Positions 1 through 64,000 of a stretch of DNA of 64,000 bases are shown piece after piece. The DNA comes from Dysidea avara (taxonomy: Eukaryota; Porifera; Demospongiae; Dictyoceratida; Dysideidae). Where the stretch lies: the NCBI RefSeq assembly GCF_963678975.1, contig NC_089273.1, positions 32,612,973-32,676,972 of the forward strand. Direction: 5' to 3'. Each line of letters begins with the position of its first letter. Positions within the stretch are counted from its first letter, which is position 1. Both the position numbers and the translations under genes were made by a program. The notes beneath the pieces are model-generated. The model worked only from the letters and a program-made list of their open reading frames with translations, did not search any database and was not told where the DNA came from.

Positions 1-540
1 AGATAACACAGCTTCTTAGTTTGTTGAGTGCAAGAGCTAATATTACATCGCAAAAAGGCATTGGCTGAGTTCGCTTTATAGGTAAGTGTAACAATCTTAT
101 TATTCCGGAATTATTCTCACGAAATTGCTAACCTATTATTCTCACAATTATGCCGGCATATTAGGCGCAGGCCTATTTCCAAACTTCTGCTGTACACAAT
201 TTTAAATCTAGGAGGGTTTGGGGCAAGATTTTCAAGAAAATTGTGTAATTTGAAATTGAATCTGTTAGCAATATTGACAGTTTAAAATATAATTAAGTTA
301 GGTATAATGTACGCTGCTTAATTGTGCTTGCTTCTGTTACAGTATCAGGTGCAGACTAAAGAGTTAAGGGACAGAGCAAACTTTATATTTGAAGCATACA
401 ACAGACATGGATGTTGTTCTGGGGGTATTGGCATGTCCACAGGACGATTTTCAGATCTTAACACTGTTATAAGATTTTGGACTGTGTTTTACTGTGTTGG
501 TACAGTAAATAAAGTAGCTGGCTAGCTACTTACAGTTTTT
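1..540. other. Unassigned non-coding sequence
   Basis: I recognise no gene, repeat or transposon here. A 67-codon open stretch from about 322 has no recognisable similarity. It is preceded by a CAG that could be a splice acceptor and contains an AATAAA near 508, so it could be an orphan 3' exon, but nothing further supports this. Confidence 0.3.
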
Positions 541-547
541 AAGAGAA

Positions 548-898
548 ATATAAAATGTGGCTGTTCTATTAGAGTGGTTGACTGCTCTATTAGAGTATTT
601 CGATCTGAACTTTTGTACCGTTGCAAATCACTGTAAAATATAATTTTGATTACCTGAATACACTTGACCAGTTTCTGGAAACCTCAGAAACCCCCTAGAT
701 CCGCCCCTGAGAGAAATACCTTGGAGTAATGCTTTGACAATTGCTGTACAGATGGAGTAATCATCTTAGAAAGGTTCGTCAGTGGTGTAGAAGAAGCAGA
801 ATTAAAGCCACGGAGTTATAACACGAAATACAACTTGGTGTAGCAAGTGCAAGATCGAGATACTCTAATAGAGCAGTCATCCTAATAGAGTAGTCACC
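548..898. repeat. Diverged core of composite minisatellite element, with inverted box motifs
   Basis: The box TCTATTAGAGTATTTCGATC lies near 580-602. Its inverse, GATCGAGATACTCTAATAGAG, lies at about 853-874 (20-base core quoted elsewhere). The sequence between them, about 700-850, resembles the conserved core seen at 39.2-39.5 kb: it shares a GCTGTACAGATGGAGTAA-like stretch and then the box. This appears to be a decayed copy of the element described at 38.7-46.4 kb, directly followed by the same minisatellite. Confidence 0.5.
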
Positions 899-899
899 C

Positions 900-1462
900 C
901 AAGAAATCAGCTAGAAACAAGTAATCTGTATAGGGATCAGCTACAAACAAATCACCCTGTAAAGAGTTCAGTAACAAACAATTCTCTCTGTAGATAGATC
1001 AGCTAGAAGAAGTTATCTTGTAGGGAGTTCAACTACGGAAAGAGATATTTCAGCTAGAAGAAGTTACCTTGTAGAGAGTTCAGCTATAAAGAAACCATCA
1101 TGTAGAGAGTTCAGCTGCAAACAAATCACCTGTAGAGAGTTCAGCTACAAACAAATCTCCCTGTAGAGAGATCAGCTAGAAGAAGTTGTCTTGTAGAGAG
1201 TTCAGCTATAAACAAATCACCTTGTAGAAAGATCAGCTAAAATAAGCCACCTTGTAGAGAGTTCAGTTACAAAGCAACTACCATGTAGAGATTTCAGCTA
1301 TAAACTAGTGAGACATCAGCTAGAAGAAGTTACCTTGAAGAGAATTCAGCTACAAAGAAACCATCATGTAGAGAGTTCAACTACAAACAAGTGACCTTGT
1401 AGAGATATCAGCTAGAAGAAGTCACCTTGTAGAGTGTTCAGTTACAAAGAAACCACCATGTA
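900..1462 (+). repeat. 31-bp minisatellite array, copy 1
   Basis: Degenerate tandem units of about 31 bases follow the pattern GTAGAGAGTTCAGCTAC then AAACAAATCACCCT. Single-unit variants say CAGCTAGAAGAAGT. The array ends with TTCTGTAATAAAT, the same terminal phrase that ends the array at 45.8 kb and, inverted, the one at 15.03 kb. It is therefore part of a mobile composite unit rather than an isolated satellite. The block ends in an AT-rich microsatellite at 1483-1518. Confidence 0.85.
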
Positions 1463-1520
1463 GATAATTCTGTAATAAATAATGTATTATATATATTATA
1501 TATATATATAATATTATACG

Positions 1521-2150
1521 TGTGATCCAATTTTGGAAAACCATCCCTTTTGGCATAGTGGTCAATTTCCTCTTTTGTGGCTAATATGAGGCACTGGGTG
1601 TTTATCTATCTTGTGTCAAAATTTCAGCTTGATATCTTGAAGGGTTACAGAGGTATGGTCAATTTACTGTCTAATACATTACAACTGAAGTAACTTTTCA
1701 TCCTAATGCATTGAATTCTGTGAGTGATTAAGCATGTCAAATTGTGACAAATCACTTTATTTACAAATAATTCCATTCCTACTCTCTAAAAATATTCTAA
1801 AGAGACTTCTGATAGTTAAAAAAAGTGTTCCGGGTCTTTTTCTTCAATTAATTCCATGTGTCATTGCCTAAGACTTAGTTTTAACCATTCTAACACCTGA
1901 ACAAATCACCCCATTTGTAAGTTAATTGTTGTCCCACACATGGTGAAATCACTACATGGTCTGATAAAATCATCCATATCTCCTAGCAGAAAGAAACTGT
2001 GGGTGTGACATTTGACAGTAAGAAGGCTTAATAGTTGCTTTATCCAAACGTGGAAAAATAATAATTAAAAAAATATTGCTGAAATTTTCAATTGAGTTTT
2101 CCTGCAAATTTTGCATGTGCCCAAAAGTATGGTTTTCCAAAATTGGGTCA
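1521..2150. mobile_element. TIR element of about 630 bases, non-autonomous
   Basis: The left end TGTGATCCAATTTTGGAAAA and the right end TTTTCCAAAATTGGGTCA are imperfect inverted repeats extending about 24 bases. The element sits between AT-rich tracts (TATACG on the left, CGTATA on the right), compatible with a TA target. No coding capacity. The TGTGA(C/T)CC ends resemble those of the 648-base family (5687-6334) and the 251-base element (19447-19697), suggesting one transposase superfamily. Confidence 0.6.
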
Positions 2151-2490
2151 CGTATATATATAGTATATGTAATATATAAACCATGGTTACAAGGTGTATT
2201 GCACTTATATACACCCTGACTCCGAAGTCAGAGGAAGTTTACCGTTGACAAACGCCGAGGCGAAGTGAGCCATGGTTCATATGATATATACCATGTTTTT
2301 AAATTAATCTGCACTACATCACTTATTAACAACCCATATGCACACAAACCAAATTAAAGTATATACTTACACTTAATTCGCCATAGTTCGGCATGGTAGA
2401 CACACTGGAACACTCCTCTCACAATTCAGCTCTCACAATGAAGAATCAAATTGATTGTGGGACTTAGTAAACATATCTCCGTATATCACC
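2151..2490. other. Unassigned AT-rich spacer
   Basis: The stretch 2180-2280 contains a short inverted CCATGG pair (AACCATGGTTAC near 2180 and GAGCCATGGTTC near 2269) that could bound a very small MITE of about 100 bases. The rest shows no gene or repeat that I recognise. Confidence 0.3.
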
Positions 2491-2494
2491 AGGA

Positions 2495-2760
2495 CTTGTC
2501 CGTCCTTTTTTTACAGCTAGGCTGTTTTTGATTAGATATCACTTTCTTTTTGTAATTTCAAACCTAAAGCTAGCCTATGGCTAGCTTTAGGTATTACTTT
2601 TAACTTGTCTTTTTCGTTACCACAGATCGAGAGAGAAGATTATTATGAGGAAGATTTTAATGATTTGTTTAGCTACATGTATATTTAAGCATAAATTTTT
2701 AATTGTGTTGATTGATCATAAAAATAAGTCGCATAGGTTAAACTGTTTGCAACTACAGCG
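2495..2760 (-). repeat. Head module of composite minisatellite element
   Basis: CTTTTTTTACAGCT, then AGGCTGTTTTTGATTAGAT, then a 31-base hairpin and CTTTTTCGTTACCACAG recur in the same order and orientation at 14815-14940. Part of the phrase recurs at 46330-46375. In both full loci this module lies on the array side of the element. Here the array follows at about 2805. Confidence 0.6.
2562..2592. repeat. Conserved 14-3-14 hairpin
   Basis: This is a perfect stem ACCTAAAGCTAGCC / GGCTAGCTTTAGGT around the loop TAT. The equivalent hairpin at 14874-14904 has the same geometry and loop but different bases, with four compensatory pair changes. Confidence 0.8.
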
Positions 2761-2804
2761 AAATGTGTATGTAGTTCTACAGGGAGCCTCATAATGTAAC
2801 TGTA

Positions 2805-4035
2805 CTCTTTGACTACATGGTGAATGGTTTGTAGCTAAAATCACCACATGGTGGCTTATTTCTAGCTGAAACACTCAACAAAATATAGCTGAATTCTCTC
2901 CTGTTTCCAGCTGATCTCTCTACTGGAAGACTTGTTTCTGGCTGACCTCTCTACAAGGTGATTTGTTTCTAGCCAATCTCTACAGGGTGAATTGTTTCTA
3001 GCTGATCTTTCTACAGGGTGAATTATTTCCAGCTGCGCTCTCTATAGGATGACCTGATTTAGATGATCTCTCCACAGGTGACTTGTTTCTAGCTACATTC
3101 TCTACAGGGTGACTTCAAATGTAGTTGAACACTCTACTAGGTAGGGACAGATCCAGGAGCTGGCAAGGCGAAGGGCACAAACAAGCTAAGTTATAGGTGG
3201 TTGGAGAGAGCAGATTCTCTTGTATTTTTAAAGTAGCAAATAATCACCTCTTAGCATTGTCTTACATCTTATTTTGCAATTTTGTCCTTTGTGAAGTATT
3301 AAAAACTGTTTTAAAGGCTAGAATGTCCAGCAACACGATAATTATTTTAGAGGCGCTTAGTATGCACGAAGGTGCTGGGTGACAGTCTGATAGTTGCTTT
3401 TGCTTGTTTTAGGTGAGTTTGCAATAAATGTTAGCAATTTGTACATATTATTATGTAGCTATGTATATTATAGACTGATAAGACTTAGTATTTCAATCAA
3501 AAGAAGTATGTCTCCTTCACAAAGTGTGTGTGTGTGTTGGGGGGGGGGGGGGGGGGGGGGGAATTCATCCTGGATCCACCATTACTAGATGACTTGATCC
3601 AACTGAGTTCTCTACAGGGTAATTTGTTTTTGGCTGATCTCTCTACAGGGTGATTTGTTTTCAGCTGATCTCTCTACATGGCTGCATGCTTGTACTGAAC
3701 TCTCTACAGGATGACTTGAAAAATAGTTGAACTCTTTGCAGGTAACAGGGTAACTTAATTTCCTAACTAATCTCTCTACAGGGACTGTGCAGGGTATAGC
3801 TGATCTTTCTGCTGAGAGATTTGTTCACATGATAGCTGGATTCTCCATGGGGTGACTTGAAAAGTAGTTGGGCTCTTACATGGTGACTTTATCATGCTAG
3901 TCTCTCTACAGCCTCACTTTACAAGTTGCCTTGTTTCAAGCTGATCTCTCTATAGAGTGATTTTTTCTAGCTGATCTCTCTACAGCGTGATTGTTTCTAG
4001 CTAATCTGACTTATTTCTAGCTGAGCTCCCAGAGA
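2805..4035 (-). repeat. 31-bp minisatellite array, copy 2, interrupted
   Basis: Units read TAGCTGATCTCTCTACAGGG plus TGACTTGTTT, the reverse complement of the array unit at 39.6 kb. The array occupies about 2805-3142 and about 3590-4030, with an inserted element between. Many units are substituted, so this is an old array. Confidence 0.8.
3143..3582. mobile_element. hAT-like insertion with a 23-G tract
   Basis: The array is broken by a sequence beginning near GTAGGGACAGATCCAGG and ending TCCTGGATCCACCAT, whose ends are inverted around GATCCAGGA. Flanks share TACTAG, a partial target duplication. Inside, a (GT)n run leads into 23 consecutive G (3539-3561). The right part, with CAATCAAAAGAAGTA then TCTCCTTCACAA, resembles 62440-62480, so the family has a second copy there. 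Short ORFs inside are not convincing genes. Confidence 0.5.
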
Positions 4036-4369
4036 AGAGCCTGTGAAATGAGATAGTAAACTTCATGTAGTTTTCAAGGACACTGCCTATAAAAATTCAT
4101 AGACACTGCTTATGAAACTTTGACAATTCATGGCCACTGCAACCATGAAATTTTCTTGTGCCATGACATAATTTGTCAGTTCTATAAAATTATCATCAAA
4201 TCATGAGTATTTCATGGCATGGATATTACAATGAAATATCAGTGAAATGACTTTAATTATTATTATTATTATTATTATTATTACTAGGACCGGGTCACAC
4301 ATAACCAAGTAAATTGTTTACGTATAAGACAACTTCAATTCTGTTTCTCTAACTGATGTATAGTAAGTA
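4036..4369. other. Unassigned spacer with ATT microsatellite
   Basis: Contains a (TTA)n microsatellite at about 4254-4283. The preceding CATGAAA-rich sequence (4080-4240) has repeated short words around CATGGCA and TTCATGG. No gene seen. Confidence 0.4.
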
Positions 4370-4620
4370 CAGTAGGACCTCCACTATCCAAGCATCTGTG
4401 TGCCAGTTCAGTTATAAAAGTGTTAAGATAAGTGAATTCGTTTGTATAAATCAAGCCCATTCATTTATATAGTAAGTTCCGTTCAACTGCTCTACACTTA
4501 CTCTACTAGAACGTTCACCTAATAACAGAATACTCAAATATAACTGTCACTTACACTGTTCAGATAATAAAGAGTTCAGATAATAAAGAGTTCAGATAAT
4601 CAAGATTCAAGGTCCTGCTG
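4370..4620. mobile_element. pogo/Tigger-like MITE, 251 bases
   Basis: The left end CAGTAGGACCTCC and the inverted right end AGGTCCTGCTG are flanked by TA on both sides (4368-4369 and 4621-4622). CAGT termini with a TA duplication are typical of pogo-type MITEs. The 3' half has three near-tandem copies of TTCAGATAATAAAGAG. A related, larger and interrupted copy lies at 14458-17992. Confidence 0.75.
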
Positions 4621-4874
4621 TATCAGCTGGTTACGTCACCATTGCATAGCATTTATGGTAACCTTTACCTTGTATAAATAATTTGAGTTTGGTAACCTTC
4701 CGTGTATACAGCAATGCTATGTACAATGGAAAGGTGGCCAAACTCAAACTATTTATTGCTACTAGAGAATCTTACACTTTGCTTTATTTATTACCATGTA
4801 CTTCACAGATTAGTATTCAGCAGGAGGTGGCACAAATCCCCCTCCTTTCAACCCAATAAGTAAGATGTAGGAGG
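4621..4874. repeat. Small inverted repeat
   Basis: TTGAGTTTGGTAACCTTCC at about 4682 is mirrored by GGTGGCCAAACTCAAAC near 4734, and GCATAGCATTTATGG near 4644 pairs loosely with CAATGCTATGTACAAT. This suggests a foldback of about 120 bases. It is followed by ordinary AT-rich sequence. Confidence 0.4.
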
Positions 4875-4927
4875 CAGGGCCACCCAGAGAAATTAAAGGG
4901 CCAAGGGCAAAGAGTTAAAATGGGGCC
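4875..4927. mobile_element. hAT-like terminus cut by assembly gap
   Basis: CAGGGCCACCCAGAGAAATT followed by AAAGGGCCAAGGG matches, as an inverse, the right end of the 192-base hAT MITE at 46488-46679. The gap hides the rest. Confidence 0.55.
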
Positions 4928-5127
4928 NNNNNNNNNNNNNNNNNNNNNNNNNNNNNNNNNNNNNNNNNNNNNNNNNNNNNNNNNNNNNNNNNNNNNNNNN
5001 NNNNNNNNNNNNNNNNNNNNNNNNNNNNNNNNNNNNNNNNNNNNNNNNNNNNNNNNNNNNNNNNNNNNNNNNNNNNNNNNNNNNNNNNNNNNNNNNNNNN
5101 NNNNNNNNNNNNNNNNNNNNNNNNNNN
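4928..5127. other. Assembly gap of 200 N
   Basis: Exactly 200 N bases, a conventional scaffold gap size, so the true length is unknown. Open reading frames across it are artefacts. Confidence 0.99.
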
Positions 5128-5560
5128 TCCAAATCGCACACCAGGCAAAATCAAACTAACACCACCAGTGGATAGCTACAATATCGTAGTAGTTTTGATA
5201 CTCAGTACCATTCAAACTACTCGAGGCTAGTTTCAACAGACGTCTTTCTGGGGGTGGGGGGTAGTAGAGCTCGAATGGCGGTTTTAGGCCTTGCCAAGGA
5301 CCTGGCCTGGCAAGCCTGGTAATGTAGGCCAGACTTTTTTCTGTGAATTTTGCAACATATCAACCACTAAGGAGCCAACACAGCCCAGTAATCTCGTCTC
5401 TGGACTCCATTCGTGGTCTATCTCCATTTTGAAATCTAACCCTTGCCCACCCTCCACCCCTTTGCGAGCACACGTGATACTACTTCGCTCGTCCAACAGC
5501 TCAGATTTTCAATCTTATTTGGTGGGGAAGTCTACATTACCAGAAATTTAGTACAGTTTT
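5128..5560 (+). mobile_element. Diverged truncated copy of the 648-base MITE
   Basis: Starting inside the family at TCCAAATCGCACA, this follows the 5687-6334 element through the ACCACCAGTGGATAGCTAC and CTACTTCGCTCGTCCAAC landmarks, with many substitutions. The left end is lost in the gap and the right end stops near 5560. It is much older than the three near-identical copies. Confidence 0.8.
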
Positions 5561-5686
5561 TGGTCGTGTGCATTAGTGTAGGCAACCTGTGTAAAATATT
5601 CTAATAATACAATCACTTTTGAATGCGATGCTTTTAAAGCAATGCATATGTTGGAATAAATGTCTAAGGTCGTTTAGATCTTGATA

Positions 5687-6334
5687 TGTGACCAGATTTT
5701 ACAGAACCGATCCAAATCGCACATCAGGCAAAATCAAACTAACACCACCAGTGGATAGCTACACTATCGTACTACACGTTTTGACCCTCAGCACTACTCA
5801 AACTACACGAGGCTGGTTTTTACACACGTCTTTTCTGGGTGGTGTGGAGTGCTCAAATGGCGGTTTCAGGCCTTGTGAAGGACCTGGCTTGGCAAGAGTC
5901 AGTGGTTTACTGGTGGACAGCCTTATAATGTTGGCCAGACGTGTTCTCTGTTGATTTTGCTACATACCAGCCACTAAGGAGCCAGCACAGCCCTGTAATC
6001 TCGTGTCTGGACTCCAATCGTGGTCTGCCTCCATTTTGAGGTCTAACTCTTGCCCTCCCCGCCACCCCCCAACCTCCACCCCTTTGTGAGCACTCGTGAT
6101 ACTACTTCGCTCGTCCAACTGCTCAGATTTTCTATCTTATTTGGCGGGAAACTGTACAAGCAGCTACAAGTACTGGAAGTGACTTGAAAGGTAACAGATT
6201 GATGCATCTTTTGTGTAAATTTCATACGCGTGCTTGCTATCCTTGGAGAGTTATGCTGGCTTCAATTCTTTAAAACCGTTTATCTCGGAACTTCTAATGT
6301 GCGATTTGGATCGTTTTTCCAAAATCCAGTCACA
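5687..6334 (+). mobile_element. 648-base TGTGAC MITE, copy A
   Basis: The ends TGTGACCAGATTTTACAGAA and AAAATCCAGTCACA form imperfect inverted repeats. TA lies on both sides (5685-5686, 6335-6336). Length is exactly 648, equal to copy B (18301-18948). Copy C in the BEL element is 690. It carries one unit of a GGTGGAGGCTGGGG-type 14-mer (inverse here, near 6062-6078). ORFs within it recur in every copy and are shadows. Confidence 0.9.
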
Positions 6335-6654
6335 TATAAAGAGGCACTTAATCCCATAGGGCTCCCATGGGAAGATTTAACGTGAGCAGTCCCATGGGTC
6401 ACTCATGGGAAGGAATAACGTCACTATACCTTTGGGTGACTCATGGGAAGATTTTACGCACTTTACACTCACACAAAATGCTGGTAGAAGGTAGGAGATC
6501 CACTTGAGAGCCTTACTCCTGGGAAGATTTCACGTAACTTCGTAAATCACGTGATACGAATGCCACGTGATGCAAAGTAACCTCGTGAACATTTTTGAAC
6601 GAGATTCCTATCAACTTGTTAAACTAATCGCATGAGAAGAAGGAACCATCATTA
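6335..6654. repeat. Short imperfect CATGGGAAGATTT repeats
   Basis: CCCATGGGAAGATTTAACG recurs, with drift, four times between about 6365 and 6535 (TCATGGGAAGGAATAACG, TCATGGGAAGATTTTACG, CTGGGAAGATTTCACG). This is an irregular tandem array of roughly 35-60 base spacing. No gene. Confidence 0.5.
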
Positions 6655-7036
6655 GGCCACTCCAAATAAATTCTCTGTTTCCCGTCCACCGCCCGCATCT
6701 GGTTACTGCCAGCTCTAAATATTCCATTATTCCGTATTCTTTCATTATTTTCCGGTTATTCTTGCATACTGATAGGCTCAGTAAAAACAGTGTCAGCAGT
6801 GCTATCAAGTCAGCACAAATTTCACGTTTGAGTTATGTTTGCAACTTACAAAGGAAGGAACAAGCTTAAGCATGTTTTTATGCAGCCTTTTTGGCAGTGC
6901 CAGGCAAATAATGGCTTGAATAGCTCGAGGAATAGCTAGCCTAATCTTATAATGAAATAATGGAAATGGACCGCCCGCCCACATGCAAATATGCCTGAGT
7001 CCAGGACGGGAAACAGAGAATTTATTTGGAGTGGCC
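6655..7036. mobile_element. Harbinger/PIF-like MITE, 382 bases
   Basis: The 33-base perfect terminal inverted repeats begin GGCCACTCCAAATAAATTCT. They are flanked by TTA direct repeats (6652-6654 and 7037-7039), the three-base TWA-type duplication of PIF/Harbinger elements. No transposase is present. The perfect ends suggest recent activity. Confidence 0.8.
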
Positions 7037-7130
7037 TTATTGAATGATGCAGAAAGTGTACAAATAAAGGCAGGTAAATCCTAGGATGCATGCGACCAAA
7101 CAGGACCACAGAAGGAACTTGCATGGTCCT

Positions 7131-7460
7131 CATTTAAACAATAGTGTTGAGATGTGTTTTCTGTGGAGATCAAGATCTACATGGATTTTACTACTGCTCT
7201 GCTTTGGAAATCCTCTTTACTTCGCACAACCCAGTAGCTCTGTGAATGCTGAGCCATTGGCTGTTGGTGTCATAATTGGAATAGCCCTTCTAGTTACTGT
7301 AGTGGCTGCAGTATACTTACATACAATTCCCTTAGTCATGCGAGGGTAAGCTTGCTACTATTGCATTACTTCAATGCAACTACAGCTAGCTAATTTTAGA
7401 TTGTACACTGCTTTCTTCCTGATAGACGCATGGGGAATGCTATAGATACAATAGGGGTAA
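7131..7460 (+). CDS. Possible first exons of a small membrane protein
   Basis: An ATG at about 7152 opens a frame with a basic start, a hydrophobic leader (STWILLLLCFG) and then a strong transmembrane helix (LAVGVIIGIALLVTVVAAVY). The frame runs to GCGAGG before GTAAGC, a good splice donor at about 7349. A following short exon (CCTGATAG acceptor, then ACGCATGGGGAATGC, about 7426-7457) ends before GTAAAAGG. The order leader plus single helix suggests a type I membrane protein or leader exon. The family is not recognised and it may be a fortuitous ORF. Confidence 0.35.
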
Positions 7461-7479
7461 AAGGTGAGTTTAAGATTTC

Positions 7480-8867
7480 TCAGAGGATCAAATGCAGCTT
7501 GGACACAGGAGTATGACAAACTTTTACAATCACATGAAAATTTTAATCTGAAACATGGTGGCGACTATTCAAAAAAATTGTTATTCCTATGGCTTTATAC
7601 AAAGAGAAATGAATTCACTTATTTAAAAAAGTCATTATGCAATTTTGGGTGTATACCAAATCACAACTAAAGGTCATGTATTCACTGCTACAGAAGACAA
7701 TAACATCATAATACCTTTAGGGTTAGTGAAATAGTGCCAACCAGAAACAAAGAATGGTGCACTACTTTCAACCTCCTCAGGTAACTCTATAAAAGGAATA
7801 CCACCAGTAATATAGCTAGGTAAATGATGAGTGAGAAAGAAAATTGGAAAACGTTGACAAATAAAAGTGAATATCAGTATCCTGGTGTGTATGAAACTGC
7901 CCAGCTTCAGTGTGTTTATCAAATATATGATTACAAAATATTAGAACAATCAGTGTAAAGTGATCCACAATTTATTTGGAATGATATCCAGTTGTATAAA
8001 GGAAAGTTAAACAAAGTAAGGCTGTTGGAAATGGATGTAGTTGGTAAAAAAAATTACTATCAATCTACACCCTGTGGCGGAGTGAAGTATGCAGGGAGCC
8101 TTCATGCAACTATGTTGCTGCATTGTGAGAAAAAAGACAATGCAAACTGCATCCATCTGCACCACTAAACCATGTGAATGACTGTCCAGTAGAGTTTGCA
8201 TATTTGTTTCCAGGAAACTCAAATGACAGCCGTCATTGGATATTTGCACTCGTCAGAAATCAAAAAGAACTGATGATTAATTTACATAGTCATGCAATTA
8301 ATGGGCCAACTAAAACTGTCAAGTGTGTACAGGAAAATATTTCTAGAGCTGCATCACGTAATTTAACACCAACACCTATTGATATAAGTGAAGGAAGGGA
8401 TTAGAATCTGTGCCCATTGTAGTTGATAAGGCTAGTACACATTTGGGCCGAATAAGGACAGAAGTAAAAAAGGCCTAACTGATGTCATCTGCAGAGAAAA
8501 CATTTGACCTTTTACAATTGGAACAGAATTTTGATAAAATTGATGCAGAAGAAATAAAATGGCTAGGTGACACTACTCAAGGATATGTGGATAAAAACTA
8601 TCAATAACATACCTAGTTTCTGCTGGACTGGAGAACGGAATAAACTACATATTCACAATGAATCCATATATGAGTGAATTGCTATCATTGTCTGAGTTTA
8701 TACAAACAGATATAACAATACAATGTAAGTACAGAATTACATACTTGTCTAATGCTGTAGCATTTGACTATCACTTGATGGAATGGGAAGTGGCGGCTAG
8801 GGTACATCTTTCCCATCAAAATAGTGATGTGCATGCACTTGTTTTCACCAAAATGTTTATGCGAAGC
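7480..8867 (+). pseudogene. Relic of FLYWCH/MULE-type transposase
   Basis: Fragments in several frames read like one decayed protein. About 8040-8150 resembles an FLYWCH-like finger (CGGVKY, then HATMLLHCEKKD). About 8175-8400 contains CPVEFAYLFPGNSNDSRHWI, and about 8470-8600 is a lysine/aspartate-rich stretch. About 8658-8867 contains FIQTDIT and YLSNAVAFD, a pattern I associate with the first catalytic Asp of MULE transposases. Stops and frameshifts separate the pieces. It ends abruptly where the integrase relic begins. The family assignment comes from pattern memory and is uncertain. 7674-8000 shows no recognisable coding. Confidence 0.45.
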
Positions 8868-9835
8868 GGATCATCCCAATTAAAAAACATACGCAAAAAT
8901 CTTGAATCATTTTTATTGGCCACATCTGAGAAAAGATATTTCTGAAAATTGCAAGTCCTGCCATGTGTGCCAGATGGTTGAAAAATCAAATAAAACAATC
9001 TCTGTGGCACCTCTCAAATTGATCCCGATTTGCAGTGAACCATTTAGTGAGATTATTATTGATTGTGTCGGCCCTCTGCCCAAAACTAAATCTGGAAATC
9101 AATACTTACTTACAATCATGTACAGGTTTACATGTTTTCCAGAGGCTATCCCTCTTCGCAACATTAAAGCACACCGAATTGTAGAATCCCTTGTCAAGTT
9201 TTTCTCATTGGTGGGTCTTCCTACCTTGGTTCAATCAGACCAAGGCTCTAATTTTATGTCGAATGCCATGCAGCAGGCCACTTATCAGTTGGGGATTAAG
9301 TAGTGTAAATCAGCCACATGTCATCCAGAATCACAAGGAGCACTCAAACATTTTTACAAAACATGATTCATGCTTACTGTTTTCAGTATAAGAAGCAATG
9401 GGATCAACGAATCTACTTGCTACTTTTTGCGGTACATGAAGCAGTTCAGGAATCACTAGGCTTTAGCCCATTTGAACTAGTTTTTGGATGTACTGTACGT
9501 GGGCTGCTTAAGGTATTGAAGGAAAGCTGGCTGAAAGAGGAGTCCCTCAATTTGTTAGACCAAGTGTCTAATCTTCGCAATAGACTAACAGTAGTCTGTG
9601 AGCTTGCTCAAAAGAAGATGAAGTCCTCCCAGACCAAGATGAAGATGTGGTATGGTAAGAATGCTAAGCAACGTCATTTCAGTGTTGGAGACGAAGTACT
9701 TGTATTGTTACCCCTTCAGAGCCACCCTCTTCAAGCAAGGTATTTTGGCCCATATTCGGTAGCTAAGAAAGTGAATGAGGTGGACTATGTTATTAACACT
9801 CCTGACAGGTGAAAGTCACAGCGTTTATGTCATGT
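8868..9835 (+). pseudogene. Integrase (Gmr1-like), frameshifted
   Basis: An HHCC finger remnant carries CKSCHVC (about 8951). The catalytic core has IDCVGPLP (first Asp, about 9060), VQSDQGSNF (second Asp, about 9230) and HPESQGAL (Glu, about 9325). The last of these lies just after an in-frame TAG at 9301 and before a frameshift. The C-terminal GPY/F-type module reads GDEVLVLLPL to RYFGPY (about 9690-9760) and ends in HVNMMKPY. An Asp commonly following in the DRFT motif is Tyr here. Inactive. Confidence 0.85.
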
Positions 9836-11395
9836 GAATATGATGAAGCCATACATTGTAAGATCTGAGAGTGGTATCCGACCAGTTAACCATCCTGCTC
9901 CTGTCTTAGTCACCAAGAAAGGAGTTCCAGAAGTTGGTGAAAGCCCATCCATATGTGACAACATCACAAATGACAGCATGAAGTTGAAGATTTCTGAAGT
10001 GCTAGCTGACCTTGAGAGCAAACTACACCACCTATCTCACTCACAACAGGAACAACTTTTTTTACTGATCATGGAGTTCACAAATATACTTCCTGATAGA
10101 CCACAACAGACACCTATTGTATCACACAATGTGGATGTGGGGGGTTCTCACCCAATTAAGCAGCATCCCTACTGTGTAAACCTAGTGAAACTTGAGGCAA
10201 TGAGGAAGGAAATAGATTATTATATTTAGAAACATAACATCATCGAGCTGAGTCAGAACGAATGGAGCTCCCCATGTTTAGTAGTTGCTAAGGGCAATGG
10301 AAATTACAGGTTCTGCACAGATTTTCGTAAAGTAAACCTGGTAACTAAAGCTGACTCATATTCTATCCCACGAGTAGAAGACTACATTGATAAAGTTGGC
10401 AGCTCAGTAAATTTGACTTACTAAAAGGATATTGGAAGGTACATTTGACTCCACAGGCTAGAGAGATATCAGCTTTTGTTACCCCAGCAGGTTTTTATCA
10501 ATACAAGGTAATGCCTTTTGGGATGAAGAATGCACCTGCTACTTTTCAGCGGATGATTCACTGAGTTATTGCTAGTTTAGAAGGAGTTGAGGGTATATTG
10601 ATGACGTTATTATTTTTAGCAGTACATGGGAACAACACCTGCAATGAGTGAAGGGCTTTTCTGATCCACCTCAGGCAAGCTCAACTTACAGTGAACCTAC
10701 GTAGTCAAAAGTGAATTTGTCCAGGCATGTGTCACTTATTTGGGACATGTTGTTGGTCAGGGGAAGATCCAACCCATTCAGGTCTGCCGTTGTTAGTTTC
10801 CCTGTACCCACAAACAAGAATCAATTGATGAAATTTCTGGGAATGATCGGATATTATCGCAAGTTTTGTAAAAACTTTGCAATTGTTGCCAAGCCCTTTG
10901 ACACAACTCTTACAGAAGAAACAGGTGTTTAACTGGAAGGAAGATCACCAAGCAGCATTTGACAAGGTTACTCACCTCTGCACCCGTACTATCCATGCTG
11001 GACCTTGAGAAGCCATTTATTATACATGTTGATGCTAATGATTTGGGACTAGGAGCTGTTCTGATGCAAGAGAGTACTGAGAAACTTGAACACCTAATTG
11101 GTTACTTTTCCCAGAAATTTAACAGTTCTCAGAGAAATTACTCTACTAATGAAAAGGAAGTTCTGGCCTTGATACTACTGTAGCCCTGCAGCATTTTGAG
11201 TTTTATGTTATGCCAGCTAAGTTTCCAATAGACATTTACACCGATCATAATCCTCTGGTTTTCCTCAATTGTGTCAAGAATAATAATCAGTGTTTGTTAT
11301 AATGGAGCCTGATCCTACAAGAGTACAACCTTAATATTACCCACATTCCTGGAAGATGAAATGTTGTGGTGGATACTCTGTCCAGAAGACTTTGA
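9834..11395 (+). pseudogene. Reverse transcriptase and RNase H (Gmr1-like), broken
   Basis: The RT head (VDVGGSHPIKQHPY) follows the integrase tail in the same frame. WSSPCLVV, RFCTDFRKVN and MPFGMKNAPATFQRM mark RT fingers and palm. The catalytic YIDD box is encoded at about 10592-10603 but in another frame. GMIGYYRKFC and ITSAPVLS-like stretches lead into RNase H (HVDANDLGLGAVL, then YTDHNPLVF). The end is near 11395. At least four frameshifts or stops (10227, 10422, about 10590, 11182) disrupt it. Confidence 0.85.
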
Positions 11396-11584
11396 CTCAC
11401 ATGGTGTACTCTTTGTAAACTGCATGCTAGTGTGAACTGCATGCCCATGAGTTTATGTGTTATATTCTTTTAATTATCACTTGTACCTAGGCCTCACACT
11501 TTTGTTGCTGTATCCCTCTCCCTTATGGGGGGTGTATGGGGGTGGTCGCAACAAAACTACTACTACTATGACAAAAGAGTTTTA
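11396..11584. other. Spacer with G-rich tract
   Basis: Contains the G-rich tract at about 11526-11550 and a CTACTACTACTATGAC stretch. It may include the remnant of a 3' LTR, but I could not find a second copy in the window. Confidence 0.3.
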
Positions 11585-11915
11585 TTACATAACGCAATAC
11601 AAATCTATTGAGAGATGTTACATAATCCAGGGCTAATATTGCAAAACTGTCCCTTCACAGATTTTTGGCCATGCACCTCACTACTGTGAGTCCCTCGCTT
11701 TTTTCCATTTAGTTGGTATATGGCTTTATTGTAAAGATGCTTGAAATATGTGGTAAAGTGACTACAATTCAAAGATGTGATGAGGTAGTGCATTTCATCC
11801 ACCACCCTATCGTTGCCATTGTCCTCGGAGATTCTGTGCTGGAGTAACCTCTCACACTTCAGCACGTTGATGTCATGGCATATCAATGCTACTCTATCTG
11901 TCAACTGTTTCAGTT
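11580..11915 (-). CDS. Possible 3' terminal exon with poly(A) signal
   Basis: On the minus strand a frame of about 100 codons (11904 to 11605) follows a CTGAAACAG acceptor-like site and ends at TAG. About 25 bases downstream there is a clean AATAAA (inverse TTTATT at about 11580-11586). The protein is cysteine-containing and helical looking (LICHDINVLKCERLLQHR), and I recognise no family. It could be the last exon of the gene that contains the NIDO exon upstream on the same strand. That link is inference. Confidence 0.4.
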
Positions 11916-12520
11916 ATGACAGGACTTGACTAGCTGTTAGAGAATTCATCAAAGATAAAAAATGAAATACAACCAACAAACTTTGGTGAACTTGAAAATA
12001 GGTCGAAGCATCACTGTTCGGTAGGGTATTTAAAGGGTAGTTTTTACACATGTGCAAGCCACTTCCAGTGCATTTCATTTAGATTGTACTACCAACAAGT
12101 TGAAAATGTGGCCAAACACCATTGAAATGTGAGACTGAGCCTTCTGAAATGTAATTCCATGATTCAGATAGTGGTCACTGCCTAAGCTGATCAGATCTGC
12201 AATGAGCTTGTGAAATACATACAACTACATGTGTGCAGTACAGTATTTTATGTATTCTTGGGTGCAAGGTTTTCTTTTTTTTTCTAGAAACTACAGTATG
12301 TTAACTATAATAATGTTCTCAGCATAATATTTGGATAATGTAGCTATTATATGACAGGATCTTTGAGAAATCAGTCTTAATATCACAGTTAACAAATTAA
12401 ATTATGCCGAAATAGGGCACTTAACACTTCAAATTAGCTACATGAAAGTAATTATTATCAGTAGTCATTACCTATGGTACTGCTCAAAACACAAAGTCGC
12501 CACTCACAGTCACAAGTTTT
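11916..12520. other. Unassigned, probably intronic
   Basis: No repeat or coding match recognised. It lies between two minus-strand exon candidates, so it is plausibly an intron. Confidence 0.3.
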
Positions 12521-12635
12521 GCTAGTTATTGGGTGTGGCATGCATCTTGCTCAAGAGCCTTCCCAAATAATGGGCCACATTTCACCGAGGCATGAAGACT
12601 CACAGGCGAAATGTGTGCCACACCCATCAATTAGC
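12521..12635. mobile_element. Short MITE, about 115 bases
   Basis: GCTAGTTATTGGGTGTGGCA and TGCCACACCCATCAATTAGC are imperfect inverted ends. The target duplication is unclear. It sits in the presumed intron next to the NIDO exon. Confidence 0.5.
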
Positions 12636-12803
12636 AAGAGCATTGATGTTGTTTTTAAGCAGTACCGTACCTGTAGAATTACAATAAATTTTTAAACAAG
12701 TATATGGTGTATTTGATGGTGACACAGTGAATTGCAATCTGATAACATTAAGATTCATTTTCCATAGTTGGGTCACATAAAATGTAGTAAAATAGTTGCT
12801 TAC

Positions 12804-13085
12804 CCTGTCTGTTTTCTGGTCAAAGTATCCAACATGGTCCCAAGTAGAAATGAAAAGAAGTTGCGATTCAAACCTCATGGTGGGGAATGCTTGTCTAATT
12901 TCATTGTCAGCTCTTTCAAGTAAGTCTGGATCAGTTGTCTCTCTATACCAGATTATACCAGTTCCTCTGGTGTCAACATCAGCCCAGTATGGTGCTATGA
13001 GCTCTTGAAAGTTAGCCAAAGGAAAAGTTCCTGATGTGCACAGAGAAACAGAATTTCCAAGACTAATCACTCCATTAGAGTTCAC
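12804..13085 (-). CDS. NIDO (nidogen-like) domain exon
   Basis: The exon is 282 bases (94 codons in phase) between a TTTGTTTAG acceptor (minus strand, 13086-13087) and a GTAAGC donor (12798-12803). It encodes NSNGVISLG, then ELIAPYWADVDTRGTG, IIWYRETTD, LLERADNEI and FISTWDHVGY. This is the signature of the NIDO domain of nidogen, alpha-tectorin, mucin-4 and SNED-type extracellular proteins. The exon starts after the VN of the usual VNNNG turn, so the beginning of the domain must be in an upstream exon at higher coordinates, which I could not locate. A secreted or membrane-anchored extracellular protein is expected. Confidence 0.85.
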
Positions 13086-13745
13086 CTAAACAAAATTAAA
13101 TGTCCAATATACAGTACATTCTAACAATTAACAGAACCTAGCTACTACACTTTTTAAAAGCCCTAGCAACAGCCTTTCTGATTGCATGTATCCGGTACAC
13201 CATACCTTGACTTGTAATCAGGTAGATAAGAGTTCCAGCAAAACTTGTATGCTAAATACATAAAGCCAGAGTTACATGTATAACTACCACAATTGGAATT
13301 TCAAAAAGGTTATAGCTGAGAGCCTGAGACCCCTCTAATTACATATTAGGCAGGTTATATACAAAGCTATAAGCAATGCATTCAGCATTAAAAGAGTCCT
13401 AACTAAAACCTTAACCACTGTAGCTAGCTAGTTGGAAAATTTCAGGAGCAGTTCTATGAGAGGACTAAAACGTTCCATGCAACCCCTTGTTTTGGAAGAG
13501 TTTAGCTGTTGATAATTTTTTCTTAAATCCAGTAATGTAATCAGCCTATCAGTTAGCCCTAGTGCTTAATACAAAATGAGCACCTTAAGAAATAATTATA
13601 GTCACATTGTTTTGGAGCTATTGCAGCTACTTTTAAAGGTTTCAATCAGACCTAAATGATAATTGAACAGTGAAGCATTGCTGGGGAGTGCATATCTTAG
13701 AGTTCACAATGTGACAATTAGCATCCTTCAATTAATTAGCTAAAT
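13086..13745. other. Unassigned, probably intronic
   Basis: AT-rich and without recognisable repeat. The missing first part of the NIDO domain may lie here or beyond. No clear exon seen. Confidence 0.3.
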
Positions 13746-13749
13746 ACCT

Positions 13750-14360
13750 AACTATTATAGTAGCTAACTTGAATAAAACAAGCGTGGAAGTTCCTTCCAG
13801 TAGAAAATTATTGAAATGCATCAGAAATAATCGTGTGCATTTTAGTTGCAGTATTTTGTATTGTAGCCTTTTTCTTATACTTTGATATCCGCTCTCAACA
13901 TTGTTCAAGAGGCTGTTATTAACTCAAAGTGTCAGTGGTTTGATTTCTTGGGTGGCAGCATGGCTTTTCACTACAGCAAAAATATTTCTTGCTCTGAAGG
14001 ACAGGACCATCACACCAGCAACTTCACCATGAGCCAGCAATAACTAGTGCTAGTTAGAGTACCTGCATTTAGCATAATTTATGATTAAGTTTACTAGCCA
14101 TCTGGCTGAGTGATCTATAAGCTTAAATTACGTGATTTTTGCTAACAAAAGCATGGGTGATGAATGAGTGAAACAGCAAGGATTCAGCACTTATAAACAC
14201 CTAACACTACAACTATCTTGCTCAATAGCAATCCCAACTAATGAAATTATGCACTTAAGTGATTGAAATTCAAATCCAAAAAAATACTGTGAGAAGCTTA
14301 ACAGCAATGTTTGCATTTATTAGATGCTATACTTCCACTAGCCCACCAACCTGACCATTT
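13750..14360. repeat. Interspersed repeat, copy of the 58.1-58.7 kb family
   Basis: CTCTCAACATTGTTCAAG, CATCTGGCTGAGTGATCTAT, and AGCAAGGATTCAGCACTTAT then AACACCTAACA follow the same order at 58.2-58.7 kb, with about three quarters identity by eye. A third piece in inverse orientation is at 18050-18290. Non-coding. Confidence 0.7.
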
Positions 14361-14517
14361 AGATTCTACAAGCTGCTGTATATATACATGGCTGTGGACC
14401 AATCAATATAAACTTATTATGTTGTTTCAGTATTAATTTAATGAATGTATAAAAGTACAGTGGATCCTCAGTTATCTAAACACCTTTGTTCCTAGAGTTA
14501 GACAAAAGTGTTCAGAT

Positions 14518-14858
14518 AAGTGAATCTAATCAAAAACAGCTAAGCTGTAAAAAAAGGTGCGGCCCCCAAAAAGGCCATGATGAAAAAAGATGTGAAATCC
14601 AAGGTGGCGGCCAAGAAATGGCTGTGATGGTAGGTTAATGGTAAAAATTTTAATAACAACAATTCAGGTAAATTTGGTGCTGCTTGGTCTTGGCACAAAA
14701 TTCACCTGAATTGTCGTTATTAAAATTTTCACCATTAACCTACCATCACAGCCATTTCTTGGCCGCCACCTTGGATTTCACATCTTTTTTCACCATGGCC
14801 TTTTTGGGAGCCGCACCTTTTTTTACAGCTTAGCTGCTTTTGATTAGATTTCACTTCT
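14518..14858. repeat. Long palindrome (foldback), about 340 bases
   Basis: The left arm AAAAACAGCTAAGCTG then TAAAAAAAGGTGCGGC and its inverse GCCGCACCTTTTTTTACAGC then TTAGCTGCTTTTGATTAGAT are nearly perfect over about 160 bases. The arms meet around GGTGCTGCTTGGTCTTGG (about 14680). It forms the tip of the composite minisatellite element. Confidence 0.9.
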
Positions 14859-14873
14859 TTTTGTATTTGTATA

Positions 14874-14904
14874 CCCCAAAGCCGGCCTATGACCGGCTTT
14901 GGGG
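14874..14904. repeat. Conserved 14-3-14 hairpin, second copy
   Basis: Stem CCCCAAAGCCGGCC / GACCGGCTTTGGGG with loop TAT. It has the same position in its element and the same size as the hairpin at 2562-2592. Four base pairs have changed on both strands, and one (C-G to C-A) is broken. Confidence 0.8.
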
Positions 14905-15034
14905 ATTTTTAAACCTATCTTTTTTTCTTTACCACAGGAAGAAGAAAAGATGAAGCAGATGTTAAATACTTAAAATATTTCTGATTTTATCAGTAAATGT
15001 ACAAATTATATATATATATAATACATATATTTAT

Positions 15035-16078
15035 TACAGAACACTCTACACGGTGGTTTCTTTATAACTGAACACTCTACAAGGTGACTTCTTCTAGCTG
15101 ATCTCTCTACAGGGTGAATTGTTTATAGCTGAACTATCTATAAGGTAATTTCTTCTAGCTGATCTCACTACAGGGTGATTTGTTTGTAGCTGAACTATCT
15201 ACAAGGTAACTTCTTTTAGCTGATCTTTCTACAGGGCAATTTGTTTGTAGCTGAATTTTCTACAGGGTGATTTGTTTGCAGCTGAACTCTCTACATGGTG
15301 GTTTCTTTGTAGCCAAAACTCTCTACAAGGTAACTTCTGCTAGCTGATGTCTCTACAGGGTCACTGGTTTGTAGCCGAACTCTCCACATGGTGGTTTCTT
15401 TGTAACTGAACTCTCTACAAGGTGACTTCTTCTAGCTGATCTTTCTACAGGGTATTTTGTTTGTAGCTGATTTCTCTACACGGCGATTTGTTTGCAGCTG
15501 AACTCTCTACATGGTAGTTTCTTTGTAGCTGAACTCTCTACAGTGTAACTTCTTCTAGCTGAACTCTCTACAGGATGACTTGTTTCTAGCTGATCTCTGT
15601 ACAGGGTGACTTGTTCCTAGCTGAACTCTCTACAGATGATCTGTTTGCAGCTGAACTCTCTTACAGGATGGTTTCTTTGTAGCTGAACTCTCTACAAAGT
15701 GACTTCTTCTAGCTGATCTATCTACAGGATGACTTGTTTCTAACTGAACTCTCTACAGTGTGATCTGTTCATAGCGGAACTTTCTACTGGGTGATTTGTT
15801 TGCAGCTAAACTCTTTACATGATTGTTTCTTTGTAACTGAACTCTCTACAAGGTAACTTCTTCTAGCTGATCTCTCTACAGGGCAATTTGTTTGTAGCTG
15901 AATTCTCTACAGGGTGATTTATTTGAGCTGAACTCTCTACATGATGGCTTCTTTGTAGCTGAACTCTCTATTAGGTACCTTCTTCTAGCTGATCTGACTA
16001 CAGGGTGACTTGTTTGTAGCTGAATTCCCTACAGAATAACTTGCAATGAAATATAACTGAGTAAATTATAAATGCAGC
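15035..16078 (-). repeat. 31-bp minisatellite array, copy 3
   Basis: About 33 units of TAGCTGAACTCTCTACA then AGGTGACTTCTTC and the TGTTTG variant run in minus orientation. The array starts after the inverse of the TTCTGTAATAAATAT phrase (15028-15046). Two unit classes, ending CTTCTTC or TTGTTTG, alternate irregularly. This implies higher-order pairs of about 62 bases. Confidence 0.9.
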
Positions 16079-16084
16079 TGAATG

Positions 16085-16903
16085 CTTTATTAGGGTGACT
16101 GTTCTATTAGAGTATCTCTATCTCGCATTTGCTGCACGTAGTTGCCTTTCAAATCATAACTCAGTGATTTGTAATCCGATTCTTCTGTACTACTGCAAGG
16201 ACTTTCTATGATGTTTATTCCAGCTACATACTGATTTTCAGCTCGTTGCTCTAAGAGGTTTGCCTGGTAGACACGAAAACTAATAGTTTTTTATTCATAA
16301 AATCGATCGCGTAATTTTGACACAGGTTGGGTTTTGTGTCATATCTCCATGGTCTTTATCCCGATTCCTTTCAAACTACAAAAAGGCACTCCTACGATGG
16401 TTGCTCCATCTACATATCAATTTTCAACTGATTCCTCCAAGGGGTTTACCCTGTAGGCGTGACAGACCTTCGAAATTATATTACGCAAATAATCGGTCAT
16501 AACTCCGTGAATGTTCAACGGATTCGTACCAAAGTTGGTACGGAGATCCGCCTTAATGAGCCCTTTAAGTGTGCCAAATTTCAGCCCAACCCGAGCACGC
16601 ATTCGTGTTTTATGGCGAATTTTGCGAAGTGTGCGAAATAAAGATGAAGAAAAAAACGAAGAAATTAAAACGAAATTTTGTTCGCCCCTATCTCGGAAAT
16701 GGCTGGAGCGAGTTTCTTCAAATTTGGTATGTATACTCCCCTAACTGGGCGGCACGTCTCTAGAAAATTTGGTTCCAATCGGATAAGGGAGCACAGAGCT
16801 ACATAGGTGTGAAAATTGCGTTTTCTTCTTTCCTGTTAATATACTCACTGTGTGGCGCGCCGACTTCTTGGGCCGCACGACACACTACTGTGTGTCTTGA
16901 TTA
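16085..16903 (-). mobile_element. Conserved core and terminus of composite minisatellite element
   Basis: GTTCTATTAGAGTATCTCTA opens a unique block of about 800 bases that recurs inverted at 38715-39560. Landmarks include TCATATCTCCATGGTCTTTA, CAAATTTGGTATGTATACTC and GGCGCGCCGACTTCTTGGGC. It ends with a hairpin, ACACACTACTGTGTGT, followed by CTTGAT. No intact ORF exists and the short ORFs in it are shadows. Confidence 0.85.
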
Positions 16904-17045
16904 TCTGTTTGGATAACTAAAGCCCATTGATTTATACGGGTCCCTTTTCAATTACTCTAATAGAACAGTCATTTATTCTAATAGAATACACACTAACAAC
17001 AAATACTCTAATAAACAATCAGCAATAGTGTTCAGATAATCTAGG

Positions 17046-17944
17046 CAGGGGCGTAGCTAGCCAGAAGGTGATGGAGAGGCAGGCATGCCCCCACGAAACA
17101 CTCAAAATCATTCATGATTGCAAAAAAAGGCTAATGACCCAATGGGGGGCTAGCCAACATACGGTGTTGTATTATTACAGCTTAAATAACTAGCTACGTA
17201 ACTATTTCAGTACTGACTGCTTCCAATCGAGGTAACTATATTCGTCGAGCATTATCGCACGTTCCACAACTGTACTCCAACAAATTCATCCAGTCCGGTA
17301 GAGCTATTACTTTAGTGCAAATACAAGTTACTTTACGTTAGCCACAGCCTGTGCTGCAGTCCTAGCACACTGCTGACAGGATGACGTATTCACTCACTTC
17401 ACTCGGCGAAATTCAAATGCCATGTATTGCACGAAATCCTACCTGTCTTGCTAGCAGAACTTGTAAGCTTGACTGATCCACCTGACTGACTGGCAAAGTA
17501 AAAACAGACTGCACTGTCGTACGTACAAAGGTCCAGTGTGATCGATTCGATAAAACAAACTTGGTACATTTATTTAGCTAACACTTTATCACCTCGTAGG
17601 CAGCAGGTTCGTAGCGTCATCTGGTCTCCTTTGTCACTTGTGAATTGTGACTCCTGCTGCGGAGAAGCGGGTCACTCTTTTTAGATTCAAAAATGTTCTA
17701 TCACGCGAGTAATCTAGGCTAAATATAGAAGTATGTCTCTAATATTTTCGTTTGATGGATTCACGAGCGAGTTGAATGTTGTGTGTGCGCATTCACTAGC
17801 AACTCCTGGTGATACCGCGTAGTAGTGTACATAATTTACAGTCATTTGCTTGTCAGTTTAATACTGGTAAACTTGTGACGAAGGTTTTAAAAAAATCATA
17901 GTGATGGGGGGGCAAATCCTTGCCCCCCCTTAGCTACGCCTCTG
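17046..17944. mobile_element. hAT-like element, 899 bases
   Basis: The ends CAGGGGCGTAGCTAG and TTAGCTACGCCTCTG are inverted. Perfect 8-base duplications AATCTAGG sit at 17038-17045 and 17945-17952. No transposase. A related copy in opposite orientation begins at 62747 and runs off the window. Confidence 0.9.
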
Positions 17945-17992
17945 AATCTAGGTATTTGAATAACTGAGGTTCGGATAAGACAGGGTTCATTG

Positions 17993-18300
17993 TATAAGCA
18001 CTGTTTTTACTAGATTTAAAGCAGCTTTAGGGCTCTCTTTCACTGTAGTGAGTGTTGAAAGTATTTCTTAGGATTTGAATTCAATCAAGTGAATGCATAT
18101 TACATGCATTGAGAATGCTCTATGCTTTTATTGAGCAAGATAGCCAGGTGTTTGCAAGTGTTGTATCCTTGGTATTGACAATGTTTTGCTCATTCATCAC
18201 CCATGCTGGTATATGTTTGCAAAAATGGACATCATTTGGCCAATTTTCAGCTTAGGCCAGGAAAACTCAACATATGCAGTTGTAATTGATCAAGACCATT
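17993..18300 (-). repeat. Inverted partial copy of the 13.75/58.1 kb repeat
   Basis: The reverse complement of 18050-18290 reads CAGCATGGGTGATGAATGAG, then AACACCTGGCTATCTTGCTC, matching 14150-14280. With the copy at 13750-14360 this forms an inverted pair around the pogo-like MITE. Confidence 0.6.
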
Positions 18301-18948
18301 TGTGACCAGATTTTACAGAACCGATCCAAATCGCACATCAGGCAAAATCAAACTAACACCACCAGTGGATAGCTACACTATCGTACTACAAGTTTTGACC
18401 CTCAGCACTACTCAAACTACACGAGGCTGGTTTTTACACACGTCTTTTCTGGGTGGTGTGGAGTGCTCAAATGGCGGTTTCAGGCCTTGTGAAGGACCTG
18501 GCTTGGCAAGAGTCAGTGGTTTACTGGTGGACAGCCTTATAATGTTGGCCAGACGTGTTCTCTGTTGATTTTGCTACATATCAGCCACTAAGGAGCCAGC
18601 ACAGCCCTGTAATCTCGTGTCTGGACTCCAATCGTGGTCTGCCTCCATTTTGAGGTTTAACTTTTGCCCTCCCCGCCACCCCCCAGCCTCCACCCCTTTG
18701 TGAGCACTCGTGATACTACTTCGCTCGTCCAACTGCTCAGATTTTCTATCTTATTTGGCGGGAAACTGTACAAGCAGCTACAAGTACTGGAAGTGGCTTG
18801 AAAGGTAACAGATTGATGCATCTTTTGTGTAAATTTCATACGCGTGCTTGCTATCCTTGGAGAGTTATGCTGGCTTCAACTCTTTAAAACCGTTTATCTC
18901 GGAACTTCTAATGTGCGATTTGGATCGTTTTTCCAAAATCCAGTCACA
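18301..18948 (+). mobile_element. 648-base TGTGAC MITE, copy B
   Basis: Nearly identical to copy A over its full 648 bases (for example ACACGTTTTGACC against ACAAGTTTTGACC). The flanks are TT rather than TA, so the target site has mutated or the element uses a looser target. It carries one 14-mer unit. Confidence 0.9.
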
Positions 18949-19446
18949 TTTACAGAATAGTCTAGTTATATTAATCAAGTCCCAAGAATCACTTGGGGGA
19001 ATGCCTACAAATTTATCCAGCTCACCACATGTATCAATTTTTAGAAGTATAATTTCTTCCCCTAATGTAAGCTTTGGGACAATAATAATCTCAAATGTAC
19101 TGGTTTAAATACTTTTAAACCTTTATTGAACTTATACTTGTAGTTGTTACCAGGTTTGTGAGAGCAAAGTATGGTTTAAGTAAAGTATAACCGTGGGATG
19201 CAGTCACCATAGATTTTTTCATGAATTTCCATACAGCATTTAAGCAATAGTAGAGTATAAATGACTTACTATGTATACATCTGTGGGTAAATATAATTGC
19301 CTTGTTACCAGAGCCTGACTGGACAGGTACGGTATCTCCACAGGTACACACACACACACACATATATATATATCAAATGCTATAGTCCTGAAGATGCTTC
19401 AGACATATGATGCAATCTGATGGAATATTGCAATCTTAAAATCAAA
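18949..19446. other. Unassigned, with CA/TA microsatellite
   Basis: A (CA)n(TA)n microsatellite lies at about 19344-19372. No gene or transposon ends identified. Confidence 0.35.
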
Positions 19447-19697
19447 TGTGACTGGACCTGCGAAAATAGGGCATGTGGGCACATAAAAATTGTCTGCTTT
19501 TTCAAATTTTGATTCGTCATAACTTTGTATTCTATTACTGCTTGGCCATGAAATTTTGAGTATGTATTAACAAAGTAGTTGGCTTTAATGTACAAGTTAC
19601 AGAATAAAATTAATCAATCCCAGTACTGAGATATTAGATATTATGTGGAGGGGTGTAGTTTGTGCCCACATGCCCTATTTTTGCAGGCCTGGTCACA
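19447..19697. mobile_element. 251-base TIR element with TGTGAC ends
   Basis: TGTGACTGGACCTGCGAAAA then TAGGGCATGTGGGCACA, and the inverse at 19655-19697, form about 38-base ends with few mismatches. Target duplication is not clear (AA on both sides). Termini resemble the 648-base family. Confidence 0.7.
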
Positions 19698-21446
19698 AAT
19701 TGTAGCAGTAAAAAATTATAGTATTGCATGTTTACATTCATGCACTGTGAAACTTAGCAGCCAAAGATGATACACATAGAGAGTTTTGTATACTAGGTTA
19801 GGATTTAAAGAACACAGAATTGCAATATTTTATTGATCAGATAATGAAAGGTGTAGAATTTCAACTATGATATGTTTGGCATAATTGGGTAATAGCTATG
19901 ATGAAATCACATGCAAAGAAAAGTGCAACTAGCACAGAGGTCATAGTAATTTTATCACTGTGTAGCAGAACTCTACAGATGTTGACTGTTCTAGCAGTAT
20001 TATTCTTTCAAATTCCCACATTCAATAAATGAGTCCTGCAAATATAAGTTTGACCATGCAGCACTGATTAGTTTTCAGAAGAGCTTACCTAGTTCTTTTC
20101 TTTGCTATTTTTATCTTTCTGTATGATTCGATTGCTGTATCATAAGCAAATAATTGATGAAATGTACTCTACTGACTTTTCTTATAAGCAAGTACATGGT
20201 TAAATTTCTGAGGAGGTAAGCACTCCTACATCTGGGCCCCTAAACTGGAAACTGTACACTTCAGAGCAAACGAATGTTCCATCTGTCAAATATGTACGTA
20301 TATGCTTGAGGAGAATGCATATGATATCTTTGTGGGGAACAACACAGCCTAGGGATACTTGGGGTGGTGGTCTGGTGGATTATTGCAGGCTTTAAGTAAT
20401 TTTGGTCCACGTGCATGTAAAAAAACACAGTGGAGATGTGCTTATTTTTGTGTTACAGGAGGCAACAGTACTGTCTGACTGCTGTAATAGAGTAATTGTG
20501 AATAAAAAACAAAAACATAGACATGCATTGATAAATATTTAAATTTAATGATCTATTTATGACCTAATTTATAATTTAATTTCACTTGAAATACTCTAAA
20601 TTATTTTAAAGTTTCAAATTACCTTTTATTACACCAAAATTGCAAAAAGGCATATTTCTGCCTGAGCCTTGTATGACTTCCCAACAGGCATTCCTGAGGT
20701 AGATCCTATCAAAAATTTTAATCTTATGTGGTAAGGAACTCACAGAGAATATTTGGTGCTTTGTCAATTATGTCCACCACATTATTTTACTAAGCCACCT
20801 AATTAACCTGACAGTGACCATGACAGTGAACAACCAACAACATTTGGTGAACCTGCTACATCAGTGACGCAGAAGTGAATCAGCTACCTCTTATGAAGGA
20901 CTATCTATGCTGTTGACATTTGGTGACAACCGAGGATGCAACACAACTACACTGGACTAACTGACCTTCTCATCCTTCAACTGCTAGACTAATTGAGCAG
21001 GCACTCGCCCCTCACCACACGCGCGATTATATAAAATGTACCCTCATTGCCCTGCCAAACACTTTTCCACATGGTGACTCTCCTCATGTGAATTGCTGTT
21101 CATCTGCTACTGATGTGCTGTCCATTCGAAAAGAAAACAAGCTTTGGTTCTACCACAACTATATTGTGTCTGTTCTAAGCTTCCACTTGTCTGTAGATGC
21201 TATTACAAAGTGTACCATCACCAAAATGGTATACATAGCTACTTGTTTCCTTAAGAAATGATTGAGCCTTCCAAGGAGTGCCACATGTGTTATTTTATAT
21301 TATCCGGGATGTGCTATCCTAGTATTTCGCAGATATCTAAGCAGGCAAACTAGAGCCTCTTGTCCTGTATAACTACCACTTCTGATTATCAACTCCAGGA
21401 ACTTGGATTGCAATTGCGTTTTGGTGACCCCTACTTCAGACTCATG
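19698..21446. other. Mostly unassigned, possible decayed coding near 20.8-21.4 kb
   Basis: 19700-20800 shows no recognisable feature. From about 20840, ACATTTGGTGA occurs twice (20849 and 20919), like the sequence after the Ty3 LTR at 23051. The downstream sequence has codon-like stretches with stops. This may be a relic of another LTR element, but I could not identify a domain. Confidence 0.3.
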
Positions 21447-21562
21447 TGTAACAATTGAACAGTAGTATAATTATTATTAGTTATTATTCATTGTAACTGA
21501 ACACTTTAAATCATTGTAATCATGTACACTTGTGTGATCCTGGTGTTCGATATTGTTTGAGT

Positions 21563-23016
21563 CAGTGGTGTAGCCAGGGGTGGGCCTGGGTGGGCATGTA
21601 TTACCCTAGGAGAGCGGCGCCCACTCGCTTTTGTTATTACGAACAAGAGACAAATAGTGCATACCTTGGTAGTGTGATATTTTTGTTGTAAATCAGCAGT
21701 TGATATTAATATAAGTTCAATAATTGCATTATGTGATCCGGGTAGTTTCAGTGTTTTCTATTTAATGCACATCATGTAATCCAAATTTTAGGTGGGGAAG
21801 AGAGGAACACGAGGAAGGAGAAATCCAGTCTATCTTTTCACATCTGGAATATTGAATTGTGAGGAACGGCACAGATGTTCTTTTGTTGGCGGGGTGAACT
21901 TACATAAAGCGATAGACAAAAAATGGTGTAAAGTCGGTTGGAGGCAAATAATTGCAATTGATGGCTGAATTAAGTCATATAATTATCTCAAGAGTCAGGA
22001 TGGAGTATGTGGCGGTTGTAACGCTGTGGGGAGTGCATTGCCTGATATGTACGCACTCGCCCTCGGGCACGCGGCGCCCGAGGGCGAGTGCATACATATC
22101 AGGTAATGCACTACTTACAGTGTTGCAACTAATATGTTACACTTCAAAGTAGCTTTTTAAGTAGTTCTAACCCTTTCAAGTTACTTTTACAGTAGTTTTA
22201 AGCTGCTAAATTCACGTTTAAGTTAAATGCCTTTGATGTGGTTGAGGGTGCCTTTAATGTGGTCTGGCATTTGTCCAGGATCCTCTGTGGTGGTTGAATA
22301 TATCATTATGGTTACTATATCAAAGCTTCACATTAGCTCTTACTATAACACTATTACTTACTATGTAAGGTTTTCAAAATGTATAAGAAACCTTATCACC
22401 ATGAGACAGTTTTGATTGTGGGATTCGGTTGGTCTCAATTGAGAGCCACAGGAGGGCTCAATTGTAGACCACAGGAGATCACTGAAGCCCACAATGTAAA
22501 GTGGATGTTGCTCATATAGGTTTCATATACATTTTACTACAGTATTCAATAGTAAGAAGCATTAAAGCTGTACAGTTTGTGGAATGCAGTAATGAGTTGT
22601 CAGCACACTTTGCAGTGCGACATCTAGATGTTGCACTGCTAAGTGTGCCACATCACATTTGTAGCATAAAGAATTCCTTTGATCTGAGGTGTGAAAGTGT
22701 TACATAAAGAGTTGTGTACGAGTACAGACAAGTTAAGAGACCAGACAAGGAGGTGTAATAAGTTAGTTTCAATTTCTAGTTTCTATATCATTCATGCAGT
22801 AGCATTAGACTAGTGGAATAAGCTGTAGGAACAGCAGCATAGCATATTATTAGCTAGCTAGATACATTTATGCACTTTTGAAACAGTTTTTAAACCAAAT
22901 GTATGTAGAGTCTACTAAGGATGAACTCACATTTTGTGCTAGTTAGTATAGTTGCATGGGGTGAAGTGTGTGGGTGAGTGTGCCCACCCATTCGTGGAGG
23001 CCTGGCTACGCCACTG
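21563..23016. mobile_element. hAT-like element, 1454 bases, in the LTR
   Basis: The ends CAGTGGTGTAGCCAGG and CCTGGCTACGCCACTG are inverted. Exact 8-base duplications GTTTGAGT flank it (21555-21562, 23017-23024). No transposase ORF, so it is non-autonomous. A strong hairpin lies at its middle. Confidence 0.95.
22032..22112. repeat. GC-rich 36-bp hairpin inside hAT
   Basis: AGTGCATTGCCTGATATGTA then CGCACTCGCCCTCGGG pairs with CCCGAGGGCGAGTGCATACA then TATCAGGTAATGCACT, around the nine-base loop CACGCGGCG. It has only a couple of mismatches. Its GC content contrasts strongly with the AT-rich surroundings. Confidence 0.85.
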
Positions 23017-23059
23017 GTTTGAGTGAACATGTGGTGGCTCTACAAACATTACATTTGGT

Positions 23060-23815
23060 GACAAAGATGGGATTATGGCCAAGCAGCACAGAACAGTTTC
23101 TGAATTCTCGGGTATAGCAGAAGACTGGAGGCATACTTGAAACAATTGGAAAGCTACTTCATGGCAAATGACGTCACAACTGTGGGGAAGAAACGTGTAG
23201 TGTTACTAAGCTCAAGAACCGCAACATATAAAACAATTCACAGTGTGTTGGCACCATCCAAGCTAACGGAACCGTCATACAATGATCTGACAAAGAAAAT
23301 AACAGGGAACATTTTCTCCCAAATTTAATACTTTCATTTGTCAACCAGGAGAGAAGATCACAACTTATGTCACCAGATTGAGGGAATTGATGCAGGACTG
23401 AGTTTTGTAACACTCTGAATGATATGCTGAGAGATACACTTGTTCGCGGAGTCAATAATGAACAGTTACAACACAGGTTGCTATCTGAGCCACAGTTAAT
23501 CTTCAAGAAATCCTTGGAACTATCACAAACATTTATAACAGCAATATAAGATGCAAAAGACTTGCAAGAAGGACTAAGATCGATGGCACCTGTTCATACT
23601 GTCACAAGAAAAACTGGACAACAAAAATGCCATCGCTGTGGAGGGCAATGTTACCCCCACATCTGTAGATAAAGAGAGACCATTTGTCATAATTGTGGAA
23701 GAAGGCCATCTGGCAAAGAAATGTTTTAGCAGTCAACTGGCCAAGGGAACAGCTGCCCCATACACAAACTCCACCAAGTTAGAACGCCCACAATTATTTA
23801 GAGACAGACTCGGAA
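23060..23815 (+). pseudogene. Gag of Ty3-type element
   Basis: Fragments in shifting frames read EFSGIAEDW, LESYFMANDVTTVGKKR, ATYKTIHSVLAPSK and LNDMLRDTLVRGV, typical of Ty3-family capsid. Two zinc knuckles follow (CHRCGG near 23630 and CHNCG near 23688, with the rest, GHLAKKC, in another frame). At least four frameshifts. Confidence 0.8.
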
Positions 23816-23829
23816 GTGGATGATGTAGA

Positions 23830-24110
23830 CCATATAACTGACAATGGTGAATTCGGACTTGATGGTGATGTTGATACAATGTTCACACTGCCGTCATCCA
23901 AGGTGAATCCTATCCAAATTGCTGTTGAAATTAATAGTTTTCCACTATTGATGGAATTGGATACTGGGGCATCGCTCTCAGTTATCAGTGAGAAAGTCTA
24001 CAAGATGCTACCATCATGTAGACCTCTCCAGCCTACCTCAGCACAGCTTATAACATATACAGGTGAATCTATTAAAGAGTTAGACATTATATCTGTAGCA
24101 GTTTGACACA
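23830..24110 (+). pseudogene. Aspartic protease of Ty3-type element
   Basis: NSFPLLMELDTGASLSVIS carries the DTGAS active-site loop at about 23957. The flap region follows (AQLITYTGE). The ORF ends at TGA (24104). The short open frame matches the expected protease size. Confidence 0.85.
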
Positions 24111-25494
24111 ATTCCCAAGAGAAGTGTTTGCCCTTACTGGTGGTAGAAGAGGAAGGGCCTAGCTTACTAGGCAGAAATTAGCTATGGCACCTTAAATTAG
24201 GCTGGCAATTTGTGTATAACATAGAATCAACTACAGAGGTGGAGAAAATTCTTGCTCTACATAAAGAAGTCTTTGAAGAGGGACTAGGGACAGTACTAGG
24301 CATGACAGCTAAATTACACCTCAATCCAGACACAGTGCCCAAGTTTTGTAAAGCTAGTCCCATGCCATTCTCTCTGAAGAAAAATGTTAAAACAGAATTG
24401 CAATGATTAGAAGCTGCAGGGATGATTTCCCCAGTACATTTTTCAGACTGGGAAACACCAATTTAGCCTGTGGCCAAGAGGAATAGTAGGGTTCGAATTT
24501 GTGGGGATTATAAAATTACCCTGAACTAAACATTAAAGTCAGAAGTGTATCCACTGCCTAAAATCAAAGAGTTGCTTGTGGCACTAACAGGCAAGGTACA
24601 TTTCACAAAGCCAGATTTGTCACATGCCTCCAACAGCTGGTACTTGATGAAAACTCTGCTTTGATAGCTACCATCAATACACATAAGGAGTTGTTTAAGT
24701 ATAATCGCTTGCCATTCGGCATTGTGACAGTGCTGACCCTTTTTCAATAAGTAATGGAAAACTTGCTAAGGACCTATCATATGTGAGTGTGTACTTAGAT
24801 GACATTCTAGTCACAGGTATGTCACTAGCTGAACACTTGGCAAATCTTAGTGAAGTGCTCACACAGCTGAAAGATGCAGGTATGCATCTTAAAGGAACAA
24901 GATAACCCCAGAAGTTGACTACTTAGGGCATCGCATTAGCAAGGATGGATTTCAACCAGCTGAATCCAAAGTTGAAGCAACAACTAAGGCACCTACCCCA
25001 CAAAATGTTGCAGAATTAAGAGCCTTTCTGGATATAATAAATTATCATGGGAAATTTTTGTCTCATTTGTCTACAACCATGGCACCAATGCACAAGCTGT
25101 TAGCAAAGGAGCAAAGTGGCACTGGGAAAACAGTAGCAACAGGCTTTGAAGCAATTAAATTGCAACTAGTGCTGTGCAAACTTTTGATGCATTATGATCC
25201 AGATGTTCAGCTAGTTTTATCTTGTGATGCTTCCCCATCTGGAGTGGGTGCTGTACTGGCTCATTGTTTTGATGACAGTGCCGAGTGGTCAACTGCATTT
25301 GTGTCGCACACACTGGTCCCTGCAGAATGCTGGTATTCTCAATTGGATAAGGAGACATTGGCTATCATACTCAGCTTGCAAAAATTTCATCAATATTTGT
25401 TTAAGAGGACCTTTGTCATATACATACAAAGATCATAAATATTATCATACTTGTTTGATGTGTTGTCAAGAGCTATCCCACAGATGGCATCTGC
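24111..25494 (+). pseudogene. RT and RNase H of Ty3-type element, cut by BEL insertion
   Basis: RT landmarks are KFCKASPMPFSLKKNV, EAAGMISPVHFSDW, RICGDYK, and the catalytic YLDD at about 24798-24809. RNase H begins near 25030 (VLSCDASPSGVGAVL, ETLAIILSLQKFHQYLF). It is interrupted at 25494. Its continuation is at 35579-35636 and, after another insert, from 37049, and these join in register once the inserts are ignored. Many stops. Confidence 0.9.
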
Positions 25495-25700
25495 TGTCAC
25501 GATTTTGGCAACCTCTCAACGAAATGAACTGGAACAAGCCAACGATATTCACACCACTTAGCACTTCAAACCACTCAAACGTGTTAATCGCTTCAACTGA
25601 TAACTTACACACACATGTGACAGCATTACACAATTCATTACATCATTGAATAAACCTAGCCTAACCTAATTACAAAACCAAAGATAAAATAAATGTCACA
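25495..25700 (-). repeat. 3' LTR of BEL element
   Basis: Ends TG...CA on the minus strand. It is preceded (minus strand) by the polypurine tract AAAAACGGGGAT (inverse at 25701-25714). Contains an AATAAA-type signal on the plus strand only. Compare the 5' LTR at 35358-35573. Confidence 0.95.
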
Positions 25701-25771
25701 ATCCCCGTTTTTGAGGCAACACAGTTGATCAAACATCTAACTACATAATTATAATTACAAAACATAAAAGT

Positions 25772-27697
25772 TCATTCACCAGGCACTGTTGAGTTCTTGA
25801 CTTCAACTGGGTACAGGTGTAAAATACTTCGTTTCAACAAACGTGTTGGCGTATCACCACTGCCTACACGTACCAATGCTGCTCTAATCTTGCCATCTCT
25901 TCCAACAATCAGCTCTTCCACAAGTCCCAGTTTCCAAAAGGCTCTCTTTGTGCTATCATCCTTCAAAACAACAACATCTCCAACAGTGACTTCCATAGAA
26001 GTTCCAGTTCATCGTGAATTTACTCGATGTGATTCCCTCAGTCCTGTCAAGTATTCTTTCCTCCATTGCTTGGTAAACTGGTTCAACAAGTGTCTCTGTG
26101 TCTTGTACCTCTTGGTGAGTGTTTCATGTGTACTGGATAAATCAAAATGACTGTCATTCGGTTTTTCAGCAATCCGTCGTCCATAAATCAGGTGGGATGG
26201 AGAAAGAGTATAGCTGATTCCATCAACATCATCCTGTACATAAGTGAGGGGGCCAGCATTGATGAATGCCTCAACTTCAATAAGGAGGGTTTGTAACTGA
26301 TCATAAGTTAAACTGGTATGACCCACAGTCTTTCTAAGACATCTCTTCACTCCTTGTACCATCCTCTCCCAAAATCCTCCCCACCATGGTGCCTTCTCAA
26401 CCATAAAACTCCATGTAATTCGATTATTGGTCAAGTATTGACTTATCTCCTTTGACCTAGAAATCTTGATCAGTTCTTTAGGTGATGACTGAAAGGTTTT
26501 AGCATTATCAGACATCAAGGTTGCTGGCAGCCCTCGTCGACTGGCAAATCTTCTTATAGCCAATAAAAAAGAATCTACTCCCATATTTGGGGTGAGCTCA
26601 AGATGAATAGCCCTCGTCGACGTACAAGTAAACAGACATATGTATACTTTCTCACTGACATTCTTCTCTGAAATATACAGGGGTCCAGCAAAGTCAACAC
26701 CTGTGTGAGTAAATGGCGGCCGGTCTGAAATTCGTTCATTTGGTAAGTCTGGTGCTGTAACTGAAGAGTATGATGGTCCCTCAAGCTTACAGCAAACAGT
26801 GCAAGACTTTACAACTCTTCTGACGACTTGGCATCCCTTCAGGATCCAAAAACGTTCTCGTAAATAAGTTAGAGTATCTGCAACACTACTATGCTTTACA
26901 TTCTGATGAGCCCACAAAACCAACAGTTGTACAAAATAATCATCATGTGGTAATATAGCTGGTTTCTTGCTCAGTAGAAACAGAGACGAATTGTTGAGTC
27001 GACCTTTACAACATAAAACTTCCTGGTTATCTAAAAACAGCCCAAATTGCTTCACTAGTAGAGGACACGGACCTAAGCAAGAACAGAAATATTGGATTTC
27101 ACGAGCAAAAAAACTACGTTGCACAGACTTAATCCATAATATCTCTGATTGATTCATTTCACTACGAGATATGAAAGGATCAAATGATTCGGTTTGTTTC
27201 CTGCACTTCTTAATGAACTGAATCACATAAGAGGTTACACGCAATAATCGATTTAAGCCTCCAGATTTCTTGCAATCAATCAACTCCTTAATAGACTGAC
27301 ACACAAAGGTTGAACTCATGGAGACCAAGGAAAGGGTAATTGGGGTTATGTTCTTTACCATCTCTATCTGCGCTTCATGATTGAGGTCATACACTTCAAT
27401 GGTTGGCCAGGTTGTAGTTGATTCACTCAGGAAGTCCGGTCCTTGCCACCACAATACTTGGTCAATCAACTCTGAAGCCATGGTGCCCCTTGAAGGCAAA
27501 TCAGCCGGATTTAATCTTCCAGGACAATGTCTCCACAACTCTCGATCACTAAGCTGACGGATCTCATCAACTCTGTGTTGCACGTACTGTTTCCATACCT
27601 TGTCATTACGGATCCAACAAAGTGCAGTCATGGAATCCACTCAAAAAAACTGACCTTTGAGATTAGAAATCAAGCCTTGGACAACCTTAGTAAGCCT
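25772..27697 (-). pseudogene. BEL integrase, near-intact
   Basis: A single frame runs through RNase H tail features (MTALCWIRNDK, CPGRLNPADLPSRG), the integrase zinc finger (AHQNVKHSS then SCTVCCK), and the catalytic core with HTGVDFAGPL (Asp), LMSDNAKTF (Asp) and EKAPWWGGFWERMV (Glu). It ends in a C-terminal [18 protein letters not shown] module. TGA stops interrupt the otherwise unbroken frame at about 27641-27643 and 26009-26011. Confidence 0.92.
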
Positions 27698-29028
27698 CTA
27701 AAGAATCAATGCTCCCAATAGCTCAAGTCGTGGAATTGTTTGTTTCTTAAGGGGAGCAACCTTGGTCTTGGATGCTACTAATCTCACTGATACACTTCCA
27801 TCAGAGTAGAGAGTTCTTAAGTACAATACAGCCGCATAGGCATGTTCTGAAGCATCACTGAACCCATGGAGCTCAAGTCTTTCTGGGCGCTTCCCTAATT
27901 CAAAATAACATCTGGGTACCACAACCATATTCAAGGTATTCAAGCTCTCTAATAATTGATTCCACCTCTGAGCTAGGTCTGGGGGGAGAGGATCATCCCA
28001 GTGGGACTTGTTAACACAAAGCGTTTGAAACATTACCTTCAGAAGAATAACAAACGGACTAAGAAAACCCATTGGATCAAAAATGGCAGCAGTCACATGC
28101 AGTACTGTTCATTTGTTGGATGGCAAGCCTCTTGCATGAGCCTGTAAATCCCCAAAGCAGAATCTAAATTCATCAGGCTCATGAAACCATTGAATTCCAA
28201 GTAGCTTGTCTGGCTCAGGTTCTAATCCCTTCACCCTGTCAACCTCCAATTTGGATTTCTGATTATTTTGCTCTGATTTAATCATTGCTAACAAAGAAGG
28301 AGAATTGGAATTCCATTTGCGCAAGTTAAAGCCACCATCTGACATCACTGATTTAGCTGTCTTGTATAACTTAAAGGCATTACCAATAGTATCAGCCCCA
28401 GCAATGAGATCATCAACATACAAGGACCGCTCTATACACTGGCACAGTTCAGGCTGACTGTCATGGTACTTATGAGTGTGGTGAGCAACTACAGCTCCTA
28501 GAATGGCTGGTGATGGTCGCAGCCCAAAAACTAAACGGGTAAATCTAAATTGAACGACTTCACTATCTTCACGGTGAGGGTCCTTGAACCAAAGAAAACA
28601 CAACATGTCTCTGTCAGACTCACAAATGCCAATCATGAGAAAGGCCTTCTCTATATCTGTGGTTAATGCTATCAAATGATTACGAAATCGTACCATAATG
28701 TCAAATAATCTGGGAATAAGGTTAGGCCCTGTTTGTAAGCAATCATTCAAAGACATTCCAGACTCTTTTGATTTGGCAGATCCATCATATACTACTCTGA
28801 CCTTAGTAGTGCTCCGCCCTTTCCGTATAACAGGATGGTGGGGCATTTAATGAATAGAACCCTTCTCCTTGTTAGTTTGTTGCATGGGGACTCTCTCAAT
28901 TATACTTCTTTCTAACTGATCTTGTATAATGCAATCATATTCATGAAGAATGCCAGGATTCTTAAGCAACCTTTTATGAAGTAATTTCAAACGACTAAAA
29001 CAAGGATCACGATTATCAGAAAGCTTAA
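27698..29028 (-). pseudogene. BEL reverse transcriptase and RNase H
   Basis: RT reads MPHHPVIRK, RVVYDGSAKS, DIEKAFLMI (first catalytic Asp), FRFTRLVFGLRPSPAIL and the catalytic SLYVDDLIAG. RNase H starts near FDPMGFLSPFVILLK and has ELHGFSDASEHAYAAVLY. All pieces share one frame with point stops at 28847-28849 (TAA), 28109-28111 (TGA) and 27698-27700 (TAG). Its upstream continuation lies beyond the MITE at 29721. Confidence 0.93.
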
Positions 29029-29030
29029 TA

Positions 29031-29720
29031 TGTGACTGGATTTTGGAAAAACAATCCAAATCGCACATTAGAAGTTTCGAGATAAATGGTTTTAAAGAAT
29101 TGAAGCCAGCATAACTCTCCAAGGATAGCAAGCACGCGCATGAAATTTACACAAAAGATGCATCAATCTGTTAACTTTCAAGCCACTTCCAGTACTTGTA
29201 GCTGCTTGTACAGTTTCCCGCCAAATAAGATAGAAAATCTGAGCAGTTGGACGAGCGAAGTAGTATCACGAGTGCTCACAAAGGGGTGGAGGCTGGGGGG
29301 TGGAGGCTGGGGGGTGGAGGCTGGGGGGTGGAGGCTGGGGGGTGGCGGGGAGGGCAAAAGATAGGCCTCAAAATGGAGGCAGACCACGATTGGAGTCCAG
29401 ACACGAGATTACAGGGCTGTGCTGGCTCCTTAGTGGCTGATATGTAGCAAAATCTACAGAGAATACGTCTGGCCAACATTATAAGGCTGTTCACCAGTAA
29501 ACCACTGATTCTTGCCAAGCCAGGTCCTTCACAAGGCCTGAAACCGCCATTTGGGCACTCCACACCACCCAGAAAAGACGTCTACTAAAACCAGCCTCGT
29601 GTAGTTTGAGTAGTGCTGAGGGTCAAAACTTGTAGTACGATAGTGTAGCTATCCACTGGTGGTGTTACTATGATTTTGCCTGATGTGCGATTTGGTTCGG
29701 TTCTGTAAAATCTGGTCACA
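29031..29720 (-). mobile_element. 648-family MITE copy C, 690 bases, inside BEL RT
   Basis: TGTGAC termini are flanked by TA on both sides (29029-29030, 29721-29722). It is longer than copies A and B by 42 bases, exactly three extra units of the 14-mer GGTGGAGGCTGGGG at about 29284-29345. Removing it with one TA reconnects the BEL frame, so it jumped after the BEL element landed. Confidence 0.95.
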
Positions 29721-30461
29721 TATGGTCCCCTATCCAAGGTAAGCCTACCTCATAGCGATTGTCCTTAAAACCCTTGTAAAAAAATGTCATCTGAAGGGGC
29801 ATTCTCAATACATCAATACCAAGAGTCTCAACTTCCCAAAATTTCTTAAGAGCAGTAACAAGTTGGTTATCCTGGGATTCAGAAGAATTCGATTCATTAA
29901 AATAACTAATAGCAAGATTGGAATGAGTATGGGCCAATTCCTCAGTAACAGCAGTCTCAGCAGGTCCTGATATAAGCCAACCCAATGTACTACAAACAGC
30001 TATAAGTCCTCTTTCAGTACGAATAATCTCCCCGGTCACAACGGACCAATAGAAGTCTGAGCCTACGAGAATGTCAATATGGTTCTGCCTGGTGAGACCT
30101 CGCAATCAGTCAATTCAAGCTCATTCAACACGGGGTAAGCACTAAGGTCAACAGGACTGGGTAGTGCAGAGCATATAGTTGGAAAGCTTAATGCATTAAT
30201 ACAATACAAGTTCTCACTCCCAGGTTTCCGCAAATACACTCTAACAACATCACAACTCTGCGTTTTAAACTCACTATCACCAAAGGTGTTGAGGTTGAGC
30301 TTCTCCTTTCTGATGGGTGATAATCCCAGTCTTGACTTCAAAGAGTCTGTGATGTAGGAACGTTGGCTACCATTATCAAAGAGTATCCTCACATTCTCAA
30401 TGCTGGTTCCACTTCCATTAGTAGCTTCGCCTGTGCGGTCTGTAGTAAAACCAATTGCCAT
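29716..30461 (-). pseudogene. BEL protease and linker to RT
   Basis: ENVRILFDNGSQRSYI carries the DNGS form of the aspartic protease loop typical of BEL (peptidase A17-like). IDILVGSDFYW and GLIAVCSTLGWLISGP follow, and the region ends in NRYEVGLPW, the start of RT, where the MITE interrupts. One frameshift lies near 30080. Confidence 0.9.
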
Positions 30462-30559
30462 CTCTTCACAGTGTTAATAGTATTGGCAGTGGTGTCTTCA
30501 ACTGGTGTAACCTGTTCCACATTATGGTCACGTTGGTTTGTTGTTTGTGGTTCACACAA

Positions 30560-31755
30560 GGACTGGTGGTGTCTACGATGACAATAACAACAGTTTCTGT
30601 GAGATTCACAGTCCCGGGCCTATGATTAGACTTCTAACAAACAAAGCATCTCCCCATTCTTATTAAGACTTCCTTACGATCTTTCACACTGACTACCTTC
30701 TTACATGAAGCTGAGTAATGTGCCTCACCACAATACACACTTTTGACAGTGTAGTTATTAGTTACTAAAGAGTTGGCAGTAGGATTAAAGCCACCAACAT
30801 GTGTCTTAGGGTGAACAACACTCTTCTGTGATAAGATTCTGGCCCCTTCACTAGTTTCCCTGGCTTCAACTTCTTTAAGAATAGTGCTCATCAGGTGATT
30901 AATCTCCCAGGTTTCCTCTCGATTCTCTCTAGCCACTCTTAGACGCACTCCATCTGGTAACTTGGACATGAGGACAGGAATGAGTACACTGCCATACTGG
31001 GTAGTCTCAATGCCCAGGGATTTCAACCCACGTATATGAACCATCATCTTGTCATATAACCGTCTCTAAGGCTAGGTACGATCTACAATACAAGCAGGAA
31101 GTCTGAAGATTTCTTCCATATGGGTAGCAATAATCTGTTTAGTGTTGCCAAATCTCTTCTTCAATAATTCTATAGCTGAATCATAGTTGGCTTCTGTTAG
31201 ACTGAGCCCTTGAATGGTTAAGGCAGCAGCACACTCAAGCAAAGAATGCAGGTAATTGAACTTGTCAATTTTTGATATTTCGCTGTTTTCGTGAACTGCA
31301 GACTTAAATGAATCCCAAAAGGATACCCACGCGGTGACATCACCTTTGAACTTAGCCAAACTCAATTTGGGTAGACGCGTTTTTGCAACAGCTCCAGGTG
31401 GTGATGCAACAACAACAGCTGGGGTGGTACTAACTGTGTGGGGTGCGACAGACGGCGGTTGTAAGGCTACGTCAATTCGACGCTTATAGTCCATTATCTT
31501 GGCTACCACAATTTCAGCATCATTTACCTCTATTTCAAATTTTTCCAATGAACACAGGTTCAAGATATCACGATTAAGGGTCTGTAATGTCTGTTCCTTA
31601 GCATTTAACTGTTGTCGTATCACGATTAAACGGTCGATCTGTTCAGTGGTTAGTGGTTCTGTGGCCGTTAGAGTGTCGGTTTCTTTAGTTAGCTTCGTTA
31701 CGACTCCACGGTGTGATCCTCTAACGGTCTTCAATCAATCCAAGTTTTCACTCAT
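30560..31755 (-). pseudogene. BEL Gag with zinc knuckles
   Basis: An ATG near 31755 (MSENLD, then TGA) opens Gag. RLPKLSLAKFKGDVTAWVSF and SALLECAAA-like text is characteristic of the BEL Gag (DUF1759-like) capsid. The C-terminal knuckles CFVC and CCYCHRRHHQSLC lie at about 30560-30650 with a frameshift between them. Stops at about 31730 and 31072 and the frameshift make it inactive. Confidence 0.88.
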
Positions 31756-31828
31756 GCTTGCTCTCGATCTCTACGGCGTGAATGAATCTAAAAATAAAAC
31801 TACGAGAATACACAGTTCAGTCTTATCA

Positions 31829-34800
31829 TTTTTTTTTCCCGGGCTTGATGGACTGCCCTTGCCTACCACCCCCAGCACATAAATGGCCTGTGCTGGACAA
31901 ACCGGGACTTTCTTAGTACACGGCAAACTGAGACTCTGCCCGAATCAGCTCCACAATTGGGGGAGTCTTAACATAGTGACCGATGGATGAGCGGGCTCCG
32001 CGGATGCATTGTAAGGAGGACTGCAAGAGAGAGAAAGATAGACAGCACCTTAACCACCCCATGACAACAGAGTAATCATCGCCCCACTTATTTGAAAGTT
32101 GACGAACCAAGCGTTGATAGAAAAACAGACGCCTCATGAGCCAGACCACCAGAGGCAGACATTACCAGGGGGGTAAAAGAGGCATGCTCCTCCTCACGAA
32201 TTCTCTGAGCATACGCACGTTTCTTAATGTTCTCGTGCCTCCGATAACAGAAGACCAGTGATGAGGATGCATTAGTAGCAGCCAGAGAGTTGAACACCCG
32301 CACATCCACAAAACATCTTTCACTTCTTCCACCCCAAAAACCATTCATGGCGATGTCAATACGGGCACCATCTTGGATATTGGCAGAAGCAGGGTAGTCC
32401 AGCTGTGAAACCGGCTGGAGCTCTGGTTCAACAGCTACCTGAGAGCATACTTCAGTCAACAGGGTAGCAGTTAGATCTCTGATCTCATTGTGTCGGATAG
32501 AAGGCAAGCCACCCTTGGGACAGGATAAAGCATGCTCCACTGAAAAGGAAGTCCCACATGCACAGTGAGCAGGAGTCCGCTGAGGAGACCACCCATAACG
32601 TAGTGCTACGGCATCATGAAACGCGGACTTATGCAGTGCAAAGCCATGTTCCTGTAGGGGCCGGGTGGTAAGCCAGTTGGTGGTCCCTTTGGCTGAGGCT
32701 AGATCTAAAGCGCGTTGAGAGGAGGGATCCAAGTGGGTACGCAAACTGGAAGATCTATCCGAATAGTTGGAAGATTTGGAATTGCGGATTGCGGACTTGC
32801 GAGATAGCTGTTCTGTTTTAACAATAGCCGAATTGGTACTCCGGTCCAGAATGAATTGTGAAAGAGGCTCAGTAATGTGACACGAGGCTGAATACTCCTC
32901 AGCTGCAATAAGAGTTGGGTTTATGATACCCAAACCACCATATCGAGGTGGAAGGGCAAATAACTTACGGATTGTGTCATTTGGTGGAGAGCATCCCATC
33001 AAAGTAGGGATAAGTACCAGCCGGATGTTGTCCTCAAGGGGTTGTAAAGCCTCTGATATGTTTGGAGTAGTGCGACAAAGATAGAGCCAATGGCTTGACA
33101 AGCCATGAGTGAGAGCGGAATAAGCAGCATGCGGCTGAACTTGTGCGAACTTGGCAAGTCGTGTAATCTCTGCTGACCAACCAACAACCTTGTCCCTCAC
33201 AAATTCCTGGACATAAGCGTTTGAACCAATGGCAGCCCCAAGATAGGAACGGCCTGCGGAAGTAATTTGAACATCAGTATCTGAGAACAGAGTAGTAGCA
33301 ATTGAATGGAACCTTTCCTCAGAAACTAACCAAGTTTTAGGAGCATTCACAAAATAGCCAAAAGCAGGTCCCTTAATACAAAGCTGGTTCCACCAGATGA
33401 GCAAGTCCTGTATACTGCCACAAGCACAAGCATCATCAGCATACCAGACCTGGTCCACTGTCCCATGAAGTTGATTGATTAAAGGCACTGTAGCAAGGGC
33501 ATACATAGGCATAGCTAGTGGGTCTCTCTGTGTAGTACCCTCCTCTGATAAAATAACCTCCCCAGAAACAAGCAAAGAGGCTGGAGACCTATAAATATTG
33601 ATCAGAATAGTGGAAAGTGGCGGGCACAGTTGTCTGATGTTGTGTAGAGCCACCAAACTGTTCAGCGAGTTAAAGGCATTGGAGGCGTCCACCAGCAACA
33701 CAGCCTCAGTGCTTCCTTCCTCAAAAACCTTTCGGACAGCATGAACCGCAGCCTCCACCCCAGAGAGTTGCCCTGCACAAAGTTGGTGTGAACCGGCTGC
33801 CTCCTGAATGTCATCCCGCAGGATGACTAGCACAGCCTTAGCAACAATACGTCTCATAACCTCGCACACACCAATAGGCCGCACCCCAGGACTTTTATCC
33901 AAAGCAATGAGGCGACACACCAAAAAAGGCGAAAGCAAATCTGGGGAGAGGAAAACAGTACATAAACAACGAGCAAATGAGGACATTGCAACACACAATT
34001 CACCTGTAGCAGAGTGAAATGAGGTACAAAGTCGACGCCAACCACGAGCGTCTATCCCAGAGGGTCCTGCCGCACCAGGTGTTCGCAAAGCAGCAGACCT
34101 GATAACAGCAGCATTAAGAGAAGAGAATATAACAGAGTGTACGGATGGTGGGTCAGCCCAATGCTGTAGAAGACACTTAGGATCCAAAGGCTGAGCTGGA
34201 GGATGTTTAGCCCGCAGAACATCGCGAACATAAAGGCCAGGAGAAGCAGAATCAGCTATCTCACTCAAGTTTAGAACTCCACCACATTGGTAACCTGAAA
34301 CTAATCGTAAAGCAGCCTTGGTTTTACCCTCAAACATTAGCTTAGAAAAGTTACGTACAAGTTGTGCCTCACTTGGTTTTGGCAAATGTCTCTTGAGACG
34401 ACCCTGTATAGCTCTTTCCTCAGCAACCAGTCCAAGTAGATTCCCATCCCTCCACTGTTTCAGCCGCTGCTCCAATAGGAGAGTGTGATCCTTGTCCTTA
34501 GATGTGCGGCTACGTTTCTGGAGCAGCAATATACAAACCACAACAATAGCCTTAAGGGAAGAACCCTCACCTACAGCACGAAACAAACGAGCCAGTTCAA
34601 GTACAAAAGCCTTACCAGCTGAACCCTGTGGAACTGCAAAACTGTTCTTCTTCCAATTTATCACTTCTAAATAAACTTTATCCAATTCTGAGATAAAACA
34701 GCTTCCATCAAGATTCCCCCACTGAAAGTTAGGCTGAACTACAGGTTGAAAATCAGGTAGGTCAACAACTGACGAATTGTTCATTAAAATGTCGTTGGAG

Positions 34801-35250
34801 TTGTTAGAAGTCAAGTAGGGGGCGTTAGGTTCTTCCTCCTCGTCAACCTGTGCGACGGATGAGGGTCTTGCCTCCCGGAGAATTGAACTCTGTGGATCCA
34901 AACTGGCCCTCGAACTGGCCTGGAGTGTCGCATTTGGTTCAAAACGGCAATAACGCCTGCCTATCTCATCACGATAAGACACCAAAATATTTGAAATGGG
35001 CTGGTCTTGGTAGCAAATGGTTGTCTTCCAGTTCTTAGAAGAAGCTTTACCCGCTTTGCTTTGAAGGTCACATGGAGTCAAAAGGTCCCCATTGACCCGA
35101 ACACAACGACTGGTGCCACTGGACAGTTCCTTGGTTATCAACTTCGCTTGCAAAGTCCCACATACTATGTCGACGGCCTCCAGAGTTGAGCGACTCTCCG
35201 GAAAACCAGGGAGAAAATCGACCATTACGATTCGTTGAGCACAACGTCAC
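31829..35250 (-). mobile_element. Full-length non-LTR retrotransposon with SAND-RT ORF
   Basis: The 9-base duplications TGATAAGAC (minus strand; 31820-31828 and 35251-35259) flank a 3422-base element with a 25-base 5' leader, one long ORF, a 3' UTR of about 250 bases and a nine-A tail (31829-31837). It sits between the primer-binding site and Gag of the BEL element. The exact ends, tail and intact ORF indicate a complete and young copy. Confidence 0.95.
32088..35225 (-). CDS. SAND-RT-CCHC-endonuclease polyprotein of non-LTR element
   Basis: The 1045-residue ORF is uninterrupted. Residues about 18-90 form a SAND domain: VDIVCGTL, SGTSRCV, LLTPCDLQSKAGK and the DNA-contacting KNWK at 64-67. 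An acidic linker (129-132) follows. RT spans about 380-720: PSGIDARGW, RLIALDKSPGVRPIGV, DASNAFNSL (catalytic D513), EGTTQRDPLAM and YADD at 595-598. A C-X-C-X7-H-X3-C finger is at 888-902. Then RHNEIRD and a restriction-like endonuclease pattern RIDI (D957) ... FVDVRV (D974). CCHC plus RLE is the arrangement of R2/NeSL/CRE-type LINEs. The SAND domain may replace their N-terminal zinc-finger/Myb targeting module. Start chosen: first ATG, 26 bases from the element end. Confidence 0.93.
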   Translation of the reverse strand: MVDFLPGFPESRSTLEAVDIVCGTLQAKLITKELSSGTSRCVRVNGDLLTPCDLQSKAGKASSKNWKTTICYQDQPISNILVSYRDEIGRRYCRFEPNATLQASSRASLDPQSSILREARPSSVAQVDEEEEPNAPYLTSNNSNDILMNNSSVVDLPDFQPVVQPNFQWGNLDGSCFISELDKVYLEVINWKKNSFAVPQGSAGKAFVLELARLFRAVGEGSSLKAIVVVCILLLQKRSRTSKDKDHTLLLEQRLKQWRDGNLLGLVAEERAIQGRLKRHLPKPSEAQLVRNFSKLMFEGKTKAALRLVSGYQCGGVLNLSEIADSASPGLYVRDVLRAKHPPAQPLDPKCLLQHWADPPSVHSVIFSSLNAAVIRSAALRTPGAAGPSGIDARGWRRLCTSFHSATGELCVAMSSFARCLCTVFLSPDLLSPFLVCRLIALDKSPGVRPIGVCEVMRRIVAKAVLVILRDDIQEAAGSHQLCAGQLSGVEAAVHAVRKVFEEGSTEAVLLVDASNAFNSLNSLVALHNIRQLCPPLSTILINIYRSPASLLVSGEVILSEEGTTQRDPLAMPMYALATVPLINQLHGTVDQVWYADDACACGSIQDLLIWWNQLCIKGPAFGYFVNAPKTWLVSEERFHSIATTLFSDTDVQITSAGRSYLGAAIGSNAYVQEFVRDKVVGWSAEITRLAKFAQVQPHAAYSALTHGLSSHWLYLCRTTPNISEALQPLEDNIRLVLIPTLMGCSPPNDTIRKLFALPPRYGGLGIINPTLIAAEEYSASCHITEPLSQFILDRSTNSAIVKTEQLSRKSAIRNSKSSNYSDRSSSLRTHLDPSSQRALDLASAKGTTNWLTTRPLQEHGFALHKSAFHDAVALRYGWSPQRTPAHCACGTSFSVEHALSCPKGGLPSIRHNEIRDLTATLLTEVCSQVAVEPELQPVSQLDYPASANIQDGARIDIAMNGFWGGRSERCFVDVRVFNSLAATNASSSLVFCYRRHENIKKRAYAQRIREEEHASFTPLVMSASGGLAHEASVFLSTLGSSTFK

Positions 35251-35337
35251 GTCTTATCAGTACTTGACCTCTACTGGTGCCGTTTAAATTCCCCAGCACA
35301 AAGGATTCTGCATGTAGGGGGCTTCAGCGAGTCTCGT

Positions 35338-35355
35338 GCCCCACGTTGGGCGCCA
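35338..35355 (-). promoter_or_regulatory. Primer-binding site, tRNA-Lys type
   Basis: Two bases inside the 5' LTR the minus strand reads TGGCGCCCAACGTGGGGC, the 18-base sequence known as the tRNA-Lys(1,2) primer-binding site of several retroviruses. It should prime minus-strand DNA synthesis of the BEL element. Confidence 0.9.
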
Positions 35356-35357
35356 CT

Positions 35358-35573
35358 TGTCACGAATTTGGTACTAATTGACAACCTCTCAACGAAATGA
35401 ACTGGAACAAGCCAATGATATTCACGCCACTAAGCACTTCAAACCACTCAAACGTGTTAATCGCTTCAACTGATAACTTACACACACACGTGACAGCATT
35501 ACACAATTCATTACATCATTGAATAAACCTAGCCTAACCTAATTACAAAACCAAAGATAAAATAAATGTCACA
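35358..35573 (-). repeat. 5' LTR of BEL element
   Basis: 216 bases. Compared with the other LTR it has GGTACTAATTGACAACC in place of GGCAACC, plus five substitutions. It ends at the TCTGC duplication, followed by the continuing Ty3 RNase H frame (35579-35636). Confidence 0.95.
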
Positions 35574-35636
35574 TCTGCTTCCATACAACGATGGGCCATT
35601 ATCCTGTCTGCCTACAGCTATAAAATTAAGTATAAG

Positions 35637-37041
35637 TAGGGATTTCCAACTAAATTAAAAAGTTTACATTCCTTAAATTCTTTGGTATGGCAAATATTGT
35701 GCATTCTTTTAGAATCATTTTAGTGCAAACCTCACCTCAATCGGTAGTTCCAATCAAGAGATACAAGCAAAAGAAGTCATTAGAGCGGTGATTTTGTGTC
35801 CGACATTTTTATGGCTTTTCTGTACATTAGCATGGCACCAGGCATAATATCCAAAGTGCCATAACTTTTAACAGGAATTTCTTAATGACATGAAATTTTC
35901 ACCACATAACCATTCAATGTAGTAAAATGCATGAGATAAGTAAAACCTTTCTAAAGTGACCGATTCTCTGTAGAATGACCAGTTGTAATATTTAATGGTT
36001 GAGTCAGTAATTTGCTAAGAATAATGCATCCTGTCACACAATATCACTAGTTAATTATCTCTAAATGTAAGTGGGGTACCTGTGTATAATTAATACTGCA
36101 CAGAATATGACCTTTGGCACCACAGGTCATAGTTAACAATTACTTTGTAAAAACATGACAATCAGATTGCAACATACATGATCAGTAATGTTCAGTGCTA
36201 TGGTAAGGTAGCATTTTTAGATACTACTTCATTTTATATGCGACACTAAATGTATGGATAATACAAATTATTATATAATATGACGACATCACTACTTAAT
36301 AAAGAACAACAATAAGCTGTTTCTGGCAAGAATTACAACCATTGCAGCTGCAAAATAATTAATAATAACAGCAGTAGTACATCAGAATATCACAACAGGT
36401 AGTTGAGAAGCTTTACAAGGTATGTATCGTGTGCCTAACATTGATTTTTTTTAAAGTTATGCATGATGTTGCATGCTATAAAGCATAAAAGCTATTCCTC
36501 ACAACACAACAAACTGCTTACTGTTAAACTATACTTGGACTGATGCGGATGGGTGGCTTGAACACCAGGGTGGTTGTTACGCAGAATTCTTAACAGTCCT
36601 AGATGGTGGTATACCTTTTTACAAGACATATTTTCGTCGTGAGCGACCGGAAAACGTCTCTTCACCAAAAAACGGATGGTAAATTCAAAATCAGCGTATC
36701 CACTTTGCCCAGGATGACTTCTTTCAGCCTCACAGGTCACAGAAACTCGCGGAAAACTCGATAACTTTTGACAACAGGTGGTGCCGTAAAATCCCGTATT
36801 TCCCATACATTACGTTGTACAGATTTTTTGTATGGGCTTCCTATGGGGAATTTTAATTTTAGAACTTTGATTTCGCGTATTTCAATAAATATTTGATGAA
36901 ATTTAATTCGGCAAATTGCATTACGAAGTACGAAGCATTGGCTATCACGTACTAGAACAGCAGCTCGTAAAACATTTATTGAATAGTTGTATTTTGATAA
37001 GCAAAAGTATGTGTGAAAAATCAGGAGGTTGGAAATCGCTA
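35637..37041. mobile_element. TIR element, 1405 bases, in Ty3 RNase H
   Basis: The ends TAGGGATTTCCAAC and GTTGGAAATCGCTA are inverted with one mismatch. The 7-base duplications GTATAAG lie at 35630-35636 and 37042-37048. Size and ends are compatible with a hAT-type non-autonomous element. Removing it rejoins RNase H in frame. A 104-codon ORF on the minus strand (36806-36492) has no recognisable domain. Confidence 0.88.
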
Positions 37042-37048
37042 GTATAAG

Positions 37049-38331
37049 CCGGGTACATGTAATTCAAATGCTGATGCGTTCGGCAGGTTGCCACTACCAC
37101 ATCAGCCTAAGGTTGTTCCAACCCCAACAGATACTATCTTCTTACTAGATTAGTTAAATTCCACACCAATGACAGTACCATTATTCACCAAGACAGACCT
37201 AATTTTATTAAAAGTCAGAGCACAGTTAATGAAAGGTTGGATGTATTCATTGTTCGACTTGCAGCCCTAATTTGGACTAAGATCAAAGTTAAGTGTTGAA
37301 GCTGGCTGTGTATTTCGTGATAACAGAGTTGTGGTCCTTCAAGGGGACAGACTAAGGTCCTTGGGTTGCTGCATGAAGTACACCCAAGAGTTGATCGAAT
37401 GGAGCGCTTGGCCAGGGAGTATGTGTGGTGGCCACAAATTGATTGTAATATTGAAAGCATGGTAAAATCTTGTAATGCTTGTAAACTGAATAGAAATACT
37501 CCAGCAGCAGCCCCCTTGCATCCATGGGAATGGCCAGACAATTGCTGGTCATGAGTTCATGTGGACTATGCCAGACCTGTTCTAAATCAAATGTTCCTTC
37601 TCAACATTGATTCCCACAGCAAATAGTTGGATGTTCATATAATTACGTCTGCAACAGCATTAGTCACAATTTAGAAACTACGTGACACCTTTGCAACTCT
37701 TGGTCTGCCAGAGACCCTAGTTTCAGATAATGTTTCTGTATTTATTAGTTATGAATTTCTAGAATGGCATTCAACATCTGAAAATGAACCATATCATGCA
37801 GCCTCAAACAGACTGGATGAAATGGACTGGTTGAAAGGGCAATCCAGAGTTTTAAGTCAGCTATGAAGAGAATGCAAGAGGGTGGTTCCATAGAGTCTAA
37901 GGTTCCCACTTTTTGTTTAAGTATAGAGTGATACTACACTCTACAACCAGTGCCTTCCCTGCAGAGCTGATGTTTGGCAGACCTTTGCAAACACACCTTG
38001 ACTTACTTCAGCCCAATGTGAAAGATCATGTAAGGCATTCCCAGTCCAAACAGAAACAGCATCATGATGTCCACTATAAGCAATGACAGTTCAAGGAAGG
38101 CAAGACAGTGTATACCAAAAATTTTAGTGGGAAGGGAGAGTGGGTACCAGGAGTAATCAGTAAAGTGCAAGGTTCATTGTCATATTTAATATCATTGGAA
38201 GATGGGAGGGTGGTACACAGACATGTGGATCATATCAAATTGAGAGAGACAATGTTTGGACAATTATCATGCCCAGTAGACCAACAAGAAACAACAAATG
38301 CAGAAGAAGCAAATACAGATGTTGAGCTGTA
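37049..38331 (+). pseudogene. RNase H end and integrase of Ty3-type element
   Basis: After the RNase H tail (NADAFGRLPLP at about 37069), the integrase has a finger LLHEVHPRVDRM ... CNACK and the core VHVDYA (Asp), LVSDNVSVF (Asp, with the usual G changed) and GLVERAIQSFKSAM (Glu, about 37822). The C-terminal module is SGKGEWVPGVISKVQG and HRHVDHIKLR. Several stops and frameshifts. The polypurine tract AGAAGGGAGGAGAT precedes the 3' LTR. Confidence 0.88.
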
Positions 38332-38401
38332 ACGGCAAGCAAGGAGCCACACACCACTCTCCAGACTGATAGAGAAGCTAGATAACTAAGAAGGGAGGAG
38401 A

Positions 38402-38569
38402 TATAACAATTGAACAGCAGTATAATTATTATTAGTTATTGTATTATTATTCATTGTAACTGAACATTTTAAATCATTGTAATCATGTGCACATGTATAT
38501 CTTGTGATTCTGATTAAATGGCATTCAATATTGTTTGAGTGAACACGTGGCAACTCTACGAATATTACA
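38402..38569 (+). repeat. 3' LTR of Ty3-type element
   Basis: 168 bases from TATAACAATTG to AATATTACA. Includes ATTGTTTGAGTGAAC, the intact version of the site into which the hAT inserted in the 5' LTR. Confidence 0.88.
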
Positions 38570-38714
38570 ACATGATTCTGATTATTCCATCTTGTCAGAG
38601 GCTGCTGTCATCCCTTCCAATGGTCCGGCATCTTTATTTGCAGTCCAAAGAGTTAGCTTCAGTTCAGGAATGTTCAAAGTATTAATAGAAGACCTATTCT
38701 TTAATTTTTTACTT

Positions 38715-39560
38715 ATATCAAGACACACGGTAGTGTGTCGTGCGGCCCAAGAAGCCGGCGCGCCACACCGCGAGTATATTTACAGGAAGAAAGAAAACGT
38801 CATTTTCACACCTTTGTATCTCGGTGATCCCTTATCCGATTATAACCAAATTTGATACAGAGTTGTCCACCAGCCAGGGGAGTCTACAATCCAAGTTTGA
38901 AAGAAATCGCTCTAGCTATTTCCAAGATACGAGCTGCTAAAATTTAGATTTTTATTCTTGTTTTTTTTTTGCGATTTTTCATCTTCGTGCTTTCGCACAC
39001 TTGCTAAAATTGCTATAAAACGCAAACGCATACTCCGATCGCCTTGAAATTTAGCACACCGAAAGGGAGTCCAAAGGCGAATCCTAGCTTCAAATTTGGT
39101 GCAAATCCGATGAATGGTTCAGGAATTATGACCGATTATTCGCGTAAAACAAGATCGATTTGTTGTCACGCCTACAGGGTAAACCGCTTCATGGAATGTG
39201 TTGAAAATTGCTATGCAGATGGAGTAACCATCGTAGGAGTGTCTTTTGGTGGTTTGAAAGGAATCGAGATAAAGACCACGGAAATATGACACAAAACCCA
39301 ACCTGTGTCACAATTACGCGATCGATTTTTATGAATTAAAAAGTATTAGTTTTCACGCCTACTAGGCAAACCGCTTAGAGCAATAAGCTGAAAATCGGTG
39401 TATAGCTGGAATAATTTTCATAGAAAGTCCTTGCAGTAGTACAGAAGAATTGGATTACAAACCACTGAGTTATGATTCGAAAGTCAACTCCGTGCAACAA
39501 ATGCGAGATCGAGATACTCTAATAGAACAGTCACCCTAATAGAGCATTCGGCTAATTTAT
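38715..39560 (+). repeat. Core of composite element, second copy
   Basis: Reverse-complement match to 16085-16903 throughout, for example GCGGCCCAAGAAGCCGGCGC and AGACCACGGAAATATGACAC. By eye identity is about 80-85 percent with small indels. No ORF is conserved between the copies, so the conservation is not for protein. Confidence 0.85.
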
Positions 39561-39589
39561 TTAATCCATTATAGAATTCTCTTACATTA

Positions 39590-41496
39590 CAAGTTATTCT
39601 GTAGGGAGTTCAGCTGCAAACAGTTAATCTTATAGACAGTTCAGCAAGAAGCAAGTCACCCTGTGGAGAGTTAAGCTACAAATATATCACTGTAGAGGTT
39701 CAGAACATTACAAGTCACACTGAAGAGAGTTCAGCTATAAACAAGTCATGCACCCTGTAGAGAGTTCACCTACAATTAAGTCACTCTCTAGAGAATTCAG
39801 CTACACACAAGTCACTGTGCAGAGAGTTCAGCTACAAAAAAAATACCCTGTAGAGAGATAAGCTACAAACAACACACTTTGCAGAGAGTTCAGCTACAAA
39901 CAAATCGACCTTTAGAGCGATCAGCAACAAACAAATCAACTTGTAGAGAGATCAGCTAGAAATAAATCAACCTGCAGAGAGATCAGCTACAAACAAATCA
40001 GCTTGTAGAGAGATCAATTACATACTAATCAACCTGTAGAGAGATAAGCTAAAACAAATCACCCTGTAGAGAGTTCAGCTACAAAAAACCACCCTGTAGA
40101 AACATTAGCTAGAAACTAGACACAATGTAAGGAGTTCAGCTACAAGCAAATCACCCTGTAGAGAGTTCAGCTAAAACAAAACAACCTGCAGAGAGATCAG
40201 CTACACAAATCAACTTGTAGAGGGATCGGCTACAAACAAATCAACCTGCAGAGAGATCAGCTACACACAAATCAACTTGTAGAGAGATCAGCTACACATA
40301 AATTAACCTGTAGAGAGATAAGCTAGAAACAAATCACCCTGTAGAGAGTTCAGCTAAAACAAATCAACCTCCAGAGAGATCAGCTAGAAACAAATTACCT
40401 TGTAGAGAGATCATCTAGAAACAAATCAACCTGCAGAGAGAACAGCTACAAACAAATCTGCATGTAGAGAGATCAGTTACACACAAATCAACCTGTAGAG
40501 AGATAAGCTATAAACAAATCACCCTGTAGAGAGTTCAGCTAAAACAAATCAACCTCCAGAGAGATCAGCTACAAACAAATCACCTTATAGATAGTTCAGC
40601 TACAAACAAATTACCTTGTAGAGAGATTGGCTACAAACAAATCAACCTGCAGAGAGATCAGCTACACACAAATCAACTTGTAGAGAGTTCAGCTACAAAC
40701 AAATCAACCTGTAGAGCGATCAGCTAGAAACAAATCACCCTAAAGAGAGGTCAGCTACACAAAAATCACCTTGCAGAGAGATCAGCTACAAACAAAGCAT
40801 TTTGCAGAGAGTTCAGCTACAAACAAATCAACCTTTAGAGCGATCAGCAACAAACAAATCAACTTGTAGAGAGATCATCTAGAAACAAATCAACCTGCAG
40901 AGAGATCAGCTACAAGCAGATCAGCACGTAGAGAGATCAGTTACACACAAATCAACCTGTAGAGACATAAGCTAGAAACAAATCACCCTGTAGAGAGTTC
41001 AGCTAAAACCAATCAACCTCCAGAGAGATCAGCTACAAACAAATCACCTTATAGATAGTTCAGCTACAAACAAATTGCCTTGTAGAGAGATTGGCTACAA
41101 ACAAATCAACCTGCAAAGAGATCAGCTACAAACAAATCAACTTGTAGAGAGACCAGCTACAAACAAATCACCCTGTAGAGAGATCAGGTAGAAACTAGAC
41201 ACAATGTAAGGAGTTCAGTTACAAGCAAATCACCCTGTAGAAAGTTCAGCTACAATCAAATCAACCTGTAGAGCGATCAGATGGAAAAAAATTACCCTGA
41301 AGAGAGGTCAGCTACAAAAAATCACCCTGTAGAGAGATCAGCTAGAAACAAAATTAATCACCCTGAAGAGTACACACAAATCAACTTGTAGAGAGATCAG
41401 CTACAAAAAAATCACCCTGTAGAGAGATCAGCTAGAAACTAGACACAATGTAAGGAGTTCAGCTACAAGCAAATCACCCTTTAGTGAGTTCAGCTA
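39590..41496 (+). repeat. 31-bp minisatellite array, copy 4 (left part)
   Basis: Roughly 60 units of GTAGAGAGATCAGCTAC then AAACAAATCAACCT. Blocks of several units recur: a block containing ACCTCCAGAGAGATCAGCTA followed by ACCTTATAGATAGTTCAG occurs near 40.55 and 41.03 kb, about 480 bases apart. This suggests recent segmental amplification within the array. Confidence 0.92.
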
Positions 41497-41857
41497 CAGT
41501 ACAGCTCACAGGTAACGTCGCGAGTATACACATGCGAGTAGTGCTCATGTCTTCTCACAGGATTATTCTTTTGCAATGCACTATACAATACCTGTGGATC
41601 ATCGCGTAGATATTCACTAGCCGTGCGAGAAACTCGCCACACATGAGAACACTCGCTACTGAGTTCAGTAACTTCATATATTCAACACTTAAATCACATA
41701 AACATTTGAGACCAGTCCCATACTGTATGTTCGTATCTAGCTAATGTTAGAGTGCAATAAACGCACGCTGGACCAGCAGAACGCAATGGGTGGAATATTT
41801 ACGAAATCGAAATAATCCGTAAATTTTACAGCGCTTGTTTCACAATGAAGGAAAGTG

Positions 41858-42033
41858 ATAATACCACAAACCTTGGTAGCATCGTGATCCCATAAGCAAG
41901 AGGAGTTCCAAAATCATTGTTCGTTTCAGTACTCCAAAGGAGACGGAATATATCAGCGTTAGTCTGCCTTGCGTTGGACGAACGGTTCACTATGGTTTTT
42001 CTCACGTTCGTTCGCCTTCTCCGGTCCCCCATG
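41858..42033 (-). CDS. Possible captured first exon
   Basis: On the minus strand GCGACCATGGGGGAC gives a strong start context. The frame reads MGDRRRRTNVRKTIVNRSS and continues about 58 codons to CTACCAAG before GTTTGTGG, a plausible donor. The protein start is very basic. No family recognised. It lies inside a TIR element, so it may be a host fragment carried by the transposon, or chance. Confidence 0.3.
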
Positions 42034-42191
42034 GTCGCAGAAAAGGCCTGGAAGACAAAACTCACCCAGCAATGGATTTGCTTGTTCATGGAGAATTCGA
42101 TGGTACAACTTGGTAGAGGACTACTTTCGTATGTTATGTTTGTTTTATTAAGCGCCTGTAGCTTATTGTCATTGTACAAGTCGATTTTTTG

Positions 42192-44703
42192 GGTGGGGTC
42201 TATTCTACGGAACGGAACGGAACGGAATGATGGACTAAACTACGGAACGGAATGCTTTCTCAAATTGAAGCTTGCAGCTTACCATTGCTGTACAAGTTAT
42301 CAGTGGCACTTCCAGCTGGTAAACAAACGTACCCCAAGAAAGATAAAACGAATTTAAGTATCGATTGTGGGTTCTTGCTGTTTATCTTCGGATGTATCAA
42401 GTAGGGAACTTAATGCATGACTTGTTTTTGCTAATATATGAGTTGTTTTTGCTTACTTTGACTTTAGAATGTACAATCTGAGGTTCAGCCTTTCTAATAG
42501 GCATAACTCCGGAAGTATGTAGCTACACTACAAAGGAAACAAGTATGGTGACAAGCTGAATCAACTCTGTCAGGCTAAACAGAATCTAAAGGAATTTTGT
42601 GCAGTGTGTGAGGAGCAAACATTCAGATACCTCAAGGAGGCTATATTGTGTGAACATCAATGAATCATTAGCAAAATAGTGGACTACATAATGTCAGATA
42701 TCTTAGCCTGAGTAGTGAGTTGAATCCAGGATGGGGTCTATTTTACAGAATGGAATGTTTTCTGAATCAAAACTTACAGCTTGTCTAGCCGCTATCATTG
42801 CTGAAGTTGCATTCATCAGTGGAACTTCCAGGAAATGGAATAGGATAATAATAAAATATTAATAGCTGTTTCATGCAGTACATTGTTCTATTACCTGATA
42901 TATCAAGCAGGTCTCTTCAATTCATTTATTGCATGACCAAGGCAAGTTTTGTTACTACAATACAGTAGCTGATTGGATGTCAGTTGCTTCTGGTGATCTT
43001 GACAAGATAAATAGTTTAGAAGACCACTCAATTTCTTCAGTTTCAGAGCGTAATATCCACAGAGAAATTAAGTAGAAAGTTACTGGTGACAGGAAAAGTC
43101 TAGGTGATCATGACTTTATTCAGTCTAATAAACAGAATATATGGTTGATTGAGTGAGGTATCACTTGCAGAATGTTCAGACAACCAGCGATGAGATGCAT
43201 GCATGGATTCATTGAATTTTTGTTACAGTTGGAGACATTAAATATCCAAAAGCAAACTGACTGTATAATATTAATTCACTTGCTTTATATTTTCTCAATT
43301 TTGAGCCTGTATAGCTACAAGTAATTAATTTTTTCTCAGTCCTAGAATAAGATGGGAGAGAAAATTTATCTTTGTTTATCTATACTGTACAACTTCAAAG
43401 GAAATGAAGAATAAAATTAGTAAAACCACAACAAGGTGAATTACAGATTTAAATACTAAATATGAATTATAGCCTTTAGATAATTATTGTTCCAAAGCAA
43501 AATTGTAGATGGAAAAAAAACAAGGACTGGTGAGATCTTGGTTATTTGATGATAGAGGTTGGAGATTAAAAGGGTGGTAACTTCTTGTTCTTGAATATGT
43601 TGCAAAGTGGAGGTATGGGATATCAATTTCATTATGAAAAATTTGTATACTTAAATAATCTAGCATTACTGTCTTCAATTGTCCTCCACTTAAATATGCT
43701 ACAACAGTGTCGGTACATTGGCAGTCTACCTTAAAATCTCAACTCTAGAGTAGATCCAACACAGAGCAGCCCACACTGTAACAAATACATGTGATCCCAC
43801 TGTAATATCATGGACCATGCAGCTGGACTCGGAATCACTTGAAAATAGATGAACAAATTTAACCTGTTTTGTTTGAAGTGAAGCATGTGAAATGTTACAC
43901 TTAAGAAATCCTAGGATTCTTAGGTGGTATGTAATTAATGTGAGTGTTCCATTTCCGGTCTGACTAGATACATTGAAATTACACACACATCTTGGTCCAA
44001 ATCACATTTACCTGGTGGCTATGGGCATGGTTTGCATAGCTAGGCTTATAATTGAGATTTGGTTGATCTTGCAGTTTTGGCATTTGGCCTGATTCAAGGC
44101 TAGCAGTCAGACACATCCTTGAATTTGTGCAACAGAAAAAAATCAGTTCACTATTGAATACAGCATTAGTCCACTGCACCGGCTGTTAATAACTCCATGC
44201 ATACAATTCAGTGATGTTCGCAGAATATAGCCCCTTTGCGATCTGCCAAAATATTTGCTCCTCTCACACTGCACAAAATTCTTCAAGTTTTAATTCAGCT
44301 GGCTCTTTCCTGTTACCAGTGTCTTCCTGCTTGCTTTATTTGTACACTGACATATGACTTGAAAAGCCGGCCCAGACTGTTTTCTAAAGTCAAAATGAGC
44401 AAACCAGCTCACATAAAGTGCCCTTCTTGGTATATCCGTAGATGAACCAAGGATGAACATCACTGATACAGCTCATCCCACAATTAATACTTCGTTACTA
44501 ATGACAACCAACAAGAACCCACAATCGATCCTTTAATTCTTTTTATCTTATGTTTAATCACCCACTGAAGGTGCCACTGATAACTCGTAAGGGCAGTTTC
44601 AGCAATGGTAAGTTGCAAGCTTCAATTTGAGAAAGCGTTCCGTTTCGTAGTTTAGTCCATCATTCCGTTCCGATCCGTTCCGTTCCATAGAATAGTCTCC
44701 ACC
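42192..44703. mobile_element. MULE-like TIR element, copy 1, 2512 bases
   Basis: Termini GGTGGGGTCTATTCTACGGA and the inverse run into tandem GGAAC repeats. The 8-base duplications ATTTTTTG lie at 42184-42191 and 44704-44711. It matches copy 2 (47948-51859) along its length. It contains a 44-codon open stretch (about 42529-42660; LCQAKQNLKEF, CAVCEEQTF) that is frameshifted in copy 2. No transposase. The duplication length of 8-9 bases suggests MULE or hAT, and the repeats favour MULE. Confidence 0.85.
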
Positions 44704-45171
44704 ATTTTTTGCTGTTACCATTTTGTAGCGCTGTAATTTCGAAACCTCTTGGCTTCTAGAGTTGAAACTTCGGTTGACGATTTCTTAACTATCTAGATAA
44801 AGAAAATATGATTTGAAAAATGCACTAACTGGGGTTCTGTGACATTACTTGGCGACCAATCCATCTAGCTACTGCTAACTACAGTACTGACTGTAGTCCG
44901 TGACAGGTCAAGTCAGTAGCGAAGTGACCAAGTATCCGGTAGCTAAAACACAGGCATTGCAATAGACTTCACAGCCGGCGGAACTGAGCCAGCGCTGCCT
45001 CACAACGCCATAGGAGAGACCTGTTGTCTCGTCTTGCGTGACGCTCTCGAGTAAAGTTAGCTATCATGGAGCATTACTGTAGCCTTGCTGCATCCACGCG
45101 GGTCACTCCAGCGCACCTCACTAGCGTCATGCACGTAAATACATGCGATGTTACTCGTGAGCTGTACTGTA

Positions 45172-45800
45172 CAAACAAATCAACCTGCAGTGAGATCACC
45201 TACAAAAAGCACCTTGTACAAAGTTCAGTTACCCTGTAGAGAGATCAGCTAGAAGAATTCACCTTGTGGACAGTTCAGCAACAAAGAAACCATCATGTAG
45301 AGAGTTCAGCTGCAAATAAATGACCCTGTAGAAAATTTAGTTACAAACCAATCACCCTGTAGAAAGATCAACTAGAAGAAGTTACCTTGTAGAGAGCTCA
45401 GCTACAAACAATTCACCCTGTACAGAGATCAGTTAGTAGCAGTTTCCTTGTAGAGAGTTCAGCTACAAACAAATCACCCTGTAGAAAGATCAGCTAGATT
45501 AATTTACCTTGTAGAGATTTCAGCTACAAGAACCACCATGTAGAGAGTTCAGCTGCAAACAAGCCACCCTGTAGAAAATTCAGCTGCAAACAAATCACCC
45601 AGTAGAAAGATCAGCTAGAAGAAGTTGCCTTGTAGAGAGTTCAGCTACAAAGAAACCATTCTGTAAAGAGCTCAGCTGCAAACAAATCACCTGTACTGAA
45701 TTCAGCTACAAACAAATCACTCTGTAGAGAGATCAGCTAGAAGAATTTACCTTGCAAAGTGTTAAGTTACAAAAAAACCGCCATGCAGAGAGTTCTGTAA
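45172..45800 (+). repeat. 31-bp minisatellite array, copy 4 (right part)
   Basis: Continues the array after the TA element, then ends with AGAGTTCTGTAATAAATAT. Units here carry the CAGCTAGAAGAAGT and AAAGAAACCATCATGT variants as in array copy 1, unlike the left part, so variants are zoned along the array. Confidence 0.88.
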
Positions 45801-45805
45801 TAAAT

Positions 45806-46362
45806 ATCCCATCCAAAAACAGCTTATAGCTGTAAAAAAAGTGCGCGTCCAAGTAAAGCAGAGTTAACTGTGACAAAAAGTTATGATATCATAATGCGGC
45901 CATGTGCGAGGTGTGCAAGTTGTAAAATTAATATTAGCTAATCAGATAATACAATGTTATTGTTAAAGTGTTAATGAGAACTATGTGATGCTGCTAGTTT
46001 TTAAGTGTGTGAGCATCTTCATAAATGCCACATAAATTTAATTCTCAGTAAAGGAATGTGTATAGATTCTCTGATAGTAATAAATAGTTTGAGTTTAGCC
46101 GCCTTTCCTGTATATGCTTTATTGAGAATTAAATTTATGTGGCATTTATGAAGATGCTCACACACTTAAAAACTAGCAGCATCACATAGTTCTCATTAAC
46201 ACTTTAACAATAACATTGTATTATCTGATTAGCTAATATTAATTTTACAACTTGCACACCTCGCACATGGCCGCATTATGATATCATAACTTTTCGTCAC
46301 AGTTAACTCTGCTTTACTTGGACGCGCACTTTTTTTACAGCTATAAGCTGTTTTGGGATGAA
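45806..46362. repeat. Long palindrome, about 550 bases
   Basis: The arms, about 240 bases each, are nearly perfect: AAAAACAGCTTATAGCTGTA then AAAAAAGTGCGCGTCC against the inverse ending ACAGCTATAAGCTGTTTTGG. A spacer of about 70 bases (TTTGAGTTTAGCCGCC) separates them. The outer motif equals that of the palindrome at 14518-14858 although the inner sequence is unrelated. Confidence 0.93.
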
Positions 46363-46487
46363 ATTTCAATACTTTTTGTTAGAATAAGCAATGCACTGTT
46401 GATAACAGTAAGTGAGTTTCCATGGTTTTGACAGAAACCCCAGATTACAGTGACAGAATATTAAAATATAACTGTAATTTTAGTGGC

Positions 46488-46679
46488 CAGGGCCCCCAAC
46501 ATTGGGGGTAACTGGGGTATTTTGCCCCCTGCCACAGCCCGAAAGGGGCCACTTGAATACCTGTTTAAAGAAAGATCGATATACTCTAATAGAGCAGTCA
46601 GGATCTAGACCCTTCCTTGCCCCTGGGCCCCTCTTAAAGTCTTTTCCCTTGGGCCCTCTAATTTCTCTGGACGGCCCTG
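46488..46679. mobile_element. hAT MITE, 192 bases
   Basis: CAGGGCCCCC and GGACGGCCCTG termini with 8-base duplications TTAGTGGC (46480-46487, 46680-46687). It carries the ACTCTAATAGAGCAGTC box near 46583. The right end matches the terminus at 4875. Confidence 0.85.
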
Positions 46680-46764
46680 TTAGTGGCATGCAACTGCAGT
46701 CAACTAACACCCATTTTAACTAGTAAACCCTTAACAACACTTTGCCTTTCATCTTGTACTGCAT

Positions 46765-46960
46765 TGAAACGATCAAGATACTCTATTAGAGCAGTCACAA
46801 AACAGCTGTAACACAGCAATCAATATTTAGCATAGTTACAACTTCTGCTTAGCATCGGATTGTATAGTTTAAATTACTAGCTACTTACAGACTTTACAAT
46901 ATAAAAATATGGCACTTGTAGAAATGTGACTGTTCTATTAGAGTATCTCGATCTACTTCA
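46765..46960. repeat. Inverted pair of box motifs
   Basis: GATCAAGATACTCTATTAGA then GCAGTCAC at about 46770 and its inverse GTGACTGTTCTATTAGAG then TATCTCGATC at about 46927 bound 190 bases. It may be a tiny mobile unit made only of two boxes and a spacer. Confidence 0.55.
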
Positions 46961-47226
46961 AGCATTGACTAATTCAAGTGAAGAAGCTACGCCCCTGCCA
47001 AGAGATCTTGTGAAATGAAATGAGAATAGTAAAGAAAAGGCAAGTATGTACAGAGACAATAGAGGGGCGCGTAATTATGTCCTGTTGTAAATAAACGCCT
47101 TTAAAATTTATATTACTACTAAATAAACGCACCAGAATAGGCTTGTGTGGCTGTTGTCTCCAAGGTTGTCTCATTACTTGTCTTTTCGTGTTGAAGGGAT
47201 TTAGTCGCAATTGGTGAGTTTAACTA

Positions 47227-47611
47227 GAGTAAGCGATCTATTGTCGGACACCATCTATAATCGGACACGTTTTCTCAGAAACTACTAAGCCGAATCATCT
47301 GAACTTTGGTGTGGAGAAACCTTGCACTTAGGCTAATAATGCACTAAAAGATAAACCTGCTAGCTTTTGTGGTTCCTTTGTTACAGCCGATTAAAGTGAC
47401 TGTCCGAAAACCTCTAATATCGGAAGTTTACCTCTTTTATCGGACACCACCTAGCAATCACCCACTAAAAAACGAAAATCCAAACAACCACCACCATCTA
47501 TTAGGGTAAGCCATGCACTTTCAAAGTAGTCATAGTTATTTCCTTTCCTTCATTCATAAGCGGAGCTACAATCGTAAATGTTCGGGTGTGTCGTGACCTC
47601 AATAATCGGAC
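47227..47611 (+). repeat. Left 385-base TIR
   Basis: Contains TCGGAC-type words at about 47247, 47264, 47402 (inverse), 47420 (TCGGAAG), 47438 and 47606. By eye it is about 88 percent identical to the right TIR. The outermost 95 bases are almost identical. Confidence 0.92.
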
Positions 47612-48955
47612 GCCTGGATTTCCAAATTTTCGTATTTTTTGCGGGACTTTCTGTTCAAAAACACTTTGTTGTTCGAGCAGTAGATACCAGAGCAGGTATG
47701 ACTCCCAAGTTATATATAGTTGTTGTACATACGTAACTCTTGGCCTTGTAGCTATATTACTGTAGTGGTTTAATAAGTTATTATACAATAAAACAACAGC
47801 TAGCTAGCTAGTCTCTAGCTACTAATTAATGCTGTGTAAATAACGGTGTGCACTTGGCATTATTTTACTCTGTAGCATAAATAATTGGCATTATTTTACG
47901 CTGTAGCATAAGTGATAAACTGTAATAGTGATTACTATAATATTATAGGTGGGGACTATTCTACGGAACGGAACGGAACGGAACGGAATGATGGACTAAA
48001 CTGCGGAACGGAATGCCTTCTCAGATTGAAGCTTGCAGCTTACCATTGCTGTACAAGTTATCAGTGGCACTTCCAGCAGGTAATCAAACGTTACCCCAAG
48101 AAAGATAAAACGAATTTAAGGATCGATTGTGGGTTCTTGTTGGTTGTCATTAGTAACGAAGTACTAATTGTGGGAATAGCTGACTCAGTGTGTTCATCTT
48201 CGGATATATCAAGTAGGGAACTAATGCATGACTTGTTTTTACTAGTATGTGAGTTATTTTTACTTACTTGACTTTAGAATGTACAGTCTGAGGCCCAGCC
48301 TTTCTAATCGGCATAAATCAGTATGTGTATAGCTACACTACAAAAGAAACAAGTATGGTGACAAGCTGAATCAACTCAGTCTAAGCAGAATCTAAAGGAA
48401 TTTTGTGCAGTGTGTGAGGAGCAAACATTCAGATACCTCAAGGAGGCTACATTGTGTGAACATCAATGATTCATTAACAGAGTAGTGGACTATTGTCAGA
48501 TATCTCAGCCTGAGTACTGAGTTGAATTCTGGATGGGGTCTATTTTACAGAATGGAATGCTTTCTGAATCAACTTGCTATCATTGCTGAAATTGCATTTT
48601 ATCAGTGGAACCTCCAGGAAAATGGAATAGGATAATTATAAAACATTAATTAAGTGATTGTTTAGGTAATCATGACTTTATTCAGTCTAATAAACAGATT
48701 ATATGGTTGATTGAGTGAGGTATCACTTTCAGAATGTTCAGACGACCAGTGATGAGATGCATGGATTCATAGAATTTTTGTTGTGGTTGGAGACATTAAA
48801 TATCCAAAAGCAAACTGACTGTATAATATTAATTCACTTTCTTTATATTTTCTCAACTTTGAGCCTGTATGCAAATAATTGAATTTTCCTTGTCAATAGA
48901 AATCCTAGAATAAGATGGGAGAGAAACTTATCTTTGTTTACCTATACTGTACAAC

Positions 48956-49200
48956 CAAGAGTTCGTAATACTGATTTGTATGGGAGAGAGTGTCTAACTC
49001 TCAGTATGGCCTGTACAAACACCCTGCGTAAAGTTCACCTTTCATCAAATCAACACCTTTACTGGGGGATAGAAAACTGTTGATTAGTGTTGCTGAAGAA
49101 GGTAAAGCCTTTGTTCTGAAATAAGGCCGAGGTGTTACTTTAAGCAGGGTGTTTGGTGAATGCGTTCAAGTTAGACACTCCACCTTATTATGAACTCTTG
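48956..49200. mobile_element. MITE, 245 bases
   Basis: The ends CAAGAGTTCGTAATA and TATTATGAACTCTTG (one mismatch) and 7-base duplications GTACAAC (48949-48955, 49201-49207) mark an exact insertion absent from copy 1 at 43391. The class is uncertain. Confidence 0.9.
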
Positions 49201-50100
49201 GTACAACTTCAAAGGAAAATGAAGAAAACATACAGATGAATCAATAAAATCACTACAGTAGGGTGAATTACAGACTAGTGAGATCTTGGTTAATTAATGA
49301 CAGTGGTTGGAGATTAAGTGTGGTAGCTTCTTGTTCTTGAATATGTTGCAAAGTGGAAGTACAAATCAAAATGGGATATCAATTTCATTATGAAAAATAC
49401 ATAAATAATCTAGCATTACTATTTCATTTGTCCTCCACTTAAACATGCTACAACAGTACTAGTGTCAGTACATTGGCAGTGAGTCTACCTTGAAATCTCA
49501 ACTCTAGAGTAGATCCAACACAGGACAGCCCTCACTGTAACAAATACATGTGATCCCATTGTAATTTCATGGACCAGCTGGACTGGGAATCACTTGAAAA
49601 TAGACGAACAAATTTAACCTGTTTTGTTTGAAGTGAAGCATGTGAAATGTTACACTTAAGAAATCCTAGGATTCTTAGGTGGTATGTAATTAATGTGAGT
49701 GTTCCATTTCAGGTCTGACTAGATACATTGAAATTACACACACATCCTGGTCCAAATCACGTTTGCCTGGTGGCTACAGGCATGGTTTTACATGCGGCTT
49801 ATAATAGAGATTTGGCTGATCTTGGAGTTTTGGCATTTGGCCTGATTCAAGGCTAGCAGTCAGACACATCCTTGAATTGTGCAACAGATAAAATCAGCTC
49901 ACTATTGAATACGGCATTAGTCCACTGCACCAGCTGTTAATATATAAATAACTCCATGCATACACTTCAGTGATGTTTGCAGAATATACCCTCCTTGCGG
50001 TCTGCCAAAATATTTGCTCCTCACACACTGCACAAAATTCTTCAAGTTTTAATTCAGCTGGCTCTTTCCTGTTACCAGTATCTTCCTGCTTGCTTTATTT

Positions 50101-50484
50101 ACTAGTGGGGCAAAAAAATTATTAATTTTCAACAAGTAGAATAGGGATCAAAGATTTGATTTTGAAAAAAACTGCGTAAACAAGAAGTAATAGGGATGAT
50201 AATCCACAAAATTCTATGCATCATCAGTTCAAAGCAAGTTATTTGAATAGTGTACACTCAATTTGCGATTCCTATTTCAACATTTTAACAAAATTTAACC
50301 ACAAGTTGAAATAGGAATCGCAAATTGAGTGTACACTATTCAAATAACTTGCTTTGAACTGATGATGCATAGAATTTTGTGGATTATCATCCCTATTACT
50401 TCTTGTTTACGCAGTTTTTTCAAAATCAAATCTTTGATCCCTATTCTACTTGTTGAAAATTAATAATTTTTTTGCCCCACTAGT
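50101..50484. repeat. Near-perfect 384-base palindrome
   Basis: Starts ACTAGTGGGGCAAAAAAATT and ends with the inverse. Arms of about 185 bases have only one or two differences and an AT-rich centre (about 50290). Such a structure would form a large hairpin and could only persist if very young or if selected. Confidence 0.95.
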
Positions 50485-51507
50485 TTCATGATTTTTTTCA
50501 TGTCCATGCACATGGACTACTTCTTAAATATACGTTCAACAGTACATGATTGTTTAATAAAGAAACCCATTGTAATATCAACTGGCAATAAACAATTACA
50601 TAAATAAGTTTAATAAACAATTACATAATTAAGTTTAATCATTGTCCTCTTCCTCTTCCTCTTCCTCAACACGAGTAAAACACACGCTTGACAAAACGTG
50701 GTCGACTCCAATTAAAGTGCTGAGTATACGGAGTATCCCGCTTTTTATTTTTCAATCGCGTACGGAAGGGACACACCCCTTTTCAATTCGAAATTTACCA
50801 GTGTGTTCCAATAGCTTACAAGCCTTGTTATGTCGACTCTTAGCTGGTAAACAGCTGAAGAATATAATAGAAAGTATACACGAAAGGCGTACAGTAATAG
50901 TTTAAGTGATGAGGTGCGGGCCACACCCCCTTCACTGTCTCGTAATGAAGGAAGTCTAAAACCCGAGTTTCAGTGAACAATAGTTATGTTTAATGTTTAG
51001 TGTGATACAACTTGATGCATTTTAGTCCTGTGAGCTAAAGCAATGGAATTTTAAACAATTCTATATTATCATCTGTATGGCTTCTCGATCGAATGGCGTC
51101 TCGAAGAGTGATTCTTGCTCTATATCTCGCAATCGCATTAGAGAGGGAAGATTTTAATACCACACAGACCTGGGTACGCATGTTTTTTAAATACGCCATA
51201 CGTTTTTAGGGCTGATATCTACTTCCTACGAGCTGTAGGCGCGCGAAACAAGAAAGAAAGAAAGAAAGAAGAAAGAAAGAAGAAGAAGATGGAGAATCTA
51301 ACCATTATCAAAATTTTAAAAAACACCTAAAACCATTTCCCTTACTTTTAATACTTGTTGGCTAGTGTTGTAAACACAAAAGAAAGGTCTAGAATGTTTT
51401 AGAAATAAAATCTAAAGCCCGGAAGGCTGCTTTTGGCGTGCGTTCTATTAGAGTGTTTTGAAAAATTTCTGCCTGATCCCTATTATGTACCACTACCGTG
51501 GTACATG
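50485..51507. other. Inserted sequence of unknown origin
   Basis: Absent from MULE-like copy 1, so it arrived with or after the palindrome. It holds a CTTCCTCTTCCTCTTCCTC run (50645-50669; acidic repeat on the minus strand), a (GAAA)n microsatellite at about 51250-51292 and a TCTATTAGAGTG box fragment at 51445. It ends near GTACCACTACCGTGGTACAT, a short palindrome. No gene recognised. Confidence 0.45.
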
Positions 51508-51986
51508 ATACACTGACTTATGACTTGAAAGACCGGCCCAGACTGTTTTCTAAAGTCTAAATAAGAAAAACAGCTCACATAAAGTTCCCTTCCGTATGGA
51601 TGAACATCACTGATACAGCTCATCCCACAACAATACTTCGTTACTAATGACAACCAACAAAAACCCACAATCGATCCGTTAATTCTTTTTATCTTATGTT
51701 TAATCACCCACTGGAGATGCCACTGCTAACTTATAAGGGAAGGGAAGTTTCAGCAATGGTAAGTTGCAAGCTTCAATTTTAGAAAGCGTTCCGTTCCGTG
51801 GTTTAGTCCATCATTCCGTTCCGTTCCGTTCCGTTCCGTTCCGTAGAATAGTCCCCACCAATATTATAGCTCATATGTGGTCCATTACGTCAACGGATAT
51901 TTGTATCCAAGGCTCAACATGACCACAACACTCTAAGTCATCAGCATGATAGACCTGGAACTTACAAGAATTGGACAGAAGAAAAT

Positions 51987-54900
51987 ATGGAAAAGGCTTT
52001 GAGAGCAGTTATTATTCATAAGTCAAGCATCCGGAGGGCAGCATTGGATTACAGTGTACCAAAGTCTACTCTTGGTGATAGGGTACTCGGCAGAGTTCAA
52101 CCAGGTAGCAGAAGTGGTCCAGAACGACTACTCAGTGATACAGAAGAGGCTGAACTCGTAGCATTTGTGAGACGGTGCTCAGCAATAGGGTACCCAAAGA
52201 CAAGGAAGGATATGATTGAGTTGGTTCAAAGAATTGCACAGAGTAGAGGTGTTGATCGACAGATATCAAATGGTTGGTGGGAGAAATTTTGCACACGGAA
52301 TCCTAGTATTACTTTAAGAGCCTCAGTTCCATTATCCAAGGCTAGAGCTGAAGCCACAGATTCAGAAATCATAGATGGCTACTTTGACCTATTAGAGAAG
52401 ACAATGGCGGAGTATGACTTACTGGACAAGCCATGTCAAGTGTTTAATGCTGATGAAAGTGGCTTCCCCTTAGCACCAAAACCATTGAAAGCAGTTCACT
52501 GTTCTGGAGAACATACAACTCATGCAATCAATTCAGGTAATAAGGCACAGATTACTGTGCTAGCCTGTGTTAGTGCAGGAGGGCATAGTCTTCCATCCAT
52601 GGTTATCTGGGATAAGAAAGTTCTGAGTCCTGAGCTTACTAATGGTGAGATACCTGGCACGATATATGGTCTTTCTGACAAAGGATGGATAGATCAAGAG
52701 CTATTTAAACTTTGGTTTCACCATCACTTTCTACGGTATGCACCAACTGTCAGACCACTTCTTTTATTAATGGATGGTCATTCATCACATTACTTTCCAG
52801 ACACCATACATATGGCTGCTAAAGAAAAGGTGGTTTTATTTGTCTTGCCTCCAAATACCACCCATTTGACCCAGCCCCTTGATAAAGGATGTTTTAGTCC
52901 TTTGAAGGCAAAATGGAGTGAAGTTTGTCATAAATACACTACAACTACTGGAAAGGCTGTCAACAGATTTGTCTTTTCCAAGCTACTGAATGAAGCATGG
53001 AAACAATCCATGTCTACAAGTAACATAATAGGTGGATTTAAGACAACCGGAGTTCATCCAATTGACAGAACTGCCATAACTATTCATCCAAAGGAAACTG
53101 CTGCTAAAGATGAACTAGGTTTCATTCCACTTTGCAGCCCAATGCCTAGTGCATTGGAAAAGCCAAGAAAGCTTCCTACCTTTACTGAAGTGGAACTTGA
53201 GAGATTTCAAGAAAGATATGAATTAGAGGCAAAAAATCCACAAGCCGACAATCGGTACCAACAGTGGGTAAAAATGTACCATCCTGATCAGCAAATACAA
53301 GAACCTGATACCACTAGTAGTACAGTGAAGATGTTAATGCCTGCTCCCACTCCAGCAATTGAAAAGTTCTTTCCAGTGCTGCCTAACCCTGTTTTGCCAT
53401 CAGTCAAGTCAGTATCTTGTGGAAGGGTACTGACCAACTGTGAAAATCTCAAATTTTTGGAAGAGAAAAAACAAAAGAAGGATGAAGAAATAAACAAAAA
53501 GGAAGAGCGAAAAAGGCTAAGGTAAGAGCGGAAGATGCAAAAAGAACAGCAACAATCTGCAAAGAAACAGCAGAGGAAAACTAAAGCAACAGGTTTGGGC
53601 ACAATACAGCGGCATAATGTATTTCGCGGACTGGATTCACGCACTGAGCTGGAAACAGCTTTTAAACAATAATCCAGGCATTATCCATCTCTTGCAACAC
53701 TGGAGACACCACTATTGAGCTACAACTGCTGATACTGCTCTTCCTTACAGGTAAAAAACTAGCGGTGCACTAATTAATTAGAATACACTTACGATACACG
53801 AGTACTAGCAGTGATAAAGCATGGTAGAGGCTATTGTTGTAGCTTAGATGTTTTTCCTTTATTGCATTATCACTAGTGCTAAGGTTGTAGAGATGAGCCA
53901 GTAATAATTCTTAGCAGGGTAGCTAGGTGGCACCGCCCACTAGCGAGGTGATGGGGCTATGCAAATGAACTGACTCATAACTACAGTCCCAACACCAGTG
54001 CTAAATACTGGAGCAGCACAGCTTAGCTACAACAATAGCCTCTATCACACTTTATCACTGCTATAGTACGTTCCTGTTGAGCTACGTTCCTGTTGAGCTA
54101 AACCCTCAAAAACATTTAATAACTTATGGATGCAATTACACACGATCTTGAAATTTGGCTCATCTGTAGTATTGCTTAACCCCCTTAAAATTGTTTCAAA
54201 ATCTTTTTGTTCAAATGTTTGACATAATATTTATGGCCAGTCAAAATTTTCACAATACATTTCCTATGGGGAAGCCTTATAAGTGTAGTGTCCATTACAG
54301 CCCTTTCCTGAACTTGTAATGGAGCCAAACCACACGTGTCTGTTTTTGACACCTTTGCTGTTATCAATAATCATCTGGTTGGCTGAAATGTTAACTCTGC
54401 TGAGAAAAAATCCACTTTGGATTTTTATCTGTTTTTCAGGATCCAGCTCAACGTGAACATACTATAGTACTCGTGTATCATAAGTGTATTCTAATAAATT
54501 AGTGCAAGTGCTAGTTTGTTAACTTGTAAGGAAGAGCAGTATCAGCAGTTGTAGCTCGATAGTGGTGTCTCCAGTGTTGCAAGAGATGGATAATTCCTGG
54601 ATTATTGTTTAAAAGCAGTTTCCAGCTCAGTGCGTGAGTCCAGTCCGTGAGTCCAGTCCGCGAAATACATTAGGCCCAATACAGCAGATAGTATAGATAA
54701 TTTGAATGTCAATTTTCCAATGTTGAATGACTTCATTTAGAGCATTTTGTATGCACTGTTACAGAGCTCTATTATATATCAAAGAATGGCTGTTTGGTTT
54801 GACAGTTAAGCAAAATAATATCCTTCTCCCAAACTACTTTGTACTGCACCTGCATGTAACCCTAATATGTAGTTAAACTGTGTGTTAGTCATTGTGTATG

Positions 54901-55474
54901 CTATACCCTATATATAGCCATAATAATTATATAGGTTTTATCATGCCACCATAAAATGCTCTGCTCATATAGTTTAAAATCAAAGTATATTACCAATATT
55001 ATTATATTATTGTTACACAGTACAAGATGCATCCATGTTTTCAGAGGAAGAGATCAAGAAGTTTCAGAAAAGGTTGGAAAATGGATATGATTTACAGCTG
55101 GATCCGAGATATAATCTTTGGTTAAGTAGCCAAACTGAAAGCCATGATACACCAATCAGCAAAACCTGTGAAACTGACAAGAGCAAGAAATGTAATTAAC
55201 TCAATGCCTTATAATATAGAGTTATAAATGGTATATTCATTGCAATAATTAAATAAATTATTGATTCTATTAATATAATACTCTCACACGTGTAAAATTT
55301 GCAGGTGGAAAACAAAACTCGTGTACCGCTGGGAGCTGCTCTCACCCAACGTCAAGAAATTGGGTTGCATGTGAGAAATGCACTGAATGGCATCACTGTT
55401 TATGTGCTGGAATACCAAGAACAACAGCCAAAAAGGATGACTATCACTACATTTGCCACTTCTGCAGTCAATGA
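51987..55474 (+). CDS. pogo-like DD35D transposase with PHD-like tail (pseudogene candidate)
   Basis: Exon 1 (from 51987; the frame is open upstream to 51870 with TYKNWTEENMEKAL, so the true start lies in an earlier exon) has a psq-type HTH (about 1-40), a CENP-B HTH (about 50-110) and catalytic D156 (NADESG), D263 (LMDGHSSH) and D299 (QPLD), giving 35 residues between the last two. A TAA at 53523 is followed by more of the same frame to a CAG/GTTTGG donor at 53592. Exons 55021-55191 (SEEEIKKFQ) and 55305-55474 (WVACEKCTEWHHCLC, YICHFC) continue in phase and form a PHD-like zinc finger. An alternative donor AG/GTAAG at 53521 is out of phase with 55021. Confidence 0.8.
53615..54672. repeat. 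Inverted repeat inside transposase intron
   Basis: The arms 53615-53807 and about 54465-54672 (TAATGTATTTCGCGGACTGG and inverse) are about 195 bases. A second inverted pair inside (AGGCTATTGTTGTAGCTTAG near 53829 and CTAAGCTACAACAATAGCCT near 54023) nests within. It begins 22 bases after the inferred donor. The flanks share CAATACAGC, a possible long target duplication. Confidence 0.8.
54673..55020 (+). other. Rest of transposase intron
   Basis: AT-rich, ending TATTATTGTTACACAG, a good polypyrimidine-poor acceptor. No other feature. Confidence 0.4.
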
Positions 55475-55730
55475 TTTTTAAGCTCATGCATGCAGCTATA
55501 GTTTGAAGTTAACTACTTTGTCTACATTATAGGCTTGTCATAACAGTTACATTATAGTACATACATGCATGTTATAAATCCAGTGTTTTTTAATCTACTA
55601 ATTAATCAGCTAGCTAATTATACTGAATGTCGGTGTAATTACTATAGCTATGTGTCATGTGTGTGAAACAACACAGCAGCCCTCCATAGCTAATTGAAAA
55701 TGATGGTAAAATTTTATGTCTCAAAGAAAG

Positions 55731-56072
55731 CATAGGCGGCGGAAGGGGGGGGGGGCTAGGGGGCTAAAGCCCCCCTAGGTCTGCTGAGGGGGGGCTTAGC
55801 CCCCCTCAGAATGATATCACACCGAAATTATCTTTCTTGGAGTGGGGCTGAAAACCGTGATAAAGATCGAGATACTCTAATAGAGCAGTCACTCTAATAA
55901 AGTAGTCAGTGTGTAGCGAGCTATGTAAGGATTTTTATGTTGTTTATTAGCTAGAAATGGTAGCTGTAGTGCGGTGGAAAGCTCTTGTCAGTTGGTTGTG
56001 ACCTTTTTTCTTTTTTTTTTAGTCTGGGTCAGCCCAGCCCCCCCCTCATATCGACTACTTCCTCCGCCGCTG
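55731..56072. mobile_element. hAT MITE, 342 bases
   Basis: CATAGGCGGCGGAAG and CTTCCTCCGCCGCTG ends with perfect 8-base duplications AAAGAAAG (55723-55730, 56073-56080). It contains the box GATCGAGATACTCTAATAGA near 55864 and G/C homopolymer runs near both ends. Confidence 0.88.
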
Positions 56073-56178
56073 AAAGAAAGTACAACTATATCTTTTATAC
56101 ACCTTTCATTTTCAAGCTGATTTTGACTAAAGGTATAACTTCCAACTCCTAAAACAACGTGAAACAAAATATCACTCT

Positions 56179-56563
56179 GTCCGATTATAGAGTTCGCTAC
56201 ACACCCACACATTTACTATAGTAGCTCCGCTTATGAATGGAAGGAATAAACAAACTATGGCTGCTTTGAAAGTACATGTGTTACCCTAACAGATGGTGGT
56301 GGTTATGGGGAATTTCGTCTTTTAGTGGATGATTGCTAGGCGGTGTCCGATAAAAGAGGTAAACTTCCGATATTAGAGGTTTTCGGACAGTCACTTTAAT
56401 CGGCTATAGCAAAGCAACCACAAAAGCTACCAGGCTCATCTTTTAGTATATTATTAGGCTAAGTGTAAAGTTTGTCCACACCAAAGCTCAGAGGATTCGG
56501 CTTAGTAGTTTCTGAGAAAACGTGTCCGATTATAGATGGTGTCCGACAATAGATCGCTTACTC
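56179..56563 (-). repeat. Right 385-base TIR
   Basis: Inverse of 47227-47611 with the same spaced TCGGAC words, ending GATCGCTTACTC at the TA target. Lengths match exactly although the sequence has diverged, so indels are rare or balanced. Confidence 0.92.
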
Positions 56564-56565
56564 TA

Positions 56566-57640
56566 TACATGTATTTGTGTTGTAAAACTGTAATTGTAAA
56601 AAGGCGATTAGTACATATCATGATAAACATGTATTTGTCACAGTAGAGTCTCTCACGGAGTCACGATTATTACGAGACATTGGACCAGGGTAAAACTTTT
56701 ACTGCTATATTTAGAGGTTGTAGCGTTTGTATATCTTAGTATCTTAATAAATAATCCCCCATGATCACTAATCACTAATAGTACAGTGAAAACTGGTCAT
56801 TATTCAGGCCGTAGGGACAAAATTTTCTAACCTTGCCTTTTAAAGAGGTGGCTGCATTATGCGGCCTTAAAAATAGGTAAGAAGCATGCTGTTCTAACTG
56901 GCTATAGAGATGGATTTAGTGTATGACAGTGTATGAGACAGTGAGTGCTGGCAGCAAGGGGGCAGCCAATCTGTTAGAGCACCAAAAGCACTGCTTCAGA
57001 CATAGGCAGTTGACTGTCAGCCCCAAGTGTAAAAAGTTTCACTATTGGTCCTGATGAAGAAAGTGATGAAGTCATTATCCATAGGATATATTTTTCAGAG
57101 TATCCATTTCAGTTCTACAATATAGTAGCCAAGCATAAGATGAACATAACACAGCATTCCAGTAGTTTAGTGGTGACCACAACACTGCCTGAGTTAAACT
57201 GTGGTGAGATTTGAGACTACCAGAAGCCCTGGAATGTCTTCAACACATGAAATACCAAATATCTAATGCCTGGCTTTCATCCACAGTGGACCTGTCTTGG
57301 TGGCCACTTGTACAGAAGGGAAACAGCTGCCACACAGTCTTGCGAGCGAAACAGCTAGTTGCCACACCCCTTAGTTATCAATTTGTAAAATCTTTAGCAA
57401 AATTGTGTGTGCGAGCAAGTGTGATGTGGCAGTGCCGTGTATATGGTTGCTGCCTAGCAGTGACACATCACGAGTATTGAAGTCACAATGCGTTACTATA
57501 TCATCCATCTAAATACAATCTCTGAATGTGCCATTTTGTGTAGAGAGCAATCTTCCACAAGAAGTGACCTGCTGGTTTCAGTGTATATTGTCAGCTTCAA
57601 ATAATTATTATACGATCACTTTTAATTTAATGTACATTAA
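56566..57640. other. Unassigned sequence
   Basis: No clear gene. TACAGTGAAAACTGGTCATT at about 56781 resembles a lone pogo-type end. An 89-codon ORF at 57211 has no recognisable domain. Confidence 0.3.
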
Positions 57641-57990
57641 CGCTTATGCCCCAGGAGGGCTCTGCTAATTAAACAATATAATAATAATAATAATCACTCC
57701 AAATTCCTCATTATTACTTACCAAAAACACGACCAACAAGGCAATATCACCATCTTCACTATATCTTACCTACCTCATCCACTACGGCATACCAAAACAG
57801 CTATTTCTCAAGAACAATAAACGACTGGAACATACTACCAAATGATACAATTGAAATTGCAGATACTGATCTATTTACGACTAGATTCCAATCATATTAT
57901 TGTACCCAATGTATTTGTGTTTATGTGATTCCTGAGCACACCAGCAGGGCTGACTGCTCAGTAAACAATAATAATAATAATAATAATAAT
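57641..57990 (+). pseudogene. 3' ends of two truncated CR1-like LINEs
   Basis: TTAACGCTTATGCCCCAGGA then (AAT)n at about 57690-57705 is a LINE 3' UTR with a short tandem tail. From about 57715 a frame reads KNTTNKAISPSSLYLTYLIH-like text, then NDWNILPND, the C-terminal NxW motif of CR1/L2-type RT proteins. It ends in (AAT)n at 57968-57990. Both are 5'-truncated. Confidence 0.65.
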
Positions 57991-58949
57991 ACTGGGTACT
58001 CAGGAGACCTTCGTTAGGGTCCGCAACGCGAAAAATCGATATCCTCCAATCAACTACCTAACTATTGTCATGTGTTAGGCTAAGTGTAACTTGAATAACA
58101 CCAACGTGGCAGCCAAGTTTGTTACTTTCTTCTGGTAGAAAACGATACAATGTCTTAAAATCAGGTGATTTTTCGTTGCAGCAGTTCGTAGGGTTCTTCG
58201 TATGCCACGATATTCACTCTCAACATTGTTCAAGTAGTCTATCATCAACTCAAAGTAGCTATTGGTGGTTTGATTTTATTAGTCAGTTTCCGGTGGCAGC
58301 ATGATCTGTGCAGCTTTTTGGCGACAGACTAAATGTTTCTTGTTCTGGAGCACACGACAAGCAGAGCAGAAACTGCGCCGTCGGTCAGCAATGACCAGTA
58401 CTAGGTAATGTACCTGCATGCGGATTATGGTTATAATTGAAGCTTGTTAGCCATCTGGCTGAGCCATCTATATGCTGAAATTTGGCCAAAATGACGCGAT
58501 TTTTGCAAACAATTACCAGAATTATTGATACATCAGTGAGACAGTCTCCAACAGCAAGGATACGAAGCTTATAAACACCTAACAATACGGCTATCTCGCC
58601 CAGTAAACGCATAGAGTAATCCAATGCATGAAATAGGCACTCACGTGATCGAAATTCAAATCAAGGAAATTTCAACCATAATCATCACTTGGAATCAAGT
58701 GACAACCAGTTCGTATGCATTAGGTTCAGCATCTCCATTAGCCCAGCAATCTGAGACTCTCCCTATGATGCCATCACAGTATAAAACACACCTGCACTGG
58801 CCCAGACAATGCCTGAGTGAACAATTAACACAAATATTTACAAAAGGAGCACACTGCATGATTCCTATTCGGAAATGAAAGCGATTTCATGGGTATTTTC
58901 GAAACTGACCAATAAAATCAAACCACCAATACTTTGAGTTGATGATACA

Positions 58950-60230
58950 GGGCCGGAGGAGGGAAAATTGAGTTGGTCAGGCCATTGACTATGATGTTGA
59001 ATATGCTACTATATACATGCCAATGAGAGAGGAGCTGTTGCACAGTGTGCGAAACACACTCTGCGAAGTGCAAAGCATGAGCATTCTAGGGGGGTCTGGG
59101 GGCATGCCCCTACAGGAAATTTTTGAAAATTAGACACTCAAATATGTAATTTTATTGATATTTCACTGCTAGCTAGCTATATAAATATGCTCAAGCATAT
59201 CTGTTGTTCCTCAGACTTTCTATACTATGTATAATTGTAGACCTGACATAGTTATGGGGAGACAGCATGAAACTTTGCTGTATGGTTCATTTAGTTATAG
59301 CTAGCAATTAGAAGTTCAAAGGGGGTCTGGGGGTGCAACCCCCAGGAGCTGCCGAATTTTTGCAAGTTAAAGGCTTGAAAATGCCTCAAACTTTAAAATT
59401 GATGCTAAATTTTAAAGTAAAACTAGCTAGCAACTTGCAACTTTCCTCCCAAATTTCACAGGGAACCCATGCAGCATGGCCCCCTTTAGCTAGGACTGAT
59501 ATAATTACTATACAGTGAATTCACACAGCTAAAAAATACAGTATACTACTATACTGGTTTGTATGAAGTGAACGGATCATCACGTAAATATACTGGCGAT
59601 ACCAATCAGTATTCGAAAATGGCGCGATGTGGGTGAGACTGAGAGTTTGCTCAGTATCTCGACAGGACGAGTAGGTAGTTGAAGAGGACTCAACATCTCA
59701 TCCAGATGGCCACCATGTAAAGTATGGGTGTACAGCTTCTTGCCGCGGAATGAGTCATCTGGTTTGTCACGTACTGCCAGCCCTTCGCCCAGTAAAAGAA
59801 GCCAAGAGAGACAAGCCAAGGAATGCTGATGATTATTTTATGAAGATTGAATTGTGATATAAGTGTGCTGGTTTAGAATCAAAGAAGGCGCCTACCTTAT
59901 ACGTGATAAATGCCAACTGTCAGCACACGTGATACTGTACGTAGAACCCACAATCATTTCTGTACAAAACGATACGAATGCTATGCTGTGCTGTAAGGTA
60001 ATTGGAGGTACTATACGTGTAGTTCTGCGCTTTAGTTAGGCTGAGCTGAGAAACTAGGTAACTACTTGTGTCATGCATTTTCAATAACATCTGTAAAATG
60101 TACGTAGCTACATGTAGATGTGATCATCCAAAGATTGTATGAGAGTAATGTAGTCCGAGCTGGTCAGCTAGTTGGTTCAACTCCAGATTATTGGTCCGGC
60201 TCAGGCCTGACCAACCGGACCGTCTCCTCC
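58950..60230. other. Unassigned, with hAT-like end
   Basis: CAGGGCCGGAGGAGGG near 58947 looks like a hAT terminus, and GGGGGTCTGGGGGCATGCCC (59091) and GGGGGTCTGGGGGTGCAACC (59323) are related G-rich words. No matching right end with a duplication was found. Nothing else assigned. The sequence before the LINE (60188-60235) contains an inverted GGTCCGG / CCGGACC pair. Confidence 0.35.
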
Positions 60231-60235
60231 GGCCT

Positions 60236-61980
60236 TGTGATAGACAGTAGATTACCAACTCAATGGAAACATGCATATGTCACACCAGTTTATAAAAAAG
60301 GAGACAAATCAGATCCCAAAAACTACCGTCCAATATCACTAACTTCGGTAATCTGCAAAACCATGGAGCACATCATTGTCAGCCAATTAATGAAACATCT
60401 AGAGTCAACCAACATCTTAACAGATAATCAATTCGGCTTCAGAGAACATCACTCCTGTGAATCACAACTGCTTGTGACTGTCAATGATATAGCCAAAGCA
60501 ATAAACAATAAACTACAGGTAGATTTGGCAGTACTAGACTTCTCCAAGGCCTTTGACAAGGTTGCACATGCTTGACTTCTAAACAAACTGGAGTATTATG
60601 GAGTGAGAGGAAGTTTGCTGGAATGGTTTGAATCATTTCTACACAACAGAACACAGCAAGTAGTAATAGAAGGCCGTTATTCCATATCTTGTGACATAAC
60701 ATCTGGTGTCCCCCTAGGCTCAGTTCTTGGACCTGCCCTTTTCCTAATATATATCAACGACATAACTACAAACATACATAGTGAGTTGCGACTGTTTGCA
60801 GATGACATTTTAATTTATAGGCCTATACACTCACCAAGTGATCAGAAGATTCTGCAGGATGACTTAACTACTCTTATAAAATGGGCAAATGAATGGCAGA
60901 TGGACTTTAATGTATCTAAATGCAACATCTTACAAGTTACCACACACCATACCACCAAAATATTTACATATCAAATGAATGGAGTGCCCTTGAAATCAGT
61001 AGAAAAAATTAAATATCTTGGAGTTTACTTGAACAATAAATTTTCATGGCACGATCACATTGACTACATATGCAACAAAGCAAATCGATTACTTGATTTC
61101 CTAAAGCAAAATTTAGATTCCTGTCATAAACACTTCAAAGAATATGCAATTTCTGCTACCATCTATCGAATATTGTTGTGCCATCTGGGACCCACACCAC
61201 CAAAATGACATTTCTAAACTTGAAATGATTCAACATCGAGCTGCTCGTTTCGTCTTAAATAAGCCTTGGAACAGACACCACCGTGACAGTATCACAGACA
61301 TGTTAAATGAACTAAATTGGCCATCTTTACAAGAATGCAGAAAGCAATCACGCCTCATCCTATTGTACAAGATAGTTAATCATTTATTATTGGTCCCAAA
61401 TCGCTGTCTGCCATCATTAAATCAAACTGCTACCAGAGCCCATCATGATCAGAAATTTAATCATATACAATCTTCAGTAAACACGTATCTCTATTCATTC
61501 CTACCCAGAACTATTCCCCATTGAAACGATCTATGTATCCCAAATCTATCTACCATTGATCTTGAAACATTTAAACAATTAACTACTCCTACTTTATAAC
61601 TGTAACTTAGCACTTATTGTATTTATTGTAACTTAGCACTCACTGTAATTTAGTACTCATTGTAATTCTAGCACTTATTGTAACTTAGCTAAAGTCTTTG
61701 AGCAGGCTGTAGGACCAGGTGTCCTACAGACCTTCAGCACTTGTGCTGTAAAGCATTAATAAATAATAATAAATACCACTTACTGTAATTTAGCACTAGT
61801 TGTAACCTAGCACCTATTGAAACTTAGCACTTATTGTAACTTAGTACTAATCATTATTGTAACTTAAATTATAGGCACTTATGTTATTGTAACTTAAACT
61901 AGGCACTTATGTGTACGTACCTTGTACATTAGCGTAAAAACCCTGTTGGGTGTTTGCTAATCAATAAATAAATAAAATAA
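60236..61980 (+). pseudogene. 5'-truncated CR1/Jockey-like LINE
   Basis: RT text reads LPTQWKHAYVTPVYKKGDKS, NYRPISLTSVICK, DLAVLDFSKAFDKV (first Asp), GVPLGSVLGPALFLIYIND and the catalytic FADD (about 60796-60807). The C-terminal part has YLGVYL and HRAARFVLNKPW. A TGA at 60572-60574 and a frameshift near 61150 break it. The 3' UTR has repeated TGTAACTTAGCACT (at least seven) and AATAAATAA-type tails at 61750 and 61960. The 5' half, including the endonuclease, is missing. Confidence 0.85.
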
Positions 61981-62239
61981 AAAATAGACTACTTGAGCAA
62001 TGTTGAGAGTGAATATCGTGGCATACGAAGAACCCTAAGAACTGCTGCAACGAAAAATCACCAGATTTTAAGACATTTGTATCGTTTTCTACCAGAAGAA
62101 AGTTACAAACTTGGCTGCTACGCTGGTGTTATTCAAGTTACACTTAGCCTAACACATAACAATAGTTAGGTAGTTGATTGAAGGATATCGATTTTTCGAG
62201 TTGCAGACCCTACTATCGTCAATTAGTACTCCAAGTGCT

Positions 62240-62528
62240 TAAAAATTAGTGCGCTTATAATTAGAAAGTCTTCTGTACTTGCCGAAATTTAGAGCACATT
62301 GCGTTCAAAGCAAGGGGATTGCCGAATATTTAGAGATGCCGATTTTTTAGGGAATCTACGGTAATAAATTCTAGTATATTGTACATATTTTCATGATTTA
62401 TAAGTTGATTATGGCCTGACATAAAGTTAAATATTTTAATCAAAAGAAGTAGCTAGTTATGGCTACTCCACAAGGAAGAGAGGGGCATTTGTCCGAAATA
62501 CCTCATCGTGGATCTGCCATTGTATAGT
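62240..62528. mobile_element. Part of a hAT-like element related to 3143-3582
   Basis: TTTAATCAAAAGAAGTAGCT then CTCCACAAGGAAGAG and CATCGTGGATCTGCCA parallel 3490-3580. The left end was not identified. Confidence 0.4.
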
Positions 62529-62531
62529 CTG

Positions 62532-62745
62532 ATGGTACACTTGATGTTTTGCACAATGTCATTGATAAAAGTAAAAACAGTAGGGGTACTAAAACAGTAC
62601 CTTGTGGCACTCCAAACAAAACAGGACATGGTTCACTACAATATCCATTAATCACAACTACTTGAGATCTATCAAACAAAACGTTCTTGATCCAATTTAT
62701 TACATATCCTGTAATACTGTAATGTGACAGTTTCTGGCAGAGTCA
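62532..62745 (-). pseudogene. LINE reverse transcriptase fragment
   Basis: On the minus strand an open frame reads HYSITGYVINWIKN, RSQVVVINGYCSEPCPV and FGVPQGTVLVPLLFL, the RT palm motif with G to V in VPLL. It is cut on one side by the hAT copy at 62747 and on the other near 62530. Confidence 0.8.
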
Positions 62746-62999
62746 TCAGAAGCGTAGCTAAGGGGGGGCAGGAGGGGGAATTTGCCCCCCATCACTAAAT
62801 GATTTTTTTAAAACCTTCGTCACAAGTTTACCAGTGTTAAACTGACACGCAAATGACTGTAAATTATGTACACTGCTGCTCGGTATCACCAGGGGTTGCT
62901 AGTGAATGCGCACACACAACATTCGGGTATCACTCTTTTCACCCTATTTCATAACCCTACAGAACTTAGACAAAAATCGGTGAACCAAAAAGGCGAAAA

Positions 63000-63085
63000 A
63001 AAAGTGCAGTATTGAAGGGGAATCGAACCCAGGATCCCAGTGTGATGGTCCAGTGTGCTACCGATTATGCTACCGCTGCTAGCTC
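63000..63085 (-). ncRNA. tRNA-like pol III promoter segment (degenerate)
   Basis: The minus strand has an A-box-like TAGCATAATCGG and a perfect B-box GGTTCGATTCC about 36 bases apart, then a T run (inverse of 62993-63003) as a pol III terminator. Anticodon and acceptor stems do not pair, so this is a tRNA-derived SINE or pseudogene, not a functional tRNA. Confidence 0.45.
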
Positions 63086-63179
63086 TCTTGATTACCTTCT
63101 TTTGTATCTTATAAATGTATCTTATAAATGTATCTTATAAATGTGACTAACGAAATAAGCTGTATATAGTAAGAAGAAC

Positions 63180-63330
63180 CTAACCCTAAAGGTGAAGAAG
63201 AAACCAAAGCTGAACTCTAACCCTAACCCTAACGCTAACACTACTAGACGCTTCCCCTAAAGTCTACTACTCGTGGCAACTACTGGACGCTTCCCCTAAA
63301 GTCTACTACTCGCGGCAACTACTAGATGCG
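63180..63330. repeat. Telomere-like run and 46-base tandem repeat
   Basis: CTAACCCTAACCCTAACGCT at about 63217 holds CCCTAA units. It is followed by two and a half copies of ACGCTTCCCCTAAAGTCTAC then TACTCGTGGCAACTACT. Confidence 0.7.
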
Positions 63331-64000
63331 TGCCCTAAAGTCGAAGAGAGAAAGCAACAACTACAGTAGGAAGTCTGGATGCTTTTGAGCTTAATATTAC
63401 GTAAGGATTATGAAAGGTGGTGAAAAGAGTAAAACCCCACAACATTCAACTCGCTCGTGAATCCATCGAACGAAAATATTAGAGACATACTTCTATATTT
63501 AGCCTAGATTACTCGCGTGATAGAATATTTTTGAATCTAAAAAGAGTGACCTGCTTCTCCGCGGCAGGAGTCACAAGTGACAAAAAAGAGCAGATGACGC
63601 TACGAACCTACTGTCTACGTGGTGATAAAGTGTTAGCTAAATAAATGTACCAAGTTTATTTTATCGAGTCGATCACACTGAACCTTTGAACGTACGGCAG
63701 TGCAGTCTGTTTTTACTTTGTCAGTCAGTCAGTCAGGTGGATGAGTCAAGCTTACAAGTTCTGCTAGCAAGACAGGAGGGATTTCGTGCAATACATGGCA
63801 TTTCAATTTCGCCGAGTAAAGTGAATGAATACGTAATCCTGTCAGCAGTGTGCTAGGACTGCAGCACAGGCTGTGGCTAACGTAAAGTAACCTGTATTTG
63901 CACTAAAGTATTAGCTCTATCGGACTGTGGATGAATTTGTTGGAGTACAGTTGTGGCATGTGCGATGATGCTCGACGAATATAGCTATCTCGATTGGAAG

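Follow-up and report, generated by a model that had tools for sequence, protein, structure and literature searches.

What is a SAND domain, found in regulators of chromatin and transcription, doing at the front of a retrotransposon? The question is raised by an element in the window analyzed here, a stretch of 64,000 nucleotides from the sponge Dysidea avara (NC_089273.1). In the reading that we favor, with a probability of roughly 0.7, this element is a decaying single-ORF LINE of the restriction-like endonuclease (RLE) type, whose clade replaced an N-terminal nucleic-acid-binding module with SAND.

A LINE nested in a BEL/Pao element

The element, its ends and the repeat into which it inserted were delimited as follows.

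31829-35250, minus strand: non-LTR retrotransposon copy as a whole (3,422 bp), delimited by an A9 tail and duplications of 9 bp
31820-31828, minus strand: target-site duplication, 3' side, GTCTTATCA on the plus strand (family D17)
35251-35259, minus strand: target-site duplication, 5' side, GTCTTATCA on the plus strand (family D17)
31829-31837, minus strand: A9 tail, from the sequence
31838-31912, minus strand: 3' untranslated region ahead of the A tail, from the sequence
35226-35250, minus strand: 25-bp leader upstream of the ATG, putative 5' end, from the sequence
25505-35573, minus strand: decayed BEL/Pao element, host of the LINE insertion, from LTR matches and Pfam domains

The initial annotation had described flanking duplications and an A9 tail, and both are present at these positions; read on the element strand, each duplication is TGATAAGAC. 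Chance is an unlikely source of the duplication at the tail, because, of 8,398 window positions sampled, 5 showed a 9-mer recurring at the same distance to within 120 nt, and 76 showed one recurring at any point 3-4 kb upstream. There are five runs of at least eight A on the element strand, and a repeat 3-4 kb upstream was found at the A9 tail alone. Target-primed reverse transcription is expected to leave a tail and a short duplication of the target, and the copy has both (A9, 9 bp). It provides one usable insertion site; blastn detected no further copy of the LINE in the 64-kb window.

The LTR matches of the host element, at 35378-35573 and 25505-25700, have 5 mismatches in 196 bases (97.4% identical), and its Pfam matches comprise DUF1759, a DUF1758 peptidase, Integrase_H2C2 (integrase zinc-binding) and a sub-cut-off RVT_1. 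Its frames are interrupted. The two elements are on the same strand and, by our reading of the sequence, the LINE has a primer-binding-site-like stretch on one side and the beginning of gag on the other. This nesting implies that the LINE inserted after the BEL element had arrived.

An RLE-type body

A homologue search scored 7,992 candidates and yielded 825 homologues, the best 120 of which underlie every count out of 120 given below. Alignments had 20 rows (19 of the 120 plus the window), 41 rows (40 of the 120 plus the window) or 98 rows (97 of the 120 plus the window). The 98-row alignment and the core tree omitted P0004, apparently a fusion of two copies, together with 22 further sequences. 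Most of these 22 are short; the exceptions P0082, P0111 and P0114 were omitted for no special reason. The body of the LINE is made up of these features:

32088-35225, minus strand: open frame of 1,045 codons, from the list of open reading frames
33324-33890, minus strand: reverse transcriptase (RT) core, residues 446-634 (Pfam RVT_1 9.9e-5, below the curated cut-off in the window copy; family model)
33432-33443, minus strand: catalytic YADD, residues 595-598 (all 98 alignment rows keep both D)
32520-32564, minus strand: zinc knuckle CX1CX7HX3C, residues 888-902 (pattern in 117 of the 120 best homologues)
32211-32495, minus strand: restriction-like endonuclease core, residues 911-1005 (RHN, D957, D974, K1001..Y1005)

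Pfam recognizes SAND and RVT_1 in the window ORF and no other domain; RVT_1 was matched at E up to 0.1 in 39 of the 41 members scanned with Pfam. An RT with YADD, a CCHC finger and an RLE-like D957/D974 pair had been proposed from the letters of the sequence, and all three hold up among the relatives. YADD keeps both aspartates throughout the alignment, the knuckle reads C888-x-C890-x7-H898-x3-C902, and the aspartate pair is accompanied by RH 911-912 and K1001..Y1005, with a single motif across RLE residues 911-1005 present in 100 of the 120 best homologues (of 825). A Foldseek search with the family model gave R2 as best match (E 2e-17). Matches to the model include the RTs of R2, LINE-1 and group II type, and the alignment to R2 chains runs into the C-terminus, the aligned rows spanning residues 226-1093. 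By the features tested, namely a single-ORF RT with a knuckle, the RH, D, D and K..Y residues of an R2-type endonuclease, and a tail with a target duplication, the element is an RLE-type LINE, as first supposed.

R2-type elements, in the accessible text of PMC5678591, have an N-terminal binding module, an RT, a linker with a zinc knuckle and a C-terminal RLE. The window element resembles them: it has a single ORF with an N-terminal module, an RT, a knuckle and, at the C-terminus, an RLE with RH, D, D and K..Y. However, sequence comparison barely identifies its RT as R2 (E 0.055 for the best R2 chain), and the knuckle of its family, CX1CX7HX3C, is tighter than the CX2-3CX7-8HX4C given for R2-type elements in that text (PMC5678591). 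Pfam detects neither an R2 zinc finger nor a Myb in the window ORF, and SAND is found there instead. R2 proper was rejected, on one copy: this copy lies in BEL/Pao and not in 28S rDNA, and no Rfam match at gathering score was obtained in the window.

The Utopia and NeSL elements are also RLE LINEs with variable N-termini, which, in the accessible text of PMC4640811, carry zinc fingers, a Ulp1-like protease or an RNase H added before the RT; SAND goes unmentioned for these LINEs in that text. Because the N-termini of RLE LINEs are known to vary (PMC4640811, same text), the SAND module may be viewed as a new case of a known kind of exchange. Utopia itself, which targets U2 snRNA genes, was rejected on features and a single copy, with no Rfam gathering-score match in the window. 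No earlier report of a SAND-bearing LINE was found in the literature searched, at the level of titles and abstracts and with Repbase, most subscription papers and preprints outside the search.

Damage to the window copy

The initial annotation had described an intact ORF of 1,045 codons and had taken complete ends and an open frame as a sign of recent or current mobility. The frame is indeed open over its 1,045 codons, but it is not intact, as comparison with relatives reveals the following lesions.

33519-33530, minus strand: QRDP in place of the RT motif QGDP, at residues 566-569 (of 97 other rows, 96 have G and one a gap)
34557-34562, minus strand: in-frame loss of five residues that relatives have after residue 222 and before residue 223 (20-row alignment)
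31919-32125, minus strand: conserved C-terminal segment shifted to another frame (tblastn of P0001 and P0003; three-frame reading)

The frameshift, near residue 1033, displaces about 70 conserved C-terminal residues. Furthermore, residue 523 is S in the window and R in 96 of the 97 other rows, the remaining row having a gap. Over 214 near-invariant columns the window departs at 12, two of them due to the deletion, against 3 for P0001, 2 for P0003, 1 for P0010 and 3 for P0022 in the same test. With its RT and C-terminus damaged, the window copy lends no support to the idea of recent or current mobility; it appears to be decaying and would be unable to move by itself.

A long open frame amid old repeats might also be expected of a host gene domesticated from such an element, in which case the ORF would not be a transposon at all. 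This is at odds with the damage to the RT and C-terminus, with the A9 tail and 9-bp duplications within the BEL element, and with the P0002 cluster, in which one D. avara sequence (92% identical to the query across 74% of its length) represents 178 similar member sequences, one contig being listed. On these grounds domestication was rejected, and we regard it as extremely improbable. A further D. avara relative, P0007, has 87% identity over 60% of the query.

Identification of the SAND domain

Ahead of the LINE body, the ORF contains two regions.

34941-35177, minus strand: SAND domain, residues 17-95, with the Pfam stretch at 17-79 (Pfam PF01342 8.3e-12; family profile)
34758-34940, minus strand: fast-changing linker from SAND to the LINE body, residues 96-156 (9-17% identity among P0001, the window and P0003)

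A SAND signature had been noticed near the N-terminus from sequence motifs, and Pfam confirms it at residues 17-79, scoring 45 bits where the cut-off is 22. Of the SAND chains matched by the family profile, that of GMEB1 is closest (1.9e-7); those of SP140 and SP100 are matched too, and the sequence match is significant across the SAND core. While SAND belongs to transcription regulators in GMEB1, SP140 and SP100, here it opens a retrotransposon enzyme. A model of SAND alone was poor (pLDDT 47.9); its fold search produced no match at E <=0.001, and no SAND chain is among the 50 best fold matches listed for it. The identification therefore relies on sequence profiles. The full model shows strands and helices in the SAND region, and its listed matches, which include no SAND chain, cover residues 226-1093.

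SAND is shared by one clade of LINEs

A SAND exon of the host may have been captured a single time, by the window copy or its gene model only, and would then be irrelevant to the life cycle of the element. The initial annotation had named such a case as the one that would overturn its proposal. Pfam SAND is absent from 37 of the 41 members scanned, as a single capture would have it, although four of the 37 (P0005, P0006, P0007 and P0021), which start late, are members of the SAND clade. Precomputed Pfam SAND is present in three of the 120 best homologues, and a query with residues 1-110 of P0001 (88 candidates) recovered the same three. Querying with residues 1-250 of the window ORF (615 candidates), which reached shorter proteins, gave ten proteins. 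P0121, P0122 and P0125 have a Pfam SAND and, behind it, the same LINE body, P0129 has SAND and ends before the LINE body, P0123 has a SAND-like stretch by alignment alone, and P0126 has only the tail of a SAND domain; the other four are without SAND. Pfam SAND is thus fused to the LINE body in seven ORFs, the window and six database proteins, whose sources are D. avara, JGI, ENA and one further source.

Two trees were built, both midpoint-rooted without an outgroup. The tree of N-terminal extensions has 106 rows: one of the 98 rows was lost for length, nine rows from the SAND search were added and P0129, in which the region is absent, was omitted. In this tree the SAND tips fall into one group of 15 rows with a local support of 0.918 and no tip bearing the cysteine-rich N-terminus described below. 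Six rows of this group are without SAND: four have a late start (P0005, P0006, P0007 and P0124) and two are ambiguous (P0127 and P0128). P0006 clusters with P0122 and P0126, and its lineage hence had SAND as well. In the RT-RLE tree (98 rows), the corresponding eight rows have a support of 1.0 and lie within a group of 9 rows (support 0.999), one of 53 (0.984) and one of 67 (0.895); the groups of 53 and 67 contain cysteine-rich N-termini.

P0001 and P0003 are 68% identical in SAND, 69% in the RT and 76% in the RLE, but only 17% in the linker; for P0001 and the window copy the figures are 78% (SAND), 81% (RT), 83% (RLE) and 9% (linker). As a functionless domain would be expected to vary like the adjoining linker, these identities indicate that SAND is under constraint, being as conserved as the RT. 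Judged from the same alignments and trees, SAND is a property of one clade of LINEs and not a one-off, and the earlier proposal that it forms the N-terminal module of the LINE is supported by its position ahead of the RT-RLE body in members of that clade. A single captured exon is refuted by this multi-lineage set, by the RT-like conservation of SAND next to a linker that is not conserved, and by the location of the window SAND inside the target duplications; we leave it only a marginal probability.

A cysteine-rich module in sister lineages

What did SAND replace? A pattern search revealed a cysteine-rich N-terminus in 49 of the 120 best homologues (40 full and 9 partial); 3 have SAND and 68 show neither, many of these because the predicted protein has a late start. 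The module follows the pattern CCxCxxxGxCxxCxC..CxxCxP..C, and its carriers include P0008, P0010, P0022 and P0061. Invariant in fifteen such pieces are C4, C5, C7, G11, C13, C16, C18, C25, C28, P30, C36 and N38. No defensible relative was found in Pfam (best 0.081) or in the PDB (best 0.13), and the module is possibly an undescribed nucleic-acid-binding domain. Sister LINEs with this N-terminus (P0010, P0022 and L001) have the same RT-RLE body, at about 50-55% identity to the window, but bear the cysteine-rich pattern, in a variant form in L001, in place of SAND.

L001 is a long relative carried on a 3,592-bp contig of a Poribacteria metagenome-assembled genome (JAAXHO010000193.1, 1-3592). It matches residues 156-1041, with 53% identity in the best segment, and has the variant module at L001:80-190; no clear element ends were apparent by eye. 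This contig is probably sponge DNA binned with the Poribacteria genome. L001 was the one relative among 41 pattern matches in a search of genome contigs; a search of viral contigs gave 26 pattern matches and no relative.

The cysteine-rich N-terminus is spread over the tree, whereas SAND is limited to one branch, and an exchange from cysteine-rich to SAND is for this reason the simplest interpretation. SAND thus probably replaced the cysteine-rich N-terminal module in the SAND clade. P0009, the nearest sister of the clade, shows neither N-terminus.

A possible role in target choice

The chemistry of nicking and copying is established for R2-type elements, and their N-terminal modules help to fix the insertion site. 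By analogy with R2, the protein would bind its own RNA and the target; the RLE would nick the target DNA, and the RT would copy the RNA from the nick, by target-primed reverse transcription. A second cut and further synthesis would then leave a short target duplication. The step specific to the clade would be contact of SAND with target DNA or chromatin, replacing the zinc finger and Myb or the cysteine-rich module; if the analogy holds, SAND would act here in the role of the zinc finger and Myb of R2.

SAND may instead serve something other than target choice, such as binding of the element's own RNA, nuclear or chromatin localization, interaction with partners or dimerization, or the countering of host silencing. 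The presence of SAND in chromatin regulators is compatible with such roles. On the other hand, SAND occupies the place of the R2 zinc finger and Myb, and [KR]NWK, the counterpart of the KDWK that contacts DNA in SAND, is retained in seven of the eight database proteins tested. We consider these other roles rather unlikely, though far from negligible.

A contribution of SAND to target choice would fit into a broader scenario, which we offer tentatively and rate below even odds: a large group of RLE LINEs, previously undescribed and present in sponges and possibly in further animals, would have its own cysteine-rich module, and one branch would have swapped in a host-type SAND that now steers insertion to DNA or chromatin bound by SAND regulators. 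If true, this would be a natural retargeting of a LINE through the exchange of a single domain. The SAND clade stands beside a cysteine-rich sister lineage with an alignable body, a natural experiment on the evolution of target choice, and sponge genomes allow the two modules, and the insertion sites that go with them, to be compared side by side. The front end of the LINE seems to be an interchangeable unit, which may contribute to the choice of insertion site.

Other repeats in the window

Further mobile sequences and repeats were observed in the window. A 512-codon open frame at 51987-53525 (plus strand) matches the DDE_1 transposase together with HTH_Tnp_Tc5 and HTH_psq, and is presumably of the pogo type. 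A piece of a different reverse transcriptase (RVT_1 8.4e-16) lies at 60603-61208 (plus strand). Finally, a related 31-bp tandem repeat (about ACCTTGTAGAGAGTTCAGCTACAAACAAATC) forms arrays at 902-1470, 2902-3137, 15039-16043, 39599-41498 and 45170-45795, on both strands and with up to 62 copies.
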